64,000 bases of DNA, from positions 1-64,000 of the forward strand of contig JABCZI010000015.1 of assembly GCA_013289765.1 (NCBI GenBank), given 5' to 3'. The notes below the pieces were generated by a model. It searched no databases and had not been told where the DNA came from. It saw only the letters and a program-made list of their open reading frames with translations. Of the stretch, positions 1-64,000 are shown piece after piece; within the stretch, counting starts at the first letter, position 1, and each line of letters opens with the position of its first letter. The translations under genes and the position numbers were made by a program. Source of the DNA: Acidobacteriota bacterium. GTDB taxonomy: Bacteria; Acidobacteriota; Terriglobia; Terriglobales; Acidobacteriaceae.

Positions 1-32
1 TTGTCGTAACATCGCGGTTACACGCAATATAA

Positions 33-99
33 AAAGGCGCCCACTTTGCGGTAGGTTGAGATTGTTCGGACCACCAACCTAGCGAGAAGGAGCGCCTTT
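33..99 (+). promoter_or_regulatory. Nested hairpin in the IS110 leader
   Basis: AAAGGCGC at 33-40 pairs perfectly with GCGCCTTT at 92-99. Inside it AGGTTG (53-58) pairs with CAACCT (75-80). The ribosome-binding site AAGGAG (87-92) lies at the edge of the outer stem, just before the ATG at 100. This could limit transposase translation. It could also be the distal part of the structured bridge RNA that IS110 elements encode in their non-coding ends. The RNA role is inference; the pairing is seen. Confidence 0.4.
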
Positions 100-1167
100 A
101 TGAGTCAGGAAAAGTATATCGGCATGGACGTTCACCAAGCAACGATCTCAGTTGCTGTCATGGACAGTTCGGGCAAGCTGATCATGGAATGCATCCTGGA
201 GACCAAAGCGGCCACGATTCTAGAGTTCATCGATGGGCTACGCGGAGCTTTAGCGGTAACCTTTGAAGAAGGAACTTCTGCCGCCTGGTTACATGACCTG
301 CTGAAGCCTCACGTCAGCCATCTTGTAGTCTGCGATCCGCGAAGAAACGCCTTATTGAAGGATGGCAGCAAGAGTGATCGGATCGATGCGCGGAAACTGG
401 CCGAGTTGTTACACGGCAACAAGCTCCATGCGGTGTACCACGGAGAGCACGGGGTGCGCACCTTAAAGGAGTTGGGGCGCAGCTATCTGACGATCACGAA
501 AGATCTCACGCGCGTCATGAGTCGGATCAAAGCGCTGTATCGCAGCTGGGCGATTCCCTGTAGTGGCACCACCGTCTATGCCCCGCGGCATCGCGCCGAA
601 TGGCTGGCCAAGATTTCAGAACCTGGGGTTCGTCTGCGGGCGGAACGGTTGTATCAGCAACTGGATCTGCTGCAGCCGGTGCGCCAGGAAGCGCGACACG
701 ACCTGATGGTAGAGAGCCACAAGCACCATGCCGTGACATTACTGCGACAGATTCCTTCGATCGGTCCGATTCGTGCCGCCTTGCTGGTGGCGTTGCTGCA
801 AACCCCACACCGTTTCCGTACCAAGCGACAGCTGTGGGCTTACAGTGGTTTCGCAGTCGACACTCACGACAGCGGCGAGTACCGCTTTGTGAGAGGGAAG
901 CTACGACGAAACCGGGAGCGCATCACCGTGCGCGGTCTGAACCACAACCATAATCACGATCTGAAAAATCTGTTCAAAGGCGCTGCCCTATCTGCCAGTA
1001 CTCGGCCTGGACCACTCTGCGATTTCTATGTTGCTCTGGTAAAGAAAGGGATACGGCCGACGATGGCGCGTCTCACCCTGGCACGAAAGATGGCCGCCAT
1101 TACGTTAACCATTTGGAAGAAGGGAGTGGATTTCGACGCCAAACAATTGAATCGGCAAGCAGCTTGA
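100..1167 (+). CDS. IS110-family transposase (DEDD recombinase)
   Basis: The 355-residue protein has the two-domain IS110 layout. The N-terminal RuvC-like DEDD domain shows Asp10 in GMDVH, Glu56/57 and Asp93/Asp96 in the DRIDARKL motif. The C-terminal Transposase_20 domain has a helix-hairpin-helix IPSIGPIRA at 218-226 and the nucleophile-type serine Ser249 in AYSGF. Members of this family recombine DNA through a bridge RNA that pairs with target and donor. The frame is intact and full length for the family. AAGGAG at 87-92 lies 7 nt before the ATG. It may be functional, because neither a frameshift nor a missing catalytic residue is visible. Confidence 0.93.
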   Translation: MSQEKYIGMDVHQATISVAVMDSSGKLIMECILETKAATILEFIDGLRGALAVTFEEGTSAAWLHDLLKPHVSHLVVCDPRRNALLKDGSKSDRIDARKLAELLHGNKLHAVYHGEHGVRTLKELGRSYLTITKDLTRVMSRIKALYRSWAIPCSGTTVYAPRHRAEWLAKISEPGVRLRAERLYQQLDLLQPVRQEARHDLMVESHKHHAVTLLRQIPSIGPIRAALLVALLQTPHRFRTKRQLWAYSGFAVDTHDSGEYRFVRGKLRRNRERITVRGLNHNHNHDLKNLFKGAALSASTRPGPLCDFYVALVKKGIRPTMARLTLARKMAAITLTIWKKGVDFDAKQLNRQAA

Positions 1168-1743
1168 GTGTCTCGCGGAATGAGGCCTTTCCATCTCCGA
1201 CGATTCTCTCTGGTGGTGGTCGGTCGGGTTCTCAAGACGCTCGGTTCGAGGTGAGTATCAGTCAATGAGATCGGCCCTGTGTGCTTCAGCACCGAGTCAC
1301 CCGTTACACGCTATGCCTCCTCGGATAACCAGAAATAGCGATAGGCCACGAGCCTCCGATAGAACTATGGTTGCCACTTAAGTATCCGTCTCGCTTGCCA
1401 TGTCTCAAGACTCGATTGGCGTGGTCACCACCGGACAATGAAAGCTACAGGAATGGAAGACAACTCAGAAGCAAAACCTCTCGCGCAAATCGAGAGGCAC
1501 TCTTACAGTGAAGTGGGCTGGATCTCGAGACAAAATCTTCTCGCCTCCGGTCGAGGGGGAACTTTTTTCTTGACATCCCTTTTTATAGAACTCATTGACC
1601 ACGGCGTGTTGTCCGCAAGACGGAAACGGGCTTGGCGGGGATCAATGGCCATCTCCTCGAAGCCGACTTTTCAGGAGTAATTCTTAATTAAATTCCGGAT
1701 AGCTAACAACCCTCAGCGTTCAGACCTGAGGCCTAATTGTGCG
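1168..1743. other. Gene-free stretch after the IS110 transposase
   Basis: About 575 bp without a convincing gene. It probably holds the downstream non-coding end of the IS110 element, then unrelated island DNA. An 80-codon frame at 1438-1680 has no recognisable domain or ribosome-binding site and is not called. A palindromic repeat copy lies at 1621-1664. The segment at about 1560-1600 is AT-rich, with TTGACA near 1569, but no -10 box stands at proper spacing. Confidence 0.5.
1621..1664 (+). repeat. Island palindromic repeat, copy 1 (B half)
   Basis: The segment starts with AAACGGGCTT and folds as a hairpin. GGCTTGGCGGGGA (1629-1641) pairs with TCTCCTCGAAGCC (1652-1664), with 10 of 13 positions matching, around a 10-nt loop. 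The sequence AAACGGGCTT..G.GG.GATCAAT is shared with copy 2 at 4031-4074. Confidence 0.55.
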
Positions 1744-2241
1744 TCAAACGCCGAACTGTCTCAGATGATGATCGACGTGTTTGTACATTAAAATGGCCCA
1801 CTGCTGCGGTTTGAGCGGACCAAAGAAAGGATGTGGGTGCTGGGAGCAGCACGCTGCGCCTTCATTAACGAAGCGATCAATCGCTGCGATGAGATTGCCG
1901 CGTTCTCGCTCGAAGTCGCACTTTGTGTGGTCCGCGGAAAAGAGCTCCGGCGACGAAGGTGAATTGCGACGCATGGGCTTGTCATTCCCGAAGACCAGCG
2001 GCTTAATCAGCAGGCCAATGACGTTGGCAGGGAACGGTGCACGTTTGGGGTTGATTACGCCCATCGCCATCTCTAAGCCAGAAGTCGAGTGCGCAAGGGT
2101 TTGGGCGACGGTCATATTACCCCACAGCCGCTGACTGTGATGATGGAGCTCCATAATGCGCTGCTTTGTATCTCTCGCCAGACCGGAGTCAAAGAGGTTT
2201 TTAACGGTAGCCGTTTTTGCGACGTGACTGTCGTGGATCAT
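1744..2241 (-). CDS. DUF1569 / DinB-like protein
   Basis: The 165-residue product fits the DUF1569 branch of the DinB-like four-helix-bundle superfamily. It has MTVAQTLAHS near the start and a C-terminal HVDHHLRQFG, where the family's metal-binding histidines lie. The frame stays open upstream to 2502, but those 87 extra codons do not look like the family. AAAGG lies 6 nt before the ATG at 2241, so that start is chosen. Its biochemical role is unknown; DinB-like proteins are often metal-dependent thiol transferases. It lies in the island between two minus/plus intergenic spaces and ends just after the gene-free stretch. Confidence 0.72.
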   Translation of the reverse strand: MIHDSHVAKTATVKNLFDSGLARDTKQRIMELHHHSQRLWGNMTVAQTLAHSTSGLEMAMGVINPKRAPFPANVIGLLIKPLVFGNDKPMRRNSPSSPELFSADHTKCDFERERGNLIAAIDRFVNEGAACCSQHPHPFFGPLKPQQWAILMYKHVDHHLRQFGV

Positions 2242-2541
2242 TCCAAACCTTTCTATCACGTGGAAACCGGCTCCAAAAGGATTACTCCTGGGAAACCTCC
2301 TTGTGGCTACAAAACTGTTCGGTGATTGGCCAGAAACGGGCTTATAGGAAGGTTCGAACCAACGCCCGACCTGATAATTTTCGACTCTTATGCTCGCGCT
2401 TTCTCGGCCGTTGTGGCTCCACTCCCACAAGCCGACTTCTGGCCCGGAATAAGTTCCGGTTTGCCCGTCATTCGATAGCATGAGATCAAACTCCGCCTCC
2501 ACGGCCCATTCGCTGCTGAATCATAGAACTAGTTTTCGCGT

Positions 2542-3318
2542 CTACTTAAAATATGAACTGGGCGTGATTCCTAAGGCTTTCCTGAACATGGAAGTGAAAG
2601 CGCTCGGCGTACCGTAACCAGACTCCAGAGCCGCATTCGTCACCTTTGCGCCCTCGGCCAAAAGCCGCATCCCCTGCATGAGCCGAAGTTGCTGCCGCCA
2701 TTTCCCAAACGTCATTCCGATTTCCTGTTGGAACAGTCTTTCGACCGACCGCTTTCCCGCCCCAGTCCCCTTGCACAGCTGAGCGAGGGTTCGAGAATCG
2801 CGAGGATCGCTCATTAGTATTTCTGCGATTCGAACCAGCCTTGGATCGGACAAATGCGGAAGTTGCAACGGGATCGTCTGCACCGCTTCCAGTTGATGAA
2901 GAATGACCGCGACCAGATGCATCTGCCATTTCACCGATTTCTTCAAGGTGTGCATGGTACAAGCGTGAAGAATCAGTTCCTTGAGCAGAGTTGAGACATT
3001 GATCACGCAACAATCTCGTGGCAGCCCTTTTGCCAGGCGTGGCTTCAGATACAGGGTTCGCATCGCCACCAACCCTGACATCGTAATGGTGTGCGGAATC
3101 TCGGCCGGAAGCCAGACGGCACGATGCGGAGGGACCACCCACGTTCCGTTTCGAGTGCGAAGCGTCATGACCCCGCGCGAGGCATAGACGAGTTGATCTC
3201 GATCGTGGAAGTGTAAAGGTACGACGTGGCCGGCCGGATAGTCGTGCGTAAGAGTCGTGATTGCGGACTTAAGATCGCCCGACCGATCGAAAATTCCATT
3301 TTGGCGCTTTTGCGACAT
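2542..3318 (-). CDS. AraC-family transcriptional regulator with cupin sensor
   Basis: This is a 258-residue regulator. The N-terminal half is a cupin-type sensor, with HVVPLHFHDRDQLVYA near residue 32 and PHRAVWLPAEIPH near 83. The C-terminal half is a pair of AraC helix-turn-helix motifs (roughly 165-258), including the signature FTSMFRKALGITPSSYFK. This layout matches the short RclR/NimR-like AraC regulators, whose sensors respond to small molecules or stress. It is transcribed away from the secreted protein at 3465 across a 146-bp gap, so that gene is a candidate target. The effector is not predictable. Confidence 0.88.
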   Translation of the reverse strand: MSQKRQNGIFDRSGDLKSAITTLTHDYPAGHVVPLHFHDRDQLVYASRGVMTLRTRNGTWVVPPHRAVWLPAEIPHTITMSGLVAMRTLYLKPRLAKGLPRDCCVINVSTLLKELILHACTMHTLKKSVKWQMHLVAVILHQLEAVQTIPLQLPHLSDPRLVRIAEILMSDPRDSRTLAQLCKGTGAGKRSVERLFQQEIGMTFGKWRQQLRLMQGMRLLAEGAKVTNAALESGYGTPSAFTSMFRKALGITPSSYFK

Positions 3319-3464
3319 CCATTGTCACCTTATCGAAGGCGCGCACAACTGGCAATCGGTAAGGTGAGATCAAGTTTTTGCTATTTGTGGGGAACATGAA
3401 CCGCTTACACGAATCGGAGAATGAAACGAACCAGTTGTGATGATTCGATCTGTGGAGGAGATAC

Positions 3465-4016
3465 GTGAGCAAACTAGTCCTGATTCTCAAGCGTAGCGCT
3501 CTGAAATCCATCTTTCTCGCCGTTCTATTCGGCCTCGGGTTCACGACAAACGGCTTTGCTGCCACTGATGCCGATTCGTGCGCTACGAATTCGGCAAATC
3601 GGCAACTTGATTATTGGCTCGGCAAGTGGAAGATCGGCGCCAAGGGTTCATCGGGGAATGCTCACAGCACCGTCAGTTTATCGCTCGACAAGTGCCTCGT
3701 CGTCGAGAACTGGGACGGCGGAAGCGGCCACTATGGTCAGAACGTCTTCGGATACAGCGCAGACGACAAGAGGTGGTACGGAATGTTCGCCGACAACGAG
3801 GGTCGGGTTCATATATTCACCTCTGGCAAGGTCGCGTCCGGCTCGGCGGCATTTGAAGGCACAAGTCGCGGACCCAATGGAGAAAGCTTCTTGAACCGAG
3901 TGAAAGTAATACGGCTGAATCCGAACAGGGTCGAGCAGACCTGGGAAAAATCCAACGACAACGGCGCCAATTGGAATGTGGTGTTCCGCGGGGAGTATTC
4001 ACGCGCGAATCCCTAA
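3465..4016 (+). CDS. Secreted lipocalin-like (DUF1579-type) protein
   Basis: The 183-residue product starts with GTG, preceded by a strong GGAGGAG. It has a basic N-terminus, a hydrophobic segment (about 10-32) and a likely signal-peptidase cleavage site after GFAA, so it should be exported. The mature part has the beta-barrel pattern LDYWLGKWKIG, then VENWDGG, WYGMFAD and a C-terminal VEQTWEKSNDNG, as seen in DUF1579-like small secreted proteins of unknown function. It is distantly similar in layout to the product of 4957-5556, also in this island. The ligand and role are unknown. Confidence 0.7.
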   Translation: MSKLVLILKRSALKSIFLAVLFGLGFTTNGFAATDADSCATNSANRQLDYWLGKWKIGAKGSSGNAHSTVSLSLDKCLVVENWDGGSGHYGQNVFGYSADDKRWYGMFADNEGRVHIFTSGKVASGSAAFEGTSRGPNGESFLNRVKVIRLNPNRVEQTWEKSNDNGANWNVVFRGEYSRANP

Positions 4017-4030
4017 AGCGTCGAAGTTAC

Positions 4031-4074
4031 CCAGAAACGGGCTTCGAGGAGATCAATCCGTGATCTCCCCCAAG
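4031..4074 (+). repeat. Island palindromic repeat, copy 2 (B half)
   Basis: CCAGAAACGGGCTTCGA opens the copy. CTTCGAGGAGATC (4042-4054) pairs with GATCTCCCCCAAG (4062-4074) around AATCCGT, with 11 of 13 positions complementary. It lies 14 bp after the stop of the secreted protein, so it could also act as a 3'-end stabiliser of that mRNA. Confidence 0.6.
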
Positions 4075-4215
4075 AGGAATTCTGGCCCGCGTCGTCAAGA
4101 GTCTGTTCCGGGCATAACTTCCGCTTAGCCCGTAAACCACACGAAACGGCAGCAAGCGCCAGACCAGGTTGATTGATGTGGTAAACTGCCGCGGCAAACG
4201 TTCGGGAGGGAGTAC

Positions 4216-4635
4216 GTGAAGGCGCCAATCCTTTATCGAATCTCTTCTGTTCTTCTGCTGCTTTTTGCCGCCGGACATACGTTTGGGTTTCGCCAGAATA
4301 ATCCGGAATGGGGAGCGGACGCGGTTCTTGGGTTAATGCGCTCCGTCCACTTCGACGCGCAAGGGTTTACACGGACTTATTGGGACTTCTTCAGCGCGTT
4401 CGGGCTTTTTTTCTCCGTGTTTCTTTTGTTCGCGGCGGTATTAGCGTGGCTGCTGGGCGGACTTCCGGCAGAGACTTTGGCACGCGTGCGCAGCATTGCG
4501 TGGGCGCTCGCCATTTGCTTTGTAGCAGTCACAGCTTTGAGCTGGAGATACGCCTTCACCACCCCCATCGTTTTCTCAACCCTGATTACAGTCTGTTTGA
4601 CTGCGGCGGCGTGGCTCTCAGCGAAGACAAGCTAA
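4216..4635 (+). CDS. Small four-helix membrane protein, unknown function
   Basis: The 139-residue product starts with GTG after a good GGAGGG. It has about four hydrophobic segments (near 8-25, 58-82, 92-110 and 114-133) and a short soluble loop after the first, containing HTFGFRQNNPEWG. No enzyme or transporter motif is recognised. Proteins of this size and pattern are common uncharacterised inner-membrane proteins. It stands alone in the island, between palindromic repeat copies 2 and 3. Confidence 0.72.
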   Translation: MKAPILYRISSVLLLLFAAGHTFGFRQNNPEWGADAVLGLMRSVHFDAQGFTRTYWDFFSAFGLFFSVFLLFAAVLAWLLGGLPAETLARVRSIAWALAICFVAVTALSWRYAFTTPIVFSTLITVCLTAAAWLSAKTS

Positions 4636-4956
4636 GCTTTAGTTGGGAAGGCGACAGGTCCGGTCTTGGGCGGGTCGTCGGCCAACCGGAAACTGACCCA
4701 TTACTTCAGGGTGGCCCGTCACTCGCCTGCAATCTGCGACGGCAGCCCCGAAGATCCATCAATGAGTGCGTCGGCGATTTTGCGCCCGCCGAGGGTGGAG
4801 AGGTGCGGGAAACATTTGGGTAAACTCAATACGGTCGCGAAGAATGGCAGACACGAACAAACACGGTGTTACACAACATCTGCTTACCCCGGACAGTCCA
4901 GCCGTCGAGCCGAGCGTTTGACTGGCCCGAAACGTTGAAAAATGGAATGGCGATAT
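4636..4956. other. Intergenic stretch with palindromic repeat copy 3
   Basis: About 320 bp between convergent genes. It contains the palindrome at 4669-4727 and otherwise no convincing gene, promoter or RNA. Confidence 0.5.
4669..4727 (+). repeat. Island palindromic repeat, copy 3 (A half)
   Basis: The left arm contains GTCGGCCAACCGGAA, shared exactly with copy 5 at 7491-7554. The right arm GGCCCGTCACTCGCC is partly complementary to the start (GGCGGGTCGTCGGCC), and it shares GCCCGTCAC with copy 4. Confidence 0.55.
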
Positions 4957-5556
4957 TTATCGTGAGAGTTCACATATCCAGTTAACTTCCCATGTCTTTC
5001 CGCCGTCTGACGAAAAAGACTGTTCCATTCGCGATGATTTGGGTGAAATGTTGAGCCAGACATAGCGCACAAGGACTGCGCGGCCTTCCCAAGTTTGCTG
5101 GTTGTAGAATTCACCTCGCTGTCCGTTAAACTGGCCCACAACAGGCGGAAGATCGAGAGTACCTTTGTCGAGATCCACCAGGTAAATACTCCACTGGTGC
5201 GATTCGGGATTATAGAGTCGGAGCGTTTGCGCCTTTATATGGAGCTTGTTATCGGGGCTGGAAACGTCGAACTCTTCAAAATTAGCGTTGCTGTCGAGAA
5301 GCTTCTTATGATTCGAGATGCCGTTGTATTCGACCCAGAAATTCGAACCCTTCAAGCGTTCGGGGAGTCGACGAACATGTGCCTTCCAATCACCGATGAG
5401 AAAATCGAAATCGTGAGATCCGTCTCCCGGCGTAGCCGTTGATCCGTTGGCCGAGACCTGCGAATTCGGGAATCCCGAAAGTGCATGAACTTCACCGATA
5501 AATAGTGCCGCACTTATGACCGCCGGCAGGATGCGCCCAAGTCGAATCGACTTCAT
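4957..5556 (-). CDS. Secreted lipocalin-like (DUF1579-type) protein
   Basis: The 199-residue product begins at the ATG at 5556, where a typical signal peptide starts (MKSIRLGRILPAVISAALF, cleavage probably after VHA). The frame is open further upstream to 5730 without family-like sequence. The mature domain has HDFDFLIGDWKAHVRR, VEYNGIS, a central SHQWSIYLVDLDKG and C-terminal SFSSDGGKTWEVNW. These are the conserved points of small secreted beta-barrel proteins related to DUF1579. It is the second such protein in the island (the other is 3465-4016). The function is unknown. Confidence 0.72.
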   Translation of the reverse strand: MKSIRLGRILPAVISAALFIGEVHALSGFPNSQVSANGSTATPGDGSHDFDFLIGDWKAHVRRLPERLKGSNFWVEYNGISNHKKLLDSNANFEEFDVSSPDNKLHIKAQTLRLYNPESHQWSIYLVDLDKGTLDLPPVVGQFNGQRGEFYNQQTWEGRAVLVRYVWLNISPKSSRMEQSFSSDGGKTWEVNWICELSR

Positions 5557-5644
5557 GCCTGCAATGCTCTCATGCGTTTGAGAACAAGTGCAACGTCGCA
5601 CATCATAGGAAAGCAATGGTTCTTGGTTGAAAAGGCGCTCCGAG

Positions 5645-5700
5645 CGGATCGTCGGCAAACCTTCCCATACTGGATTATGGAAGGGTTGCCCGTCACCCGG
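5645..5700 (+). repeat. Island palindromic repeat, copy 4 (A half)
   Basis: GTCGGCAAACCTTCCCATA and TATGGAAGGGTTGCCCGTC form a long near-perfect hairpin around a 5-nt loop. The CGGATCGTCGGC start matches copy 5. It lies in the gap between the divergent genes 5556 and 5810, so it may affect expression of either gene. Confidence 0.6.
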
Positions 5701-5809
5701 TATAGTCGCCAGCCTCCGCAATGGCCGCATTTCCGGCTTGCCGAACTAAAAGGCTTTGGTAACCGGTCCTACCTTTGCTCGGGCGAGCGCATCTAAAATC
5801 CGGGGTGCT

Positions 5810-7321
5810 ATGCAGAATTTCACTCGCCGAGAACTACTTAAAATCGGAACTTCGGCGGCAGTTGCAGAGCTGGCGTCTCTGGGTTTGCACGGTTGCGGTA
5901 TTTCCAAGTTGGTTTCGTCTGTTCCTTCCGGTTGCTCCAAGTTAACTGACATCGAACATGTCGTGATCCTGACTCAGGAAAACCGCTCCTTCGATCACTA
6001 CTTTGGAAGCTACCGGGGCGTCCGTGGATTTTCCGATCCAAGCGCGGCATTCCAGCAACCCGATCCAGCGAACGCCACGACCTCACCGGTGGGACAGCTC
6101 CTGCCGTTTCACCTAGACACCTCACAAGCGAATGCAGCGTGCACGCACGACATTAGCCACGACTGGGTGCCGCAACATCAGAGCTGGGACAACGGCAAGA
6201 TGGACGGTTTTGTGAGTTCGCGCCTGCCGATTGATTCCAACGACGCTGTATTGAGCATGGGCTACTACACCCGCGCGGACCTTCCCTACTACTACGCCAT
6301 GGCCGACGGCTTCACGATCTGCGATAACTATTTTTGCTCAGTAATTGGTCCGACCGACCCGAATCGCCTCTATACCATGGCGGCTTCGCTCGATCCAGAT
6401 GGAAAGAATGGCGGACCGATTGTGCAGACGATCGTCACAAATCGCTCGGCAATGTACGGCCGTCTGACCTATACGACCATGCCCGAGCAACTGCAGGCTC
6501 GGGGAATTTCCTGGAAGGTTTACTCGTCGCCGGATGAGAATATTCTGGGCGGGATTCTGTCGGACAATGTGCTCTCCTATTTCAAGAATTTCCAGGATCC
6601 TGCATCGGTACTGCATCAGAATGCATTTGGACCCCAGTTTCCCATCGACTTCCTGTCCGATGTCGCGCTCGACAATTTGCCCCAGGTATCCTGGCTGATA
6701 GGGTCGATCCTGACTTCGGATCACCCGCCTGCGCCGTCGCTCTTTGGAGAGAATATTCTTTCCCTGATCGTCGGTGCTCTCAGCGCGAACCCCGCACTGT
6801 GGACGAAGACGGTGTTGTTGGTCAACTACGATGAAAATGGCGGATTTTTTGATCATGTTCCGCCCATCACCGCGCCTCCCGGCACGCCCGGCGAATATGT
6901 GACCGCGCCTGCGGTTCCGGATCCAACCGTAGTTGGCAGTCCGGCGATCACCGGGCCGATTGGGTTAGGTTTTCGCGTCCCCATGTTGATCATCTCGCCG
7001 TTCAGTCGCGGCGGACTCGTGTCTTCGGACCTCTTCGATCACACTTCGGTATTGCGTTTTCTCGAGACCCGATTCGGGGCCGAAGTGCCCAATTTGAGCG
7101 CCTGGCGCCGGGCCACGGTCGGAGACTTAACTAGCGCGTTTAATTTCAAGAATCCTGATCAGTCGATGCCGAGTTTGCCATCTACCCTGCAAGGCGATCC
7201 GCAAGCGATCTTACAATGCGCAGCCAACCTAGCCGGAACGACACCGTTTATAGTGCCAGCCACGCAGACCCTTCCGGCTCAGGAATCAGGGACACCCAGT
7301 CGTCCCAGCGGAACCTGCTAG
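5810..7321 (+). CDS. Tat-exported phospholipase C / acid-phosphatase-type phosphoesterase
   Basis: The 503-residue product belongs to the phosphoesterase superfamily of non-haemolytic phospholipases C and AcpA-type acid phosphatases. It starts with a twin-arginine signal, FTRRELLKIG, followed by a hydrophobic stretch ending in a cysteine (LGLHGC), so lipoprotein anchoring is possible. Catalytic-region motifs are visible: VVILTQENRSFDHYFG (about 50-65), a mid-protein DNYFCSVIGPTDPNR, and VNYDENGGFFDHV with the metal-binding Asp/Glu. The upstream frame from 5756 adds 18 codons before the Tat signal, so the ATG at 5810 is chosen. The role is probably extracellular phospholipid or phosphoester hydrolysis for phosphate supply. 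Confidence 0.88.
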   Translation: MQNFTRRELLKIGTSAAVAELASLGLHGCGISKLVSSVPSGCSKLTDIEHVVILTQENRSFDHYFGSYRGVRGFSDPSAAFQQPDPANATTSPVGQLLPFHLDTSQANAACTHDISHDWVPQHQSWDNGKMDGFVSSRLPIDSNDAVLSMGYYTRADLPYYYAMADGFTICDNYFCSVIGPTDPNRLYTMAASLDPDGKNGGPIVQTIVTNRSAMYGRLTYTTMPEQLQARGISWKVYSSPDENILGGILSDNVLSYFKNFQDPASVLHQNAFGPQFPIDFLSDVALDNLPQVSWLIGSILTSDHPPAPSLFGENILSLIVGALSANPALWTKTVLLVNYDENGGFFDHVPPITAPPGTPGEYVTAPAVPDPTVVGSPAITGPIGLGFRVPMLIISPFSRGGLVSSDLFDHTSVLRFLETRFGAEVPNLSAWRRATVGDLTSAFNFKNPDQSMPSLPSTLQGDPQAILQCAANLAGTTPFIVPATQTLPAQESGTPSRPSGTC

Positions 7322-7490
7322 CCAGGATATGAGAAGACCTGGCTTCGGCTCGGCTGGCGTCAAATCTGGTCCTAAGTCCCCCCCCTTTTTGGACCGCCCT
7401 TGGGGGATGTTGGCCAAGTCGCTATAAAGGCAGCCGGCCCGTAGAAGGGGCCCGCCAAACATTTAATTCGAGCTACGACGCGATAACTCC

Positions 7491-7554
7491 CGGATCGTCG
7501 GCCAACCGGAAGCTATCCAGAAACGGGCTTCGACGAAGTTGGCCGGATTGGGAT
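7491..7554 (+). repeat. Island palindromic repeat, copy 5 (complete A+B)
   Basis: This copy joins both halves seen elsewhere: CGGATCGTCGGCCAACCGGA (A, as in copies 3 and 4), then CCAGAAACGGGCTTCGA (B, as in copies 1 and 2). GGCCAAC near the left end pairs with GTTGGCC near the right end, with an inner CTTCGACGAAG palindrome. It is therefore the best reference copy of the family. Confidence 0.6.
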
Positions 7555-7777
7555 GAGAAGTCGGCTTGTCGGAAAGTTGGGGAAAATTCGTAACTAGTCC
7601 GGACTGGGCTAATCTGGACCTTTGGATTTGTAACCCGACGATCTGTGGCCACCAAACCTTAGGCGCTGTCCCATTAGTGTCCCCAAAGGGCTACATAAGG
7701 TGACTTCGTATCGTCTAGCGTGTTGCATCGTTATTGAAAAGAAATGAGGTTAGGGTGGACGTGTTCGCTTTCGCGAA

Positions 7778-7822
7778 TTCGTAATCGGCAGGTCAGCGGT
7801 TCAAGTCCGCTCGTCGGCTCCA
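7778..7822 (+). pseudogene. tRNA-Thr(CGU) 3'-half remnant, probable att site
   Basis: The sequence matches a tRNA from the anticodon loop to the CCA end. It has loop TTCGTAA with anticodon CGT (7780-7782), 3' anticodon strand TCGGC, and variable loop AGGTC. A perfect T stem follows, AGCGG/CCGCT around TTCAAGT (7795-7811). The rest is acceptor strand CGTCGGC, discriminator T and encoded CCA (7820-7822). Upstream of the loop nothing folds as a D-arm or 5' acceptor, so the 5' half is absent. Integrative elements that recombine within a tRNA anticodon or T-arm leave exactly this kind of duplicated 3' half at the distal island end. Confidence 0.8.
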
Positions 7823-7925
7823 TCCATTCAATCTCTCCTGGTTTCCGATTAGAACGCTAATATCCAAAAGATCGCTCGGTTATTTTTCTGTTGGCGCGTC
7901 CGGAAGTGTCAGTTCTGAGAAAAGA

Positions 7926-7965
7926 AAAATCCGGGCCCGTTCGCGAGAACGGGCCCGGATTTTTG
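7926..7965 (-). terminator. Strong Rho-independent terminator of the transporter gene
   Basis: AAAAATCCGGGCCCGTTC (7926-7943) and its exact complement (7948-7965) form an 18-bp stem around GCGA, with a U-tract on either strand. It lies just 3' of the transporter gene stop (7977, minus strand) and would also stop transcription coming from the island. Confidence 0.92.
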
Positions 7966-7976
7966 ATCAGTTTCGC

Positions 7977-9320
7977 TTACGCTATACTGCGTGCTTTGAT
8001 GGGCGTGCTTATGTCGACGGCGGGTGCCGCTGCCCGGTTCGATTGCTCGATGGTGCGTGCTGCTACCGGCTTCAGCCAGAACAAAGCTAGAAGCGCCGCG
8101 ATCAGGTCGCACGCGATCATCGCCCAGAATACTTTCGTCCACGATCCGGTCTTCTCAAACAACCAGGCCGCTCCGACTCCGGCAAAAAGAGCGCCCATGC
8201 CCTTCGCCGTATAAACAATGCCGTAATTGGTTGTGGCCCACGTCCTTCCGAACAAGTCTCCCGTGATGGAAGGAAACAGCGAGAAGATTTCGCCCCAGGC
8301 AAAGAAACACAAGCCCGAGAGCGCGATGAACCACATGGGACGGCTGATCAGTTGCAACAGCGCGAACACCGCCACCGCTTCCAGCGTGAACGCGATGAAC
8401 ATGGTGTTTTCGCGACCGATGTGGTCCGACACCCATCCCCAAAAAGGCCGCGTCAGCCCGTTCAGGTAACGATCCACGGTGATCGCCATCACCAGAGCGG
8501 TCATGCCGAAAGCCACCACTACTTTATCGACATGATAGGAAACTGCCATGGGGTTGAGTTGTGCCGTCACCACCAGGCCGCCAAACGACAGCATGGTCAT
8601 CATCAGATAAATGATATAAAACGACGGTTGCCGCAGCATCTGCCACGGAGTCATGTCCACGCTCGAAGTGCGCACGTGCTGCTTGATCTTGGCTTCCTTC
8701 TCCGCCCAGTTAGGAGGAGTCCAGCCCGCCGGAGGACGGGCCAGGAAGAGCGCAGCGACGATGACCACGATGCCCTGGATAATTCCCCAAAAAATCAAAG
8801 TATGCTGATAGCCCGAGGTCTTGATCATGTCGGCAATGGGAGAAACCGTCAGCGCAGTTCCTATGCCATACGCGCCGGCGGTGAGTCCGACGCAGAGGCC
8901 GCGGTGGTCCGGAAACCATTTCAGCGCATTGCCGATGGTCCCGCCATATACAACTCCGGCGCCGACTCCGCCCACGCAATACCAGAAGTATAGGGCGCGC
9001 AGACTCTCGGCCTGACCTGAGAAAATCCAGCTGAGACCGACCAGGATGCCGCCCACGCCCAGCATCAGCCGTGGACCGATTCGATCGACCAGGTATCCTT
9101 CAAACGGAACCAGCCAGGTTTCGACGATGATGAACAAACTGAAAATTCCCTGGATCGCCGTAAGACTCACATGCAGGTGGGATTGCATCGGTTTGGTGAA
9201 CAGGGTCCAGGCGTACTGCAGGTTAGCGATCGCCATCATCGCAATGATGCCGGCGACTAACTGGGCCCAACGGTTAATAATGCGCGACGGGTGAATGAGA
9301 GGGGCGGCGGACGCGGCCAT
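7977..9320 (-). CDS. OFA-family MFS transporter, probable oxalate carrier
   Basis: The 447-residue protein has about 12 membrane helices and the MFS loop-2 motif DRIGPR. It resembles the oxalate/formate antiporter (OFA) family. OxlT of Oxalobacter uses one Arg on helix 8 and one Lys on helix 11 for the dianion. Corresponding residues appear here as Arg291 in NGLTRPFWGW and Lys373 in VYTAKGMG, almost the same distance apart. AGGAGG precedes the ATG at 9320. Its promoter carries the same palindrome as the oxidoreductase operon, so it probably imports oxalate, perhaps in exchange for formate or bicarbonate. Other dicarboxylates cannot be excluded. Confidence 0.85.
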   Translation of the reverse strand: MAASAAPLIHPSRIINRWAQLVAGIIAMMAIANLQYAWTLFTKPMQSHLHVSLTAIQGIFSLFIIVETWLVPFEGYLVDRIGPRLMLGVGGILVGLSWIFSGQAESLRALYFWYCVGGVGAGVVYGGTIGNALKWFPDHRGLCVGLTAGAYGIGTALTVSPIADMIKTSGYQHTLIFWGIIQGIVVIVAALFLARPPAGWTPPNWAEKEAKIKQHVRTSSVDMTPWQMLRQPSFYIIYLMMTMLSFGGLVVTAQLNPMAVSYHVDKVVVAFGMTALVMAITVDRYLNGLTRPFWGWVSDHIGRENTMFIAFTLEAVAVFALLQLISRPMWFIALSGLCFFAWGEIFSLFPSITGDLFGRTWATTNYGIVYTAKGMGALFAGVGAAWLFEKTGSWTKVFWAMIACDLIAALLALFWLKPVAARTIEQSNRAAAPAVDISTPIKARSIA

Positions 9321-9406
9321 GGTACACCTCCTGGGTGTCGTCAGACTCTATCGGCTCACAGTTAAGGAGCAGCCAGACCGCGTATTCATTGGTGGAAATG
9401 ATATAC

Positions 9407-9425
9407 TGGTCCGGTTATCGAACCA
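9407..9425 (-). promoter_or_regulatory. FadR-type operator of the oxalate carrier gene
   Basis: TGGTCC-GGTTATC-GAACCA is an inverted repeat with one mismatch. Aligned to the site at 19459-19477 read on the opposite strand, 16 of 19 bases agree, including TTATCG in the spacer. It lies 12 bp downstream of the -10 box, so binding should repress. GntR/FadR regulators typically bind TGGT-spacer-ACCA sites. Confidence 0.72.
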
Positions 9426-9437
9426 CTCGCGGAAGGG

Positions 9438-9466
9438 AATGTAACACTCTCTTCTTTGGCTGTCAA
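9438..9466 (-). promoter_or_regulatory. Sigma70-type promoter of the oxalate carrier gene
   Basis: On the minus strand a perfect TTGACA (9461-9466) is followed after 17 bp by TACATT (9438-9443). Transcription would start near 9431 and run through the operator into the leader. Confidence 0.7.
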
Positions 9467-9547
9467 GCTGACAAATTCCCGTTCCAGAGGCTCGTCCCCC
9501 CGTGAGCTTATTCACAGATCGGAACGAGTCTTGAGGGATCATACCGA

Positions 9548-10336
9548 TTGGAAGAAAGCCTCCAAACTCAGATTGAGACCTACCTCTCTCACCTCGACGG
9601 CTTGATCCGTCGTGGCCATCAGCTACGGGATACGTTGGCAGCGAATCCTTCCGACGCAGCAGCCATCACCGCCACTCGCAAATGGCAGGAAGACTGCGGC
9701 GTCACCATCAATCAGCTATCGGGAGGGAGCAAGGCTCATTGGCTGGCGCGATCGTTCAGCGAAGCATTTCTTATGCGCTCAGCGGATGGCCGTGCTGCTC
9801 AAGGGGCCGCGCCGGCTGAGATTGTGCAACAATTGCTCGGCGTCTTAGCGCAGGCTGTAGTCTCGCTCTCGCAAAAAGATAAGGACGCCATTGTCTCTGC
9901 ATCGTCGACTCAGCCTGCGCCTCACCGCTTCGACTTCGTTCACAATCCTGAGATTCGTCCGGTTCTGGAGCAAGCCTATGCAGATAGCCGGAGTGCTCTG
10001 GAAAAAGGGGACTACGATTTCGCATTGATGACTGCCAGCGGAATATTAGAAGCCATCGTTACCGACGCGCTGGAACATGCTGGCGCGAATGCGCTGGCGG
10101 CGTCGGGCGCTCCAGCCGGAATGATTGCGGATTGGTCATTCGCGACACGGCTTTCAGTGGCAGAAAAGGCCGGACTGATGCGAAGCGGAGCAGCCCGTCT
10201 GCCTGCGGTAGGTCGAACCTATCGAGATCGAGCAGAAGGTGAAGTTAACTCGAATGGGAAAATTTCAGAGCGCGATGCGAAGACCACAGGACAGGTGCTT
10301 CACGTCATCATGCGGGATCTGGATCCGGGCCGGTAA
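9548..10336 (+). CDS. Hypothetical protein with possible HEPN/Abi_C-like C-terminus
   Basis: The 262-residue soluble protein starts with TTG after GAGGG. No family is recognised with confidence. The C-terminal half is helical. It contains ALEKGDYDFALMTASGILEA and later VGRTYRDRAEGEV, where abortive-infection C-terminal or HEPN-like domains carry an R-x4-6-H motif. The histidine is not present here, so nuclease activity is doubtful. It is divergent from the oxalate carrier and convergent with the end of the oxidoreductase operon, so no shared role can be deduced. Confidence 0.6.
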   Translation: MEESLQTQIETYLSHLDGLIRRGHQLRDTLAANPSDAAAITATRKWQEDCGVTINQLSGGSKAHWLARSFSEAFLMRSADGRAAQGAAPAEIVQQLLGVLAQAVVSLSQKDKDAIVSASSTQPAPHRFDFVHNPEIRPVLEQAYADSRSALEKGDYDFALMTASGILEAIVTDALEHAGANALAASGAPAGMIADWSFATRLSVAEKAGLMRSGAARLPAVGRTYRDRAEGEVNSNGKISERDAKTTGQVLHVIMRDLDPGR

Positions 10337-10372
10337 CGAAGGCCGCTGACAGTCGAAATCCTGTCGTCAAGC

Positions 10373-10696
10373 TTAATCTTCTAAATCCTGCCGGAATACT
10401 GGTTGCGAAGGATCGAGCGTGCCGTCGATGACGCTCACCAAAAGATTTTCGTACGCATTCGTCGCTTCCGTCAGAGAGGTGTAGCCGCGCTCCCGCTGTA
10501 ACGTCCCGCCGTCCGAGTATATGAGAGTGAAATAGCGACCGGAGGAATACTGAATTTCCAGCAGCTTGTCCGGCATATCAGGGTCGCCTTTTTGTCCCAG
10601 CACGTCCATCAACGCAACCGTCCACTGCCTGCCCTTGGGGTCAGTGATGACCTCATGCTCAAGGTATTCCCACTCGTCCATGCCCCACATTGACAT
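10373..10696 (-). CDS. Hypothetical 107-residue protein, last gene of the oxidoreductase operon
   Basis: A small acidic soluble protein beginning MSMWGMDEWEYLEHEV. No domain is recognised. The central part (VALMDVLGQKGDPDMPDKL, then IQYSSGRYFTLIYSDGG) looks like a compact alpha/beta fold. It starts 3 bp after the response regulator stop, so the two are almost surely co-translated. Being the ninth gene of the oxalate operon suggests an accessory or regulatory role, but nothing in the sequence shows it. Confidence 0.68.
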   Translation of the reverse strand: MSMWGMDEWEYLEHEVITDPKGRQWTVALMDVLGQKGDPDMPDKLLEIQYSSGRYFTLIYSDGGTLQRERGYTSLTEATNAYENLLVSVIDGTLDPSQPVFRQDLED

Positions 10697-10699
10697 AAT

Positions 10700-11062
10700 T
10701 TATTCAAGCAATTGCGCGAGTGCTCTACCGACCTGCGCGCCCGTAAACGGTTTCGGAACTATAAGAACTTTACGGGCCTTTCGCGACCGAAGGCTTGGCT
10801 CGGCCTGTTCGGGTGTATCGGTAATGATTACCACTGGAAGCTCCGCGTGATTGGGATGGCTTCGCACCGAATCAAAAAGTGCCTCGCTCATGTCGTAGGC
10901 GGAACAATCGAGCACGACCGCATCCGCTTTGTGCTCGAGCACGAGATCGTTGACGGCGTTCGTGTATCCCGACGCGAAGACCTGGTGGCCGAGGTCTCGC
11001 AGCGAGAAGGTTAGAAGCTCAGCGATCTCCGGCGTATCGTCGATCAGCAAGACGCGGGACAA
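10700..11062 (-). CDS. CheY-like single-domain response regulator
   Basis: The 120-residue protein is a receiver domain only. It has the acidic pair Asp8/Asp9 (LLIDDTPE), phospho-acceptor Asp52 (VVLDCSAYDM), Thr81 (VVIITDT) and Lys104 (VPKPF). All the residues needed for phosphorylation are present. There is no output domain and no histidine kinase nearby, so it must work by binding a partner. It starts 1 bp after the stop of the 132-residue protein and 3 bp before the 107-residue one, which places it in the oxidoreductase operon. A single receiver in a catabolic enzyme operon is unusual. Confidence 0.85.
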   Translation of the reverse strand: MSRVLLIDDTPEIAELLTFSLRDLGHQVFASGYTNAVNDLVLEHKADAVVLDCSAYDMSEALFDSVRSHPNHAELPVVIITDTPEQAEPSLRSRKARKVLIVPKPFTGAQVGRALAQLLE

Positions 11063-11063
11063 T

Positions 11064-11462
11064 CTACTTCTTGCCCGCGCCCGGGCCAGTGCCCGGCAGC
11101 CGCTTCTTCTTGCCTTCCGAAGGCTCCAGATCCATCATCCAGATTCGTCCACCGGCTGTGTAGTAAGCGCGGTGATCGTTTTCGATCATCGCGCCCCAGG
11201 CCTCCAGCGTGCGCATCGCGAAGGTAACGCCCTCGAAATTGTTGCGGGCATGGTTAAATACTTCATTGGTATGCCAGTTGTCGGTAAGGATGGCATCGCC
11301 CGCGTGGACGCGCAACACGGTGTAGTAGCGGTCGTAAGCCGCTTCTGTGCGCACGTCGCGCGTTGCGCCGCGCTTCTTGCCCTCTGTGACGATGTAACTT
11401 TCCTGTCCCTCAGGCTCGACCTCGGGCTCGTTTGGAGTTGTTGTAACAGGTTTCGTGCTCAT
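11064..11462 (-). CDS. Hypothetical protein translationally coupled to the oxidoreductase beta subunit
   Basis: The 132-residue protein has a charged, disordered N-terminus (Pro/Glu-rich up to about residue 20) and a basic tail, KKKRLPGTGPGAGKK. Between them is a conserved-looking core with RYYTVLRVHAGDAILTD and a long helix. No family is recognised. Its ATG overlaps the beta subunit stop in an ATGA arrangement (11459-11462), which normally reflects fixed stoichiometry. It could be an accessory subunit or an assembly factor; this is inference. Confidence 0.72.
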   Translation of the reverse strand: MSTKPVTTTPNEPEVEPEGQESYIVTEGKKRGATRDVRTEAAYDRYYTVLRVHAGDAILTDNWHTNEVFNHARNNFEGVTFAMRTLEAWGAMIENDHRAYYTAGGRIWMMDLEPSEGKKKRLPGTGPGAGKK

Positions 11463-12523
11463 AAAGTTTGCGCCACCGCTTCGGCTTCAGCTGCAGCCGC
11501 CATGTTCGTTAAATTTTTCGCATCCGCCGCATGGATCAAGGCCTGAGGAAGCTCAACGCCCATCATCTTCCATTGCTCATTGGCAAACTTCTGTAGATTG
11601 GCGATGTGCTCGGCATGGAGATGACCAAAGCGTCCCTGCAACTTGAGATATTCTGAAACGGGACGCATACTTGCTGGACGGAAGCTGTAATTGAATTCGC
11701 GCTTCTCGGGATTCCACTCCCACATCGGATACAGTCCGCATTCGACAACCAGCCGGCCCAGGTCGATGGAGCGTGGCGTCTCGTATACGAATCCCTTCTG
11801 ACAGGGCGTGTAAATCATCAGGTATGCGGCGCCTTTGTGGTTCAGGCCCTTGCGTACCTTGTTCATCAAGTCGATGGGATAGCCTACGCTCGCTGTTGCC
11901 ACATAGCAGTGGGGATGGCCAGCCGCCATCATGCGCGCGAGATCCTTGGGATAAAGCTTTTTGCCTTCCGGAACTTCCGGGCCCGGAGGCGAGAACGTAG
12001 TCATGCCGCCATAGGGTGTGCGCGATGAAGCCTGAATGCCGGTGTTGGCGTACTGCTCGTTGTCGTAGCAGATGATGAGGCAGTCGTGATTGCGGTAGAG
12101 CGCGCCGGAAATCGAGGCGAGACCGATGTCGGATGCGCTGCCGTCGCCCGCTTCGCAAATGATGTTCGGGAACTTGCCCTTCCACTTGCCTTTGCGAATC
12201 ATCGCCTCATAGGCGGCCGCGACGCCCGCGGTAAAACTCCCCGCGCTGCCGATCTGTGTGTGCGCCCACGGCACGTTGTAGGGCGTGCACAGATAAGAAC
12301 TGTTCGCGACGTACATGCAGCCGGTGGGACCGACCAGAATGGTGTTGTCGCCCGCCGCTTTGCTCGTCATCCGGTATTGAATGGACGGCCCGCAGCCCGC
12401 GCATGTGCGATGGCCGGGGACGAACGGTTCCGACGACGGCAGTTCCGGGTTGTAGAAACGTGCGCCCTGATTCGGGCTATCGAGAATCGGCAAGAGCTGC
12501 CGTTGGACTTCAATGGTCGCCAT
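11459..12523 (-). CDS. Oxalate oxidoreductase (2-oxoacid oxidoreductase) beta subunit
   Basis: The 354-residue protein is the thiamine-diphosphate-binding beta subunit of a 2-oxoacid:acceptor oxidoreductase. The diphosphate/Mg motif GDGSASDIG lies at 126-134, followed by CYDNEQYANTG. Four cysteines for the proximal [4Fe-4S] cluster are present: Cys41 and Cys44 (TCAGCG), Cys69 (PTGCM) and Cys241 (YTPCQKGF). It pairs with the alpha subunit encoded upstream (12614-13822) to form the active site. The substrate is inferred from the alpha subunit to be oxalate. The gene is 90 bp downstream of alpha, and its stop overlaps the next start. Confidence 0.9.
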   Translation of the reverse strand: MATIEVQRQLLPILDSPNQGARFYNPELPSSEPFVPGHRTCAGCGPSIQYRMTSKAAGDNTILVGPTGCMYVANSSYLCTPYNVPWAHTQIGSAGSFTAGVAAAYEAMIRKGKWKGKFPNIICEAGDGSASDIGLASISGALYRNHDCLIICYDNEQYANTGIQASSRTPYGGMTTFSPPGPEVPEGKKLYPKDLARMMAAGHPHCYVATASVGYPIDLMNKVRKGLNHKGAAYLMIYTPCQKGFVYETPRSIDLGRLVVECGLYPMWEWNPEKREFNYSFRPASMRPVSEYLKLQGRFGHLHAEHIANLQKFANEQWKMMGVELPQALIHAADAKNLTNMAAAAEAEAVAQTL

Positions 12524-12613
12524 ATCAGTTCTCCAATCGCAGGGCCAAGAAACCCTGTATCAATACTTTAATGCCTTAACTGTTCGCTCCAAATCATGCC
12601 TGCAGAAATTCTT

Positions 12614-13822
12614 TTACTCTTCGAATCCGACCCAATGCGTACGCTTTTCGATTTTGCCGCGGCGCTGCGCGTCCAGCATTTTTTCAGTCATCCAATAAAA
12701 CTCTTTCAGCACGATCGCCTCGCCACCCATGCCCGCCATGAATGAAAGAATTAGAGGACGCTTCTGGCTTTCGTAAAGAGCTGCGGCAGCTTCGGCGTAC
12801 AGTACGCCGCCACTACTCACGCTGCCGAGTCCCATGTTGGTTTCGATCACTCCGACCACTTTGAATTTGCTGAGTACGTCTTTCACCCGATCCGTTGGAT
12901 AAGGACGAATGGTTCTCAGCCGCACCATGCCGACTTTCAATCCGCGTTCGCGCATATGTTGGATGGCAAACCGCGCCGTTACCGCGTGCGCGCCTTGGAG
13001 GAAGAAGACCACCTCGGCGTCATCTGTCATGAACTCTTCGACCCATGGATCGTAGCGGCGGCCGAATATCTTGGCGAACTCCTCATGTGCCTGCTCAATC
13101 ACTTCCATCGATCCTTCCATAGCGCGTGCCCGCTCCAACTGCAGCGGCGGACCCTGTTCCGGCATGATCTGCGGGCCGTGCGACACGGGATGCCGCGGAT
13201 CGAGTGGATAAGGATGTTTATAGGGAGGCAGGAACTCCTTTACCTGTCCGGAGTCTGGCAATTCAACGTCGCCCGTAATATGTGAGACGAAGAACCCATC
13301 CTGACAAACCATCTGCGGCAAAAGAACCCGAGGGTCTTCGCCGATGCGATAGGCGATCAAATGATTGTCAAATGCTTCTTGAGCATCGCACGACCAACCC
13401 ATGATCCAACCCATGTCGCGCGTGGATAGCGCGTCCGTGTGTTCGGAGCCGAAATCGCCGGGAGGATCAAGCGTGCGATCGGCGATCATCATTTGAACCG
13501 GCATGCGGCTGCCCGAGATTGGCGAGTACAGTTCATACGCGAACTGCACGCCTACGCCGGAGCTACCGGTAAAGACGCGTGCGCCGCTGGAAGCCGCGCC
13601 GTGCGCGATACTCAGTTGAGAGTGCTCGCTGTCAGCCACAATGTACTCGGCGTCGAGTTCGCCGTTAGCCACCATTTGCGCCAGCGCCATCATGGTCGCT
13701 GTATAAGGGCGGATAGGATAAGCCGCAATTACATCGACATCTGCGTACTTTGCCGCCTGCGCCGACGCGACGCAACCGTTGATTCTGACTGTTCTCTTTT
13801 TTTGTTCTGCAAGCATTGGCAT
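12614..13822 (-). CDS. Oxalate oxidoreductase alpha subunit (YPIRP type)
   Basis: The 402-residue subunit has the pyrimidine-binding and C-terminal domains of 2-oxoacid oxidoreductases. The usual YPITP substrate loop is YPIRP here, with Arg38. Arg116 (MIADRT), Asp119 and Phe124 (DPPGDFGS) follow. In Moorella thermoacetica oxalate oxidoreductase, as I recall the structures, the oxalate-binding and switch-loop residues are Arg31, Arg109, Asp112 and Phe117. All four correspond here at a constant offset of seven. Pyruvate and 2-oxoglutarate enzymes have Thr in the loop. The reaction would be oxalate to 2 CO2 plus two low-potential electrons, without coenzyme A. Confidence 0.88.
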   Translation of the reverse strand: MPMLAEQKKRTVRINGCVASAQAAKYADVDVIAAYPIRPYTATMMALAQMVANGELDAEYIVADSEHSQLSIAHGAASSGARVFTGSSGVGVQFAYELYSPISGSRMPVQMMIADRTLDPPGDFGSEHTDALSTRDMGWIMGWSCDAQEAFDNHLIAYRIGEDPRVLLPQMVCQDGFFVSHITGDVELPDSGQVKEFLPPYKHPYPLDPRHPVSHGPQIMPEQGPPLQLERARAMEGSMEVIEQAHEEFAKIFGRRYDPWVEEFMTDDAEVVFFLQGAHAVTARFAIQHMRERGLKVGMVRLRTIRPYPTDRVKDVLSKFKVVGVIETNMGLGSVSSGGVLYAEAAAALYESQKRPLILSFMAGMGGEAIVLKEFYWMTEKMLDAQRRGKIEKRTHWVGFEE

Positions 13823-13929
13823 AATTCACTCCGCACATTTCACCCGAAGGCGATTGCCACGAGATCGATTGAGAGCGCAGACAATAACGAGGAACGTTCT
13901 GCGCAGTATTCTCAATGTTGTTGCGACTC

Positions 13930-15762
13930 CTAAATATTCTTCGGCGCCCGGTCGCCCAGATTTTTCAACTCTTGCGCCTGCCGTCCGTGCAGTCCGGGCG
14001 AGATGGCGAAAGCCGTATCCATGCGCACGACTCCTGTATCGAAGTCGAGTTCCGGCACGCCCTCCAAGCATCCCGTTGGGCACTCTTCGATGCATACGCG
14101 GCATCCTTTGCAGTAGTCGACCAGAATCTTGTACATGCCGTTCGACCGCTCTGGACGCGCGATGCAGGGCTCGGGACAAACCAGATAACAGTTGTCGCAA
14201 GCGTTGCAGGTGCCGCAACTGAAGCAGCGATTAGCCTCTTCAACCGCTTGCTCTTCGGTGAAGGGCTGAATCACTTCGTCCTGTGTTTTCGTTCTGGTTT
14301 TGGTCGGCAGCATTTCCTGCTGGATACGCGGGAAGTGCGGGAAGTACGTCATATTCATGCGATTCAGATCGAAGATCACATCGACCGGGATGGTGCGCGG
14401 CTCTAGCTTTTCTCCACGCACCACTTTGTCGAGATTGAACGCAACGCGCTTGCCGTCGCCAACCGCATTGACGACCATGAGCGGCTGACCGGAACCGACC
14501 TGAGCGATATCGCCGGCGGCGAAAAAGTTGGTGTTTCCGAGGCGGCCGAACTTGTCCATCTTGATGGTGCCGCGCTCGTTTTTGAACTCGGCGGGCAGCC
14601 AGTTGAGGGACGCGTGTTGTCCCACGGCGATGATCACATTGTCGACTGCGAAGCGCTCGGAGGGAGCCTCGCGATCGACTGTGATCGGAGAAGCGTTAAT
14701 CGCTCCCTGAAAACGTGCCTTGTGCAGTTGCAAGGCTTCAACTTTTCCGTTGCCAAGTACGGCAGTCACCGCACGCCCGTGCATCAGCTCGACACCTTCT
14801 TCGAGCATGTCGTGCAAATCTTCCGGCGACGCAGGCATTTCATTCGCATTGCCCTCGACCGTAATCATGGTCACTTCTGCGGCACCCTGCCGCAGCGCTT
14901 CGCGCGCGCAATCGATGGCGGTGTTTCCTCCGCCAATCACGGCTACACGGGCGCCTAGCTTCACCTTCGAGGTTCCCATGCCGATGTCGCGCAAGAAGGG
15001 AAGTCCATACACCACGCCGTTCTTGTCCTCGCCTTCGGCTTTCACGCTGTTCGGTTCAGTAAGCCCTACCGCCAGCACGCATGCGTCATAGTCTTTCTTC
15101 AGGCTATCCCATGTAACATCTTTGCCGACTTCGACGCCGGTTTTGATCGTGATGCCAAGCTGTTCGAGGCGTTCGATTTCGCGATCAAGGACGTTCTGCG
15201 GGAGAACCCAGTCGGGAATACCACCGCGATTGAGTCCGCCAGCTTTCGGCGATTTTTCGAAGATCGTTACTTTGTAGCCGAGCCGCGCCAGTTGATATGC
15301 CGCGCTATGGCCCGCGGGACCAGAGCCAACCACCGCAACTTTCTTGCCGTTCGGCTTCCCGGGCTTGACCACGTCGTTAGTCAGCGCCTGTCCCAAATCA
15401 CCGAGAAAGCGCTCCACCGCGCGGATCGAAATAGCCTCATCATACTTGCCGCGATTGCAAGCCTGCTCGCACGGGTGGTAGCAGACGCGTCCCGTCACCG
15501 AGGGAAACGGCATGTCTTCTTTAATGAGCGCATAGGCGTCCAAATACTTGCCGCGCTTCACCAGGTCGAGGTAGCCCTGAATTTTTTCGTTGGTTCCGCA
15601 AGCGTTATTGCAAGGAGGCAACTTGTCCCGGTAAACGGGTCTGATCGAGCGCCAGTTGCCGGTAGGGAACAGGTCTTGCCCTTTTTCCTGTGAGGGGGCA
15701 GGCGTGATACCGGCGAAGGGAACGGTAAGCCATTCGGGAATATGAGTATTTTTAGTCGACAT
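13930..15762 (-). CDS. Oxidoreductase subunit: GltD-like flavoprotein fused to ferredoxin domain
   Basis: The 610-residue protein starts with the cysteine-rich helical domain of GltD-type proteins (CNNACGT near 51 and CYHPCEQACNRG near 93). A FAD motif VAVVGSGPAG and an NAD(P) motif VAVIGGGNTA follow. The C-terminus (513-565) carries two ferredoxin-type cysteine sets, CFSCGTCNACDNC and CKGCRVCIEECPTGC, equivalent to the delta subunit of 2-oxoacid oxidoreductases. The fusion would pass electrons from the thiamine site through clusters to FAD and then NAD(P)+. This makes the complex independent of free ferredoxin. The gene is 15 bp after gamma and 107 bp before alpha. Confidence 0.88.
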   Translation of the reverse strand: MSTKNTHIPEWLTVPFAGITPAPSQEKGQDLFPTGNWRSIRPVYRDKLPPCNNACGTNEKIQGYLDLVKRGKYLDAYALIKEDMPFPSVTGRVCYHPCEQACNRGKYDEAISIRAVERFLGDLGQALTNDVVKPGKPNGKKVAVVGSGPAGHSAAYQLARLGYKVTIFEKSPKAGGLNRGGIPDWVLPQNVLDREIERLEQLGITIKTGVEVGKDVTWDSLKKDYDACVLAVGLTEPNSVKAEGEDKNGVVYGLPFLRDIGMGTSKVKLGARVAVIGGGNTAIDCAREALRQGAAEVTMITVEGNANEMPASPEDLHDMLEEGVELMHGRAVTAVLGNGKVEALQLHKARFQGAINASPITVDREAPSERFAVDNVIIAVGQHASLNWLPAEFKNERGTIKMDKFGRLGNTNFFAAGDIAQVGSGQPLMVVNAVGDGKRVAFNLDKVVRGEKLEPRTIPVDVIFDLNRMNMTYFPHFPRIQQEMLPTKTRTKTQDEVIQPFTEEQAVEEANRCFSCGTCNACDNCYLVCPEPCIARPERSNGMYKILVDYCKGCRVCIEECPTGCLEGVPELDFDTGVVRMDTAFAISPGLHGRQAQELKNLGDRAPKNI

Positions 15763-15777
15763 TAAGTTAATCCTCTC

Positions 15778-16425
15778 CTACACCGCCACTGGATTCAGCG
15801 TCATAATGTGCAACTCGTTGAGCGCTACATCAAAAGCGTGCTTGTTCGCAATCATGGGCTCGATCGTTTTCATTTTGACGATGCCCGTGGTCTTGACGAC
15901 CGCGGCGATCAGCGGAGCGGCGATGTCGGGGGCGATGGATTTATTCCGCTCGGCAGCGCCTTCTGTTGATAGGCGGTCCAGACCAAGTTCGCCGAGCCGG
16001 TAATAAAGCCACTTGTGGTCGGCAATCTTCGCCGCATCCACGCAAACCAGTTGGGCCAGACGTTCGGCGCCAGGGACGAAGCGAATCATGTAATCCGGCG
16101 TGTAGTGCGTATTGATCACGAGTGTTCCGCCGGGAGGCATTCCGCGCATGTAATCCCAACCCTTGACCATCGTTCCCTCTACCAGTACGACGATGTTGGG
16201 ATGTTCATTTTCGTAGGTAAGCTCGTTTTCGAGCACATCATCGCTCACGCGGCAATATTTCCGCGTGGGGCAGTTCGTGCGGTCGGGATTATCGACGTAA
16301 TTTTCCATGGCCTGCGCGTATTTACCCTCGATGCGGGCCGAGGCGGAAATGGAGTTGACGATGTCGCGGCCCTCTTTATCCATAATAATGCCGCGCGTCC
16401 AAACGGTGAGCTCCGTATAAGCCAT
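15778..16425 (-). CDS. Oxalate oxidoreductase gamma subunit
   Basis: The 215-residue protein aligns with the gamma domain of 2-oxoacid oxidoreductases: VWTRGIIMDKEGRDIV, ASARIEGKYAQ, then VVLVEGTMVKGWDYM and a C-terminal helical part. The canonical GRGGQG loop near the N-terminus is replaced by WTRGII. In coenzyme A-using relatives this domain helps bind the cofactor, whereas oxalate oxidoreductase does not use coenzyme A, so the loss fits. A cluster-like CPTRKYC is present near residue 52. It lies 24 bp after the AAA ATPase gene and 15 bp before the flavoprotein gene. Confidence 0.82.
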   Translation of the reverse strand: MAYTELTVWTRGIIMDKEGRDIVNSISASARIEGKYAQAMENYVDNPDRTNCPTRKYCRVSDDVLENELTYENEHPNIVVLVEGTMVKGWDYMRGMPPGGTLVINTHYTPDYMIRFVPGAERLAQLVCVDAAKIADHKWLYYRLGELGLDRLSTEGAAERNKSIAPDIAAPLIAAVVKTTGIVKMKTIEPMIANKHAFDVALNELHIMTLNPVAV

Positions 16426-16449
16426 AATCAGTCCTCGCTATTTTTTACG

Positions 16450-18738
16450 CTAGTTATCAGTCGATGCGTCGGAGCACAAATCTCCGGCGACGTCAGTCAA
16501 TGCATTCGCTCGTTTCAATTGCTTCGGACTGCCGCGATCGGAATCGAGCACTGCCAAAAAATCGTTCCGCAAAACTAATAACGGAGCTTGGCGAATTCCA
16601 TCCTGAAATTCCGCAACCGCGGACAGCGCCGCCTTCTTGCACAGGCTTTCAATGTCGGCGCCGGTAAATCCTTCAGTACGATTGGCGAAGTCCTCGAAAT
16701 CGACATCGGACGCCAACGGTACGCGTTGACAGCAAAGCCGCATGATGGCCGCGCGATCGGCGGCGCCGGGCTTAGCGAATGGAAGGATGTAGTCGAAGCG
16801 TCCACTTCGCAGCAACGCCGGTTCGATCCGCTCGGGACGATTGGTAGCCGCTAGCAGGATCACGCCTTTCACGTCGCGCAAGTTGTCAATCTCGCGCAGA
16901 AGTTGGCTGAGAATTCGTTGATAGATGTCGGTACCGAACTGATCGGCACCGAACCTCGGCGCGATCGCATCAATCGTGTCGAAGAACAGAATGCATGGAG
17001 CCGTTCTTCTCGCTTTCTTGAAAACCTCACGCAACGCTCGCTCGGATTCGCCCAACCACTTCGAGTAGAGTTGCGGACCATCAATAGCGATGAGCGGAAT
17101 TTGTTTTTCACCGGCCAGCGCTCGCGCCATGGCGGTCTTCCCGGTGCCCGAAGGTCCAGCCAGCAAGATCCCGCGCGGCGGTGTCAGCCCAACTTGCTCG
17201 TAAAGATCGTCGTGCACGTGCGAGTGCTCAACGACCATATCGAGCAACCGCTTCACTTCATTGAGACCGGCGAGCGATACGAAGGTCGAGCTGCTCTTTT
17301 CAATAAAGAATTCACGAGTCGCGCTCGGTTCAACTTCTTTCAAACCCGCGAGAAAGTCCTCTCGCGTAACTTGAAGCTTGTCCAGGTCAGCGGATGCCGC
17401 GCCGTCGGTTTCAAGGGGGAAGGCTGAAAGAAAACCGCGCAACGCAATCATTCCAACTTCCTGGCACAAGGCTTCAAGGTCCGCGCCGACGAAGCCATGC
17501 GAATGCTCGGCAATCTCGCGAAGGTCGACGTCACGCGCCAACGGCATGGCGCGCGTATGAATCCTCAATATCTGCAATCGTGCCTGGCTATTCGGAACAC
17601 CGATTTCGATTTCGCGATCGAACCGGCCGGGACGCCGCAGCGCCGGATCAAGAACTTCCGGGATATTGGTCGCGCCAATGACGATAACCTGGCCGCGCGC
17701 GACAAAACCATCCATCAAGCTGAGAAGCTGTGCCACGACACGCTTTTCGACTTCGCCCGTTACCTCGGCCCGCTTGGGAGCCACGGCGTCGATCTCGTCG
17801 ATAAAGAGGATGGCGGGCGCGTGCCGCGCCGCTTCCTCGAACACTTCGCGAAGTTTGGCCTCGCTCTCGCCGTAAAACTTTCGCATAATTTCGGGGCCGT
17901 TCAGGTGAATAAAGTGCACGCGGCTCTCGGCCGCGACGGCGCGGGCCAGCAGAGTCTTGCCCGTGCCCGGTGGGCCATACAACAGCACGCCCTTGGGCGC
18001 GAGAATTCCCAAGCGCTCGAAGATTCGCGAATATTTCAGAGGCAGTTCGACGATTTCACGCACCCTCGCAACTTCCCGTTCCAAACCGCCGATATCTTCG
18101 TAAGATACGGAGGGCGCGCGAGCGGCAGTCTGCTCGCCTTCCACCACGCGAATGTCAGTGCGCTTCCCAATCACGACGGCTCCCGAGGGAATCGTGCGCA
18201 CGACCTGGAAGTTCACCGCCTTCGCGAATGTCGGTACACGCACTACGCAGCCGGTCGTAACTGGAACGCCGATGAGATCCTCGAGCATCCGGTCGGGTGC
18301 AATAGTCGCGGGAGCAGCGCCGATCCACAATGGCGCGAAACGAACTGCCACAGCCTCCTGGCGCTCGATGGTGGCAACGGTAACCTGCTCTTGTAAGCCC
18401 GCGCCACAGTTGCTCCGGCACGTGCCATCGATCTGGATCATGCCTTCATGTCCATCATCCGAAAGTTCGGCGCGGCCAACAGCGATTGTGCTCCCCGTAA
18501 TTTTGACCACATCACCCGTGTGAGCGCCGAGCCGCCGCAGGTCAGCGGGTGCAAGGCGTGCGATCGCATGCCCAACATCCTCGACCCGCGCTTCCGCAAC
18601 GCGCAGAGTCAGAGTTGCCGTTTGCGATGAGGAAGTTTCCGTCATGATCTGAGTTGCAAACCGCTCCTGGCCGGCTACCCCTTCGAAGGGCGTCACCTTC
18701 TGCTGCTCCATATGAACCGGCTCATTAATAAGCGTCAC
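16450..18738 (-). CDS. CDC48/VAT-like double AAA+ ATPase
   Basis: The 762-residue protein has a CDC48 N-domain (about 40-205, with MIQIDGTCRSNCGAG) and two AAA+ modules. D1 is complete: Walker A GPPGTGKT 255-262, Walker B LFIDEID with Glu315, and RRPGRFDRE. D2 has Walker A GPSGTGKT 528-535, but its Walker B reads LFFDTID, with Thr588 replacing the catalytic glutamate. D2 should therefore bind but hardly hydrolyse ATP. The GTG start is 3 bp after the FadR-like stop, so translation is coupled. A segregase or remodelling role for the oxidoreductase is inferred from its place in the operon only. Confidence 0.88.
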   Translation of the reverse strand: MTLINEPVHMEQQKVTPFEGVAGQERFATQIMTETSSSQTATLTLRVAEARVEDVGHAIARLAPADLRRLGAHTGDVVKITGSTIAVGRAELSDDGHEGMIQIDGTCRSNCGAGLQEQVTVATIERQEAVAVRFAPLWIGAAPATIAPDRMLEDLIGVPVTTGCVVRVPTFAKAVNFQVVRTIPSGAVVIGKRTDIRVVEGEQTAARAPSVSYEDIGGLEREVARVREIVELPLKYSRIFERLGILAPKGVLLYGPPGTGKTLLARAVAAESRVHFIHLNGPEIMRKFYGESEAKLREVFEEAARHAPAILFIDEIDAVAPKRAEVTGEVEKRVVAQLLSLMDGFVARGQVIVIGATNIPEVLDPALRRPGRFDREIEIGVPNSQARLQILRIHTRAMPLARDVDLREIAEHSHGFVGADLEALCQEVGMIALRGFLSAFPLETDGAASADLDKLQVTREDFLAGLKEVEPSATREFFIEKSSSTFVSLAGLNEVKRLLDMVVEHSHVHDDLYEQVGLTPPRGILLAGPSGTGKTAMARALAGEKQIPLIAIDGPQLYSKWLGESERALREVFKKARRTAPCILFFDTIDAIAPRFGADQFGTDIYQRILSQLLREIDNLRDVKGVILLAATNRPERIEPALLRSGRFDYILPFAKPGAADRAAIMRLCCQRVPLASDVDFEDFANRTEGFTGADIESLCKKAALSAVAEFQDGIRQAPLLVLRNDFLAVLDSDRGSPKQLKRANALTDVAGDLCSDASTDN

Positions 18739-18741
18739 CTG

Positions 18742-19449
18742 TCAAAACTTGTTCAGTACGATTTCTTCCACATCCTCAAGGTGGCGGCGCATCGCGTTCT
18801 TGGCGGCCTCCGCATCGTGACGCTTGATGGCAGCCAGAATCCGCCGATGCCCGGTGAGCGATTTCTGCGGCCGTCCCTCTACCTGCAAAGAACGCGCTCG
18901 CGTGTCGCGCAGCAAATCCATCAGAACGTCGATCACTTTAAGCACCACGCTGTTATCGGAGGCCAAGGCAACGCTGTAATGGAACTCCGAATCCTCAGCG
19001 ACAGCGGCGTCTCCCTGACGCTGCCTCTCTTCTTGCCGCCGCAGAATGTCCTCCATCTCGATAAGTTCCTCGGGAGAAGCGTGGGTAGCAGCGCGCGCGG
19101 CTAGCGGCGGTTCGAGCATCTTGCGAAAATCCAGAAGTTCGCCGACTAACTCCTTGCGCCGCTTCAGCGCGTTCGCAAATGGATTGGCCAACGTTTCAGT
19201 TGACGTTTGGCGGACGATTGTCCCAGTTCCCTGCCGCGCTTCCACAAGACCCAACAATTCGAGGCTCCGAATCGCATCCCGAATGGAGCCGCGGCTCACC
19301 CGAAGCATTTCGGCCAAGTCGCGTTCCGAAGGCAGCTTGTCACCCGGTTGAAGCTTCTTTAAAATCAGGCGTTCGATTTGTTTGGCGACCTCTTCGTAGA
19401 GGCGATTCCGCCGCACAACCTCGAATTCGGGTTTGGTTGCAGTTGTCAT
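18742..19449 (-). CDS. FadR-family (GntR/FCD) transcriptional regulator of the oxalate operon
   Basis: The 235-residue protein has an N-terminal winged helix-turn-helix (LPSERDLAEMLRVSRGSIRD, roughly 39-70). The C-terminal FCD domain has the metal-ligand type positions EFHYSVALASDN and LTGHRRILAAI, then RRHLEDVEE. FCD sensors bind small carboxylates. The frame is open to 19614, but the family start is the ATG at 19449. The gene heads its own operon, and a TGGTCC-N7-GGACCA palindrome lies 10 bp upstream. A matching site controls the oxalate carrier gene. Oxalate or a derivative as inducer is inference. Confidence 0.86.
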   Translation of the reverse strand: MTTATKPEFEVVRRNRLYEEVAKQIERLILKKLQPGDKLPSERDLAEMLRVSRGSIRDAIRSLELLGLVEARQGTGTIVRQTSTETLANPFANALKRRKELVGELLDFRKMLEPPLAARAATHASPEELIEMEDILRRQEERQRQGDAAVAEDSEFHYSVALASDNSVVLKVIDVLMDLLRDTRARSLQVEGRPQKSLTGHRRILAAIKRHDAEAAKNAMRRHLEDVEEIVLNKF

Positions 19450-19458
19450 TTCCGCCAG

Positions 19459-19477
19459 TGGTCCGATAAGTGGACCA
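19459..19477 (-). promoter_or_regulatory. FadR-type operator of the oxalate oxidoreductase operon
   Basis: TGGTCC-GATAAGT-GGACCA is a perfect 6-bp inverted repeat with a 7-bp spacer, 12 bp downstream of the -10 box and just before the regulator start codon. It matches the site at 9407-9425 at 16 of 19 bases and has the same placement, which suggests autorepression and a shared regulon. Confidence 0.75.
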
Positions 19478-19489
19478 GCCAACGAGGGA

Positions 19490-19519
19490 AGTATACTCCG
19501 CATGTCAAGATGGGGACAA
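19490..19519 (-). promoter_or_regulatory. Promoter of the oxalate oxidoreductase operon
   Basis: On the minus strand TTGTCC (19514-19519) and TATACT (19490-19495) are 18 bp apart, followed by a probable start near 19483 and then the operator. A TTGACA within the spacer stands too close to the -10 box to be used with it. Confidence 0.6.
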
Positions 19520-19795
19520 ATGCTCTCTGTGCAAAAATAGAGAACACTTTTAGGTGGGGCTTTCCGCATACCGCAGCCACGTCTTTCCTTCGATATTCGC
19601 TCCGTTATTTCCAAACAGGGAGTAGCCGACGACCTCGCAGCATCGTTTTCCGGTGTCCTGAATCGCTTTCAGTAGCTCTCGTTATCTGATACTGTTTTTG
19701 AGTCCATCGAAAATAGGATTTTGCGTGACACGCGGATTACCGCACGCAGTGTTTTCGATTGAATATTTTGCTGGCGTGAGCCGAAGGATAATCGC

Positions 19796-20965
19796 TTGAT
19801 TGTTGGAGTTCCGAAGGAAAGCTATCCGGGAGAGCGGAGGGTCGCGTTGGTTCCCGCGGTGATCCCTGCACTCGCCAAAGCGGGACTGGAAGTCGTCGTC
19901 GAGTCCGGAGCGGGCGAGCAGGCCGGGTATCCCGATCACCTTTATGTGGAGAAGGGCGGAAAGATTCTTTCCGATCGCACCGCCGTGTTTGGCTCCGCTG
20001 ACATTATCGTGCAAGTGTTGTGCTACGGCTCGAATGACGTAACTGGCAAAGCCGATCTTCCTCTTTTGCGCCGCGATCAGTTGCTGGTGGGTTTCTTGCG
20101 TCCTTTCGGTTCTGCGGAAGTAATACAACAGATTGCCGCGGCGGGCGTGACTGCTTTCTCTGTCGAACTGGTGCCCCGCACCACGCGCGCACAAAGTATG
20201 GATGCGCTTTCTTCCATGGGGACGATTTGCGGGTACAAAGCGGTTTTGATTGCGGCAGATACCTCCATCAGAATCTTTCCAATGATGACGACGGCCGCCG
20301 GCACCATCACACCCGCTCGTGTATTTGTTATCGGCGCAGGAGTCGCGGGATTGCAGGCCATTTCTACCGCGCGCAGACTGGGTGCGGTCGCGTCCGCGTA
20401 TGACATGCGCGCCGCTTCCAAAGAGCAGGTGCAGAGCCTGGGGGGTCGCTTCGTCGAATTGCCCATTGAAGCGCAGAATGCCCAGGACGCGCGAGGATAC
20501 GGCACCGCCCAGGATGAAACCTTCTACGCCCGGCAGCGTGAACTGCTGACCCGCGTGGTGGCCGAGAGCGATGTTGTTATTACTGCTGCGGTGATTCCCG
20601 GCAAGAAGTCGCCGGTGTTAATCACGGCCGACATGGTCAAGGGAATGGCGCCCGGTTCCGTGATTGTCGACCTCGCATCCGAGCGCGGCGGAAACTGCGA
20701 ACTCACCCGGGTCGGCGAAACGGTGCAAGAGCACGGCGTCACGATCATCGGCGCTATCAATCTGGCGAGCAGTGTTCCGTACCATGCGAGCCAGATGTAC
20801 GCCCGCAATGTGGCCACGTTTCTCGCGTACATGGTGAAAGACGGCAAGCTACAACTCAACCCGCAGGATGAGATTATCCGCGAGACGATGGTGACGCGCG
20901 ACGGAGAGACGGTAAACGCGAGGGTGCGGGAGTTCTACAAGCTGCCGGCATTGACGGCTGTATGA
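19796..20965 (+). CDS. pntAa: NAD(P) transhydrogenase alpha subunit, NAD-binding part
   Basis: The 389-residue protein is domain I of proton-translocating transhydrogenase. It has the N-terminal GVPKESYPGERRVALVP, which is shared with alanine dehydrogenase, and the Rossmann motif VIGAGVAGLQA near 175. The start is TTG (19796) after AAGGAT. As in many bacteria, the alpha chain is split: this soluble part is followed by a separate membrane part at 21096. With PntB it uses the proton gradient to move hydride from NADH to NADP+. Its position directly beyond the oxalate operon fits a need to turn oxalate-derived NADH into NADPH. Confidence 0.93.
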   Translation: MIVGVPKESYPGERRVALVPAVIPALAKAGLEVVVESGAGEQAGYPDHLYVEKGGKILSDRTAVFGSADIIVQVLCYGSNDVTGKADLPLLRRDQLLVGFLRPFGSAEVIQQIAAAGVTAFSVELVPRTTRAQSMDALSSMGTICGYKAVLIAADTSIRIFPMMTTAAGTITPARVFVIGAGVAGLQAISTARRLGAVASAYDMRAASKEQVQSLGGRFVELPIEAQNAQDARGYGTAQDETFYARQRELLTRVVAESDVVITAAVIPGKKSPVLITADMVKGMAPGSVIVDLASERGGNCELTRVGETVQEHGVTIIGAINLASSVPYHASQMYARNVATFLAYMVKDGKLQLNPQDEIIRETMVTRDGETVNARVREFYKLPALTAV

Positions 20966-21095
20966 AGAGTCGTGGTTGGCTGTTGCGTGAAGATTCAGAC
21001 CAGCCGTGCCAACATCAAGATTCGTATCAGGGTACGGCTTCAGCCGTACCAAAAAGCACCACAAAGAAGCCGGGCTTTAGGCCCCGAGGTCATAG

Positions 21096-21389
21096 ATGAA
21101 TTCCACATTGATCGACTCGCTGTTCATCTTCATGCTGGCCTGCTTTATTGGTTTTGAAGTCATCCGCCATGTTTCCCCTCTGCTGCACACGCCTTTGATG
21201 TCGCTGACTAACGCACTCGACGCCATCGCTGTCGTGGGAGCCATCGTAATGGTGGGCGAGCGCAAGAGCGAGTTTGCGACAGTGCTGGGCGTGATCGCGA
21301 TTGTGGCCGCCACCAGCAATGTCGTAGGCGGATTCTTTATTACCGACCGCATGTTGAAGATGTTCAAGAGCAGTCGTCCGACCAAGTAA
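21096..21389 (+). CDS. pntAb: NAD(P) transhydrogenase alpha subunit, membrane part
   Basis: The 97-residue protein has three hydrophobic helices and corresponds to the C-terminal membrane segment of PntA (domain IIa), with the conserved SLTNALDAIAVVGAIVM. It lies 130 bp after pntAa and 28 bp before pntB, in the usual split order. The 130-bp gap before it contains no gene. Confidence 0.92.
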   Translation: MNSTLIDSLFIFMLACFIGFEVIRHVSPLLHTPLMSLTNALDAIAVVGAIVMVGERKSEFATVLGVIAIVAATSNVVGGFFITDRMLKMFKSSRPTK

Positions 21390-21417
21390 TCTCCGCGAGA
21401 GTCTGATTGAGCCAACC

Positions 21418-22809
21418 ATGAACGAGTTCGCCGGAAGCCAGCACGTCATCGAATTTATCTACCTCGTCGCCAGCGCCCTTTTTATTCTTTCGCTGAAGTG
21501 GATGAGTTCGCCGGCCACGGCGCGCCATGGCATTTGGGCCGGTGAAATTGGCATGGTGCTGGCCATCGCGGGCACCCTGCTGCATCATGGGATCGTAGAT
21601 TACAAGTGGATTGCAGTCGGTCTCGTACTGGGCAGCGGCATTGGTATTCCGCTCGGCATGGTGCAGATGACAGCCGTCCCGCAGCGGACCGCGCTTAGCC
21701 ACGCCTTCGGCGCGCTGTGCGTCACGTTAGTAGGCACGGCCGAATTTTACTTGCGGACGCCGAACGTCCCGAAGTTCATGATGTCAGTGCTCTCGATGGA
21801 AGTCATTCTTGGAGGGCTGACGTTTACCGGCAGTTTGATGGCAGCAGGAAAACTGCAGGAAATTCTGCCGCAGCGCCCTATCACTTATAAGGGACAGAAC
21901 CTCGTCAACTTCCTGCTGTTTGGCGTGGCCGTGGCCAGCGCGGTTTACCTGGTCGTGCATCCGGAAGCGAAACAGCTCTTTTCGCTAATCGTCGGCGTAT
22001 CGCTGCTGTTCGGCGTGCTGCTTGTAATTCCAATCGGCGGCGCTGACATGCCGACCGTGATCTCGCTGTTAAATGGTTATGCCGGATTGTCGGCAGCCGC
22101 GATGGGATTCGTGCTGCAAAATAAGCTGTTGATCATCGCCGGAGCGCTCGATGGATCCTCCGGACTTATCCTTTCGGTCATCATGTCGAAGGCCATGAAC
22201 CGCTCCTTCACCAACGTTTTGTTTGGTGCGTTCGGACAGGTTCAAGCGGCCGCGGCGGGCGCGGAAGAAGCCCGGCCGGTGCATAGCGCCACGGCCGAAG
22301 AAGCGGCTGCCATTCTCTCCGCCGCAAATAAAGTGGTGATCGTTCCCGGCTATGGAATGGCTGTCGCTCAGGCGCAGCACAAAGTGCGCGAACTGTATGA
22401 CATCCTCACCAAGAAGGGCGTCGACGTTCGCTTCGCTATCCATCCTGTCGCGGGCCGCATGCCCGGCCATATGAACGTGCTGCTCGCCGAAGCCGACATT
22501 CCTTACGACCGGCTCATCGAAATGGATGAGATCAACGGCGACTTCCCGCAAACCGACGTTGCTCTCGTGATCGGCGCCAACGACGTGACCAACCCCGCGG
22601 CCCGCTCCGACTCGACGAGTCCTATCTTCGGCATGCCCATCCTCGATGTCGATAAAGCCCATACCGTGATGGTGATCAAGCGCGGCATGAGCCCGGGCTT
22701 TGCCGGCATCGACAACCCGCTCTACTACCTCCCTAACACCCTGATGCTTTTCGGCGACGCCAAGCAGTTTGTCGGAGCGATTGTTAGGGAGTTGAGCGGC
22801 GGGCACTGA
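21418..22809 (+). CDS. pntB: NAD(P) transhydrogenase beta subunit
   Basis: The 463-residue protein has about eight or nine membrane helices in the first 260 residues (domain IIb, with SHAFGALCVTLVGTAEF and MPTVISLLNGYAGLSAAAMG). The NADP(H)-binding domain III follows, with VVIVPGYGMAVAQAQ, FAIHPVAGRMPGHMNVLLAEA and GANDVTNPAA. All hallmark segments are intact. The complex should be functional with the two upstream alpha parts, and the ATG at 21418 follows a short gap. Confidence 0.94.
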   Translation: MNEFAGSQHVIEFIYLVASALFILSLKWMSSPATARHGIWAGEIGMVLAIAGTLLHHGIVDYKWIAVGLVLGSGIGIPLGMVQMTAVPQRTALSHAFGALCVTLVGTAEFYLRTPNVPKFMMSVLSMEVILGGLTFTGSLMAAGKLQEILPQRPITYKGQNLVNFLLFGVAVASAVYLVVHPEAKQLFSLIVGVSLLFGVLLVIPIGGADMPTVISLLNGYAGLSAAAMGFVLQNKLLIIAGALDGSSGLILSVIMSKAMNRSFTNVLFGAFGQVQAAAAGAEEARPVHSATAEEAAAILSAANKVVIVPGYGMAVAQAQHKVRELYDILTKKGVDVRFAIHPVAGRMPGHMNVLLAEADIPYDRLIEMDEINGDFPQTDVALVIGANDVTNPAARSDSTSPIFGMPILDVDKAHTVMVIKRGMSPGFAGIDNPLYYLPNTLMLFGDAKQFVGAIVRELSGGH

Positions 22810-22825
22810 GCGACGATTCGGCGTC

Positions 22826-22863
22826 TGATATCATTATATCATCCTGTGTGATATCATGATATC
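22826..22863. promoter_or_regulatory. Operator of the FitAB-like toxin-antitoxin pair
   Basis: Repeated palindromic TGATATCA boxes occur at 22826-22833 and 22849-22856, with a further TGATATC at 22857-22863. TGATAT-CATT-ATATCA forms one complete palindrome. It lies immediately upstream of the antitoxin start, the expected place for autorepression by a ribbon-helix-helix FitA-FitB complex. Confidence 0.7.
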
Positions 22864-22884
22864 GTAGTGTTTAGAGGCAGGAAC

Positions 22885-23133
22885 ATGGCTCAGCTGCTGG
22901 TTCGCAATATTGAGAATGGGGTGAAGGCGCGTCTCCAGCGCCGCGCCCGCCGCAACGGCCGAAGCATGGAAGAAGAAGTGCGCGATATTCTGCGTGCCGC
23001 TGTGCATAAAGAAGAAAGCACGCCCACCGGCGGTCTCGGAACGGAAATTTCGAAAATCTTCGCCAAGCACGGGCTTGATTCTCCAATTCCAGAATTACGC
23101 TTCGAGATAAAGCCTCCTTCTTTCGAGGAATGA
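22885..23133 (+). CDS. FitA-like ribbon-helix-helix antitoxin
   Basis: The 82-residue protein begins MAQLLVRNIENGVKARL, the typical FitA/Arc-type ribbon-helix-helix start, followed by RRNGRSMEEEVRDILRAAV. The acidic and proline-rich C-terminus should wrap the toxin. An upstream GTG at 22867 would add six residues. The ATG at 22885 fits the family and follows GGCAGGA closely. Its stop overlaps the toxin ATG in an ATGA arrangement. Confidence 0.85.
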   Translation: MAQLLVRNIENGVKARLQRRARRNGRSMEEEVRDILRAAVHKEESTPTGGLGTEISKIFAKHGLDSPIPELRFEIKPPSFEE

Positions 23134-23552
23134 TCATTCTCGACACAAACGTGCTCTCGGAGCTTATGCTGCGTGCGCCGGATGAGAGAGTGCTGGCTTG
23201 GCTTGACCAACAGCCTCGATCGTCAATCTGGACGACGTCCATAACGGTCTTTGAAGTTCGTTTCGGGTTGGAGATCATGCCGATCGGGAAACGACGGATC
23301 GCTCTCATTCAAGACTTCGAAAAGGTTCTACACAGCATTGATCGCCGCATCGTATCCTTTGATACCGAAGCTGCAGAATGCGCAAGCGCGTTAATGGCTT
23401 CTCGAAAACTGCAAGGCCGTCCTCGCGAGGGTCGCGACACCATGATTGCTGGTATCGTTCTCGCTCGTCATGCCACTCTAGCAACGCGCAATGTTTCGCA
23501 CTTCGATGATGTCTCGGCCAGCCTGATCGATCCGTGGGACGCGGGCATTTGA
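23130..23552 (+). CDS. FitB/VapC-like PIN-domain toxin
   Basis: The 140-residue PIN nuclease has the acidic residues of the active site: Asp5 in ILDTNVLSEL, Glu42 in TVFEVRFG, the Asp of GRDTMIAG and the later Asp in NVSHFDD. PIN toxins cut tRNA or rRNA when released from the antitoxin. It is translationally coupled to the antitoxin. The layout and the TNVLSE start resemble FitB more than the shorter VapC group. Confidence 0.88.
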   Translation: MIILDTNVLSELMLRAPDERVLAWLDQQPRSSIWTTSITVFEVRFGLEIMPIGKRRIALIQDFEKVLHSIDRRIVSFDTEAAECASALMASRKLQGRPREGRDTMIAGIVLARHATLATRNVSHFDDVSASLIDPWDAGI

Positions 23553-23709
23553 CGGATGTGGTACGAACCGGCCAGCGTGATATTCTATTAACTCCAGCTG
23601 CGTACCGTTTTTGGCGGAAATTCCCCGCAGTTTCATAGAAAAGCTTCCAGAAGAAAGCTTCCTGAGTGAGCTTCCCTGAAGAAGCCCAGAAGAAGAGAAA
23701 CTACAAATC

Positions 23710-25341
23710 ATGCTTTCAGTCAGTAATGTCTCCATGCGCTACGGCGCCAAAATCTTGTTTGATGAAGTCTCGGTGGCATTTACGCCGGGCAAGCGCTACG
23801 GCCTGACCGGGCCGAACGGTGCTGGCAAGTCCACGTTCATGAAATTGCTGAGCGGGGAACTGGATCCGCAGAAGGGAACGGTCGTACGTCCGCGGAAGCT
23901 CGGAGTTCTAAGTCAGGACCAGTATGCCTTCGACGCTTTCACCGCGATCGATACGGTCATCATGGGCAACAAGCGGCTCTGGGCCGCGATGCAGGAGCGC
24001 GACGCGATTTATTCCAAGGCCGACATGACCGATGAAGACGGCATGAAGCTTGGAGAACTCGAAGGCATTGTCGGCGAAGAAGACGGATACACAGCGGAAA
24101 GCGACGCCGCGATCCTGCTGCAAGGGCTGGACATCCCTGATGAAGCGCATTCGCGCAAAATGAGTGAATTGCAGGGCGGACAGAAAGTCCGCGTGCTTCT
24201 GGCGCAGGCGTTGTTCGGGCATCCGCAAGCGTTGCTGCTGGATGAACCGACCAACAACCTGGATTTGGATTCAATCCATTGGCTGCAAGGATTTCTGAAT
24301 GCATACGACGGTGTAGTCATTGCGATCTCGCACGACCGGCATTTTCTGAACAGCATTTGTACGCATATTGCCGATATCGACTACGAGACGATTATCACTT
24401 ACACCGGATCGTACGACGATATGGTGCTGGCCAAGACTCAGGTGCGTTCGCAGATCGAATCGCAGAACGCGCAACGCGAAAAGAAAATTTCGCAGTTGAA
24501 TGAATTCATCGCGCGGTTTGCCGCGGGCACGCGGTCAAGCCAGGTGCAGTCGCGGCGCAAGGAAGTCGAGCGCCTGCAAGTGACGGAACTCGCAAAATCG
24601 AATATTCAGCGGCCCTACATCAAGTTCGAACAGAAGCGGCCTTCGGGCAAGCACATTATCGAAATCGAGCACCTGAGCAAGGCTTACGGCGACAAGAAAG
24701 TTATCCGCGATTTCACCGCCAGCATTACACGCGGGGAAAGAATCGCGCTGATGGGCCGCAACGGAGCGGGCAAGACCACACTGGTGAATTCGTTACTTGC
24801 GAATTCCCCGACCACGCCGGAAGCTGAGCTACGCAAGACCAGCGGCTACGATGGACCCTTTGTCGATGCCGGCAAAGTGATCTGGGGACACGAGGCATCG
24901 ATTGGCTATTTCGCCCAGGATCACCGCAGCCTGATCGAGGGCGGGATGACGGCGCTGGAGTGGCTGCATCAATGGAATCCGGCGGCGGTGAGTGAGGAAA
25001 TTCGCGGACTGCTGGGGCAGATGCTCTTTGCACGCGAGGAGGCAACGAAGTCCACAAGCGTTCTCTCGGGCGGCGAGGCTGCGCGCTTGCTGTTCTGCAA
25101 GCTGATGCTGCAAAAGCCGAACGTGCTCATACTCGACGAACCGACGAACCATTTGGATCTCGAGGCGATTAACGCGCTGAACATCTCACTGCAGAGGTAT
25201 CAGGGAACTGTACTGCTGGTGAGCCACGATCACGATTTAATCGACGAAGTGGCGACACGCATTTGGCACTTCGAGAGCGATCACATGATTACGGATTTCA
25301 AGGGAACGTACGAGGAGTATCAGGCGGCGGTGGCGGTTTAG
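23710..25341 (+). CDS. ABC-F ATPase (YbiT-like), ribosome-associated
   Basis: The 543-residue protein has two ABC cassettes and no membrane helix. Cassette 1 has Walker A GPNGAGKST, signature SELQGGQK and LLLDEPTNNLD. Cassette 2 has GRNGAGKTT, LSGGEAARL and LILDEPTNHLD. The linker (about 230-310) is the charged interdomain helix pair by which ABC-F proteins reach the ribosomal P/E site. The length and the long insertion after the first Walker A are typical of YbiT. The leader (23600-23709) contains repeated AGCTTCC/GAAGAAGC tracts that can pair and might attenuate transcription. A role as translation factor is more likely than antibiotic resistance. Confidence 0.9.
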   Translation: MLSVSNVSMRYGAKILFDEVSVAFTPGKRYGLTGPNGAGKSTFMKLLSGELDPQKGTVVRPRKLGVLSQDQYAFDAFTAIDTVIMGNKRLWAAMQERDAIYSKADMTDEDGMKLGELEGIVGEEDGYTAESDAAILLQGLDIPDEAHSRKMSELQGGQKVRVLLAQALFGHPQALLLDEPTNNLDLDSIHWLQGFLNAYDGVVIAISHDRHFLNSICTHIADIDYETIITYTGSYDDMVLAKTQVRSQIESQNAQREKKISQLNEFIARFAAGTRSSQVQSRRKEVERLQVTELAKSNIQRPYIKFEQKRPSGKHIIEIEHLSKAYGDKKVIRDFTASITRGERIALMGRNGAGKTTLVNSLLANSPTTPEAELRKTSGYDGPFVDAGKVIWGHEASIGYFAQDHRSLIEGGMTALEWLHQWNPAAVSEEIRGLLGQMLFAREEATKSTSVLSGGEAARLLFCKLMLQKPNVLILDEPTNHLDLEAINALNISLQRYQGTVLLVSHDHDLIDEVATRIWHFESDHMITDFKGTYEEYQAAVAV

Positions 25342-25374
25342 AGGAAACCAGGGTTCCCTTCGACTTCGCTCAGG

Positions 25375-25389
25375 GCAAGCCTCGCTTGC
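25375..25389 (+). repeat. Short hairpin in a dispersed-type intergenic sequence
   Basis: GCAAGC-CTC-GCTTGC forms a perfect 6-bp hairpin after the ABC-F gene, preceded by CCCTTCGACTTCGCTCAGG. No T-run follows, so it is not a standard terminator. The sequence looks like a dispersed intergenic repeat, but no second copy is in this window. Confidence 0.35.
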
Positions 25390-25547
25390 TCGAAATGACG
25401 GGCTGTTTTCCGACTGCCCCATTTTCGGTGCATGTAAATCAACCAGGTTCTCCACAGACTTCCACATTGTTTCCAGTTGCGTTTCTAACCGAAAGTTTCA
25501 GATAATGGCTGCGGGGATGTACTTACCCAGTCCCGCACGCGCAGGAT

Positions 25548-26441
25548 TTGTGTACCGTGTACAGTCGAGCCGATTTACTTAGAATTCTCCACCTTACACC
25601 GCGCCAGTTGGCGAACTGGGAGCGGGCGGGTCTGATTGCGGCCTCTACTGCCTATTGTTTTTCCGACCTGCTGAAAGTCAAAAAAATCCGTGATTTATGC
25701 GCCATGAAGGTGCGTCCGGCGGTGATCCGCGAATCGCTTGAAGCCATGCAGCGGCAGGCTTCGGGCATGGGGAACCCATTAATCGATGCCGGAGCTTCAT
25801 TCACCAACAAGCATCGGGTAGCATTTCGTCATGACGGCCGGCTGCTTGAACCAATCGCGGGTCAGTTTGTGATGGACTTTTCCTCGAGCGAAAGAGTTGT
25901 AACGCGCACGCCCATTCCGTCCTCCGAGCCCGGCCCGCAGGATAACGAAGCCGCAGTGTGGTTCGCCCGCGGCATTGCCCTGGAAGAGGATCCGGGCACC
26001 CAGACCGAAGCGCTGGCGGCCTATCAGAAAGTTCTCGAATTCGATCCCAACCACGCGGCCGCGCACATCAATTTGGGCACCCTGCACTACAACCGGCAGG
26101 ATTTCTCACTGGCGGAAAAACATTACCGCGCCGCTCTGCACTCTGATCCTCGCTACGCGCTAGCCTATTTCGATTTGGGCAATGTGCTGGATGAGACGGG
26201 GCGCGTGCAGGAAGCTATCCAGACCTACAAGATGGCGATCCAGCTCGCTCCTACCTACGCCGATGCGCATTACAATCTCGCGCTCGCTTTCGAAAAAATT
26301 CGTGAACCGCGCAAGGCGTTGAAGCATTGGCAGGCATATATCAAGCTCGATACCACCGGCCCCTGGTCAGTGCATGCGCGCAATCAGATTCAGCGCATTC
26401 TGCAGGCGGACTCGCTGAAGCTGGTACATTCGCGTCGCTAG
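25548..26441 (+). CDS. MerR-like DNA-binding domain fused to TPR repeats
   Basis: The 297-residue protein begins with a winged-helix segment of MerR type (YSRADLLRILHLTPRQLANWERAGLI, in two parts). After a linker of about 100 residues come at least three tetratricopeptide repeats (about 135-275): AAAHINLGTLHYNRQDF, ALAYFDLGNVLDETGRV and ADAHYNLALAFEKIREP. No dimerisation helix typical of MerR is visible. The start is TTG at 25548 or GTG at 25557. A regulator that senses a protein partner through its TPR repeats is the simplest reading; targets are unknown. Confidence 0.78.
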   Translation: MCTVYSRADLLRILHLTPRQLANWERAGLIAASTAYCFSDLLKVKKIRDLCAMKVRPAVIRESLEAMQRQASGMGNPLIDAGASFTNKHRVAFRHDGRLLEPIAGQFVMDFSSSERVVTRTPIPSSEPGPQDNEAAVWFARGIALEEDPGTQTEALAAYQKVLEFDPNHAAAHINLGTLHYNRQDFSLAEKHYRAALHSDPRYALAYFDLGNVLDETGRVQEAIQTYKMAIQLAPTYADAHYNLALAFEKIREPRKALKHWQAYIKLDTTGPWSVHARNQIQRILQADSLKLVHSRR

Positions 26442-26517
26442 CGCATGCGTCCGCCTCCAATGGTTTGAACAGTGCTAAAATTCAGGGTTTGCCATTCTTT
26501 CTCGTGAAGGGATTCGC

Positions 26518-27696
26518 ATGCCCGAGACGACCCTGCAACCCGCCGTTCCTACGCCCCTGACCACCCTTACCGACGACGAAATCCTCTTCCGCGACAACAT
26601 CCGCCAGTTCGCCGACGAGAAGATCCGCCCGCTAGTTCGGGAGATGGACGAGAAGGGCATCTTCGACAAAGATCTCATTCGTGAATTCTTCCAGCTCGGG
26701 CTAATGGGGATTGAAATCCCTGAGGAATATGGTGGCGGGGGCGCCAAGTTTTTCGAAGCGATCCTGGCAGTGGAAGAATTGTCGCGCGTCGACGCTTCCG
26801 CAGGCGTAATCGTCGACGTCCAAAACACCCTGGTTAATAATGCCCTATTGCGCTGGGGCAGCGCCGAACAGAAGAAGCGCTATCTGCCGAAGATGGCGGC
26901 AGAGACTGTCGGAGCCTACGCCCTGAGCGAAGCGGGATCGGGCTCCGACGCTTTCGGACTGCAAACCCGCGCACAACTGCAGGGCGGCGATTACGTGCTC
27001 ACCGGGCGGAAGCTATGGATCACCAACAGCAAAGAAGCGGGATTGTTTGTCCTGTTCGCCACCCTCGATCCATCTGCTGGCTACAAAGGCATTACAGCAT
27101 TTCTGGTGGAGAAGAACGTTCCCGGATTCAGCGTAGGAAAAAAAGAAGACAAGCTGGGCATTCGCGCTTCCTCCACCTGCGAGTTGATTCTTGAAGACTG
27201 CCACGTTCCCAAGGAAAACGTGCTCGGCGAGCCCGGAAAAGGATACAAGATCGCGATCGAGACGCTGAACGAGGGGCGAATCGGTATTGGAGCGCAGATG
27301 ATCGGCTTGGCGCGCGGTGCCTGGGAGTTCGCCGCAAAGTATGCCAAGGAGCGCAAACAGTTCGGAAAGGCAATCGCCGAGTTCCAGGGCATCCAGTTCC
27401 AGATCGCCCAAATGGCCACCGAGATCGAAGCCGCCCGGCTTATGGTCTACAACGCAGCGCGAATGAAGGACGCGGGCGTGAACTTCGTCAAAGAAGCCGC
27501 GATGACGAAGCTCTTTGCTTCGCAGGTTGCGGAACGCGTGACATCCCTGGCCATCGAGATCTATGGCGGCTATGGCTTTACCAAGGACTATCCAGTCGAG
27601 AAATACTGGCGTGACGCCAAAATCGGCAAGATCTACGAAGGGACCTCCAACATGCAACTCGCGACAATCGCGAAGCTCTTGCTGGGCGGGAAATAG
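26518..27696 (+). CDS. Short-chain-type acyl-CoA dehydrogenase
   Basis: The 392-residue flavoprotein has all three acyl-CoA dehydrogenase domains. FAD and substrate motifs are YALSEAGSGSDAFG (about 140-153) and LWITNSKEAG. The C-terminal IYGGYGFTKDYPVEK is followed by KIYEGTSNMQ, with the catalytic glutamate of short- and medium-chain enzymes. It oxidises acyl-CoA to 2-enoyl-CoA with electrons passed to ETF. GAAGGGA precedes the ATG. It is a lone gene without beta-oxidation partners nearby, so chain length cannot be fixed. Confidence 0.92.
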   Translation: MPETTLQPAVPTPLTTLTDDEILFRDNIRQFADEKIRPLVREMDEKGIFDKDLIREFFQLGLMGIEIPEEYGGGGAKFFEAILAVEELSRVDASAGVIVDVQNTLVNNALLRWGSAEQKKRYLPKMAAETVGAYALSEAGSGSDAFGLQTRAQLQGGDYVLTGRKLWITNSKEAGLFVLFATLDPSAGYKGITAFLVEKNVPGFSVGKKEDKLGIRASSTCELILEDCHVPKENVLGEPGKGYKIAIETLNEGRIGIGAQMIGLARGAWEFAAKYAKERKQFGKAIAEFQGIQFQIAQMATEIEAARLMVYNAARMKDAGVNFVKEAAMTKLFASQVAERVTSLAIEIYGGYGFTKDYPVEKYWRDAKIGKIYEGTSNMQLATIAKLLLGGK

Positions 27697-27894
27697 GGAC
27701 GTGGCGTAACTCGTCGGCCCCGGCCGCGTTGCCGCCGGCGCGGAAGGAACGGCAATTACGGGATTCGTTGCTTAATATGTGCATCGGATTGCACTTACAA
27801 GCCCAACGCGACGCCCAGAAAAGCACGCTAAGTCCAGTTGATTAAATATCTTCCGCCGGCTCCTGCCATTGGCTGACAAGCTGCAATTGGCGAT

Positions 27895-28434
27895 ATGCCT
27901 GCTCTCAGGCCAGGGTGCCACTTGACTACTTTGTTCGGAAACACAGAGACGATCGCGGTAACGACTCCAAAGAAGAAGTACAGCCTTCTACCGGTGCTCA
28001 CGGTACTGTTCGTGATCTCCTACAGTCTGATGACCATGCTGATCGTTGAACAAGGCTCGGTCATCCAATCGCAAGGTGGCGTCATCAAAAGTTTGCTGCG
28101 TGACAGCGTGGAACTGTGGGGCATGAAGGGAAAGCCCAACGCGGATACGCAGATTGCGAAGGCACGCGGACAGAACCCAGGGCAGGCGCCGTCGACCCAG
28201 TCCCCGACTCGCAGTCAGTCGTCTCAGATTCCGTCCTCCGAGGTTCCGTCAAATCAGGTTCCGTCAAATCAGGTTCCGTCAACCACAACGCCGTCAACGC
28301 AAACCCCGTCAACCCAGGGAGTGCAACAACACGCGACGAGCCGGTCCGGGAAGGTTGCGAAGCCTGGAATGCAGGCTCCTCCGATTCCGGCAGAGGATCT
28401 GGTGGATCACAGGCGCGCTTTAGTTACGATTTAA
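27895..28434 (+). CDS. Single-pass membrane protein with Pro/Ser pentapeptide repeats
   Basis: The 179-residue protein has one membrane helix (about 32-51, VLTVLFVISYSLMTML). A low-complexity tail follows, in which the pentad PSNQV/PSTQT is repeated about seven times. The DNA shows exact 15-bp direct copies at 28246-28260 and 28261-28275. The tail probably extends into the periplasm as a flexible spacer. No function is recognised. The ATG at 27895 has no clear ribosome-binding site; a TTG at 27922 is an alternative. Confidence 0.6.
   Translation: MPALRPGCHLTTLFGNTETIAVTTPKKKYSLLPVLTVLFVISYSLMTMLIVEQGSVIQSQGGVIKSLLRDSVELWGMKGKPNADTQIAKARGQNPGQAPSTQSPTRSQSSQIPSSEVPSNQVPSNQVPSTTTPSTQTPSTQGVQQHATSRSGKVAKPGMQAPPIPAEDLVDHRRALVTI
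28246..28275 (+). repeat. 15-bp tandem repeat inside the Pro/Ser-rich gene
   Basis: CCGTCAAATCAGGTT occurs twice in direct succession, with degenerate copies on both sides (28231-28245 and 28276-28320). Each unit codes for one pentapeptide, so length variation by slippage would stay in frame. Confidence 0.75.
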
Positions 28435-28482
28435 GGGCGTCGCACTGAGCGTCTTCGCCGACGCATTGGAAAGTTGGAAACA

Positions 28483-28725
28483 ATGAAGGTTCTGGCCCTA
28501 GCCTTGTTGTTAAGCGTCACGGCTGCGAAGCCGGTTCCACCCGCGCGCCAGCCATCCGGGCATCTGCAACAGCCTTCCAAAGGAGGTCGCTGGTACTTCG
28601 CCGCCAGCGGCCACGCGGTTTATTGCTATGGGCCTGTGATGACATTGCCCCAGGGCAATGGCAACTTGCAAAAGGTTGCTACTTTCTGTCGCGAAGGAAA
28701 GACCGTCGTTCCTCTGAAGGATTAG
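28483..28725 (+). CDS. Small secreted protein, unknown function
   Basis: The 80-residue product begins MKVLALALLLSVTAAKP, a short signal peptide. The mature part is about 60 residues and contains RWYFAASGHAVYCYGP and two cysteines (CYGP and FCREG) that could form a disulfide. No family is recognised. The frame also has a TTG three codons earlier; the ATG at 28483 fits the signal peptide better. Confidence 0.6.
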   Translation: MKVLALALLLSVTAAKPVPPARQPSGHLQQPSKGGRWYFAASGHAVYCYGPVMTLPQGNGNLQKVATFCREGKTVVPLKD

Positions 28726-28809
28726 CCCGCGACTCCCATCACGCTTTCAATCCGGAAAGCGCCGCCGCAGCCCCGCACCTGCATGGCATCCCTTGTAAAC
28801 TGATAAGGC

Positions 28810-29655
28810 ATGCCGGAACTCCCGGAAGTTGAAACCATTGCACGCGGACTGGCGAGCCGAGTCTCAGGCGATGAGATCGAATCGGTCTGGCTGGGCCAGA
28901 AACCGGAACCGCTGAAGTCTACGGCGCAAGAAATCGCCGCGACGCTTGAGCACACCCGTATCGCTACGGTGCGGCGAGTAGGGAAGCATATTGTCTTCGA
29001 CCTCGAGCCAAACGGTAGAGCGAGGGCTCGATCCCGGCAATCACACTTGCCTCCAACTGCTTCAGCACAGTGGATCGTCCATTTGGGTATGACGGGGCGA
29101 TTGCAGGTCTGCGAGCCGCAGACAGAAATTCTCAAGCACACGCACGCAATTCTGAAGCTGGCGTCGGGCAGGGAACTGCGATTTGTCGATCCCCGACGCT
29201 TCGGGCGTTTGAGCGTTACCCGCGGCTTTGAAGCCGCCGGCATTGAGCCGCTCGAAGCGGATTTCGACCCCTTCTTCGCCTTGTTTCGTGGCCGCAAGAC
29301 TCCCATCAAGAGCGCGTTACTCAATCAAAAACTATTGCGCGGCGTCGGGAACATTTATGCCGACGAATCTCTGTTTCGCGCCGGAATCCGCCCCCGCCGG
29401 AGCGCTTCCAGCATTACGCGAAAACAATGGGCCAAACTGCTGGCGTCGGTGAAAGAAGTCTTGCAGGAAGCGATTGCTCAGGGCGGTTCATCCATCTCAG
29501 ATTACGTGGATGCCGACGGCGAAGAAGGTTTCTTCCAGTTGCGGCATCGCGTCTACGGTCGCGAAGGCGAGCCCTGCCTGGTTTGCAAGACCCCCGTCAA
29601 GCGCATCGTGATCGCCGGACGCAGCAGCCACTATTGCCCGAAGTGCCAGAAGTGA
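28810..29655 (+). CDS. mutM: Formamidopyrimidine-DNA glycosylase
   Basis: The 281-residue base-excision repair enzyme removes oxidised purines and nicks the strand. It begins with the catalytic PELPEVE after removal of Met. GKHIVFDL follows near 58, with the conserved lysine, and so does a helix-two-turn-helix region with LLNQKLLRGVGNIYADE. The C-terminal zinc finger is CLVC...YCPKC. All catalytic and metal residues are present. A 15-residue insertion near residue 76 (around RARARSRQSH) is longer than in E. coli. It stands alone. Confidence 0.95.
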   Translation: MPELPEVETIARGLASRVSGDEIESVWLGQKPEPLKSTAQEIAATLEHTRIATVRRVGKHIVFDLEPNGRARARSRQSHLPPTASAQWIVHLGMTGRLQVCEPQTEILKHTHAILKLASGRELRFVDPRRFGRLSVTRGFEAAGIEPLEADFDPFFALFRGRKTPIKSALLNQKLLRGVGNIYADESLFRAGIRPRRSASSITRKQWAKLLASVKEVLQEAIAQGGSSISDYVDADGEEGFFQLRHRVYGREGEPCLVCKTPVKRIVIAGRSSHYCPKCQK

Positions 29656-29664
29656 TGAGGCGAT

Positions 29665-29766
29665 TGCTGATTGAGGATTTCTGATTGAGGATTTCTGATT
29701 GTTCGAAACATTTCTTCCTAAGGGCTTTCGATCAGGAATCGACAATCGTCAATCAACAATCATCAA
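29665..29766. repeat. GATTG-rich inverted and tandem repeat
   Basis: GATTGAGGATTTCT is repeated directly in the first 40 bp. CAATCGTCAATCAACAATCATC about 40 bp later is the inverted counterpart, so the two ends can pair. The segment lies between mutM and the glucokinase gene. It resembles short dispersed intergenic repeats; no coding function. Confidence 0.5.
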
Positions 29767-29807
29767 TCCGCGCACGTTCCATCCAAGTTCTGCTAATCTT
29801 TCTCGTC

Positions 29808-30845
29808 ATGCCTGATTTTTCCATTGGCGTCGATCTAGGCGGCACGAACCTGCGCATTGCCGCGGTGAGCGGCGATGGACAGCTTCTCGAGAAAGTCACA
29901 CTCGGCACCAAGGTCGCTCTCGGCCGCGATCATGTGATCAACGAAATGTGCGATGCCATCCAACGTCTCTCATCCAAATACAAAGAGGCAGGGAAGCTTC
30001 TTGGCGCGGGTATCGGCGTTCCCGGCATCATCGACATGCAAACCGGAATGCTGCGCAAGTCGGCTAATCTTCCGGGCTGGTCGGAATATCCGGTGCGCGC
30101 CGAAATCGAGCGCCGGCTGGGTGCGCGAGTAGTCCTCGAAAACGACGCGAACGTCGCCGCGCTCGGCGAACAGTGGCTGGGTGCCGCCCGCGGCGTCCCG
30201 AACGTGGCGGTGGTCACGCTGGGCACAGGAATCGGAGGCGGCATCGTCCTCGGCGGAAAAATCTGGCACGGCATGAACGGCATGGCGGGCGAGTTCGGAC
30301 ACATCACCCTCGAGCCCGAAGGCCATCCCTGTGGCTGCGGAAATCACGGATGCGCCGAACAATATGCTTCCGCGAGTGCGATCATTCGAATGGCTCGCGA
30401 AGCGATTGCCAGTGGTGAGGCACAGTCGCTGGCCCAGGCTTCGTCGTCCGATCCTGAGTTCGGAGCGAAATCAATCTACAATCTTGCGATCCAGGGGGAC
30501 GAACACGCCCGCCGCATCTTCCGCAGTTTTGGACGCTACCTGGGTATTCTGCTCGCCGGACTGATCAATGTTTTGAATCTGGATATGTTCGTCATCGGCG
30601 GAGGCGTTTCGAGCGCGTGGGACGCCTACGCCCCAAACATGTTTGATGAGATTCGGGAAAGATCTCTCGTCTATGCGGCCACGGCTCCGGCTGATCCACT
30701 GATGAGCGATTCGCTGACTAAAGAAGGAGGCGCCTCGGCACAGACTGAAAGCCGCACCGAACGAAAAACTATCATTACGCGCGCTTTGCTGGGAAGCGAT
30801 GCAGGACTCTATGGAGCGGCTCGCGTCGCGGTGACGGCGGCATAG
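29808..30845 (+). CDS. ROK-family glucokinase
   Basis: The 345-residue sugar kinase has the N-terminal ATP-binding motif IGVDLGGTNLRIA, NDANVAALGEQWLGAA with the catalytic Asp, and the ROK zinc motif CGCGNHGCAEQYAS (near 180). FVIGGGVSSAWDAY completes the second ATP site. It phosphorylates glucose or a related sugar. The frame is open to 29685, but the family start is the ATG at 29808; the extra upstream codons come from the repeat region. The gene is a single unit, convergent with the DUF3300 gene. Confidence 0.88.
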   Translation: MPDFSIGVDLGGTNLRIAAVSGDGQLLEKVTLGTKVALGRDHVINEMCDAIQRLSSKYKEAGKLLGAGIGVPGIIDMQTGMLRKSANLPGWSEYPVRAEIERRLGARVVLENDANVAALGEQWLGAARGVPNVAVVTLGTGIGGGIVLGGKIWHGMNGMAGEFGHITLEPEGHPCGCGNHGCAEQYASASAIIRMAREAIASGEAQSLAQASSSDPEFGAKSIYNLAIQGDEHARRIFRSFGRYLGILLAGLINVLNLDMFVIGGGVSSAWDAYAPNMFDEIRERSLVYAATAPADPLMSDSLTKEGGASAQTESRTERKTIITRALLGSDAGLYGAARVAVTAA

Positions 30846-30925
30846 AGGTCGTAAATCGTCGCTAAAGTAGCTCGAAGCGGTCCCCGAGTAACTTTCAAAG
30901 TCAAGATGCGATCCCCTCGCGCGAC

Positions 30926-32620
30926 TCAGTGATGATGTTTGCCGCCTCCGCCCGAGTGGCTGTGACCACCCGAGTGCCCGGAAGAGTGACCGCCTCCGCC
31001 CGAATGCCCGTGGCTGAAACTCTTGCCGCCGCCAAAGTTTTTGGCCGTGTTGTGTCCGCCGCCGAAATGCGACCCGCCTGAGTGTTCCCGCTTGCCGGAC
31101 TTCGCAAAACCGTTATTCCTGGAGCTGGCAGAATACCGATTTCCGAAGCCGCTGCGCTGGAAGCCTCCATCCTGCCCGCGATTGGCCCGCATCGAACTAC
31201 CGTAGCTCGCGCCCGCCCTGCTTCCATAGCTCTGATTGGACCCGCCACGAAAGCTGGATCCGTAAGCCGAACTCCCATAACGCTGCGATCCATAGCCCTG
31301 CGACCCGTAACGCTGGGACCCATACTGCTGGGACCCATACTGCTGCGACCGGGCGACCGCCGGCTGGAATCCGCGATTAGATTCTCCCAAAGCTCGCCCA
31401 TAGCGCGCGCCGAACGTTTGATAGCCGCGGCTCTCTCCGGACCGGTTCCGCGCATATGCGTCTTCGTTGCGGGTTCGTGCAAACCCTTGCGAACGCGCAC
31501 GGCCGTATTCTCCATTCGAGCGGCCGTATCTTGCGAAGTTTCCAGACGATCCGTAACCGCGCCCGGCGAACGCTCCCCTCTGCGAAAAGGCGCGAGAGCC
31601 TCCATTTCGTAAGCCCCAATCGGCCACTGTTGCGCTGTGCGAAAAATAGTCCGAATGATTGAACAGCACCGACTGAGTCAGCCAGTTCAAACCCCAACCC
31701 AGCCACCCCCAGGGCGTCTGGGTGAACGCCGACATTGCGATGCCTGCCCCAAATCTTACCGCTGCTGGCCCGAATGACGACGCGAAGAACGACCCTACCG
31801 CATCGAGCGCTGAAAACCCTGGGTAGGGCGATACTGGTTCCCCGTACGCACTCCACGGGTTGTAGGACGGCACATAAACCACCTGCGGGTTTACCGGCGA
31901 CACCTCGATGTTGCCTTGCTCGTAGTCCACCGCTTCTTGCGGAGTGCTTTGCAGATTTCCAGCAGCCCGGGCGCGCTGTCGCATCTCCTGCACTGCTTGG
32001 AGCGTATCCTGGGGTTGGTTGTAGTAAGCAGCACCCAATTCGGAAGTCCAGTGCAGATTCTGGTCCATCTGCGACAGCACCTGGGGGAACGCGGTCAGCG
32101 CTTTTACGCTCGGATCCCAAGGCTGGGCGTCGGCTCCCGCTGCGATCTGATCAGGCGGGGCATAGCCTTGCGCCCGCAGCCAGCGGTCCGCCTCCGCCAC
32201 CTGCTCGGGATAGGTCGATGCTGTCAGCACTTCAGCAATCAGCGCATCCGGATAGAGCGCAATCGGCGCCACCAGTTGCTCCAGGTCCGGAGCATTAAGA
32301 GGGCGCATTTGCCCATATCCTTGTTGCGCATCCGCCTGACCTGAGTCCCCATATTCCTGTTGCGAATACGACTGTTGCCCATAGGGCTGAGGCTGCTGCG
32401 CGTAACCCGGCTGTTGATACCCTGACTCTGGCGGGTACTCGCCAAGGTCTGGCCCCTCTTGCGCCAGCAGTTCCCCTCGGACGACCGGCACTACAAGGAG
32501 CGCCATAGCCAACGCGATTAGGCCTCCTAGAGGCCCGCCGCGGTTGTGGGTAGATGGACTATCGGGAGAATCAATCTGCAGACGGGTAAACGTACTACTG
32601 CACGATCCAGAGGTGTGCAT
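30926..32620 (-). CDS. DUF3300 protein with prion-like YGSQ and Gly/His tails
   Basis: The 564-residue protein has an N-terminal hydrophobic segment (about 34-52) that probably serves for export. A Gln/Tyr-rich linker comes next (SYSQQEYGDSGQ). The DUF3300 domain itself (about 105-310) has LVAPIALYPDALIAEVLTA and VVYVPSYNPWSAYGEP. The remaining 240 residues are low complexity: repeats of YGSQQ/YGSQR/YGSQG (about 430-460), then SHGHSGGGGHSSGHSGGH ending in GGKHHH. DUF3300 has no known activity. The tails suggest an extracellular or surface-associated, possibly metal-binding protein. Confidence 0.85.
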   Translation of the reverse strand: MHTSGSCSSTFTRLQIDSPDSPSTHNRGGPLGGLIALAMALLVVPVVRGELLAQEGPDLGEYPPESGYQQPGYAQQPQPYGQQSYSQQEYGDSGQADAQQGYGQMRPLNAPDLEQLVAPIALYPDALIAEVLTASTYPEQVAEADRWLRAQGYAPPDQIAAGADAQPWDPSVKALTAFPQVLSQMDQNLHWTSELGAAYYNQPQDTLQAVQEMRQRARAAGNLQSTPQEAVDYEQGNIEVSPVNPQVVYVPSYNPWSAYGEPVSPYPGFSALDAVGSFFASSFGPAAVRFGAGIAMSAFTQTPWGWLGWGLNWLTQSVLFNHSDYFSHSATVADWGLRNGGSRAFSQRGAFAGRGYGSSGNFARYGRSNGEYGRARSQGFARTRNEDAYARNRSGESRGYQTFGARYGRALGESNRGFQPAVARSQQYGSQQYGSQRYGSQGYGSQRYGSSAYGSSFRGGSNQSYGSRAGASYGSSMRANRGQDGGFQRSGFGNRYSASSRNNGFAKSGKREHSGGSHFGGGHNTAKNFGGGKSFSHGHSGGGGHSSGHSGGHSHSGGGGKHHH

Positions 32621-32688
32621 TTAGGGTCACATCCTTCTTAGTGGCTGACATAGGCAGGTCTTAAGCCCATACCTACGTTCTAACGCCG

Positions 32689-32886
32689 TCAGGTGATCGT
32701 ACGACCGGGCGGGAACTGTTTGCTTATTCTAACCCCAAACTTTGCTTTAGTTGCGGTCACCGCAGGGAAAGGTTCGACGAAATCTGGGATATCCGAACCT
32801 GGGACATCGAAACCTGGGACATCGAAACCTGGGATATCGAAATCTGGGACATCCAGGTGATGAGGCTGGATAAATACGTATGTCAT
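32689..32886 (-). CDS. Small pentapeptide-repeat ORF coupled to hisC
   Basis: A 65-residue frame whose ATG overlaps the hisC stop as ATGA (32883-32886). Residues 12-36 are five tandem pentads of the form D-V/I-P-D/G-F/S, encoded by the 15-bp repeat at 32778-32852. The rest has no recognised motif. The overlap geometry favours real translation, but the repeat may simply be a minisatellite that happens to be open. The function is unknown. Confidence 0.4.
   Translation of the reverse strand: MTYVFIQPHHLDVPDFDIPGFDVPGFDVPGSDIPDFVEPFPAVTATKAKFGVRISKQFPPGRTIT
32778..32852. repeat. Five-unit 15-bp tandem repeat (minisatellite)
   Basis: Units CGAAATCTGGGATAT, CCGAACCTGGGACAT, CGAAACCTGGGACAT, CGAAACCTGGGATAT and CGAAATCTGGGACAT follow without gaps. 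Differences are confined to three or four positions. The units are head to tail without spacers, so this is not a CRISPR array. Confidence 0.9.
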
Positions 32887-34037
32887 TTTCTCCGCGCGAA
32901 ACTCGGCTCACGAAATCCAGGCCCGGATCCACGCGCTACTATGCTGGCCGCCCGCAAGAACATCTGGTTCTGTTCAGGTGTGCCAATCGTTACGCGAATG
33001 CACTGCGGCGCTCCCCAATGTCCCAGCGGACGGATCGCCACACCTTCTTCCTGCAACCGGTTGGCGAAGCCTCCGGCATCTTCGCCGACATCGCAGAACA
33101 GAAAGTTCGCCGCCGTAGGAACAACCCGATATCCAAGGCCTGATAATCCCACTTCAAGCATGTGGGACTGCATTACATTATTCTCCACGACGCGCCGGAT
33201 ATGAAGGCTGTCGTCTAGTGCAGCCAGGCCGCCAGCCTGCGCGACTGACGATACTGAAAAGGTATTGCGCATGCGCGCGCAGTACGCCAGCAGTTCTGCG
33301 GGGCCAAGGCCGTAACCGATACGCAAGCCGGCGAGTCCGTGCGCCTTGGAAAATGTTCGAAGTACGACTACGCTCGCCCCCTGCCGCACATAGTCCAGAG
33401 AGTTCGAATACTTAACTTTGCGCAGTGTAGCGAAATGCTTCGCGAACTCGTAGTACGCTTCATCCAAAATCAAGACCACATGGCCGGGCAGCCGCGCCAG
33501 AAAGCTCTCTACGACCGGGGCTTCGAGCATTGTGCCAGTAGGATTGTTCGGGTTGGCCAGAAACACAATGCGGGTATTACCATCGATGGCGACGAGAATC
33601 GCTTCCAGATTGAAACAATCCGCCTGCATGGGCGCTTCCACCAGTTTCCCGCCCGCCGCCTGCACCGCCATGGAATACACAATGAACGAACGTTCACTGG
33701 TTACCGCATTCAGCCCGGGCGCCAGCAGAGTCCGGCACAACAGGCTCAGCAGGGCGGTGGATCCGGCGGTGACCATAACTTGCTCGGGAGGCAGTCCGTG
33801 ATAGGAGGCAAGTTCGCGGCGAAGCCGGCCGCAATCGTCGTCGGGATAGGAATTCGTATTGCCCAGAGCGGCTTGCATCGCATCAATGGCGCGTTGCGAC
33901 GGTCCAAAAGGATTTTCGTTCGAATCAAGTTTGACCAGCTGGGACCGCCGTTCCCGCGCGGCAGAAGTTGAGCTGGGAACATTCGGTATGCCCAAATCAC
34001 GGGCCGGCTTTGAGACCAGATCGAAGAAGCGGCTCAT
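32883..34037 (-). CDS. hisC: Histidinol-phosphate aminotransferase
   Basis: The 384-residue PLP aminotransferase of fold type I converts imidazole-acetol phosphate plus glutamate to histidinol phosphate. Seen in sequence: LDSNENPFGPS near 37, ANPNNPTGTM near 160, DEAYYEF and the PLP lysine in RTFSKAHGLAGLRIGYG near 235. No other his gene is nearby, so a broader aromatic or other aminotransferase role is possible. It is the last gene before the repeat ORF in the minus-strand trpS-scpAB-rluB-hisC cluster. Confidence 0.87.
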   Translation of the reverse strand: MSRFFDLVSKPARDLGIPNVPSSTSAARERRSQLVKLDSNENPFGPSQRAIDAMQAALGNTNSYPDDDCGRLRRELASYHGLPPEQVMVTAGSTALLSLLCRTLLAPGLNAVTSERSFIVYSMAVQAAGGKLVEAPMQADCFNLEAILVAIDGNTRIVFLANPNNPTGTMLEAPVVESFLARLPGHVVLILDEAYYEFAKHFATLRKVKYSNSLDYVRQGASVVVLRTFSKAHGLAGLRIGYGLGPAELLAYCARMRNTFSVSSVAQAGGLAALDDSLHIRRVVENNVMQSHMLEVGLSGLGYRVVPTAANFLFCDVGEDAGGFANRLQEEGVAIRPLGHWGAPQCIRVTIGTPEQNQMFLRAASIVARGSGPGFREPSFARRK

Positions 34038-34049
34038 ATTTTCCGCTCA

Positions 34050-34814
34050 TCATGCCATGGAAGGCTTTGTTGGCGCTATGGGTTTGTTGCATGCAGTCCG
34101 CAAGCGGTCGACTTCCTGCGTAGTTAAGGCGCGGAATTGGCCGGGTGGAACATCGAGGGTCAGCGGCCCGTAGCGCACTCGCTTAATCTTCTCCACATGA
34201 TGTCCGACCTTCTCAAACATGCGCCGAATCTCGCGGTTGCGGCCTTCGATCAACGTAACCTCATACCATGGATTGGTCGCTTCTTTTATCAAGCGAATAC
34301 CGGCAGGGGCGGTCCGCACCCGGCGGCCGTCTTCGGTGGCGATGGAAACCCCGCCGCGCAACTTCTCCAGCGCTTCTCCGCTCGGAGTCCCGGCTATCTT
34401 CACCACGTATGTTTTCGAAACCTTCGACGCCGCTTTCATCAGCTTGTTCGCAAGCGCCCCATCATTGGTCAGGAGCAGCAAGCCTTCGCTGGCGTAATCG
34501 AGCCGCCCCACGGGGTAGACACGCTTCTTCACGCCGCGAATCAGTTGCATCACCGTGGGACGCTTTTCGGGATCGCTCACCGTGGTGACGTAGCCTTTCG
34601 GTTTGTTCAGCAGCAAATAGACGTGATTCTGCGCTCCTTGAAGCAGCTTTCCGTCCACGCGGATGTGGTCCGTCTCCGCATCGGCCTTGGTTCCGAGCGC
34701 CGTCACCACGGTGCCGTTGACCTTCACATGGCCGGCACTGATCAGTTCCTCGGCTTTGCGGCGGGAAGCGATTCCGGCCGCAGCGATAATCTTTTGCAAG
34801 CGTTCAGCGGGCAT
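34050..34814 (-). CDS. 23S rRNA pseudouridine synthase, RluB-like
   Basis: The 254-residue protein has an N-terminal S4 RNA-binding domain (ERLQKIIAAAGIASRRKAEE). The RsuA/RluB catalytic domain follows, with GRLDYASEGLLLLTND, whose Asp is the nucleophile, and IEGRNREIRRMFE. It modifies a uridine in large-subunit rRNA. The position directly after scpB is the conserved bacterial order. RluB, RluE and RluF cannot be separated by eye; context favours RluB. Confidence 0.9.
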   Translation of the reverse strand: MPAERLQKIIAAAGIASRRKAEELISAGHVKVNGTVVTALGTKADAETDHIRVDGKLLQGAQNHVYLLLNKPKGYVTTVSDPEKRPTVMQLIRGVKKRVYPVGRLDYASEGLLLLTNDGALANKLMKAASKVSKTYVVKIAGTPSGEALEKLRGGVSIATEDGRRVRTAPAGIRLIKEATNPWYEVTLIEGRNREIRRMFEKVGHHVEKIKRVRYGPLTLDVPPGQFRALTTQEVDRLRTACNKPIAPTKPSMA

Positions 34815-34852
34815 TTGGGACTTCCAATCTAGGCGTGTGAATGAGTGGACGA

Positions 34853-35521
34853 TTATTCTTTCTGTGTGGACTCGGCAATTTCTTCAGTGGCGGATTCCCG
34901 ATCGGCGTGATTCGAATTGTCCGGCGCCGCCTCTTCCGCCGCAATTAATTCTCCCTGGAACGACTCTGCCACCAGTTTCTCGAACTCTTCCATGCTGGGC
35001 AGTTCGTTGACGTCCTTCAAACCAAACCGCATGAGAAATTCTTTAGTCGTTTTGTAGAGGATAGGACGCCCGATCACCTGCTTGCGCCCTGCCGTCGTGA
35101 TCAGCTTGCGATCAAGCAATGTAGCGATCACGCCGCCGGAATCCACGCCGCGAATCTCGTTGATTTCCGGAACTGTGGCAGGCTGCTTGTAAGCGATCAC
35201 GGCCAGCGTTTCCAAAGCCGGCAACGACAGCCGGATCGGAGGTTTTAAACTCTTGGCAAAGCTGCGCACCATTTCGTGCTGCTCAGGCTTGGTAGACATG
35301 CGATAGCCGCCGGCCACCTGGCGAATCTCGATGCCGTGATCTCGGCTTCCGTAATCGGCCACAAGTTCTTCCAGCGCCACTCGCACTCGCGACTTAACTT
35401 CAGCGTCGTCCGCCGCGCCTTCGGCAGTCACCGACTCTTTGACGAGCTGAACCAATTGCTCGGTCGTGATCGGCGTTTCCGCCGCATAAACAATCGCTTC
35501 GAGTTGAGCTTTAAGACTCAT
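34853..35521 (-). CDS. scpB: Segregation and condensation protein B
   Basis: The 222-residue kleisin-associated protein has two winged-helix domains, seen as LEAIVYAAETPITTEQLVQLV at the N-terminus (split) and LETLAVIAYKQPATVPEINEIRG near 95. The C-terminus is acidic and disordered. With ScpA and SMC it forms the chromosome condensin. It begins 21 bp after the scpA stop. Confidence 0.93.
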   Translation of the reverse strand: MSLKAQLEAIVYAAETPITTEQLVQLVKESVTAEGAADDAEVKSRVRVALEELVADYGSRDHGIEIRQVAGGYRMSTKPEQHEMVRSFAKSLKPPIRLSLPALETLAVIAYKQPATVPEINEIRGVDSGGVIATLLDRKLITTAGRKQVIGRPILYKTTKEFLMRFGLKDVNELPSMEEFEKLVAESFQGELIAAEEAAPDNSNHADRESATEEIAESTQKE

Positions 35522-35542
35522 AAGAAAGCGGCCACTGTTTTT

Positions 35543-36460
35543 TTATCTCCAATCATCGCGAACAGCCGCCTGCTCCGCCATAACCGCGTCGAAGCCGCTG
35601 TGCTTTCGTACTGCAATCTCGCCGAAAAGTTTATCCTGCCGAACCTGAATGGCTTGCAGCCGCACCATTTCGAGTAACGCCAAAAACATGCATACCAGCG
35701 CTTGCCTCGACTCCACGCGCATCAAAAGCTGCTTCAGGCGGATAGGCCGTGATTCGAGAGACAGCCGCCGCCGCAGGTAATCAATCATCTGTCCCACGGT
35801 CACTGTTTCTTCATTCACGTTAATCATGGGCCGGGTGCGGACTCGCTCCAGAATCTGCTGGAAGGTCTTAACCAGATCGATCACGTCCGCAGCCATCTCC
35901 GGCTCGGTGCCTTCGGCGTCAATAAACTCTTTCAGCGATGGATTCGTCAACACTGCATCTTCGATCTGTTGCTTCTGCAACAGCATCTGCGCCGCTGACT
36001 TGAACTTCTCATGCTCCAGCAGGCGATTCACCAACTCGGTGCGCGGATCCTCAAGCTCTTCTGCTTTGGCCGATGGGTCGCGCGGCAAAAGCATTTTCGA
36101 CTTGATGTGAATCAGCACCGCGGCCATATAAATAAAGTCGGCCGCCACATTCACGTCCAGTTCTTTAATCTTTTCCACGTACGCCAGGTACTGCTCTGTA
36201 ATGCGCGCGATGGGAATATCGTAGATGTCGATATCCTGCTTGCGGATCAGATCGAGCAGCAAGTCCAACGGGCCTTCGTAAATATCGGTGACCGAAACCG
36301 CAAACGGAGAATCATTCTCCTCGTTTTTGGTAGAGGATTTCTCAGCCGCCTGTTTAGTCGGCTTCGCGGCAACGGTTTGATCCCCAACCAGCGCGAAGGG
36401 CGCAGACTGCGGCGCGCCGTCTGCCGATGTGACAACTCGGGCTTCCATCCTACTGGGCAT
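35543..36460 (-). CDS. scpA: Segregation and condensation protein A
   Basis: The 305-residue kleisin has the typical N-terminal SMC-neck binding part (IYEGPLDLLLDLIRKQDIDI near 62, then YLAYVEKIKELDVNVAADF) and a C-terminal winged helix. The first 50 residues are a variable, charged extension. Its start overlaps the 3' end of trpS by 11 bp, and scpB follows. Confidence 0.93.
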   Translation of the reverse strand: MPSRMEARVVTSADGAPQSAPFALVGDQTVAAKPTKQAAEKSSTKNEENDSPFAVSVTDIYEGPLDLLLDLIRKQDIDIYDIPIARITEQYLAYVEKIKELDVNVAADFIYMAAVLIHIKSKMLLPRDPSAKAEELEDPRTELVNRLLEHEKFKSAAQMLLQKQQIEDAVLTNPSLKEFIDAEGTEPEMAADVIDLVKTFQQILERVRTRPMINVNEETVTVGQMIDYLRRRLSLESRPIRLKQLLMRVESRQALVCMFLALLEMVRLQAIQVRQDKLFGEIAVRKHSGFDAVMAEQAAVRDDWR

Positions 36461-37496
36461 TTTTCATCACCGATGATTCATACGCGAGCGACATTCCCAT
36501 GGCGTCACGCACATCGTTCATGGTTTCGGCCGCCGCCTTGCGCGCCCGCTCCGTGCCAGCCTCAAGAATATCCCAAGCCAGCCGTGGATTCTCCTCGAAT
36601 TTCTTGCGCCGCTCCTGCATGGGATTCAGCAATTGCACCAGCGCATCGGCGGCCCAACTCTTGCACTCGATGCAGCCGATGCCCGCCGACCGGCAGCCGG
36701 CGTTTACTTTGTCCATGGTAGTGCGCTCGCTGAAAATCTTGTGCAGATCTCCCACCGGGCACACATCCGGATTGCCAGGGTCCGACCGCCGCACTCGCGC
36801 CGGATCGGTCACCATCGTCTTCAACTTCTGCCGCACCACCGGCTCCGGGTCGGTCAGCAGGATCGTGTTGCCATACGACTTCGACATCTTGCGGCCATCG
36901 GTCCCCGGCAGCTTGGGCGCAGGCGTGAGCAACGATTGCGGCTCAGGAAAAACATTTCCATGCTGTCCGTAGAATCCGTTGAACCTACGCGCAATTTCGC
37001 GTGTGAGCTCCACGTGCGCCACCTGATCCTCGCCCACCGGCACGACGTCTGCCTTGTAAATCAAAATGTCGGCAGACTGAAGGACCGGATAGCCGAGAAA
37101 TCCGTACGTTCCCAAGTCTTTGTCTTTGATGTTCTCCCGCTGCTCTTTATAGGTCGGAACCCGCTCCAGCCAGCCTAGCGGCGTGATCATCGAGAAAAGT
37201 AAATGCAATTCCGCGTGCGCTGGAACATGAGACTGAATGAAGATCACCGACTTTTCCGGATCGAGTCCCGCCGCCAGCCAGTCCAGCGCCACCTCCAGCG
37301 AATTCTCTTTCACCCGTGAAGTGTCGGCGTAGTCAGTCGTGAGCGCGTGCCAGTCGGCTACTTCGAAGAAGCACTGATATTCGTCCTGCATGCGCACCCA
37401 GTTGGCGAGAGCGCCCACGTAGTTTCCCAGGTGCAGTTTGCCGGTCGAGCGCATGCCGCTGAGCACGCGTTTACGCAAGTTGGTCGAAGGTGTCAT
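36450..37496 (-). CDS. trpS: Tryptophanyl-tRNA synthetase
   Basis: The 348-residue class I enzyme charges tRNA-Trp. It has the HIGH-like motif GKLHLGNYVGA near residue 16 and GRKMSKSYGN, the KMSKS motif, near 205. The upstream frame from 37583 has 29 extra codons without family similarity; the ATG at 37496 gives the normal start, TNLRKRVLSGMRSTG. It is the first gene of the cluster trpS-scpA-scpB-rluB-hisC. Confidence 0.94.
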   Translation of the reverse strand: MTPSTNLRKRVLSGMRSTGKLHLGNYVGALANWVRMQDEYQCFFEVADWHALTTDYADTSRVKENSLEVALDWLAAGLDPEKSVIFIQSHVPAHAELHLLFSMITPLGWLERVPTYKEQRENIKDKDLGTYGFLGYPVLQSADILIYKADVVPVGEDQVAHVELTREIARRFNGFYGQHGNVFPEPQSLLTPAPKLPGTDGRKMSKSYGNTILLTDPEPVVRQKLKTMVTDPARVRRSDPGNPDVCPVGDLHKIFSERTTMDKVNAGCRSAGIGCIECKSWAADALVQLLNPMQERRKKFEENPRLAWDILEAGTERARKAAAETMNDVRDAMGMSLAYESSVMKNAQ

Positions 37497-37700
37497 CAGT
37501 GTTTTAAAAAGAGGCAAAACAGAACTTCGGCGATCAAATTCACAGGTTGCGGCATCATGCGAAAGTATTGTCGATACTACCATGCAGGGCGCGGATTTCG
37601 GGGTAAAACGACCATCTGCAGTATGGCCGTGCCTTATAATTCGCGCTCCACTGCCTGTGAATCAAAGTGCTTTAGCCAATGAGTTGAATAAGGAATACCG

Positions 37701-39413
37701 ATGAAGCCTCGCAACCTGAATTTATTGTTCGCGATCCTGTTACTTGGCGCAGCTCATGTCTTGGCGCAATCCTCGGCCATCACCTTCGACCTTGTAATCA
37801 CCAACGGCCACATCATCGACGGCACTGGTTCTCCCTGGTATTCCGGCGATGTCGGCATTCGCGCGGGAAAAGTAGCCGCCATCGGCAACCTCAGCGCCTT
37901 GGCTCGCAAGCGCACCATTGACGCTGCTGGCAAAGTTGTTGCCCCCGGTTTCATCGACATGCTCGGCCAGTCCGAACTCTCCATCCTCGTCGAGCCGCGC
38001 CTCCCTTCAAAAATCTATCAGGGGATTACAACCGAAATCACTGGCGAAGGCGGCTCCATCGCGCCGCTCAACGACGCCATCATCCAGACCGATCGCGCCG
38101 GTTACGAGCGCTACCACATCACTCCCGACTGGCGAAGCTTCCGCCAGTATTTTGCGCGGCTTGAAAAGCAGGGATTGGGCATCAACCTCGCCAGCTACGT
38201 CGGCGCTACGCAGGTTCGACGCATGGTGCTCGGCGACGATAACAAGCAGCCCACTCCCGGGCAACTCGATCAAATGAAGACCCTGGTGCGCGACGCGATG
38301 AAGGACGGAGCCGTCGGCGTTTCCACCGCGCTCGAATATGCTCCCGCGCCATATGCCAAGACCGAAGAACTAATCGCTCTTGCCGCTGAAGGCGGCAAGT
38401 TCGGTGGAATCTATTCCACGCACATGCGCAACGAAAGCGACGGGGTCCTCGAAGCCATTGACGAGGCTCTGCGCATCGGGCGCGACGCTCACGTGCCCGT
38501 AGAAATCTGGCATATCAAAGTCGCCGGCAAAAATAATTGGGGACGCATGCCAGAAGTCGTCGCCAAAATTAACGCCGCGCGCGCCGCCGGCGCCGATATA
38601 ACCGCCGATACTTACGCCTACACCGCATGGTTCAACGATTTTTCGGCCTTCGTTCCACAGTGGGCCCACGATGGCGGAACCGCGAAACTTGTCGAGCGAT
38701 TGAAGGATACTGCAACTCGCGCGCGTATCCGCAAAGACATGCTTTCGCCCTCAAAGGATTGGGACAACGAATGGCAGGAAATCCCCGGACCTGAAGCCAT
38801 CATGATCGGCGTGGTGCAGAATCCGAAAATGCTTCCGCTTCAAGGCAAACGTCTTTCCGAAATCGCGAAACTTTGGAATAAAGACCCTATGGACGCGCTC
38901 TTCGATTTTCTGATCGACGATCCCTATGCCGGCGTTGCCGTCTTCGGCATGTCGCAGCCTGATGTCACCCTGGCGCTACAGCAGCCCTGGGTCGCGATCG
39001 ACAACGACTCATCCGGCACTTCGCCAGAGGGAATTCTGGGCCAGGAACATCCTCATCCCCGCGCCTATGGAACGTTTCCCCGTATCCTTCGCAAATACGT
39101 TCGCGAAGATAAAGCTCTGACGCTGGAAGATGCCATTCGAAAAATGTCCGCGCTGCCCGCGCAACGTCTCCGGCTTACGGATCGCGGCGTTCTCAAGGCC
39201 GGGATGTGGGCAGACGTTGTCGTCTTCGATCCCGCAACCGTGCGCGATCTAGCCACATTTGATAACCCGAATCAGCTTTCCGAGGGGATGGAATACGTTC
39301 TCGTGAATGGTGTACCAGTGATCGAGCACAGCAAGATGACAGGAGCACTGCCGGGAAAAGTTCTGCGCGGCCCAGGATTCGCAGTGCAGGATACGCGGCG
39401 CAGTGACCCCTAA
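37701..39413 (+). CDS. Secreted D-aminoacylase-like amidohydrolase lacking the HxH motif
   Basis: The 570-residue protein has a signal peptide (MKPRNLNLLFAILLLGAAHV) and the D-aminoacylase/amidohydrolase fold: DLVITNGHIIDGTGSPW, then APGFIDMLGQSE where the family has GFIDxHxH. Both histidines of the alpha-metal site are therefore missing. The beta-site histidines appear kept, in YSTHMRNESDG and VEIWHIKV. The late acidic residue in IDNDSSG is also present. The protein may bind only one metal or act on a different bond. It belongs to a subgroup with GEGGSIAP replacing the cysteine loop. Confidence 0.8.
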   Translation: MKPRNLNLLFAILLLGAAHVLAQSSAITFDLVITNGHIIDGTGSPWYSGDVGIRAGKVAAIGNLSALARKRTIDAAGKVVAPGFIDMLGQSELSILVEPRLPSKIYQGITTEITGEGGSIAPLNDAIIQTDRAGYERYHITPDWRSFRQYFARLEKQGLGINLASYVGATQVRRMVLGDDNKQPTPGQLDQMKTLVRDAMKDGAVGVSTALEYAPAPYAKTEELIALAAEGGKFGGIYSTHMRNESDGVLEAIDEALRIGRDAHVPVEIWHIKVAGKNNWGRMPEVVAKINAARAAGADITADTYAYTAWFNDFSAFVPQWAHDGGTAKLVERLKDTATRARIRKDMLSPSKDWDNEWQEIPGPEAIMIGVVQNPKMLPLQGKRLSEIAKLWNKDPMDALFDFLIDDPYAGVAVFGMSQPDVTLALQQPWVAIDNDSSGTSPEGILGQEHPHPRAYGTFPRILRKYVREDKALTLEDAIRKMSALPAQRLRLTDRGVLKAGMWADVVVFDPATVRDLATFDNPNQLSEGMEYVLVNGVPVIEHSKMTGALPGKVLRGPGFAVQDTRRSDP

Positions 39414-42001
39414 GGCTTGAGTTGTGCCTGCGTATCCGCTGTCGGAATAAGCGTGACGCGCGGTTCTGCTACGGTACCCGTGATGCTATAAATCTGCGAA
39501 CCGCTTGCCTTTACATCTGAACTTCGGATGAGCTTTAAATCCAGTGCCCGCCCCAACGACGCTGTGCCGCCGATCTCGTAGGTGCCGCCCGAAGCAAATA
39601 ATTTGTCCTTCTCCCATTCAATCTGCCCGCCGCGCAGGCGCGCCGAGCCTTGCCAGCGCGCAGCTTGCAGAGGTCCCTCGTCGCTCGCCAGAGAAATGTG
39701 AAGGAAAACTCCATCGCGAATGTCGAACTGCAATTCCCCTTCAACCGATTGCCAGAACGCAACCGCGTTCGCTCCCGCTGCCGTGAACTGGTAGGTCCCC
39801 CCGCCCGTTCCAGAAATCCAAGGATCATGCATCGCGCCGGCGATCTGCTGTAAAGAAATAGCAGTTAGCGTGCCGCTGCCTGCATAAATGGGAGGATCAT
39901 CCCTGAAATCAGCATGCAAGTCCCCACGATACTTTCCGCCCAGCACATCCGCGCGCAGATCCGAAATCTTCAGCTTCCCGTGTTCCAGGTCCAGCAAAGC
40001 TGAAACGTGGCTCGCGGCCACATTATGAATCAGCAGCCGGCCAGCACTGATCTTTCCCTCCGCGCGCAAGTTTTTCAGAAACGATGGCGATTGAGGCTCG
40101 GTAGTGGTCAGTATCTGGTACCAGCGGCGCTCAGTGGGTTGCGAACCAAGCCATGCATAAAGATCACCGAGCCCAACTTCTGCCGTATTCAAATTGAAGT
40201 GGATAAGGCAAGCATCCGGCGCTCCACACCCTCGCGGAAAAACCAAACTGCCCGTCCAGTCCGCATCGGCGGCTCGTACACTCAATTTCGTTACCCGCAC
40301 TCCCTCATGCCCTAGCTCCAATTGCGCCGAAGAAATTTCAATCGGCTCATTCGCTCCCCGCACCATCGTGCGCACGTTCCGCAACTGCACCGTTCCGGTC
40401 AATTCCGGGAGAGAAAAACCGGAAGGCTTTCCCAAGACGCTTTCCGCCCATGTTCCCGCAATCTGCAAATCCATTTGCGCCACGCCTTCTGCGTTCGTCT
40501 TTATGGCTTGCAGTCCGATCAGACTGGCCAAACGCAACGTGTGCGCTATCTCTCCATCTCCGCGTATTGCCATGCCATAACCTAAGCGTCCAATCCAGCC
40601 GCGCGCCTGGGCCGGCATTGGCCTTCCCAACGCAACCGGGAAAGGACCGAACTCGATACGCAGCCCCTCCGCCATCTGTTCCTCATCAGTTTTGCGGTCG
40701 GTTCTAATCTTCGGCCGCACCGACGAACCGTAGATAGCCCCGTCGTGGGTGCTTAGCACAAACGGTATGTTCCTCGGAGTTAATTCCACTCTGTTGTTCG
40801 CTGATTGAAGATGGAGATCGACGATCTGCCCGTGCCCATGAAAGTCAGCCCCTTGCGTCGACTCCTCGCTCTCATTCGCCTCGAAATCGCCTTGCACAAT
40901 TCCCTCGGACAATAGATCGACCGGCAGATTCTTCTTCGCGCGGCGCGCCAGTTGCACCACGGCGCTCATCGGAACGCCTGCCATGTTCAATGCCAGACTG
41001 AGCTTGTGCATTCCAGGCAGACCGGCCTCGCCACGCAGCGTGATTACGCCGCTGCCGACCGGCGAACTGCAGCGGATGTCATGCACCATCGCATCAGCGG
41101 AAGCATAAGTGGCATCGCAATGTGCTGCCAGCCTCACTCCCTCGCTGCTCGAAATGTCATAGCGGTGGAAATTGTCGATCGATGTATCGGTCGCAACTTT
41201 CAGGGCGGCGGGCATTCCACTCAGCGTCGCTTCCAGGCGGACTTCTCCGCGCCAACCCTTATCGTTTCCAGAGATCAGCTTGGTCAGTTGCCCGAGTTGC
41301 GCTCGATCCCACTGCAGGCTGAACAGCAGTGGCGTTTCGCCCAGGCTCCCGGCGCGCTGCCAGGTTCCGTTCATCCGTAACATTCCAGCGTCGTTCAAAC
41401 TCATATCGGTGCGCAGCGGTTCGGCCTTGAGCCGCGCTCCCCACGTGTTTTCGGATTCCTGCCACAGCGCGAAGTCCGCATTCAGCAGGGCGTAGGGTTT
41501 TTTCTCCGCACCTTTTTTGAAATTGATGCGGCCCGAACTTGCCTCAATGTAGGGAAATCCCGGCCGCGCTTCCGACTTCGATTTCGCGGTGGGCGCCAGC
41601 GGCGTACGTGCGGTGCGTTCCAACAGAGCCGCCCAGTTCCAGCGCCCGTCCGCTCTTCGAACCAGATTCAGGCTCGGCTCGGTGAGTTCCAACCGTGAGA
41701 TATCAAGCCGTCCGCGAACCAACGACGTGAGGCGCACCGTGGCCGTCACTTCCGGCGCGCGCAGCATGGGCTCCGCTCCGAACGCAGGATCTTCATAGAT
41801 GACCAGGTTTTGCAGATCGAAGCCGGGCGGCAGGAATCGCAGGTGAACCGAACCAATCGCCACCGGACGCGCCACCGCGCGGCTGATGGAACTCGCAATG
41901 CGCGCCTTCAGTCGCGAGACGCCGGGACGCACCAGGAACAGAGCCAGCAGAATTACCCCTGCTGCGGTCACCGCCCGCCGCTTGGAAAAAGAAAAACTCA
42001 C
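39410..42001 (-). CDS. AsmA-family membrane protein
   Basis: The 863-residue protein has an N-terminal membrane anchor (about 10-26) followed by AsmA-type beta-rich periplasmic segments. VAIGSVHLRFLPPGFDLQNLVIY and SRLELTEPSLNLVRRADGRWNW show the N-terminal AsmA motif, and a C-terminal AsmA_2-like region lies near 690-800. Such proteins form long grooves that move phospholipids between membranes. The start codon overlaps the lepB stop (ATGA at 41998-42001). Its end overlaps the convergent amidohydrolase by 4 bp. Confidence 0.85.
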   Translation of the reverse strand: MSFSFSKRRAVTAAGVILLALFLVRPGVSRLKARIASSISRAVARPVAIGSVHLRFLPPGFDLQNLVIYEDPAFGAEPMLRAPEVTATVRLTSLVRGRLDISRLELTEPSLNLVRRADGRWNWAALLERTARTPLAPTAKSKSEARPGFPYIEASSGRINFKKGAEKKPYALLNADFALWQESENTWGARLKAEPLRTDMSLNDAGMLRMNGTWQRAGSLGETPLLFSLQWDRAQLGQLTKLISGNDKGWRGEVRLEATLSGMPAALKVATDTSIDNFHRYDISSSEGVRLAAHCDATYASADAMVHDIRCSSPVGSGVITLRGEAGLPGMHKLSLALNMAGVPMSAVVQLARRAKKNLPVDLLSEGIVQGDFEANESEESTQGADFHGHGQIVDLHLQSANNRVELTPRNIPFVLSTHDGAIYGSSVRPKIRTDRKTDEEQMAEGLRIEFGPFPVALGRPMPAQARGWIGRLGYGMAIRGDGEIAHTLRLASLIGLQAIKTNAEGVAQMDLQIAGTWAESVLGKPSGFSLPELTGTVQLRNVRTMVRGANEPIEISSAQLELGHEGVRVTKLSVRAADADWTGSLVFPRGCGAPDACLIHFNLNTAEVGLGDLYAWLGSQPTERRWYQILTTTEPQSPSFLKNLRAEGKISAGRLLIHNVAASHVSALLDLEHGKLKISDLRADVLGGKYRGDLHADFRDDPPIYAGSGTLTAISLQQIAGAMHDPWISGTGGGTYQFTAAGANAVAFWQSVEGELQFDIRDGVFLHISLASDEGPLQAARWQGSARLRGGQIEWEKDKLFASGGTYEIGGTASLGRALDLKLIRSSDVKASGSQIYSITGTVAEPRVTLIPTADTQAQLKP

Positions 42002-42819
42002 CGCACAACTTTCAGCGTTCGCCCCCAGCGCGTCCCGTCAAAGAAATGCAACACTACGTGCGCCAGGAAACCAATGCGCTCTCCGAAGTCAGTTTTTCGA
42101 TACTGATCGGCCGGAGTGTCAAACGACCAATAGATGAACATAGGGCGTCCAATCACATTTTCCTGTGGAATGAAGCCCCAATAGCGGCTGTCAAGGCTCA
42201 CGCCCCGATGGTCGCCCATGGCGAAATAATGTCCGGGCGGCACTACGATATCGTCACCCTGAACATGCGAAGCCAGATCTACGATCCAGTTTGGATAGAC
42301 TCCATTCTCATAAGACGGCGGCACCGCAGGAAAATTGTTGCGGTAGAAATCCTGCGGCGACTCCTGATCGTGATCGATATAAGGTTCGTTCAGCGCCTGG
42401 CCGTTGCGGTATACCACTCCATCACGGAGATGAATGCGGTCGCCGGGCACGCCCATGATCCGCTTGACCACATACGTTCCCGCATCGTGCGGATCGGGAT
42501 GCAGAAACACTACGATATCGCCGCGCCTCACATCGCGGTAGGGAAGCAGCGGCCCAACCCACGGAGTTTTAGGCGCAAACTGAATCCGGTTCACAAATAC
42601 GTGGTCGCCGATCAGCAGCGTGTTCTCCATCGAACTGGAGGGAATCTCAAACGCCTGCACCACGAAGGTGATGATGAATAATCCCGTGACCAGCACCGCG
42701 GCGAGCGATGCCAGAAACTCGACCGTAGTCTCGCGCTGCTTTCCGTCTGCTTCGCGTTTTTCTTGACTATCCTTTTCCGGAATGTCCTTATCTTTATCTT
42801 TTTTCGCCACTATGATCAA
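41998..42819 (-). CDS. lepB: Signal peptidase I (paralogue 2)
   Basis: The 273-residue membrane protease has an N-terminal Lys/Asp-rich tail and one membrane helix (about 33-53). Ser in IPSSSMENTLLIGD is the nucleophile and Lys in VVKRIMGVPGDR the base. Box E is MGDHRGVSLDSRYWG, with His where Asn is usual. It cleaves signal peptides of exported proteins. It follows a second lepB copy 69 bp upstream, and the AsmA gene is translationally coupled to it. Confidence 0.92.
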   Translation of the reverse strand: MIIVAKKDKDKDIPEKDSQEKREADGKQRETTVEFLASLAAVLVTGLFIITFVVQAFEIPSSSMENTLLIGDHVFVNRIQFAPKTPWVGPLLPYRDVRRGDIVVFLHPDPHDAGTYVVKRIMGVPGDRIHLRDGVVYRNGQALNEPYIDHDQESPQDFYRNNFPAVPPSYENGVYPNWIVDLASHVQGDDIVVPPGHYFAMGDHRGVSLDSRYWGFIPQENVIGRPMFIYWSFDTPADQYRKTDFGERIGFLAHVVLHFFDGTRWGRTLKVVR

Positions 42820-42888
42820 TCCATCCTTGCTTTTCGATCCTGAACTTTTCCCTCTGGCGCAGGCTCTTGCTTCTTCAATCCGGCGAAT

Positions 42889-43662
42889 TCAATTCACCAC
42901 GCGCAACGTCCGGTTCCAGCGCGTGATCTGAAAGATGTGCGTAACCGCGTAGGCAAAGTGATACAGTTTATCACCCACGGAAGACGGCGCAATCAACTCT
43001 CCCTCAGCGCCTCGCACCGACCAGTAAATCAGCAGCGGCCTCCCGATAATATTTGTTTGCGGCACGAAGCCCCAGTATCGGCTGTCATAACTATCGTCCC
43101 GATTATCTCCCATCACGAAGTAATGGCCCTGAGGGACGATGAGTTGCCCGTCCTCGACCAGTTTCCGCAGCAGCACCCACCACTCCGGAGTTTCCCCCGG
43201 AGCCACATCGAGTCGGGGGAAATCATCGCGGAACAAATCGTTCGCCGGACGGCTGAAGTGCGCGTAAGGCTCTTTCAACGCTACTCCATTCACAAACACC
43301 TGCTTGTTGACCAATCGCACCCGGTCTCCCGGTACCCCAATCACACGTTTCACAAAGTGCTGGGCCGGATTTACCGGGTAGTGAAAAACCACGATGTCGC
43401 CCCGCCGGATCCGGCGGTAGGGCATTAAATAATCCCCCACGCCCCCGGAGCCGTAGCAAAGTTTATTGACCAACAGATAGTCACCGATCAGCAGCGTGTT
43501 CTCCATGGACGGAGAAGGAATCTGGAACGCCTGCACGATGAATGTGATTACGAATACCGCAATCACAACCGTTCCCAGCAGCGATTGCACCGAACCGATC
43601 ACGTCGGATCCATCGGCCCGCGCTATTTTGTGATCGTCTTTCCGATCGTCCGGGACACTCAT
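42889..43662 (-). CDS. lepB: Signal peptidase I (paralogue 1)
   Basis: The 257-residue protease has one membrane helix (about 28-48). The catalytic Ser is in IPSPSMENTLLIGD and the Lys in FVKRVIGVPGDR. Box E is MGDNRDDSYDSRYWG, closer to the standard form than in the neighbour. The two are tandem duplicates that have diverged. They may differ in substrate range. It begins just after rnc on the same strand. Confidence 0.93.
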   Translation of the reverse strand: MSVPDDRKDDHKIARADGSDVIGSVQSLLGTVVIAVFVITFIVQAFQIPSPSMENTLLIGDYLLVNKLCYGSGGVGDYLMPYRRIRRGDIVVFHYPVNPAQHFVKRVIGVPGDRVRLVNKQVFVNGVALKEPYAHFSRPANDLFRDDFPRLDVAPGETPEWWVLLRKLVEDGQLIVPQGHYFVMGDNRDDSYDSRYWGFVPQTNIIGRPLLIYWSVRGAEGELIAPSSVGDKLYHFAYAVTHIFQITRWNRTLRVVN

Positions 43663-43684
43663 TTACTCTACTTAGTCAACCTCT

Positions 43685-44485
43685 CTATTTATCCGGAGAC
43701 CGTGGTCCCCGAGTCAATTTGGCTCCGGCCGATTGCGGCCGCGATGCCAGGTAAGAGAGCAACTGTCGCGCGGCATCCTGCTCCGCGGTTTTTTTGGTGG
43801 AACCTTGCGCGCGTCCTACGAATTCCGCCTGGCCTTCGTTCTTCGCGTTCAGGCGCGCTTCCACGGTAAAGGTTTTATTATGTTCTGGTCCCGCTTCTTG
43901 CACCAGAACGTACAAAGGCTGAGCCAGTCCCAGGCCCTGCAAAGTTTCCTGCAACGCCGACTTAAAATCGTTCATGGGCAGCGTGCCGCCTTCGCGCTCC
44001 ATCCGCTGCAGTTCGGGCGCGAGAATTTCCCGCAAGATGAACTGGCGCGCCGGTTCCATTCCACCATCCAGATAAATCGCCGCCAGCACGGCCTCCAGCG
44101 CGTCCACCAGCAATGCCGTCTTGCTGCGCCCGCCGCTTTTTTCTTCGCCTCGTCCCAGACGAAGGTAGTGTCCCAATTCCAATCGCTGGGCCACTTGGAT
44201 CAGATGCCGCTCGCTCACCACATGCGCGCGCAGCTTTGAAAGTTCGCCTTCCCGAAAATGTGGAAAGCGTTGGAACAGTTCTTCGCTGGTCACCAGCGAC
44301 AGAATTGCGTCTCCCAGAAACTCTAACTGCTCGTTGTCATTCACCCGATACTTACTCTCGCTCGTCTGCTGCGATTCCTGCTCCCGCGCCTGCGAGCTAT
44401 GAGTAAGTGCCTGCTCGATCACCGCTCGGCCGTGAAAGTGGTAGGCCAACGCCGTCTCCAGCGCCGTAATTTCCCGTTCCTTCAT
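43685..44485 (-). CDS. rnc: Ribonuclease III
   Basis: The 266-residue enzyme has the RNase III signature NEQLEFLGDAIL near 51, a catalytic Asp/Glu pair (VDALEAVLAAIY) and a C-terminal dsRNA-binding domain (FKSALQETLQG and later GSTKKTAEQDAARQLL). It processes rRNA and double-stranded regions. The rnc-lepB neighbourhood is common in bacteria. A basic tail follows the RNA-binding domain. Confidence 0.94.
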   Translation of the reverse strand: MKEREITALETALAYHFHGRAVIEQALTHSSQAREQESQQTSESKYRVNDNEQLEFLGDAILSLVTSEELFQRFPHFREGELSKLRAHVVSERHLIQVAQRLELGHYLRLGRGEEKSGGRSKTALLVDALEAVLAAIYLDGGMEPARQFILREILAPELQRMEREGGTLPMNDFKSALQETLQGLGLAQPLYVLVQEAGPEHNKTFTVEARLNAKNEGQAEFVGRAQGSTKKTAEQDAARQLLSYLASRPQSAGAKLTRGPRSPDK

Positions 44486-44540
44486 GATGAGTGACTAACT
44501 GAGTTACGAACGGCGAGAAGCAGGTTGAGGTCTCCGACCG

Positions 44541-45371
44541 TCATTTTTTAGCTGGCGGCGCGCCCCCGCTGCTCAACTGTGTCAGTCGATCCTTCTCTTT
44601 GCGCGCGGCATCGCCCGCGTTTGTCCCTTCCTTGGTCAAATCCACAGCTTGGTTGGCATACTTCAGGGCCTCGGGATATTTGTTTTGCATATCCAACGCT
44701 ACCGAAAGACGGAATACCGCAATCGGATCCGGCTCCTTCGGAAACGCGTCAATCGATTTCCGCAAATTCCCTTCGGCATCCGCCCAGGCTTTCGCATTGA
44801 AATCAATTGTCCCCAGGATCGCATACGCCTCGGACCGCACATATCCCTTAAATGCGTCCAGTTGTTCCGGCGGATAGCCGGTTGGAATGTCCGTCTCCAC
44901 GGTGGCCAGCGAGCGTTGCGCATCTTTTCTAGCTTCCGCCAGGCGCTGGTCCTTGTCGAGGTCGGTATCGTGCGTGCGTTCGGCCAGTACCTGCGCCACA
45001 CTCACCAGCGCCTCCGGGTCATCCGCATCATAGGTGAGGATTTTCTGTGCCATCTCCATCATTTTGTCGCCGTTGTTGGCCTGCTGATAGTGGTGCATCA
45101 CTTGCGTGTAGAGCAATTGCCGCAACTCGCTCTCCGGAAATTTCGTGGCAAAATCCGCCGCGGCTTTTTCCTGCGCAGCAGGATCGGTTAATGCGGCCGC
45201 CGCCTTGTACGCATCAAACTCCGGTTGCGTCTTGGCCTGGGGTGGACGTTTACCGGTTGCTGCCGCCGCTTGCCCGGTGGGCGCGTTTTGCGCGGCAGGT
45301 TTGTTCTGCGCCATACTCCACGCGGATGTCCCCAGCATCGCGATAATCACCATGATTGCTGCTCGCTTCAT
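44541..45371 (-). CDS. Secreted TPR-type protein
   Basis: The 276-residue product has a signal peptide (MKRAAIMVIIAMLGTSAWS) and a Pro/Ala-rich spacer. Helical repeats of TPR character follow (YTQVMHHYQQANNGDKMME, EALVSVAQVLAERTHD, AEAYAILGTIDFNAKAW in variant form, YPEALKYANQAVDLT). The function is unknown. Such proteins are common periplasmic scaffolds in Acidobacteriota. It lies next to a second TPR protein gene with the same orientation. Confidence 0.78.
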   Translation of the reverse strand: MKRAAIMVIIAMLGTSAWSMAQNKPAAQNAPTGQAAAATGKRPPQAKTQPEFDAYKAAAALTDPAAQEKAAADFATKFPESELRQLLYTQVMHHYQQANNGDKMMEMAQKILTYDADDPEALVSVAQVLAERTHDTDLDKDQRLAEARKDAQRSLATVETDIPTGYPPEQLDAFKGYVRSEAYAILGTIDFNAKAWADAEGNLRKSIDAFPKEPDPIAVFRLSVALDMQNKYPEALKYANQAVDLTKEGTNAGDAARKEKDRLTQLSSGGAPPAKK

Positions 45372-45470
45372 GCTTTCTCCTTGGCTTACGCCGCTTTCAA
45401 TCCAATTATCACAAACCGAAATCCATGGGCGTCACGGCCGCACTCAAAATTGTAACGTGAGTTCAATCCG

Positions 45471-47003
45471 TCAGCGTTCCTGCGGCTTCGCCGGAGGCTC
45501 ATAAGCCTGTTCCAGCCCGCGTTGTGCCGCCGCCTTAATCTCCGGCAGCCCTCCGCCCGTATTCAATGCGGCCTGGTATTCCTGAAGAGCGGCCTCGCGC
45601 TCTTCTTTCATATCCAGAATTCGGCCAAGATAAACGTGCGACCAGCCCAGCACTGTCGGATCTTGCGACGCCGCAATCGCTTTCTGAAAATTATCCTGCG
45701 CTCCATCTCTGTTCTTGTTGGCCACAGCCACTTCCGCCAGGATGAACAGCGCCCGCCCGCGGTCGCCTATTTTCTTGTCCAACGCCATCTGCGCCAATTC
45801 CTGCGCGCCTTTCGGATCGCCGGCCGCCAACCGTTTCTCCGCCGTCACCAGCATCCGCCGCTCTTCCGGACGCGATAACCTCACCAGTTCCGGAGTACTC
45901 GTGCTGGCAAACTTTACTTCTGCCGCCGCCTTCTGTTCTTTCTTCAAGTCGACATTATCGAGAAACGCGCTGTAAGCCCCTCGAATTCCCGTGGGATCTT
46001 TTTCAAACGCCACCACCGTGTCATAAAAGTATCGCGTCAGAATGTAGCCCTGCCTTACCGCATCATCCACAGCCTGAGCGCGCATCGCTTCTGCTGCTTT
46101 GCTTCCCGTGGTGCGTATCTCAATAGCGCGCACCAGGCATTCAGTTACCAGCAGCGAAATATCGGTCTTGAAGCTCTCTTCGATCGGCGCCCGCTTCACC
46201 GATTGCAGCAACGGTTCCAGCCGCTTGATCGAGCTGTAATGTTTTTCCGCCAGCGGATCCATCTCGTAATGCAGAAACGTATGCCGGATCTGATCCATCT
46301 TCAGCGCCGACCGCGCCGCTGATCCCGCAGTCGTATTCGGAGCGGGAAACATCACCACGTAATAGGCCGATCCATAATTCCGCGCATCCGTCTCATTGGG
46401 TGAACCCATGAAGTCCACATAAATGGTGAACGTCCGCCCCAGGTATTGCGATGAAGGCTGCTTCAGGTAAACCTCGGTATCGAACACCATCTTGACCAAC
46501 GATTCGTGATACCGATTCATTGCCGCGGCGTAATCATTGCGATGCCGCTCCCAGATCGCGTGCAGGTTTGCCTTCTCGTAAAAATGTTCCAGCACCGCTC
46601 CGAACGGAGCGATCGCCGCCGCATCCGGTGGCAACTCCTCCACTTTCAACCGCGGCATGAAATGGGGCGGGCCGTCGAGATACAGCGCCAGCGAAATATA
46701 CTGCGACAGGTTGCGATTCGGATCCTTCGACGCTACATGCTTCTGGTAGTAGTCGCACACCGCGGCACGCGAAGCCTCGGCCTCCGCCGATTCCGACAGG
46801 GCCCTCTGAACTTCCGCTCGTACATTACTTCGCGTGGCGTCGGAAATGGTCAGGTCCTGGTCGTAGCCGCAGGCGTTAAGCGCCGTCAGCACGGAAAAAA
46901 TCGTTTCGCTGCTCTCCAGCGTGATGGGAATCTGGTTCTGTCCCACGCAGAACTGCGCCAGCAGCGCGGTTAGGGCCGCCAACAACGTACCTCTCAATTG
47001 CAA
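45471..47003 (-). CDS. Secreted TPR-containing protein of unknown function
   Basis: The 510-residue product starts at TTG (47003), 10 nt after GGAGGG, giving a signal peptide (MQLRGTLLAALTALLAQF). The frame is open to 47093, but no ribosome-binding site precedes the ATG or GTG there. The middle part (LDGPPHFMPRLKVEELPPDA, YVDFMGSPNETDARNYGS) has no recognised domain. The C-terminal 120 residues hold TPR repeats (GRALFILAEVAVANKNRDG, WSHVYLGRILDMKEEREA). It is probably periplasmic. Confidence 0.75.
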   Translation of the reverse strand: MQLRGTLLAALTALLAQFCVGQNQIPITLESSETIFSVLTALNACGYDQDLTISDATRSNVRAEVQRALSESAEAEASRAAVCDYYQKHVASKDPNRNLSQYISLALYLDGPPHFMPRLKVEELPPDAAAIAPFGAVLEHFYEKANLHAIWERHRNDYAAAMNRYHESLVKMVFDTEVYLKQPSSQYLGRTFTIYVDFMGSPNETDARNYGSAYYVVMFPAPNTTAGSAARSALKMDQIRHTFLHYEMDPLAEKHYSSIKRLEPLLQSVKRAPIEESFKTDISLLVTECLVRAIEIRTTGSKAAEAMRAQAVDDAVRQGYILTRYFYDTVVAFEKDPTGIRGAYSAFLDNVDLKKEQKAAAEVKFASTSTPELVRLSRPEERRMLVTAEKRLAAGDPKGAQELAQMALDKKIGDRGRALFILAEVAVANKNRDGAQDNFQKAIAASQDPTVLGWSHVYLGRILDMKEEREAALQEYQAALNTGGGLPEIKAAAQRGLEQAYEPPAKPQER

Positions 47004-47181
47004 ACTCAGGAATCCCTCCACCGGAATGGCGCTGCATAACGCGGAAGCACATTCAAGTGTAAGGACTTCCCAGCGGAGGGTCAAACCGGCCATGGAATCT
47101 ACATTGATGAAACCGATACCCTGGCCCGAACTCGCAACTGTGGAGCGCTACGACGGGTCGGTGCTGCAGAAGAACATGAAG

Positions 47182-47628
47182 CTAAGCGGGGGCGAGTTCG
47201 CGCTGAAAATACGTTCCACCTTTGAGCAAGGCTTCCACTGCGTCCAGAATCGATCGCACATCGGCTTTTTGGCAAAGGCCCTTGATGCCGGCCTTCTTTG
47301 CTTCTCTCTCCAATTGGCGCGAGGGGTCAATGGTTACCATCAATACGGGAGATTCAGGGTGCTGTCGCGACAAACTGCGGCCGGCTCGTAGGCCATCCAT
47401 TCCGGGCATTGCAAAATCCATCACAGTGACGTTCGGGGAGTGCTCATCCCACGTTTCAATTGCGCGGCGCCCGTCCTCAGCTTCGCCTACAACAGACCAG
47501 TTTGTGCCCTTCTCCAGCACCTGCCGGAGGTGGGCCCGAATCATGGCGTTGTCTTCGACCAGGAATATTCGTACCACGCGACCCTTTCGTGAAACAAACT
47601 CTACGGTGGGAGCGGACCGCCGGACCAA
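47182..47628 (-). CDS. Receiver-only response regulator, NarL-like
   Basis: The product is up to 148 residues. The receiver domain starts at VRIFLVEDNAMIR, with the phospho-acceptor Asp in TVMDFAMPGMDG, Thr in LMVTID and Lys in CQKADV. The first about 18 residues are probably not translated; a GTG (VVRIFLVED) is an alternative start. The sequence resembles NarL/FixJ receivers, but the DNA-binding helix-turn-helix is absent. No kinase is adjacent. It is transcribed away from truA. Confidence 0.82.
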   Translation of the reverse strand: MVRRSAPTVEFVSRKGRVVRIFLVEDNAMIRAHLRQVLEKGTNWSVVGEAEDGRRAIETWDEHSPNVTVMDFAMPGMDGLRAGRSLSRQHPESPVLMVTIDPSRQLEREAKKAGIKGLCQKADVRSILDAVEALLKGGTYFQRELAPA

Positions 47629-47756
47629 GGATTTTCTCTCTCAGCTAATCCCAAGCTATCGCCTTAATAAGTGTAAGGCTATACAGTTAGAACCTTACTG
47701 CTCTCCTAAATCAGCACCAGATTACTATTCCGGGAATTGACGGTTTCGTTAAGAGC

Positions 47757-48506
47757 ATGCGCAATCTCAAGCTGACTCTCGCCTATGATGGATCTGACTT
47801 CGCCGGCTGGCAGGTGCAGCCTGACGCCGCCACGATTCAAGGCACAATCGCCTCAGCCATCGCACAGATTACGGGCGAAACCGTGTTGCCCCAGGGTTCC
47901 GGAAGGACCGACGCGGGGGTACATGCGCTGGCGCAGGTGGCGACATTTGCCACGGAGTCGTCCGTGCCAACCGCGAATTTCGTGAAGGCCCTGAATGATA
48001 TTTTGCCTTCGTCAGTGCGGGTTTTAAAGGTCGAAGAGGCGGCCTCGGATTTTCATGCGCGCAAGTCGGCCAGGAATAAGACCTACCGCTATCGTATTTT
48101 CCGCGCCGCTATCTGTCCGCCATTTCTGGCCCGGTATGTGTGGCATTATCCTTATCCGCTTGACGAGCCGGCAATCATTCAGGCCGCACCATTCCTTGAA
48201 GGCGAGCACGATTTCACCTCATTCGCAGCGGTCGATCCCGAGCGCGGACGCGACCTTCCCGTATCGAATGTGCGTCAGATCTTTTCCTCTCATTGGGAAC
48301 GCCAGCAGGATGAACTTGTATACACCGTCAGCGGCTCCGGCTTTCTACACCACATGGTGAGAAATTTGGTGGGAACGTTTATTCTCGTGGGCAAGGGAAC
48401 GCTTCAGCCGGAAGACATTCCGCGCATTCTGCAAGCGCGCAACCGGTCAGCGGCTGGAGCGACGGCGCCGGCAAACGGATTGTATCTGGTGAATGTCGAT
48501 TACTGA
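47757..48506 (+). CDS. truA: tRNA pseudouridine synthase A
   Basis: The 249-residue enzyme modifies U38-40 of the anticodon arm. It starts MRNLKLTLAYDGSDFAGWQ and has the catalytic Asp in GSGRTDAGVHALAQVA. Further conserved motifs are RNKTYRYRIF and FLHHMVRNLVGTFI. All canonical motifs are present and the length is normal. Confidence 0.95.
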   Translation: MRNLKLTLAYDGSDFAGWQVQPDAATIQGTIASAIAQITGETVLPQGSGRTDAGVHALAQVATFATESSVPTANFVKALNDILPSSVRVLKVEEAASDFHARKSARNKTYRYRIFRAAICPPFLARYVWHYPYPLDEPAIIQAAPFLEGEHDFTSFAAVDPERGRDLPVSNVRQIFSSHWERQQDELVYTVSGSGFLHHMVRNLVGTFILVGKGTLQPEDIPRILQARNRSAAGATAPANGLYLVNVDY

Positions 48507-48542
48507 ACAGCGGCAAACTGTGTTTCCACGAACTCTTTGAGT

Positions 48543-50114
48543 ATGGCTACCGATTTACAAATCGCCGTGCCGAAAGTTTCGTCCGTGAATCCGGCCACGG
48601 GTGAGCTGCTGCGCGAACTGGTTTGTGCAGGCGAGCTTGAGGTCTCTGCGGCGGTGGCTCGGGCCCACGCGGCGCAGAGGGCATGGTCTGAGATTGCCCT
48701 GCAGAAACGGGTCGCGGTTCTTCACGACTTTCAAAGCATGCTGCAGCAGAAAAAATCACAGATCTGCGAAGCGATCACCAGCGAAACGGGTAAACCTGTA
48801 ACCGAAGCTCTCACCACGGAAGTTCTGGTGGTGCTCGACTCGGCACGCTTCCTGATCGAGAACGCTTATCGCCTGTTGCGCGATGAATCCGTTCCGCATG
48901 GAAACATTGTTACCAAGCTGAAGAGCGGACGGCTGCTGCACGAGCCTTATGGTGTCGTCGGGATTATTTCGCCTTGGAATTATCCGTTTGCGATTCCCGC
49001 CACGGAAACACTGGCCGCGCTGGTAGCCGGCAATGCCGTAGTGCTGAAACCCTCGGAATTCACTTCGCTGACGGCTCTCGAACTGGAATCTCTTTTGCGC
49101 AATGCAGGCCTGCCCGAAGACGTTTTCCAGGTAGTGGTGGGCGGCGGAGCAACCGGGGCCGCACTGGTTCATTCGCAAATCGACAAACTAGTTTTTACGG
49201 GCAGCGTCGCCACCGGCAAACGCATCGCCGGGGCCGCTGCCGAGCGCTTGCTGCCTGCCGTTCTGGAACTGGGCGGTAAAGATCCCATGCTGGTGCTCGA
49301 CGATGCTGATGTGGACGTGGCTTCGAGCGCGGCGGTCTGGGGAGCATTCATGAACGCCGGCCAGACCTGCTTGTCGGTCGAGCGCTGTTACGTGCATCGT
49401 AGTTTGTATAACTCGTTCCTGAAAGCGTGCGTGGAAAAAACCAGGGCGCTGCACGTGGGAAGCGGACTGGACCCTGTGACCGACGTAGGCCCAATGATCC
49501 ATGAGCGTCAGTTGCGGATCGTAGAGTCGCATGTGGAAGACGCTAGCGCACGCGGTGCGCGGGTTCTGGCCGGAGGCTCTCGACTGCAGCAGCTGGGGGC
49601 GAATTTTTATGCGCCGACTGTTTTGGCGGATGTGACTCACGAGATGCGCATCATGCGCGAGGAAACATTCGGTCCCGTGCTTCCGGTCATGGCTTTCGAT
49701 ACCGACGAGCAGGCCGTGAACTTAGCAAATGATTCCGAATACGGGCTGGCGGCAAGCATATGGACTCGCAACCAGCAGCGTGGCGAGCGCCTGGCGCGGT
49801 ACGTTCAGGCGGGCGCCATCATGGTGAACGATGTGGTTTCATGCTACGGCATCAGCGAGGCTCCGCATGGCGGCGTCAAGTCCAGCGGCCTGGGCCGCGC
49901 TCATGGCCGCTTTGGTCTGGAAGAAATGGTGCGCCTGAAATATGTCGATACGGATCGCATGCCTGGAATGAAAAAAGTTTGGTGGTACGGATACGGCGCA
50001 AGTTTCGCGCGGCAGATGGAAGGCTTTGTCGATTTCCAATTTGCTCGAAGTCTGGCCGAACGTCTGAGGGGGGCGCTGCGCGCCGCAGGAGTGGTGCTGC
50101 GCAAGAGATTGTAA
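48543..50114 (+). CDS. NAD(P)-dependent aldehyde dehydrogenase
   Basis: The 523-residue enzyme belongs to the ALDH superfamily. It has the cofactor motif FTGSVATGKRIAG, the general base Glu in LELGGKDPMLVL and the nucleophile Cys in NAGQTCLSVE. GVVGIISPWNYPF lies near 144. The C-terminus has an extra basic tail (about 480-523) with an amphipathic helix, as in membrane-associated fatty-aldehyde or coniferyl-aldehyde-type enzymes. A TTG two codons upstream is possible. The substrate is not determinable; a long-chain aldehyde is a reasonable guess from the tail. Confidence 0.9.
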   Translation: MATDLQIAVPKVSSVNPATGELLRELVCAGELEVSAAVARAHAAQRAWSEIALQKRVAVLHDFQSMLQQKKSQICEAITSETGKPVTEALTTEVLVVLDSARFLIENAYRLLRDESVPHGNIVTKLKSGRLLHEPYGVVGIISPWNYPFAIPATETLAALVAGNAVVLKPSEFTSLTALELESLLRNAGLPEDVFQVVVGGGATGAALVHSQIDKLVFTGSVATGKRIAGAAAERLLPAVLELGGKDPMLVLDDADVDVASSAAVWGAFMNAGQTCLSVERCYVHRSLYNSFLKACVEKTRALHVGSGLDPVTDVGPMIHERQLRIVESHVEDASARGARVLAGGSRLQQLGANFYAPTVLADVTHEMRIMREETFGPVLPVMAFDTDEQAVNLANDSEYGLAASIWTRNQQRGERLARYVQAGAIMVNDVVSCYGISEAPHGGVKSSGLGRAHGRFGLEEMVRLKYVDTDRMPGMKKVWWYGYGASFARQMEGFVDFQFARSLAERLRGALRAAGVVLRKRL

Positions 50115-50117
50115 TTC

Positions 50118-50182
50118 TTCAGTACCAAGTACCGAGTATCGAAAACCAAGTATCGAGAACCAAGTATCGAGAACGAAGAACC
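50118..50182. repeat. Tandem AGTACCGAG-type repeat
   Basis: Units close to ACCAAGTATCGAGA are repeated about four times in the gap between the aldehyde dehydrogenase and DinB genes. The core AGTACCGAG is shared with the palindrome at 51129-51234, so both belong to one dispersed repeat family. Confidence 0.65.
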
Positions 50183-50191
50183 GAGGTCCCA

Positions 50192-50686
50192 ATGAGCGAT
50201 ACTTCACCCGCGTCCGATCCGAAACGCGAATTGTTGCGTCATGGTTTGGCCACGCTGGCTTATCGCGGAGGCAAAGCGGTCCGCGGCGCGCCCGAGGGTT
50301 TTGCCGCGTTCCCGGTGGTTGCGGGTGTGCGTGGTCCCGGACGAATTCTCGCTCACATCGGTGATCTCATGGATTGGGCGCTCACCATCGCGGCCGGCAA
50401 GCGCCAGTGGCACGACTCGACGCCCCTGCCGTGGGAACAGGAAGTCGAGCGCTTCTTCGCGGCGCTGAAAAAGTTCGACGACTATTTGGCTTCTACCGAA
50501 CCGGTACAAACTTCTCCGGAAAAGCTTCTTCAAGGACCCATCGCCGACGCTCTGACTCACGTTGGCCAGATCGCGATGCTGCGGCGCATGGCGGGCGGCC
50601 CGCTGAAGGGCGAGAGTTATTACGAAGCCGAGATTTCCTGCGGACGCGTCGGCGCCGAGCAGACGCCGCCGAAAAGAGAATTCTAA
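50192..50686 (+). CDS. DinB-like four-helix protein
   Basis: The 164-residue product begins MSDTSPASDPKRELLRHGL at the ATG at 50192, 6 nt after GAGG. DinB features are ILAHIGDLMDWAL, with the first metal-ligand His, and DALTHVGQIAMLRRM with the second near the C-terminus. The family includes metal-dependent thiol transferases and stress-induced proteins of unknown activity. A longer overlapping frame from 49760 runs through the aldehyde dehydrogenase gene in another frame and is not real. Confidence 0.78.
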   Translation: MSDTSPASDPKRELLRHGLATLAYRGGKAVRGAPEGFAAFPVVAGVRGPGRILAHIGDLMDWALTIAAGKRQWHDSTPLPWEQEVERFFAALKKFDDYLASTEPVQTSPEKLLQGPIADALTHVGQIAMLRRMAGGPLKGESYYEAEISCGRVGAEQTPPKREF

Positions 50687-50734
50687 ACGCGAGTGCCCGA
50701 TACTGATTCGTTTTGGCTTTCCGCTTCAAGTACA

Positions 50735-51130
50735 ATGACGCTCGTAAGGGCGATTCCGGCGGCGCTCGCGCCGCAAGACGAGGGCAAGCCTTTGGCGACT
50801 GGTGAAATCACTACTTCGGGTACGCAAACTCCCGCGCAACTTCCCCACCATAGGGTGAAGATTAAGAAGAGTGGGCAGCGCGCCTGCAATGAAAAAAATG
50901 AAAAGGGAAAGTTCTGCGGCGGTCATTTGAAACGCTGGTTCTACTCGGAGGACGTAATCGAGCAGGCCTGCGGTGACGCCGAAAAAGCCTGGGGACCCGA
51001 CGCCGAAGTTTACCGCTGCGAGCACTGCCAGACGCTCTACTTGCCGAATCCGGCGGAAGCCAAAGTGAATGTCGCGGGGCAGGGAATGATTTCGGTATTC
51101 GGACTAACGCTGCCGCCGAAGGAAAAATAG
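50735..51130 (+). CDS. Hypothetical protein with four-cysteine, zinc-ribbon-like core
   Basis: The 131-residue protein (with an in-frame GTG at 50693 as an alternative start) has four cysteines. RACNEKNEKGKFCGGH is followed about 45 residues later by YRCEHCQTLYLP, a pattern that could hold one zinc ion. No family is recognised. The C-terminus MISVFGLTLPPKEK is hydrophobic. It lies between the two AGTACC repeats, after dinB-like 50192. Confidence 0.6.
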   Translation: MTLVRAIPAALAPQDEGKPLATGEITTSGTQTPAQLPHHRVKIKKSGQRACNEKNEKGKFCGGHLKRWFYSEDVIEQACGDAEKAWGPDAEVYRCEHCQTLYLPNPAEAKVNVAGQGMISVFGLTLPPKEK

Positions 51131-51234
51131 TACCGAGTACCTAGTACCGAGCAAGAAAAAGCACCCCGGTACCTAGTACTTGGTATCGAGCCACTGAAGA
51201 GGGCGGTTTTGCTCGGTACTAGGTACTAGATACT
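51129..51234. repeat. AGTACC palindromic element
   Basis: The arm at 51129-51154 (AGTACCGAGTACCTAGTACC and onward to GAGCAA) is complementary to 51209-51234 at 24 of 26 positions. A third partial copy, GGTACCTAGTACTTGGTATC, stands in the loop. The element begins at the stop of the preceding gene and ends just before the next. It can form a long hairpin and could act as a terminator or mRNA stabiliser. No coding function. Confidence 0.8.
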
Positions 51235-51246
51235 CGCAACTTCCCC

Positions 51247-52494
51247 ATGAACACTTCCGAACTCATCTACGATTGGAACCAGAATTATCCTCCCGGCTTG
51301 AAGCCATTGGGGCCGGTTTTGTTGAACGATGAGAGCTTGCGCGATGGCTTGCAGTCGCCTTCGGTGCGCGATCCTTCGATTCCCGAGAAAATTGAAATCC
51401 TCCATCTGATGGAAGCTGTCGGGATCAACTCGCTCGATCTGGGGTTGCCGGGCGCGGGAGCGCGCGCCGTGGAGCACGTCACGGCGCTGGCGCGAGAGAT
51501 TGTTTCGGAGAAGATGAAAATTCGCGCCAACTGCGCGGCGCGAACGCACGAGAACGATATTCGTCCGATCGCCGAGATCGTGCAGAAAACCGGACTGCCG
51601 ATCGAGGCTGCGACCTTCATTGGATCGAGTCCCATCCGGCGATTCACTGAAAATTGGACTGATGACTTCCTCTTGCAGACCACCGAAAAGGCTGTCAAAT
51701 ATGCCGTCTCGCTCGGCCTTGACGTAATGTACGTCACCGAAGACACGTCGCGGTGCGATCCGGAAACGGTCAAGCGGCTCTATTCCACGGCGATCAGTTG
51801 CGGGGCGCGGGCCATCGTCATCTGCGACACCGCCGGACATGCTACGCCCGTGGGCGCGCTGGCGCTGGTGCGCTTTGTGATTGAAGAAGTGGTGAAGCCT
51901 TCGGGGGAAACGATTCGCGTGGACTGGCACGGCCACAGCGATCGCGGGCTTGCCGTTGCAAATTCGATGGCGGCGATTATCGCCGGAGCGAATTGCGTTC
52001 ACGGGTGCGCCATCGGTTTGGGAGAGCGCGTTGGTAATACGCAGATGGATCAGATGCTGGTGAACCTGAAGCTGATGGAGATCGAGCCGTGGGCGGAGCA
52101 GGACCTTACCAAGCTCAAGCAATATTGCCAGGCAGTGTCGCGAGCCACGGGCGTGCCTATTCCTGCAAACTATCCTGTCGTGGGCGACGATGCGTTCCGC
52201 ACGGCGACCGGCGTGCATGCCGCGGCAATCATCAAGGCGTATCGCAAGAGTGATGTTGTGCTCGCCAACACAGTGTATTCGGGCGTGCCCTCGCATCTGT
52301 TCGGGCTGGAGCAGATCATCGATATCGGGCCGATGAGCGGTAAGTCGAATGTCCTGTACTGGCTGGAGAAGCGCGGCGTCGCAGCGACTGACGACTTGGT
52401 TGAGCGCATCTACCAGCGCGCTAAGAGCAGCGACCATACTTTGAGCGAAATTGAAATTGTGGACTGCCTGCCAACCACGGTGAAGCAAAACTAG
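51247..52494 (+). CDS. HMG-CoA lyase-like / isopropylmalate synthase-like protein
   Basis: The 415-residue protein has the DRE-TIM barrel. DESLRDGLQSPSV near residue 28 is the metal/acid motif, and VDWHGHSDRGLAVANS near 226 is the HxH metal site. GLGERVGNTQMDQML near 258 is the C-terminal catalytic loop. It lacks the LeuA allosteric domain, so length and motifs fit homocitrate, citramalate or isopropylmalate synthase-like enzymes or an HMGL-type lyase. It is followed 39 bp later by a PanE-like reductase on the same strand. The substrate is unknown. Confidence 0.82.
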   Translation: MNTSELIYDWNQNYPPGLKPLGPVLLNDESLRDGLQSPSVRDPSIPEKIEILHLMEAVGINSLDLGLPGAGARAVEHVTALAREIVSEKMKIRANCAARTHENDIRPIAEIVQKTGLPIEAATFIGSSPIRRFTENWTDDFLLQTTEKAVKYAVSLGLDVMYVTEDTSRCDPETVKRLYSTAISCGARAIVICDTAGHATPVGALALVRFVIEEVVKPSGETIRVDWHGHSDRGLAVANSMAAIIAGANCVHGCAIGLGERVGNTQMDQMLVNLKLMEIEPWAEQDLTKLKQYCQAVSRATGVPIPANYPVVGDDAFRTATGVHAAAIIKAYRKSDVVLANTVYSGVPSHLFGLEQIIDIGPMSGKSNVLYWLEKRGVAATDDLVERIYQRAKSSDHTLSEIEIVDCLPTTVKQN

Positions 52495-52533
52495 AATCAG
52501 CACATCTAAACTGCTGGCAAAACGTGAGGTGTT

Positions 52534-53454
52534 ATGCCTGATACGATTTCCAAACCCGTGAGGCATGCGATTCTTGGAGCGGGCGGCGTTGGTGGAACGA
52601 TCGGCGCTTGCCTGGCGCATGCTGGCGCTTCGGTCACGCTGGTCGTGCGCCGCGAAACGCTTGCACAGCATCCCAAACAACTTAATTTTGAGAGTCCGCT
52701 GGGAAAATTTATAGCGGACGTTGATGTGGCCGCCGAAGTGCCTCCGGCCGATGTGCTTTGGATTACGGTGAAGGCTACGCAACTCGAGTCGGCGCTCGGC
52801 GCACTGAAGAATCCCGATGGAGTACGTGCGATTGTTCCTCTGCTCAACGGCATTGATCACGTTGCCTTGCTTCGCGGCAAGTACGGCGCGAGCCGGGTGA
52901 TTCCGGCGACGATTGCAGGTGAAATGGAACGCGTGAGTCCGGGACATATTGTGCATCGCTCTCCATTTTTGCGATTGAATGTGTTGTCCGCGGGACACGC
53001 GCTGCTCGAGGGCACGCTCGATCAATTTTCCAAGATCGGCCTTTCGTGCCGTTTCATCGACGACGAGCCCACGCTGCTGTGGGGCAAGCTGGTCTTTCTC
53101 GCGCCCTTTGCGTTGAGCACCAGCGCCGCTGATAAAACCGTTGGTGAAATTCTCTCCGATCCGCAGTGGCGGAGTTTGGGAGAGGGTTGCGTGCGGGAAG
53201 CGTGCGCGGTGGGTGTGGCCGAGGGTGCGAAGGTCGATGCGGAGACCGTGGTCTCCGGAGTGGGCGCGATGCCCGCCGGGATGAAAAGCTCGATGCAGAA
53301 GGACGTTGAGAAGCACAACGCTCCAGAGCTCGACGCTATTGCGGGGCCGATCTTGCGCGGGGCTCGCAAGCACGGGATTGAGGTCCCGGCCACAAGGAAG
53401 CTGGTGGCGCTGGTGGAAGAGCGGGCCGGGTACAAGGAGAGTCGTCTGGCTTAG
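52534..53454 (+). CDS. Ketopantoate reductase-like (PanE/ApbA) oxidoreductase
   Basis: The 306-residue NADP-binding protein starts HAILGAGGVGGTIGACLAHAG, the Rossmann motif. LWITVKATQ lies near 77. The C-terminal ApbA domain has the catalytic Lys in PTLLWGKLVF and MKSSMQKDVEKHN with the substrate Glu/Asn region. It reduces 2-oxo acids such as ketopantoate. The neighbouring HMGL-like gene could supply another 2-oxo acid, so pantothenate synthesis is not certain. GAGGTG precedes the ATG. Confidence 0.85.
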   Translation: MPDTISKPVRHAILGAGGVGGTIGACLAHAGASVTLVVRRETLAQHPKQLNFESPLGKFIADVDVAAEVPPADVLWITVKATQLESALGALKNPDGVRAIVPLLNGIDHVALLRGKYGASRVIPATIAGEMERVSPGHIVHRSPFLRLNVLSAGHALLEGTLDQFSKIGLSCRFIDDEPTLLWGKLVFLAPFALSTSAADKTVGEILSDPQWRSLGEGCVREACAVGVAEGAKVDAETVVSGVGAMPAGMKSSMQKDVEKHNAPELDAIAGPILRGARKHGIEVPATRKLVALVEERAGYKESRLA

Positions 53455-53914
53455 ATTCTGGATCAAAAAAATACGGATCAAACTACGTAAAATCTCTCGA
53501 ATCAAATAGATAGCCAGTGTTGATTCGCTCGATTCGCTCTAAAATATTGATTACATAGAAGTTACAAGTAAAATCCTTGCAATCAATGACTTAGCCAGCC
53601 ATTGTTCCCTGCGTTCATGGTAAGTCCTTTGGAATCAGCAGGGGAAATTGCTCCGCTTGGCGAGTTGGTCTTCAAAATATTGAAAGCAAGTGACTTGCTC
53701 GTAGCAAGGTGGGAGAAGAATACAGTTGTCAAAGATGACATTCTTGGGGCACTGCGCCGCCTAGACCGTGATGGGGCAATTGGGTGACGGGAACAAGGGC
53801 GGATGTCACACGGGGCCTGTGGAAAAAGACGGGTTTCTCAGGACTTACGTGCTGGGCTAATGAATGGCGTCGCTTCGCGACTCAGATGCGTCTGGGAACT
53901 GGGAGGCAGATCGT
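53455..53914. other. AT-rich spacer between panE-like gene and trmO
   Basis: About 460 bp of lower GC than the surroundings. It contains a small frame at 53617-53787 (56 codons after the ATG at 53617, hydrophobic middle, MVSPLESAGEIAPLGELV start) without a convincing ribosome-binding site. No RNA gene was recognised. The base composition suggests an old insertion or remnant. Confidence 0.5.
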
Positions 53915-54361
53915 ATGTTCACTTCACTGCCGATTGGATTTGTGAGGAGTCCGTACAAGGATGCGGGTGAGGTTCCTCGGGGGCTCGGCGCTAAACATGA
54001 GGCGGAGGGCGTGCTGGCGATCCTGCCCGAGTTTGAGGCGGGGCTTACCGACATCGAGGGTTTCTCGCATCTTGTGGTTCTGTGGGAATTCGATCGGTCC
54101 CAGGGATTTGAATTGTTGGGCACGCCGCCTTCCGACAATCGGGCGCATGGAGTGTTTGCGACGCGGTCTCCGCGGCGTCCGAACCCGATTGGGCTGACCA
54201 TTGTTGAGTTGTTGCGGCGCGACGGGGTTGAGTTACACGTTCGAGGCGTTGACATGCTTGATGGGACACCCATTCTTGATGTCAAGCCCTTGTTGTCTAG
54301 TATTCCGCCGGAAAAGTTGCGGCGAGGGTGGCTGGCTGAGGCGGAAGCGAGACGGAAGTAG
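53915..54361 (+). CDS. trmO: tRNA t6A N6-methyltransferase TrmO-like
   Basis: The 148-residue UPF0066/TsaA-type protein starts at the ATG at 53915, 8 nt after GGGAGG (an ATG at 53864 would add 17 unrelated residues). PIGFVRSPYKDAGEVPR, FSHLVVLWEFDRS and ATRSPRRPNPIGLT are its conserved motifs; the last is the family signature. TrmO methylates the t6A base of certain tRNA-Thr. It uses S-adenosylmethionine through a small beta-barrel. Confidence 0.85.
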   Translation: MFTSLPIGFVRSPYKDAGEVPRGLGAKHEAEGVLAILPEFEAGLTDIEGFSHLVVLWEFDRSQGFELLGTPPSDNRAHGVFATRSPRRPNPIGLTIVELLRRDGVELHVRGVDMLDGTPILDVKPLLSSIPPEKLRRGWLAEAEARRK

Positions 54362-54482
54362 ATGGGATGGCGCCAAGTTACAACTGGAAGACGCCGAACC
54401 CCTGGCTAGCGACCTTTCGATTCGGGCTAAATTTCGCTTCGCGCCCGGACAGCGCTGACGTACACTAACCGGAGAGCGAGCG

Positions 54483-54737
54483 ATGACTGTGACTCTGAAT
54501 CTAAAGCCAGAACTTGAGGCCGGACTCTCGGCGCAAGCGCGGGCAAGCGGAATGACTGTGGAGGAATATCTGCTTTCCGTGGTTGAAGGAGTTGTGCTGC
54601 CGACGGCGCGGAAAGCCTCCTCTGCCGATGAACGGGCTGCCGCGTTTGAGGCCTGGTCTGCGGGCCATCGGCCTACGCCACCGCTGTCCGATCATGCTGT
54701 CAGCCGCGACGGCATGTATGAAGGCCGCGATCACTAA
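54483..54737 (+). CDS. Ribbon-helix-helix-type antitoxin partner of a PIN toxin
   Basis: The 84-residue protein starts MTVTLNLKPELEAGLSAQAR, followed by SGMTVEEYLLSVVEG, the pattern of ribbon-helix-helix or VapB-like antitoxins with a beta strand then two helices. The Pro-rich C-terminus could bind the toxin. Its stop overlaps the toxin start (TAATG at 54735-54739). Confidence 0.72.
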   Translation: MTVTLNLKPELEAGLSAQARASGMTVEEYLLSVVEGVVLPTARKASSADERAAAFEAWSAGHRPTPPLSDHAVSRDGMYEGRDH

Positions 54738-55180
54738 TGCGTGTCCTGGTCGACACGAACATTCTGCTTCGCAGCGCTCAACCGAATCATCCTCTTTGTT
54801 CTCAAGCCACGCGGGCAGTTTCAAAACTAATACGGCAGGAACACACGGTTTTGTTTTGCTCTCAGAACATCGCCGAATTCTGGAATGTGGCAACCCGCCC
54901 AGCCGATCTCAACGGCCTAGGATTCTCGCACGAGGAGGCGCTCCAGGAAGTCAGCAACATTGAAAGATTGCTAACTCTTCTTCCGGACATTCCCGCAATC
55001 TACACGGCTTGGAAAGAGGTCGTGAGAGAACATAAAGTCCAAGGCGTTAAGGTCTATGATGCCCGGCTCGTGGCCACGATGAGTATCTACGCGGTCGAGA
55101 GCATTCTCACGTTCAATACCTCTGATTTCAAGCGCTATATCAAATTCACCGCGCTTCATCCTTCTTCAGTGCTCGCCTAA
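54737..55180 (+). CDS. PIN-domain toxin
   Basis: The 147-residue PIN nuclease has Asp6 in VLVDTNILLRS, Glu in IAEFWNVATR, Asp in KVYDARLVAT and Asp in NTSDFKRY, the four acidic positions of the fold. It starts in overlap with its antitoxin's stop. It resembles VapC-type toxins that cut RNA. It is distinct in sequence from the FitB-like toxin at 23130. Confidence 0.83.
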   Translation: MRVLVDTNILLRSAQPNHPLCSQATRAVSKLIRQEHTVLFCSQNIAEFWNVATRPADLNGLGFSHEEALQEVSNIERLLTLLPDIPAIYTAWKEVVREHKVQGVKVYDARLVATMSIYAVESILTFNTSDFKRYIKFTALHPSSVLA

Positions 55181-55303
55181 TGTTACGAACGTCCATGTGT
55201 TATCAGGCCAGCAGGCAGGTTTCCGCTAAAGGAAGGGAATGTCCGGTTCCCGCCGAAGGTAATCCCTATTAGTTGCCACACGTTGTAACATTACGCAATA
55301 CCC

Positions 55304-56584
55304 ATGAGCCCCGTTCCCCCACGTGCGCAAATGCCGGAGGTTGCGCCCACAGTGCAGCAGGATGTGGCGCGCCTGGCAGCATCGCCGGAGGTGCGGTCGG
55401 CCTACAACTGGCTGCGGACGCAGGAGCCGCAACTGGCGCAGTGGCAGATGGAGATGGCGCGGATTCCGGCGCCTCCGTTTGGCGAATCGGCGCGCGGGGC
55501 ATGGCTGGCGGAGCGCTTCCGCGAGGTCGGGCTGGACGATGTGCGCATCGACGATGTGGGGAACGTATTTGGCGCGCATCCGGGTTTTATGCAATCTGGA
55601 GTTGGGCAGCGTTATGTGGCGCTGAGCGCGCACATCGATACCGTGTTTCCGGCGAACACGCCGCTGAATATTCGCCAGCAGGGAAGCCGGCTGTATGGGC
55701 CGGGAGTTTCCGACAACGGAGCGGGCGTTACGGCAATGCTGGCGATCGCGTCGTTGCTGCGTGCGGTGCGCTTGCGGCATGGGCTGCCATTTGTGTTTAT
55801 CGGAAATGTCGGGGAAGAGGGCGAAGGCGATCTGCGCGGCATGCGGCACATTTTTTCCACGCCGCGGTGGAAGGATTCGATCGCTTACAGCGTGGTGCTT
55901 GATGGTGCGGGCGCAGATACGGTTGTGGCCGAGGCACTGGGCAGCCGCCGCTTTGAAGTGATCGTGCGCGGACCGGGCGGGCATTCGTGGAGCGATTTTG
56001 GCGCTCCTAATCCGATTGTGATTCTGTCGCGAGCTATTGACACCTTTACGTCCACGCCGGTGCCGACGGTGCCAAAAACTACCTTCAATATCGGAGTGAT
56101 TCGCGGCGGCACCTCGGTGAATTCGATTCCGGAATCCGCCAGCATGAAGGTGGACATCCGCTCAACTTCGATGGCGGAGATGGAGCGGCTGGAGCAAACC
56201 TTGCGGCTGGCGTTGAATCGCGCCGCAGAGGACGAAACGCTCGCAGCGGAGATGCGCTCGCCAGTGCAGAAGCGGCCCGCGGGAGTAAATTGCGAAGTGG
56301 TCGCGATTGGGAGTCGGCCGGCGGGAGAGTTGACCACGGGTGCACGCATCCTGCATGTGATTCGGGCGGTAGATGTGCAGCTCAATAATGCGGCGCAAGT
56401 GCAGCGGGCGTCCACCGACGCCAATATCCCACTGTCGCTGGGACTGGAGGCCATTGCCATTGGGGGCGGAGGCTCGGGCGGTGGGGCGCACACCTTGCAA
56501 GAGTGGTTTGACAGCAACGGGCGCGAGCTGGGGCTGAAGCGGATTCTGTTGACGCTGCTGGCGCTGGCGGGAGCGGGGGAATAA
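55304..56584 (+). CDS. M20-family metallopeptidase
   Basis: The 426-residue protein has the two-zinc site of M20 peptidases: SAHIDTVFP with the first His/Asp, GVSDNGAGVTAML, GNVGEEGEGDLRG with the catalytic Glu, DGAGAD, and C-terminal GGAHTLQEWFD. The dimerisation domain is between about 215 and 330 (RGPGGHSWSDFG). There is no signal peptide, so it is probably cytoplasmic. It resembles tripeptidase T or aminoacyl peptidases; the substrate is unknown. The next gene's nearest upstream ATG overlaps its stop codon. Confidence 0.87.
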   Translation: MSPVPPRAQMPEVAPTVQQDVARLAASPEVRSAYNWLRTQEPQLAQWQMEMARIPAPPFGESARGAWLAERFREVGLDDVRIDDVGNVFGAHPGFMQSGVGQRYVALSAHIDTVFPANTPLNIRQQGSRLYGPGVSDNGAGVTAMLAIASLLRAVRLRHGLPFVFIGNVGEEGEGDLRGMRHIFSTPRWKDSIAYSVVLDGAGADTVVAEALGSRRFEVIVRGPGGHSWSDFGAPNPIVILSRAIDTFTSTPVPTVPKTTFNIGVIRGGTSVNSIPESASMKVDIRSTSMAEMERLEQTLRLALNRAAEDETLAAEMRSPVQKRPAGVNCEVVAIGSRPAGELTTGARILHVIRAVDVQLNNAAQVQRASTDANIPLSLGLEAIAIGGGGSGGGAHTLQEWFDSNGRELGLKRILLTLLALAGAGE

Positions 56585-56700
56585 TGGGGAGATTGGCGAA
56601 TGTGCGGAGGGAATTAAAGACGTTGCCAGCGGAGTGCCGTCCCGAGGGGACTGGTTCCTTCTTTGCGCCGCCACCCGGCACTAGAGGGCCCGGCTTTCAC

Positions 56701-58467
56701 ATGGCGTCACTGCGTGATTCGCACCTGTCAGTAATCGTCATTGCCTTTGTCTCTATCTTTATCGCCACGCTTCCTGCCAGGCAGATCCTGGCCCAGAGCG
56801 GTGTTGCGCCGTCGGCGGATTCCAGGCCGAGGGCCGATGTGATCTTCATTCATGCGAATGTTTACACGGGGGTACCGGCGGCAGCGCAGTTCAGTTCGGT
56901 GCTGCGCGCAGAGGCGATCGCGGTGCGTGGGGACCGCATTCAGGCAGTGGGCAAGACTTCCGAGATCGAGAAACTAAAAGGCCCCGAGACGCAGATCATT
57001 GATTTAGGCGGGCACTTCGTGATGCCCGGATTTAACGACGCGCACCTGCACCTGGCCGATGCCGGGATGACGAAGCTCAATGTCGATGTGACCGGGGTGA
57101 AGACGCTGGATGAGCTGCGGGAGCGGTTGCGGGCGAAAGTGCAGGCGGCTAAAGGGGACGAATGGATTCTGGGTGGCGGATGGGATGAGACTTTGTGGCC
57201 GTTAAAGACGCCGCCTAGCCGTTGGGACCTGGACGCGGTTTCGGATAACCATCCGGTTTATCTGGATCGCGTGGATGGGCATCTGGCTGTGGCCAACACG
57301 CGAGCGTTGCAACTGGCGGACATCACTATAGCCAGCCACGACCCGGAAGGCGGCCTGATCGATCGCGATGCGAATGGCCAGCCTACCGGAATTTTGCGCG
57401 AGACCGCGAAGCAGGCGGTGCTGGCGGTGATTCCGCCGCCTGTGCACGAAAAGCGCCGGCGTGGAATTGAGATCGCACTGGCCGATCTGGCGGAGCATGG
57501 TGTGACTTCGGCGCAGGATTATTCTCCGGAATGGGAGAATTTCCAGATTTACGAAGAGCTCGAAAAAGAGGGCAAGTTGACGGCGCGTATTTCCGAATGG
57601 CTGCCCTTTGACCTTGCGGTGGAAGATCTCAAAAAAAGGCGGGACTCGCATCCGCAGTCCGATTTGATGTTACACACGGGAATGCTGAAGGCTTTCATGG
57701 ATGGCTCGGTGGGCGGGCATACGGCGGCCATGTTGGAGCCTTATGCCGATGATCCAAAAACCTCGGGCCTGCCGCAGTATGAGGCGGCGAAGCTGAACGA
57801 AATGGCGAAGGAACGCGTACTGGCGGGCTTCCAGCTTGGCTTTCACGCCATCGGCGACAAAGGGGTGCAGTTGGCGCTGGATGCATTTGCTGAGGCAGAA
57901 AAAGCGGCGCGCCAAGAGAAAGTGAAGGCCTCGAACGGGGGCAACGACTTCCGTCTGCGCGTCGAACACGCTCAGGTCGTAACGCCCGCTGAAATCGCAC
58001 GCTTTAAAGAGTTGAAGGTCATCGCCTCCATGCAGCCCAGCCACGTGCTAACCGACATGCGTTGGGTGAATGAAAGACTTGGAGCAAAGCGGGCCGCCAA
58101 TAGCTACGCGTGGGCTGCATTTTTGAACAAAGGAGTCACGCTAGCCTTCGGCACGGATTATCCGGTCGAACCGGTTACGCCGTTCCGCGGGCTGTATGCG
58201 GCGGTTACGCGCAAGAGCGAGGACGGAAAGCAGGAATTTTTCCCAGAGCAGAAGCTGACCATGGATCAGGCGATCGCAGCTTACACCAGCGGCTCCGCGT
58301 TTGCCGAATTCGAGGAGAAGGTAAAGGGCGAACTGGCGCCTGGCATGCTTGCGGATTTCATAGTGCTGGATCGCGATTTCACGGGAATGTCTGCCGAGAA
58401 ATTGCTGACCACCAAGGTATTGCGAACCGTGGTCGGCGGCAAGACCGTTTACGAGGCCGGGAAATAA
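56701..58467 (+). CDS. Secreted amidohydrolase, YtcJ/DUF-family 3 type
   Basis: The 588-residue protein has a signal peptide starting at the ATG at 56701 (SLRDSHLSVIVIAFVSIFI). The frame is open from 56584, where TAATG overlaps the peptidase stop, but that gives 39 unrelated residues. The amidohydrolase_3 domain has the HxH metal motif in MPGFNDAHLHLADAG. A central GGGWDETLWP and HAIGDKGVQLALDAF follow, and the late Asp is in LAFGTDYPVEPV. Members act on N-acyl or cyclic amides of varied substrates. It is probably in one unit with the M20 peptidase. Confidence 0.86.
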   Translation: MASLRDSHLSVIVIAFVSIFIATLPARQILAQSGVAPSADSRPRADVIFIHANVYTGVPAAAQFSSVLRAEAIAVRGDRIQAVGKTSEIEKLKGPETQIIDLGGHFVMPGFNDAHLHLADAGMTKLNVDVTGVKTLDELRERLRAKVQAAKGDEWILGGGWDETLWPLKTPPSRWDLDAVSDNHPVYLDRVDGHLAVANTRALQLADITIASHDPEGGLIDRDANGQPTGILRETAKQAVLAVIPPPVHEKRRRGIEIALADLAEHGVTSAQDYSPEWENFQIYEELEKEGKLTARISEWLPFDLAVEDLKKRRDSHPQSDLMLHTGMLKAFMDGSVGGHTAAMLEPYADDPKTSGLPQYEAAKLNEMAKERVLAGFQLGFHAIGDKGVQLALDAFAEAEKAARQEKVKASNGGNDFRLRVEHAQVVTPAEIARFKELKVIASMQPSHVLTDMRWVNERLGAKRAANSYAWAAFLNKGVTLAFGTDYPVEPVTPFRGLYAAVTRKSEDGKQEFFPEQKLTMDQAIAAYTSGSAFAEFEEKVKGELAPGMLADFIVLDRDFTGMSAEKLLTTKVLRTVVGGKTVYEAGK

Positions 58468-58472
58468 GCTGG

Positions 58473-58511
58473 TCAAGCAGGTGCAGTCAAGCAAGTGCAG
58501 TCAAAGCAAGT
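58473..58511. repeat. 14-bp tandem repeat
   Basis: TCAAGCAGGTGCAG (58473-58486) and TCAAGCAAGTGCAG (58487-58500) are followed by a partial third unit. It lies 6 bp after the amidohydrolase stop. No function is apparent. Confidence 0.7.
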
Positions 58512-58700
58512 AATGAGCGGCTTGCCAAAGATGTTCTCACTAGCGCCGCTCGTTATCGAATCTATTGTAATTTCAGCGAATTCTTCGTACTGGTAAAACG
58601 AAATGCTGCCTTTCTGCGTCTAACAGGAATTGGGTCGGATGGTTACGATGGCAGGCGCCGAGGCGCCTCAAGGGGCCGGGTGGTCCGCTTCGCAAACGCG

Positions 58701-58706
58701 TATAAT
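58701..58706 (+). promoter_or_regulatory. Candidate -10 box of the htrA gene
   Basis: A perfect TATAAT stands 36 bp before the htrA start. No good -35 box is found at 16-18 bp upstream, so an alternative sigma factor or activator may be involved. Confidence 0.35.
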
Positions 58707-58741
58707 ATTGGGTTTACACAGGTTCGGAGGAAAGCACGTAT

Positions 58742-60328
58742 ATGGATTCGCGGGCAATGTGGATGCGCTTGAAAACCCGTCGATGGGTTTATTCGTTCAG
58801 CATAGTGTCTACGCTGGCGCTAGGTATTTTGATTGGGACAGTGGTTTCGTTTGGGGTGAAGGGCAAGGAAGGGCAGAAGTCCTCGGACGCGACACCCCTG
58901 GTGATTCCTTCTCCGAAGCAGCTTTCCAATGAGTTTTCGCAGATTGCGAAGCAATTGGGACCGAGTGTGGTCAATATCAATACGGAGTCGACGATCAAGA
59001 GTCCGCACCGGCGTCGCGGCGGACAGCCTCCCGACGATCAAGATAACGGCGGCGGCGGTGGCATGGATGACTTTTTCAATCGCTTCTTTGGCGGGCCGGG
59101 CGGACAAGGTGGCGCCGGCGGCGACAACTCGATTCGTGAGCGTTCTCTCGGTTCCGGCGTGATTGTCGATCCGAAGGGTTATATCGTTACGAACCGGCAT
59201 GTGGTTGAGAAGGCGGACCGGATTCGCGTGCGCCTGCAGGACGATCCTCCGGGCATTCAGCATGATGCCAAGGTGATTGGAGAAGATCAGGAAACAGATT
59301 TGGCGGTGATCAAGATCGACCTGGAGCGCGCGGTGCCGTCAGCGAAGTTGGGCAATTCTGACAGCATGCAGGTAGGGGATTGGGTATTGGCGATTGGCAG
59401 CCCTTTTGGTCAGGTAGGAACGGTGACCGCCGGGATTGTTTCCGCCAAGGGACGCGACATTGTGCCGAACCGGCAGTTTCAGACTTTTATTCAAACTGAC
59501 GCCGCCATTAACCCGGGAAATTCGGGCGGGCCGCTGGTCAATCTTGATGGCGAAGTGATTGGCATCAACACGGCGATTTTGAGCGAGACCAATGCCTATG
59601 CCGGAGTTGGGTTCTCGCTTCCTTCGAACACTGTAGTTCAGGTTTACAACCAGCTGATTGGACCCGATCATCGCGTGGCGCGAGGCTCGATTGGAATCAT
59701 GTTCGATTCGGTGGAGAATCCTGCGATCACGCGGGTTTATGGGGCGGGTTCCGGAGTGACGATATCGAGCGTGGTGGCGGGCAGTCCGGCGGATCAGGCG
59801 GGGCTGAAAGTTGGTGACACCATCACGACGGTCGACGGGAAGAAAGTGTCAAAAGGGTCCGAATTGGTAGGGGACATCGCGTCGCGCAAGCCTGGGGCGA
59901 AGGTGGACTTGGGCTTTGTGCGCAATGGCAAGCAGCAGAGTACGTCGGTGACTATTGCCGATCGCGCCAAACTGTTTGCGGCGCGGCTCAGCGACGATGA
60001 AAGTGGCAATGATGAGAGCACGCCCAAGCAGAGCAAGTTCGGAATTACGGTTCGCAAACTGACGCCGGAGATGGCCGACCGGCTCGACATTGCCGCGGGC
60101 AAAGGGGTGATCGTGCAGGATGTAAAGGGCGGATCGTTTGCCGAGGACATCGGCGTGGGACGCGGCGATGTGATCCTGGAGATCAACAAACAACCGGTAA
60201 ATAGCGAAGATGATTTCGCCAAAGCGGAATCGCACCTCAAGAGCGGTCAGGATGTGGTTTTCCTGGTGCGTCCACGAGGTTCGTCTCGTCAAGACGGAAC
60301 TATCTTTATGGCCGGAACACTTCCGTAA
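58742..60328 (+). CDS. HtrA/DegP-type periplasmic serine protease
   Basis: The 528-residue protein has an N-terminal membrane segment (about 17-39) that anchors or exports it. The trypsin-like domain shows the full triad: His in VTNRHVVEK, Asp in [10 protein letters not shown] and Ser in [11 protein letters not shown] Gly-rich linker ([18 protein letters not shown]) precedes it. Two PDZ domains follow (about 300-400 and 420-528), the second with [20 protein letters not shown] (split). It degrades or refolds damaged envelope proteins. Confidence 0.94.
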
Positions 60329-60337
60329 CCTGGTAGT

Positions 60338-60413
60338 GGTCCAACGGAACTGGCATTCCCGCTGCGGATAGGGGATCATTACGGTGCCAGTTCCAGTTGG
60401 GCCTTATTTTTTG
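60338..60413 (+). terminator. Rho-independent terminator after htrA
   Basis: GGTCCAACGGAACTGGCA (60338-60355) is nearly complementary to TGCCAGTTCCAGTTGGGCC (60385-60403), followed by TTATTTTTT. The 29-nt loop is larger than usual. Confidence 0.7.
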
Positions 60414-60427
60414 TGAAGGCGAAAAGG

Positions 60428-60521
60428 AAAATCTTTACCACAGAAGGGCACAGGGGAAGACGGGGTAATTCCAATGATTGTGTTACCCCGTGTTCCTCCG
60501 TGTCCCCTGTGGTAAAGATTT
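60428..60521. repeat. Long palindromic intergenic repeat
   Basis: AAATCTTTACCACAG...CGGGGTAA (60428-60468) pairs with TTACCCCG...CTGTGGTAAAGATTT (60483-60521) with few mismatches, giving arms of about 40 bp around a 14-nt loop. The CCACAG/CTGTGG ends resemble dispersed repeats found between genes in many bacterial genomes. It may be a small non-autonomous element; no second copy is seen here. Confidence 0.8.
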
Positions 60522-60568
60522 AGTCTTCGTGCTCAGGATGGAGCGGCGTGTGTTCTGAGGTTTGAACG

Positions 60569-61201
60569 TTGGGGAAGAAGCAGAATTATCGCGCGCAACT
60601 ACAGGGATGGATGAGGGCGGGCTGCGTCCTGGCGCTGGTTCTTACCTGCATTCTGCCGGCGGTACTATTCGCGCAAGCTTCTGCCGCTTCCAACGCAACA
60701 TCGAACAGCAAGTCGAAAACGACCAGCGCAAAAGCGAAAACAGTGGGCTCCAAAAAACCAGCGACAGCATCCGCCCACGCATCCACGGCCGGCCGCCAGA
60801 AGAAATCAAAACAGGTTAGTTCGCGCCGAAAGAAGAGTGCGCGGGGCCAGCAGAAAATCGATCCCGAGCGTGCCCAGGCGATTCAGGAAGCTTTGATTCG
60901 GGAACACTACTTGACTGGCACAGCGGCGGGAACGTGGAACCAGGCAAGCGAAGACGCGATGCGCCGCTATCAGGCCGAACACGGCTGGCAATCAAAGACG
61001 GTGCCTGACTCGCGCGCGCTGATCAGCCTTGGACTTGGTCCGAGCCACGACCATCTACTGAATCCGGAAAGCGCGATGACGACGGGGCCCTCTGCTCCGC
61101 GCGCGGCGTCGTTAACCCCGGCCTCGCATAGTGCTGAACCGGGCGCGCGGATGAGCGTGCCGTCTACGACTTCCGGCGAGGATGGGGCGGGTCCGCAGTA
61201 A
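60569..61201 (+). CDS. Secreted peptidoglycan-binding-domain-like protein
   Basis: The 210-residue product starts with TTG. It has a signal segment (about 15-40), then a Lys/Ser/Thr-rich spacer and a domain of about 60 residues (ERAQAIQEALIREHYLTGT, TWNQASEDAMRRYQAEHGW) with the PG_binding_1 pattern. The C-terminus is Pro/Ser-rich. It may bind cell wall in the periplasm. No catalytic domain is attached. Confidence 0.75.
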   Translation: MGKKQNYRAQLQGWMRAGCVLALVLTCILPAVLFAQASAASNATSNSKSKTTSAKAKTVGSKKPATASAHASTAGRQKKSKQVSSRRKKSARGQQKIDPERAQAIQEALIREHYLTGTAAGTWNQASEDAMRRYQAEHGWQSKTVPDSRALISLGLGPSHDHLLNPESAMTTGPSAPRAASLTPASHSAEPGARMSVPSTTSGEDGAGPQ

Positions 61202-61262
61202 GTTATCCAAGAGTTAAATTCCCAGGAAACTCCAAGCAAATAATAAGCAGGAAGAATCGACT

Positions 61263-62021
61263 TTATCCGCCGTGCGTTTTGCGGTAGCTCCCGACCACAG
61301 GCCGGGGGAAATAAGGCAGGGGCTGGGAGTTGAGGATTGCGCGCGGATTGCCTTCGACCAGGGCTTCCGCCACGTCGTTGCTACAAAGTTCCGCTACAGC
61401 GTCGCGGGCCGTCGAGAGCACTGGGATGCGCTTCTCGGTATCGTGCGCGTCGGTGGCCAGCACGTGCACGGCATCGTGCTCCAGCAGCCAGTGAGCTGCG
61501 CGGCGCGTGCGTTCGCCCCAGAATCCAGTGAGCGCGGAGCCGGTCACTTGGATCACGCAACCCTGCTCGGCCCACTCCACCACGCGCTGCGGACTCTCGC
61601 GAAGAATAGGATTGCGCTCGGGATGCGTAATAACGGCGGTGATGCCACGGTCGCCGAGCTGCATGAAACAGTCGGTAGTCTGTTGCGGCACGCTGTAATT
61701 GCTCAGCTCAACCAGCATGTAGCGAGTGCCCGCAATGGTGTAGCGGGCGGGGTTTGCCAGCACATCCTGTAAGTTGTCGTAGGAAAGATGAAAGTCGCAA
61801 CCGAGGCTGAGTATGGGCGCGTTTCCGACTAGTCCCTGCAAGTGGGCGACAAGGCCCTGAAGATAATTGCGATCGTAGTGATAACGGTCGTTGGCGTGAG
61901 GCGTGGCGACTTGATGGGTGATGCCGTCGGCGGCGGCCATGCGGCACATGGCGACGGAGGTCTCCCACGACTTGGATCCGTCGTCTACTTCCGGAAGAAT
62001 GTGCGAGTGAATGTCGACCAC
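61263..62021 (-). CDS. CpsB/YwqE-like PHP tyrosine phosphatase
   Basis: The 252-residue protein starts with GTG and the PHP metal motif VDIHSHILPEVDDG. Further metal ligands stand in ATPHAND, ITHPERNP and ATDAHDTEKR. This is the Mn-dependent phosphatase fold that dephosphorylates tyrosine kinases of capsule and exopolysaccharide synthesis in Firmicutes. No kinase or polysaccharide gene is adjacent, so the substrate remains open. Confidence 0.85.
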   Translation of the reverse strand: MVDIHSHILPEVDDGSKSWETSVAMCRMAAADGITHQVATPHANDRYHYDRNYLQGLVAHLQGLVGNAPILSLGCDFHLSYDNLQDVLANPARYTIAGTRYMLVELSNYSVPQQTTDCFMQLGDRGITAVITHPERNPILRESPQRVVEWAEQGCVIQVTGSALTGFWGERTRRAAHWLLEHDAVHVLATDAHDTEKRIPVLSTARDAVAELCSNDVAEALVEGNPRAILNSQPLPYFPRPVVGSYRKTHGG

Positions 62022-62139
62022 AATTGTTAGAAACCCAAGCGCGCGCTTTGGGTTGCGTATGAGTTGATTTAAGCAGATTTGTGGGGAAAGAGGAAGGTCA
62101 AGTGCTTGTTGTGGAGGATAATGACAACTTCTGGGGCCT

Positions 62140-62547
62140 TCACCAGATTGTCGGGACGGCCTTTGACTTGCGGATCTCTCGGTCAGCGGTAATCAGTGGT
62201 AGATCTTCGATGAGCGCGGTTGCTCCAATCACTCGGTCCACGGGATCTTTGGGATAATTTGCTGGAAGCGCGAATGCCTGCATTGCAATCTTCGACGTGA
62301 TGGGCAGGATAACAAGGCGGCGTACCACTTCCGATAGAACCGTTTCTACATCCGGAATCAAATTGATTCGTCCATAACTCGCCAGCCGGGCGATTTCAAT
62401 AAGCGTAATGTCGGCAACTGCTAGTCCGCGGTTTTTATTGCGCGCATCCTCGATGGCAGCCTGAGCCGCTGTTGATATCCGCTTATAATCTTGTGCGAGC
62501 CAGATAACCACGTGCGTGTCGAGCAGGATCAATAAAGATCGCCCCAT
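62140..62547 (-). CDS. PIN-domain toxin (VapC-like)
   Basis: The 135-residue PIN nuclease has acidic residues in LLDTHVVIWLAQ, TLIEIARLAS, DPVDRVIGAT and ITADREI. The DTHVVIW start is typical of the VapC group paired with Phd/YefM antitoxins. It overlaps the end of the antitoxin by 19 bp. It ends with PTIW without a C-terminal extension. Confidence 0.88.
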   Translation of the reverse strand: MGRSLLILLDTHVVIWLAQDYKRISTAAQAAIEDARNKNRGLAVADITLIEIARLASYGRINLIPDVETVLSEVVRRLVILPITSKIAMQAFALPANYPKDPVDRVIGATALIEDLPLITADREIRKSKAVPTIW

Positions 62548-62768
62548 TCCTCGGGATTAAACGCCGGAGAGACAATATCGCCATTGATTTCGATTTTGCC
62601 TTTGCCCTTGAGGAAGCCGAAGATGTCGTCCTTTTCTTTCTCGACCGGTACAAGCTTCGCTACGGGCTTGCCACGCTTGGTGATCAGCACGGATTGGCGC
62701 TTGGACTGGACTTCGTCCATGACTTTGAGGCAGTGGACTTTGAATTCGCCTGCCGCCATCTTTTTCAT
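62529..62768 (-). CDS. Phd/YefM-family antitoxin
   Basis: The 79-residue protein begins MKKMAAGEFKVHCLKVMDEV and has VLITKRGKPVAKLVPVE, the standard Phd/YefM core. The C-terminus is acidic. A palindromic operator lies 20 bp upstream. Overlap with the toxin gene shows coupled translation. Confidence 0.88.
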   Translation of the reverse strand: MKKMAAGEFKVHCLKVMDEVQSKRQSVLITKRGKPVAKLVPVEKEKDDIFGFLKGKGKIEINGDIVSPAFNPEEWGDLY

Positions 62769-62787
62769 CGAAGTCTATCCTTTCGAT

Positions 62788-62805
62788 CATGGTCATTATA
62801 CCATG
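62788..62805 (-). promoter_or_regulatory. Operator of the Phd/PIN toxin-antitoxin pair
   Basis: CATGGT-CATTAT-ACCATG is a perfect inverted repeat, with ATGGTCAT repeated directly beside it. It lies 20 bp before the antitoxin start, where Phd-type antitoxins bind for autorepression. Confidence 0.7.
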
Positions 62806-62848
62806 GTCATCTGAGCTAAAAGAGAATCCCAATAACTCACAGAACGTT

Positions 62849-63514
62849 CTAGGTAGACTTGGTGGCCGTAAATCTTTCCAATAGATCGCAGATTTTCTTA
62901 GTGTCGGTCAGGAATGAATCCCCCATGTGGGACAGGGATGCCAGACTGTGAGCAGTTGCTTCCGAATCGCCAAAGCCGCACGCGTCTCGAACGAGAACAG
63001 GAATCAGGCCGAGGTCAGCCCCATGCCGGCAAGTGGGATCGATCCCGATTTCGAGAGCGATACCTACAATGATAAAACTGCGAATCCCGCAATCTCGAAG
63101 AGCCATTTCCAAAGGAGTGCCAGCGAAAGCGGACATGGCGATCTTGTCGAAGATCGCTTCGCTAGGCAGGGGCTGCAACTCCGGGATGATTTGAAACGCG
63201 GGGCTGTCCCGGAGAAATATGGGCTGAATTTTTTCGGGAGAGTCTACTCGTTGCCAAGCAAGAGCGGTCCGTAATTGAAAAGCGCCCATCAGGTTCTTGG
63301 GCAAAGACATGTGACGGGTAAAGATTGTACGCATGCCAACGCGCCGCGCGGACTCAAGAATCAAGCGGACCTGGGCGACGATTTCGTCTCCATTCGCAAT
63401 TTGGCGGACGATGCCAGCTTGCATGTCGTAAACGAGCAATGCGGTGTTCTCAGGAGAAACTACTTCCTCTAGTGTTCGCGGTACGGTGAAACCCTGGAAC
63501 TTCAGCATGGGCAT
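62849..63514 (-). CDS. Isochorismatase-like hydrolase, Cys replaced by Gly
   Basis: The 221-residue protein starts at the ATG at 63514, 6 nt after GAGG; the frame extends a few codons further to 63541. It has the family fold: ALLVYDMQAG with the catalytic Asp, and FDKIAMSAFAGT with the Lys. IIVGIALEIGIDPTCRHG occupies the place of the catalytic Cys. Here that position is Gly, as in true isochorismatases (EntB type) and unlike nicotinamidases. It could therefore hydrolyse an enol ether rather than an amide. The substrate is unknown. Confidence 0.82.
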   Translation of the reverse strand: MPMLKFQGFTVPRTLEEVVSPENTALLVYDMQAGIVRQIANGDEIVAQVRLILESARRVGMRTIFTRHMSLPKNLMGAFQLRTALAWQRVDSPEKIQPIFLRDSPAFQIIPELQPLPSEAIFDKIAMSAFAGTPLEMALRDCGIRSFIIVGIALEIGIDPTCRHGADLGLIPVLVRDACGFGDSEATAHSLASLSHMGDSFLTDTKKICDLLERFTATKST

Positions 63515-63537
63515 TCTGTCCTCGTTGATAGCGCGAG

Positions 63538-64000
63538 TCACTTAGTTGGATAGCGGTTGTGAATGAAATCCGCGATTCCCGCATAGGCCCTGGTCAACGT
63601 CTTTTCATCCGGCAAAAACACAATGCGGAAGTGCTGCGTCCCGGGCTTCTGTCCGAAGCCGGAGCCGTGGACGACCATGACGTGCTTCTGGCGGATGAGT
63701 TCTTTGACGAAGACTTCGTCGCTCTCAGGAATGTCGATTTTGGGGAAAGCATAGAAGGCGCCGCGCGGGGCGACGCAACTGACGCGCGGAGTGGACTCGC
63801 ACCATTTCTGCGTGAGATCGCGGCGGGAGCGCAGTTTGCGTTTCACTTCGACGAGGTGATCCTGCGGGCCTTCGAGCGCGGGCTTGATCGCGTATTGCTC
63901 GGGATGGTTGGCGCAGAGGCGCGCGCGCAGCAAGCGATGAATGCCTTCAGTGTAAGGCTTGATGGCCGCGGCGTCGCCGGAGACGATGCCCCATCCGATG
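63538..64000 (-). CDS. Class I/II aminotransferase, AlaA-like (5' end beyond window)
   Basis: The reading frame continues to the right edge, so only the C-terminal 153 residues are seen: IGWGIVSGDAAAIKPYTEG, then CVAPRGAFYAFPKIDIPES, GSGFGQKPGTQHFRIVFLP and the end RYPTK. These match the C-terminal domain of alanine/aspartate-type PLP aminotransferases; the PLP lysine lies just off the window. The last codons overlap the frame of the neighbouring hydrolase by a few bases. Confidence 0.85.
   Translation of the reverse strand, partial: IGWGIVSGDAAAIKPYTEGIHRLLRARLCANHPEQYAIKPALEGPQDHLVEVKRKLRSRRDLTQKWCESTPRVSCVAPRGAFYAFPKIDIPESDEVFVKELIRQKHVMVVHGSGFGQKPGTQHFRIVFLPDEKTLTRAYAGIADFIHNRYPTK

Follow-up and report, generated by a model that had tools for sequence, protein, structure and literature searches.

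LldR, GlcC, PdhR, DgoR and NanR are regulators that combine a GntR wHTH with an FCD domain, and carboxylate regulators of the FadR subfamily often serve their own promoter together with that of a transporter. Plants and fungi commonly produce oxalate. Its CoA-independent oxidation to CO2 is the activity of oxalate oxidoreductase (OOR), an enzyme that is best known from the acetogen Moorella. Among literature titles and abstract openings, nothing was found on how oxalate oxidoreductase is regulated or on oxalate in Ca. Sulfotelmatobacter, which is no proof of absence, and the enzyme is not mentioned in the available part of PMC10192776. In some GntR-family sites a further half-site stands 7-12 nt off the centre, as described in the available sections of Suvorova et al. 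2015 (PMC4494728). In parallel, the (GGTATA)3 operator of NanR was found to bind three dimers (PMC8012715, available part). On the ligand side, an Arg, an Asp and three His hold metal and carboxylate in related regulators (accessible sections of PMC4746285 and PMC7674646), and FadR is devoid of metal ligands, with Phe and Tyr as the counterparts of Asp/His (PMC7674646, same sections).

The window, that is, the whole stretch of DNA that was analysed, comprises 64,000 nucleotides of an Acidobacteriota bacterium (GCA_013289765.1, contig JABCZI010000015.1). It contains two 19-bp palindromic sites, one in front of an oxalate/formate antiporter gene and the other in front of the regulator gene that opens an OOR operon (Table 1). 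From the observed sites, their conservation, exclusivity and promoter position and the observed gene content, we infer that both sites are in all likelihood operators of one local autoregulated FCD repressor (the 18742-19449 product), which would bind them, repress transcription and be released by a small carboxylate, most likely oxalate. The sequence-only reading had proposed a FadR-type oxalate regulon, and this proposal is supported by an antiporter above the TIGR04259 cut-off, an OOR alpha above that of NF045791 and exact copies of the site that, in the genus, precede only the regulator and the antiporter. Such an oxalate regulon is new but of a known regulon type, and its operator is a variant. 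It places OOR in a conserved locus, apparently under regulation, of acidobacteria that are for the most part uncultured. Through the regulator/operator pair, the signal to which the whole cluster responds could be tested in vitro, with no need for a culture.

The regulator has the domain pair of LldR, GlcC, PdhR, DgoR and NanR, and its metal-site residues are as in LldR and DgoR. Unlike in these systems, the regulon here consists of OOR and the oxalate/formate antiporter, and the first half of the core reads TTAT instead of TKGT. The TGGT/ACCA half-site alphabet is common to the FadR subfamily and the present sites, and the distance between the outer TGGT and the proposed core centre, about 11.5 nt, is like that of the extra half-site of Suvorova et al. 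(PMC4494728, available sections). However, that extra box is weaker in their sites (same sections), whereas here it is nearly invariant and the inner half is off-consensus. Like NanR, the proposed arrangement involves an FCD repressor, more than two half-sites and one domain of a dimer on a non-consensus half, but the half-sites are direct repeats in NanR while they are inverted and partly overlapping here (PMC8012715, available part). In addition, just 16 residues precede the GntR domain of the present regulator, too few for an extension like the 32-residue one of NanR.

Table 1. Features of the putative oxalate locus (coordinates in the window).
Feature	Position	Strand	Remarks
Oxalate/formate MFS antiporter (OxlT type)	7977..9320	-	TIGR04259 488.8 bits, above the cut-off of 335
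Putative -10 TATACT facing the 262-aa gene	9402..9407	+	shares one base with operator 1 (end of the hexamer, start of the operator); TANACT there in 23/23 loci
Operator 1	9407..9425	-	motif orientation (TGGTCC...ACCA) on + strand; TGGTTCGATAACCGGACCA in antiporter sense
Proposed core of operator 1, TTAT-CGA-ACCA, FadR spacing	9415..9425	+ (motif orientation)	core also found in two regulator classes that are more distant
262-aa protein without known function, divergent from antiporter	9548..10336	+	homologue in 36/48 OOR-alpha loci and in 23/23 antiporter loci counted
Three small genes: 132-aa unknown, response-regulator receiver domain, 107-aa unknown	10373..11462	-	
OOR beta	11459..12523	-	NF045792 445.3 bits, below the cut-off of 590; 5c4i_C E 2.7e-116
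OOR alpha	12614..13822	-	NF045791 589.3 bits, above the cut-off of 500; 5c4i_A E 2.4e-154
GltD-like flavoprotein fused to PorD-type ferredoxin domain	13930..15762	-	domain and family profile searches
OOR gamma-type (POR) subunit, matches part of OOR delta	15778..16425	-	NF045790 175.6 bits, below the cut-off of 230
CDC48-family AAA ATPase, second operon gene	16450..18738	-	CDC48_N and 2 AAA domains; TIGR01243 776.6 bits, under the cut-off of 802.65
GntR/FCD (FadR-subfamily) regulator, proposed repressor	18742..19449	-	PF00392 and PF07729
Proposed core of operator 2, TTAT-CGG-ACCA	19459..19469	-	core also found in two regulator classes that are more distant
Operator 2	19459..19477	-	TGGTCCACTTATCGGACCA; regulator start codon 9 bp further on

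On the + strand, the two sites read TGGTCCGGTTATCGAACCA at 9407-9425 and TGGTCCGATAAGTGGACCA at 19459-19477, and re-reading of the sequence placed both 19-mers exactly where the sequence-only reading had put them. That reading had also announced an agreement of 16 of 19 bases on the same strand. The figure stands once one of the sites is reverse-complemented but not on the same window strand, where 13/19 bases agree (hand count); it is in the reverse-complemented alignment that both sites have the announced TTATCG spacer core in common. A plausible -10 box does lie 12 bp ahead of each site when read by eye, the layout being TATACT, 12 nt and site for the regulator promoter and TTGACA, 17 nt, TACATT, 12 nt and site for the antiporter promoter. 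Since antiporter and regulator genes are both on the minus strand, the sites are oppositely directed relative to transcription, and the inversion of one versus the other implies an element that is functional in either orientation.

The arms only (TGGTYC-N7-GRACCA) are not specific, since at one mismatch or fewer they were found at 50 places in the genome against 42 for a reversed-pattern control. With the spacer included, the pattern TGGTCCRNTNAYCGRACCA at the same tolerance was found in the window at just these two places (shuffle mean 0.01; 3 matches reached in 0/100 shuffles). The genome-wide scan that had been suggested as a check gave again just these two places in 4.8 Mb. At 3 mismatches, the genome contains no excess of matches (24 + 31 versus 27 + 36 for the control). 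As the consensus was partly drawn from the two sites themselves, the relatives provide the independent tests. The other two perfect pairs of arms in the genome, which differ in the spacer, were set aside as chance occurrences, one preceding what we read as a secreted-type ORF (C15:96698) and the other inside an ORF (C3:382271). A place with 2 mismatches (C2:220035) lies inside a long ORF that in our reading resembles valyl-tRNA synthetase.

The comparative set consisted of 48 loci with an OOR alpha gene taken from named genome records, of which 46 are titled Acidobacteria or subgroups (Ca. Sulfotelmatobacter among them), 1 Paradesulfitobacterium and 1 Myxococcales; nearly all named relatives are metagenome-assembled. 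The OOR alpha of one locus (L046) is 99% identical to that of the window, which suggests Ca. Sulfotelmatobacter as the genus of the window, and the gene order is largely preserved among the OOR loci compared. Using a site call of at most 2 mismatches to TGGTYC-N7-GRACCA within 520 bp, the site was found ahead of 36/36 distinct regulator upstream regions (regulators of at least 68% identity) and of 23/23 antiporter orthologues (at least 50% identity), although the orthologues are mutually related and 36 and 23 are thus not independent counts. For the antiporters, a first count had given 21/23, the sites of L061 and L090 lying further upstream and being reached by the 520-bp search. These counts cover loci L001-L108 and the window, with duplicate upstream sequences, matches below 60% of the query and the L071 regulator, whose upstream DNA is off the contig, being dropped. 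Within the site, the information per base amounts to 1.71 bits for regulators and 1.59 for antiporters, versus 0.37-0.60 in the flanks.

Exclusivity was observed at the level of the genus. Across the 41 genus genomes scanned, TGGTCCRNTNAYYRRACCA had 30 matches free of mismatches, spread over 21 genomes, against 1 for the reversed control, and all 30 precede the regulator (18) or the antiporter (12). The motif is thus not scattered at random, and random scatter is what the sequence-only reading had named as contrary to its proposal. In the 37 genomes present in both regulator and motif scans, the 18 with a regulator of at least 70% identity are the 18 with an exact site, a co-occurrence that is to some extent a given, as the regulator has a site of its own next to its gene. 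OOR alpha was present in 15/41 genus genomes and, at E 1e-100, was not found in 6 of the 21 genomes with an exact site (G006, G008, G026, G030, G033, G061). Across 199 genomes of the phylum, OOR alpha was found in 6 at E 1e-100, 3 of them above the family cut-off.

Some antiporters do not have their own site, namely those of 42-48% identity in L075, L077, L081 and L088 and those of L144-L147 (63-86% identity, outside the 23/23 count), which stand behind another oxidoreductase pair. In L144-L147, regulator and site lead to this 42-43% identical pair and then to the antiporter; the pair may represent a second type of oxalate (or glyoxylate) oxidoreductase. In Paradesulfitobacterium (L085), a 27%-identical FCD regulator precedes CDC48, POR-gamma, OOR alpha, OOR beta and an ORF that looks MFS-like by eye, and no such site was found upstream of this regulator.

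Comparison of the 59 sites in motif orientation revealed that ACCA at positions 16-19 is invariant, T9 being retained in 59/59 and A11 in 58/59. The outer TGGT deviates in 4 regulator sites, all from C10-type loci (L094, L097, L099, L100; C10 carries a second regulator of the same genome), and it is retained in the C10-type loci L098 and L149. More distantly, a regulator of 38-44% identity that is divergent from the CDC48/OOR genes has a related site before it in 12/12 loci, all fitting TGGYCCRGTGRTYGAACCA at 3 mismatches or fewer, a pattern drawn from these same sites. TGGT-N3-ACCA, the textbook FadR-subfamily site, is found within 8 of these 12. A third regulator class (50-61% identity) has TCRT-N3-ACCA in 8/10 promoters, 14-22 bp before the start, the core being absent from L102 and L108. 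An outer TGGT was seen by eye in three of the 8 (L101, L107 and the second regulator of L052), one base closer.

The element that persists across the three classes is T-N-R-T-N3-ACCA with FadR spacing, and the outer half moves or decays. The core is therefore read as the primary site. When the sites are held against the subfamily pattern TKGT-N3-ACMA, in which GT and AC are 3 nt apart, the ACCA half is there in 59/59 and the inner half-site, TTAT in the window, departs from the TKGT consensus in the window's clade. As judged from these alignments, the primary operator is probably the FadR-spaced core T-N-R-T-N3-ACCA within the palindrome, the outer TGGT acting as an auxiliary half-site. The three operator classes suggest how a FadR-type site can swap which of its half-sites is conserved.

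The second site was said to precede the gene of a FadR-family regulator, and the product indeed contains GntR and FCD domains (PF00392 66.2 bits, PF07729 104.7 bits, both above cut-off), its start lying 9 bp on. It belongs to the FadR subfamily, yet it is not FadR, as it scores 35.7 bits for NF003444 (cut-off 189) and 29.9 for TIGR02812 (cut-off 249.2). In the same way, it is below the NCBIfam cut-offs for NanR (145.6/260 bits), PdhR (119.6/330), LldR (117.4/311) and also GlcC. In 37 aligned sequences, R109, H157, H201 and H223 are invariant and D153 is kept in at least 90%, which gives a putative metal site of the FCD class with three His and an Asp/Asn lining the ligand cavity. These residues match those of LldR, TM0439 and DgoR in the accessible sections of PMC4746285 and PMC7674646. 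Arg43, Ser55 and Gly74 are also retained and correspond in our own mapping to positions 28, 40 and 59, which are linked to G/C in the half-site (PMC4494728, available sections). The AlphaFold2 model (mean pLDDT 84.2, pTM 0.65) had GntR-family or partly so annotated proteins as its best 50 Foldseek matches, including NanR, DhdR and FadR, with TM-scores of about 0.4-0.6. As a bidentate metal ligand, oxalate suits the FCD site and is most likely the effector; glyoxylate is possible as well given the C10 cluster.

The proposed mechanism is as follows. The regulator dimer would bind the FadR-spaced core, helped by the outer TGGT half-site, and would cover the transcription start of its own operon (regulator, CDC48 ATPase, OOR and accessory genes) as well as that of the antiporter and the divergent 262-aa gene. 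The FCD dimer on the site would thus block the regulator, antiporter and divergent 262-aa promoters. A small carboxylate, most likely oxalate, held by the FCD metal site, would release the regulator, so that oxalate uptake and oxidation would be switched on together. The distance from a -10-like hexamer to the site is 4-13 bp in 36/36 regulator promoters and 11-16 bp in 22/23 antiporter promoters, none being recognised in the remaining one. Operator 1 probably serves a divergent promoter pair, that of the antiporter and the 262-aa gene, which points away from the antiporter in 23/23 of the loci counted.

Several other explanations bear on these observations. The likeness of two unrelated palindromes by chance could draw on the abundance of the arms alone in the genome, but with the spacer the exact copies are exclusive to regulator and antiporter promoters in 41 genomes; coincidence, which had been called unlikely beforehand, is hardly credible now that arms plus spacer are specific in the window, the genome and the relatives. 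Alternatively, the palindromes might be RNA hairpins in 5' leaders that control translation or transcript stability, as both lie in predicted leaders, operator 2 just ahead of the start codon, and six stem pairs (GU allowed) are all intact in the antiporter sense at 19/23 sites. Nevertheless, all six pairs are intact in only 17/36 regulator-leader sites, two would-be loop positions are near invariant, the orientations at the two promoters are opposite and the distance to the start codon ranges from 7 to about 360 bp, all of which makes a hairpin very improbable. Activation by the regulator through the site as an activator element has a precedent in the FCD protein CitO, which responds to citrate (PMC4746285, accessible sections). 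However, the position of the sites, past the -10 of either promoter and bordering the divergent -10, is the one expected of a repressor, and activation is therefore improbable, if less so than a hairpin.

More weight goes to two further readings, although both are unlikely. The sites could be bound mainly by a different FCD regulator such as the C10 paralogue, or be common to both, since this paralogue is 81% identical to the window's regulator and is preceded, 12 bp ahead of its aligned start, by a nearly identical site, so that cross-binding is likely. On the contrary, in loci such as L153, L148, L058 and L061 a single regulator, itself preceded by the same site, stands where the two clusters meet, and the four TGGT-deviant sites are all of the C10 type. 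With regard to the operator, position 12 is a T in just 45/59 sites, which leaves some room for a symmetric reading with two overlapping dimers. Tentatively, two overlapping FadR-type sites with centres 8 bp apart might share the central T-N-A and be bound cooperatively by two FCD dimers, the weight having shifted from the inner to the outer half-site, and one duplicated regulator might couple a dissimilatory branch (oxalate oxidoreductase) with an assimilatory one (oxalate-CoA ligase, malate synthase). The local autoregulated repressor is the reading that is retained here.

Regarding the enzyme, alpha and beta align with the Moorella oxalate oxidoreductase 5c4i over nearly their full length, YPIRPY and IADRTLDPPGDFG being kept. 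Arg31 and Arg109 of 5c4i alpha, which presumably bind oxalate, are kept as Arg38 and Arg116 (counted in the alignment). The delta subunit of 5c4i is divided here between two proteins, one of the POR-gamma type and one in which the ferredoxin domain is joined to a GltD-like flavoprotein. With alpha above its family cut-off and both beta and the split delta under theirs, oxalate is the putative substrate of the oxidoreductase. The fusion of the ferredoxin part of delta with a GltD-like protein suggests that oxalate electrons pass to pyridine nucleotide. The three small genes after OOR beta are retained in most loci, two being without family and one coding for a lone receiver domain. A CDC48-type AAA ATPase within the oxalate operon was also observed in Paradesulfitobacterium (L085), and CDC48 was not found in loci L058, L061, L066, L068 and L070.

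The 262-aa protein has no Pfam or NCBIfam match, and a fold search returned nothing significant (best E 0.53, with weak HEPN-domain matches lower down). It is modelled as all-helical with a pLDDT of 78.6. Its gene either stands divergent to the antiporter or immediately follows the regulator, the Myxococcales contig L086 being among the loci that have it, and some of its absences in the 48-locus count are due to cut contigs. The PntA gene (19796), divergent from the regulator, was set aside as a candidate for co-regulation, since it was seen next to the regulator in no locus but the window and the closest relative of the window (L046, L017, L141). At the start of the window, ORF 100-1167 resembles an IS110-type transposase.

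The cluster of the C10 regulator in the same genome has a third genomic site with 2 mismatches. It contains a 2-dehydropantoate-reductase-type gene above a subfamily cut-off and an AMP-forming ligase. Among solved structures, this ligase comes closest to oxalate-CoA ligases (6qjz 2.8e-126 and 5ie0 1.5e-123, versus 1.4e-67 for malonyl-CoA synthetase). An aminotransferase nearest to BhcA and a malate-synthase-A-like protein, both below cut-off, were also found, and no site was seen before the malate-synthase-like gene in the second-cluster loci examined. Such a second oxalate/glyoxylate cluster was also observed in L094 (9082-15430), with oxalate-CoA-ligase-like, reductase, aminotransferase and malate-synthase-like genes and a paralogous regulator with its own site. 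In L153 the clusters are joined as malate synthase, aminotransferase, ligase, reductase, site, regulator, CDC48 and OOR gamma, the contig ending nearby; L148 is alike, with malate synthase absent from the stretch, and L058 is without CDC48. This joining in several relatives suggests that the arrangement in the window is split and that the regulator was duplicated.

Finally, a 37-40% identical FCD paralogue was observed across the genus (L035-L045 and L156). The element upstream of it is another one, listed as CGGTATAGTA...CGGACCA in 10/11 of the loci L035-L045. In L156, this paralogue is ahead of ORFs that look dehydrogenase-E1-like by eye.
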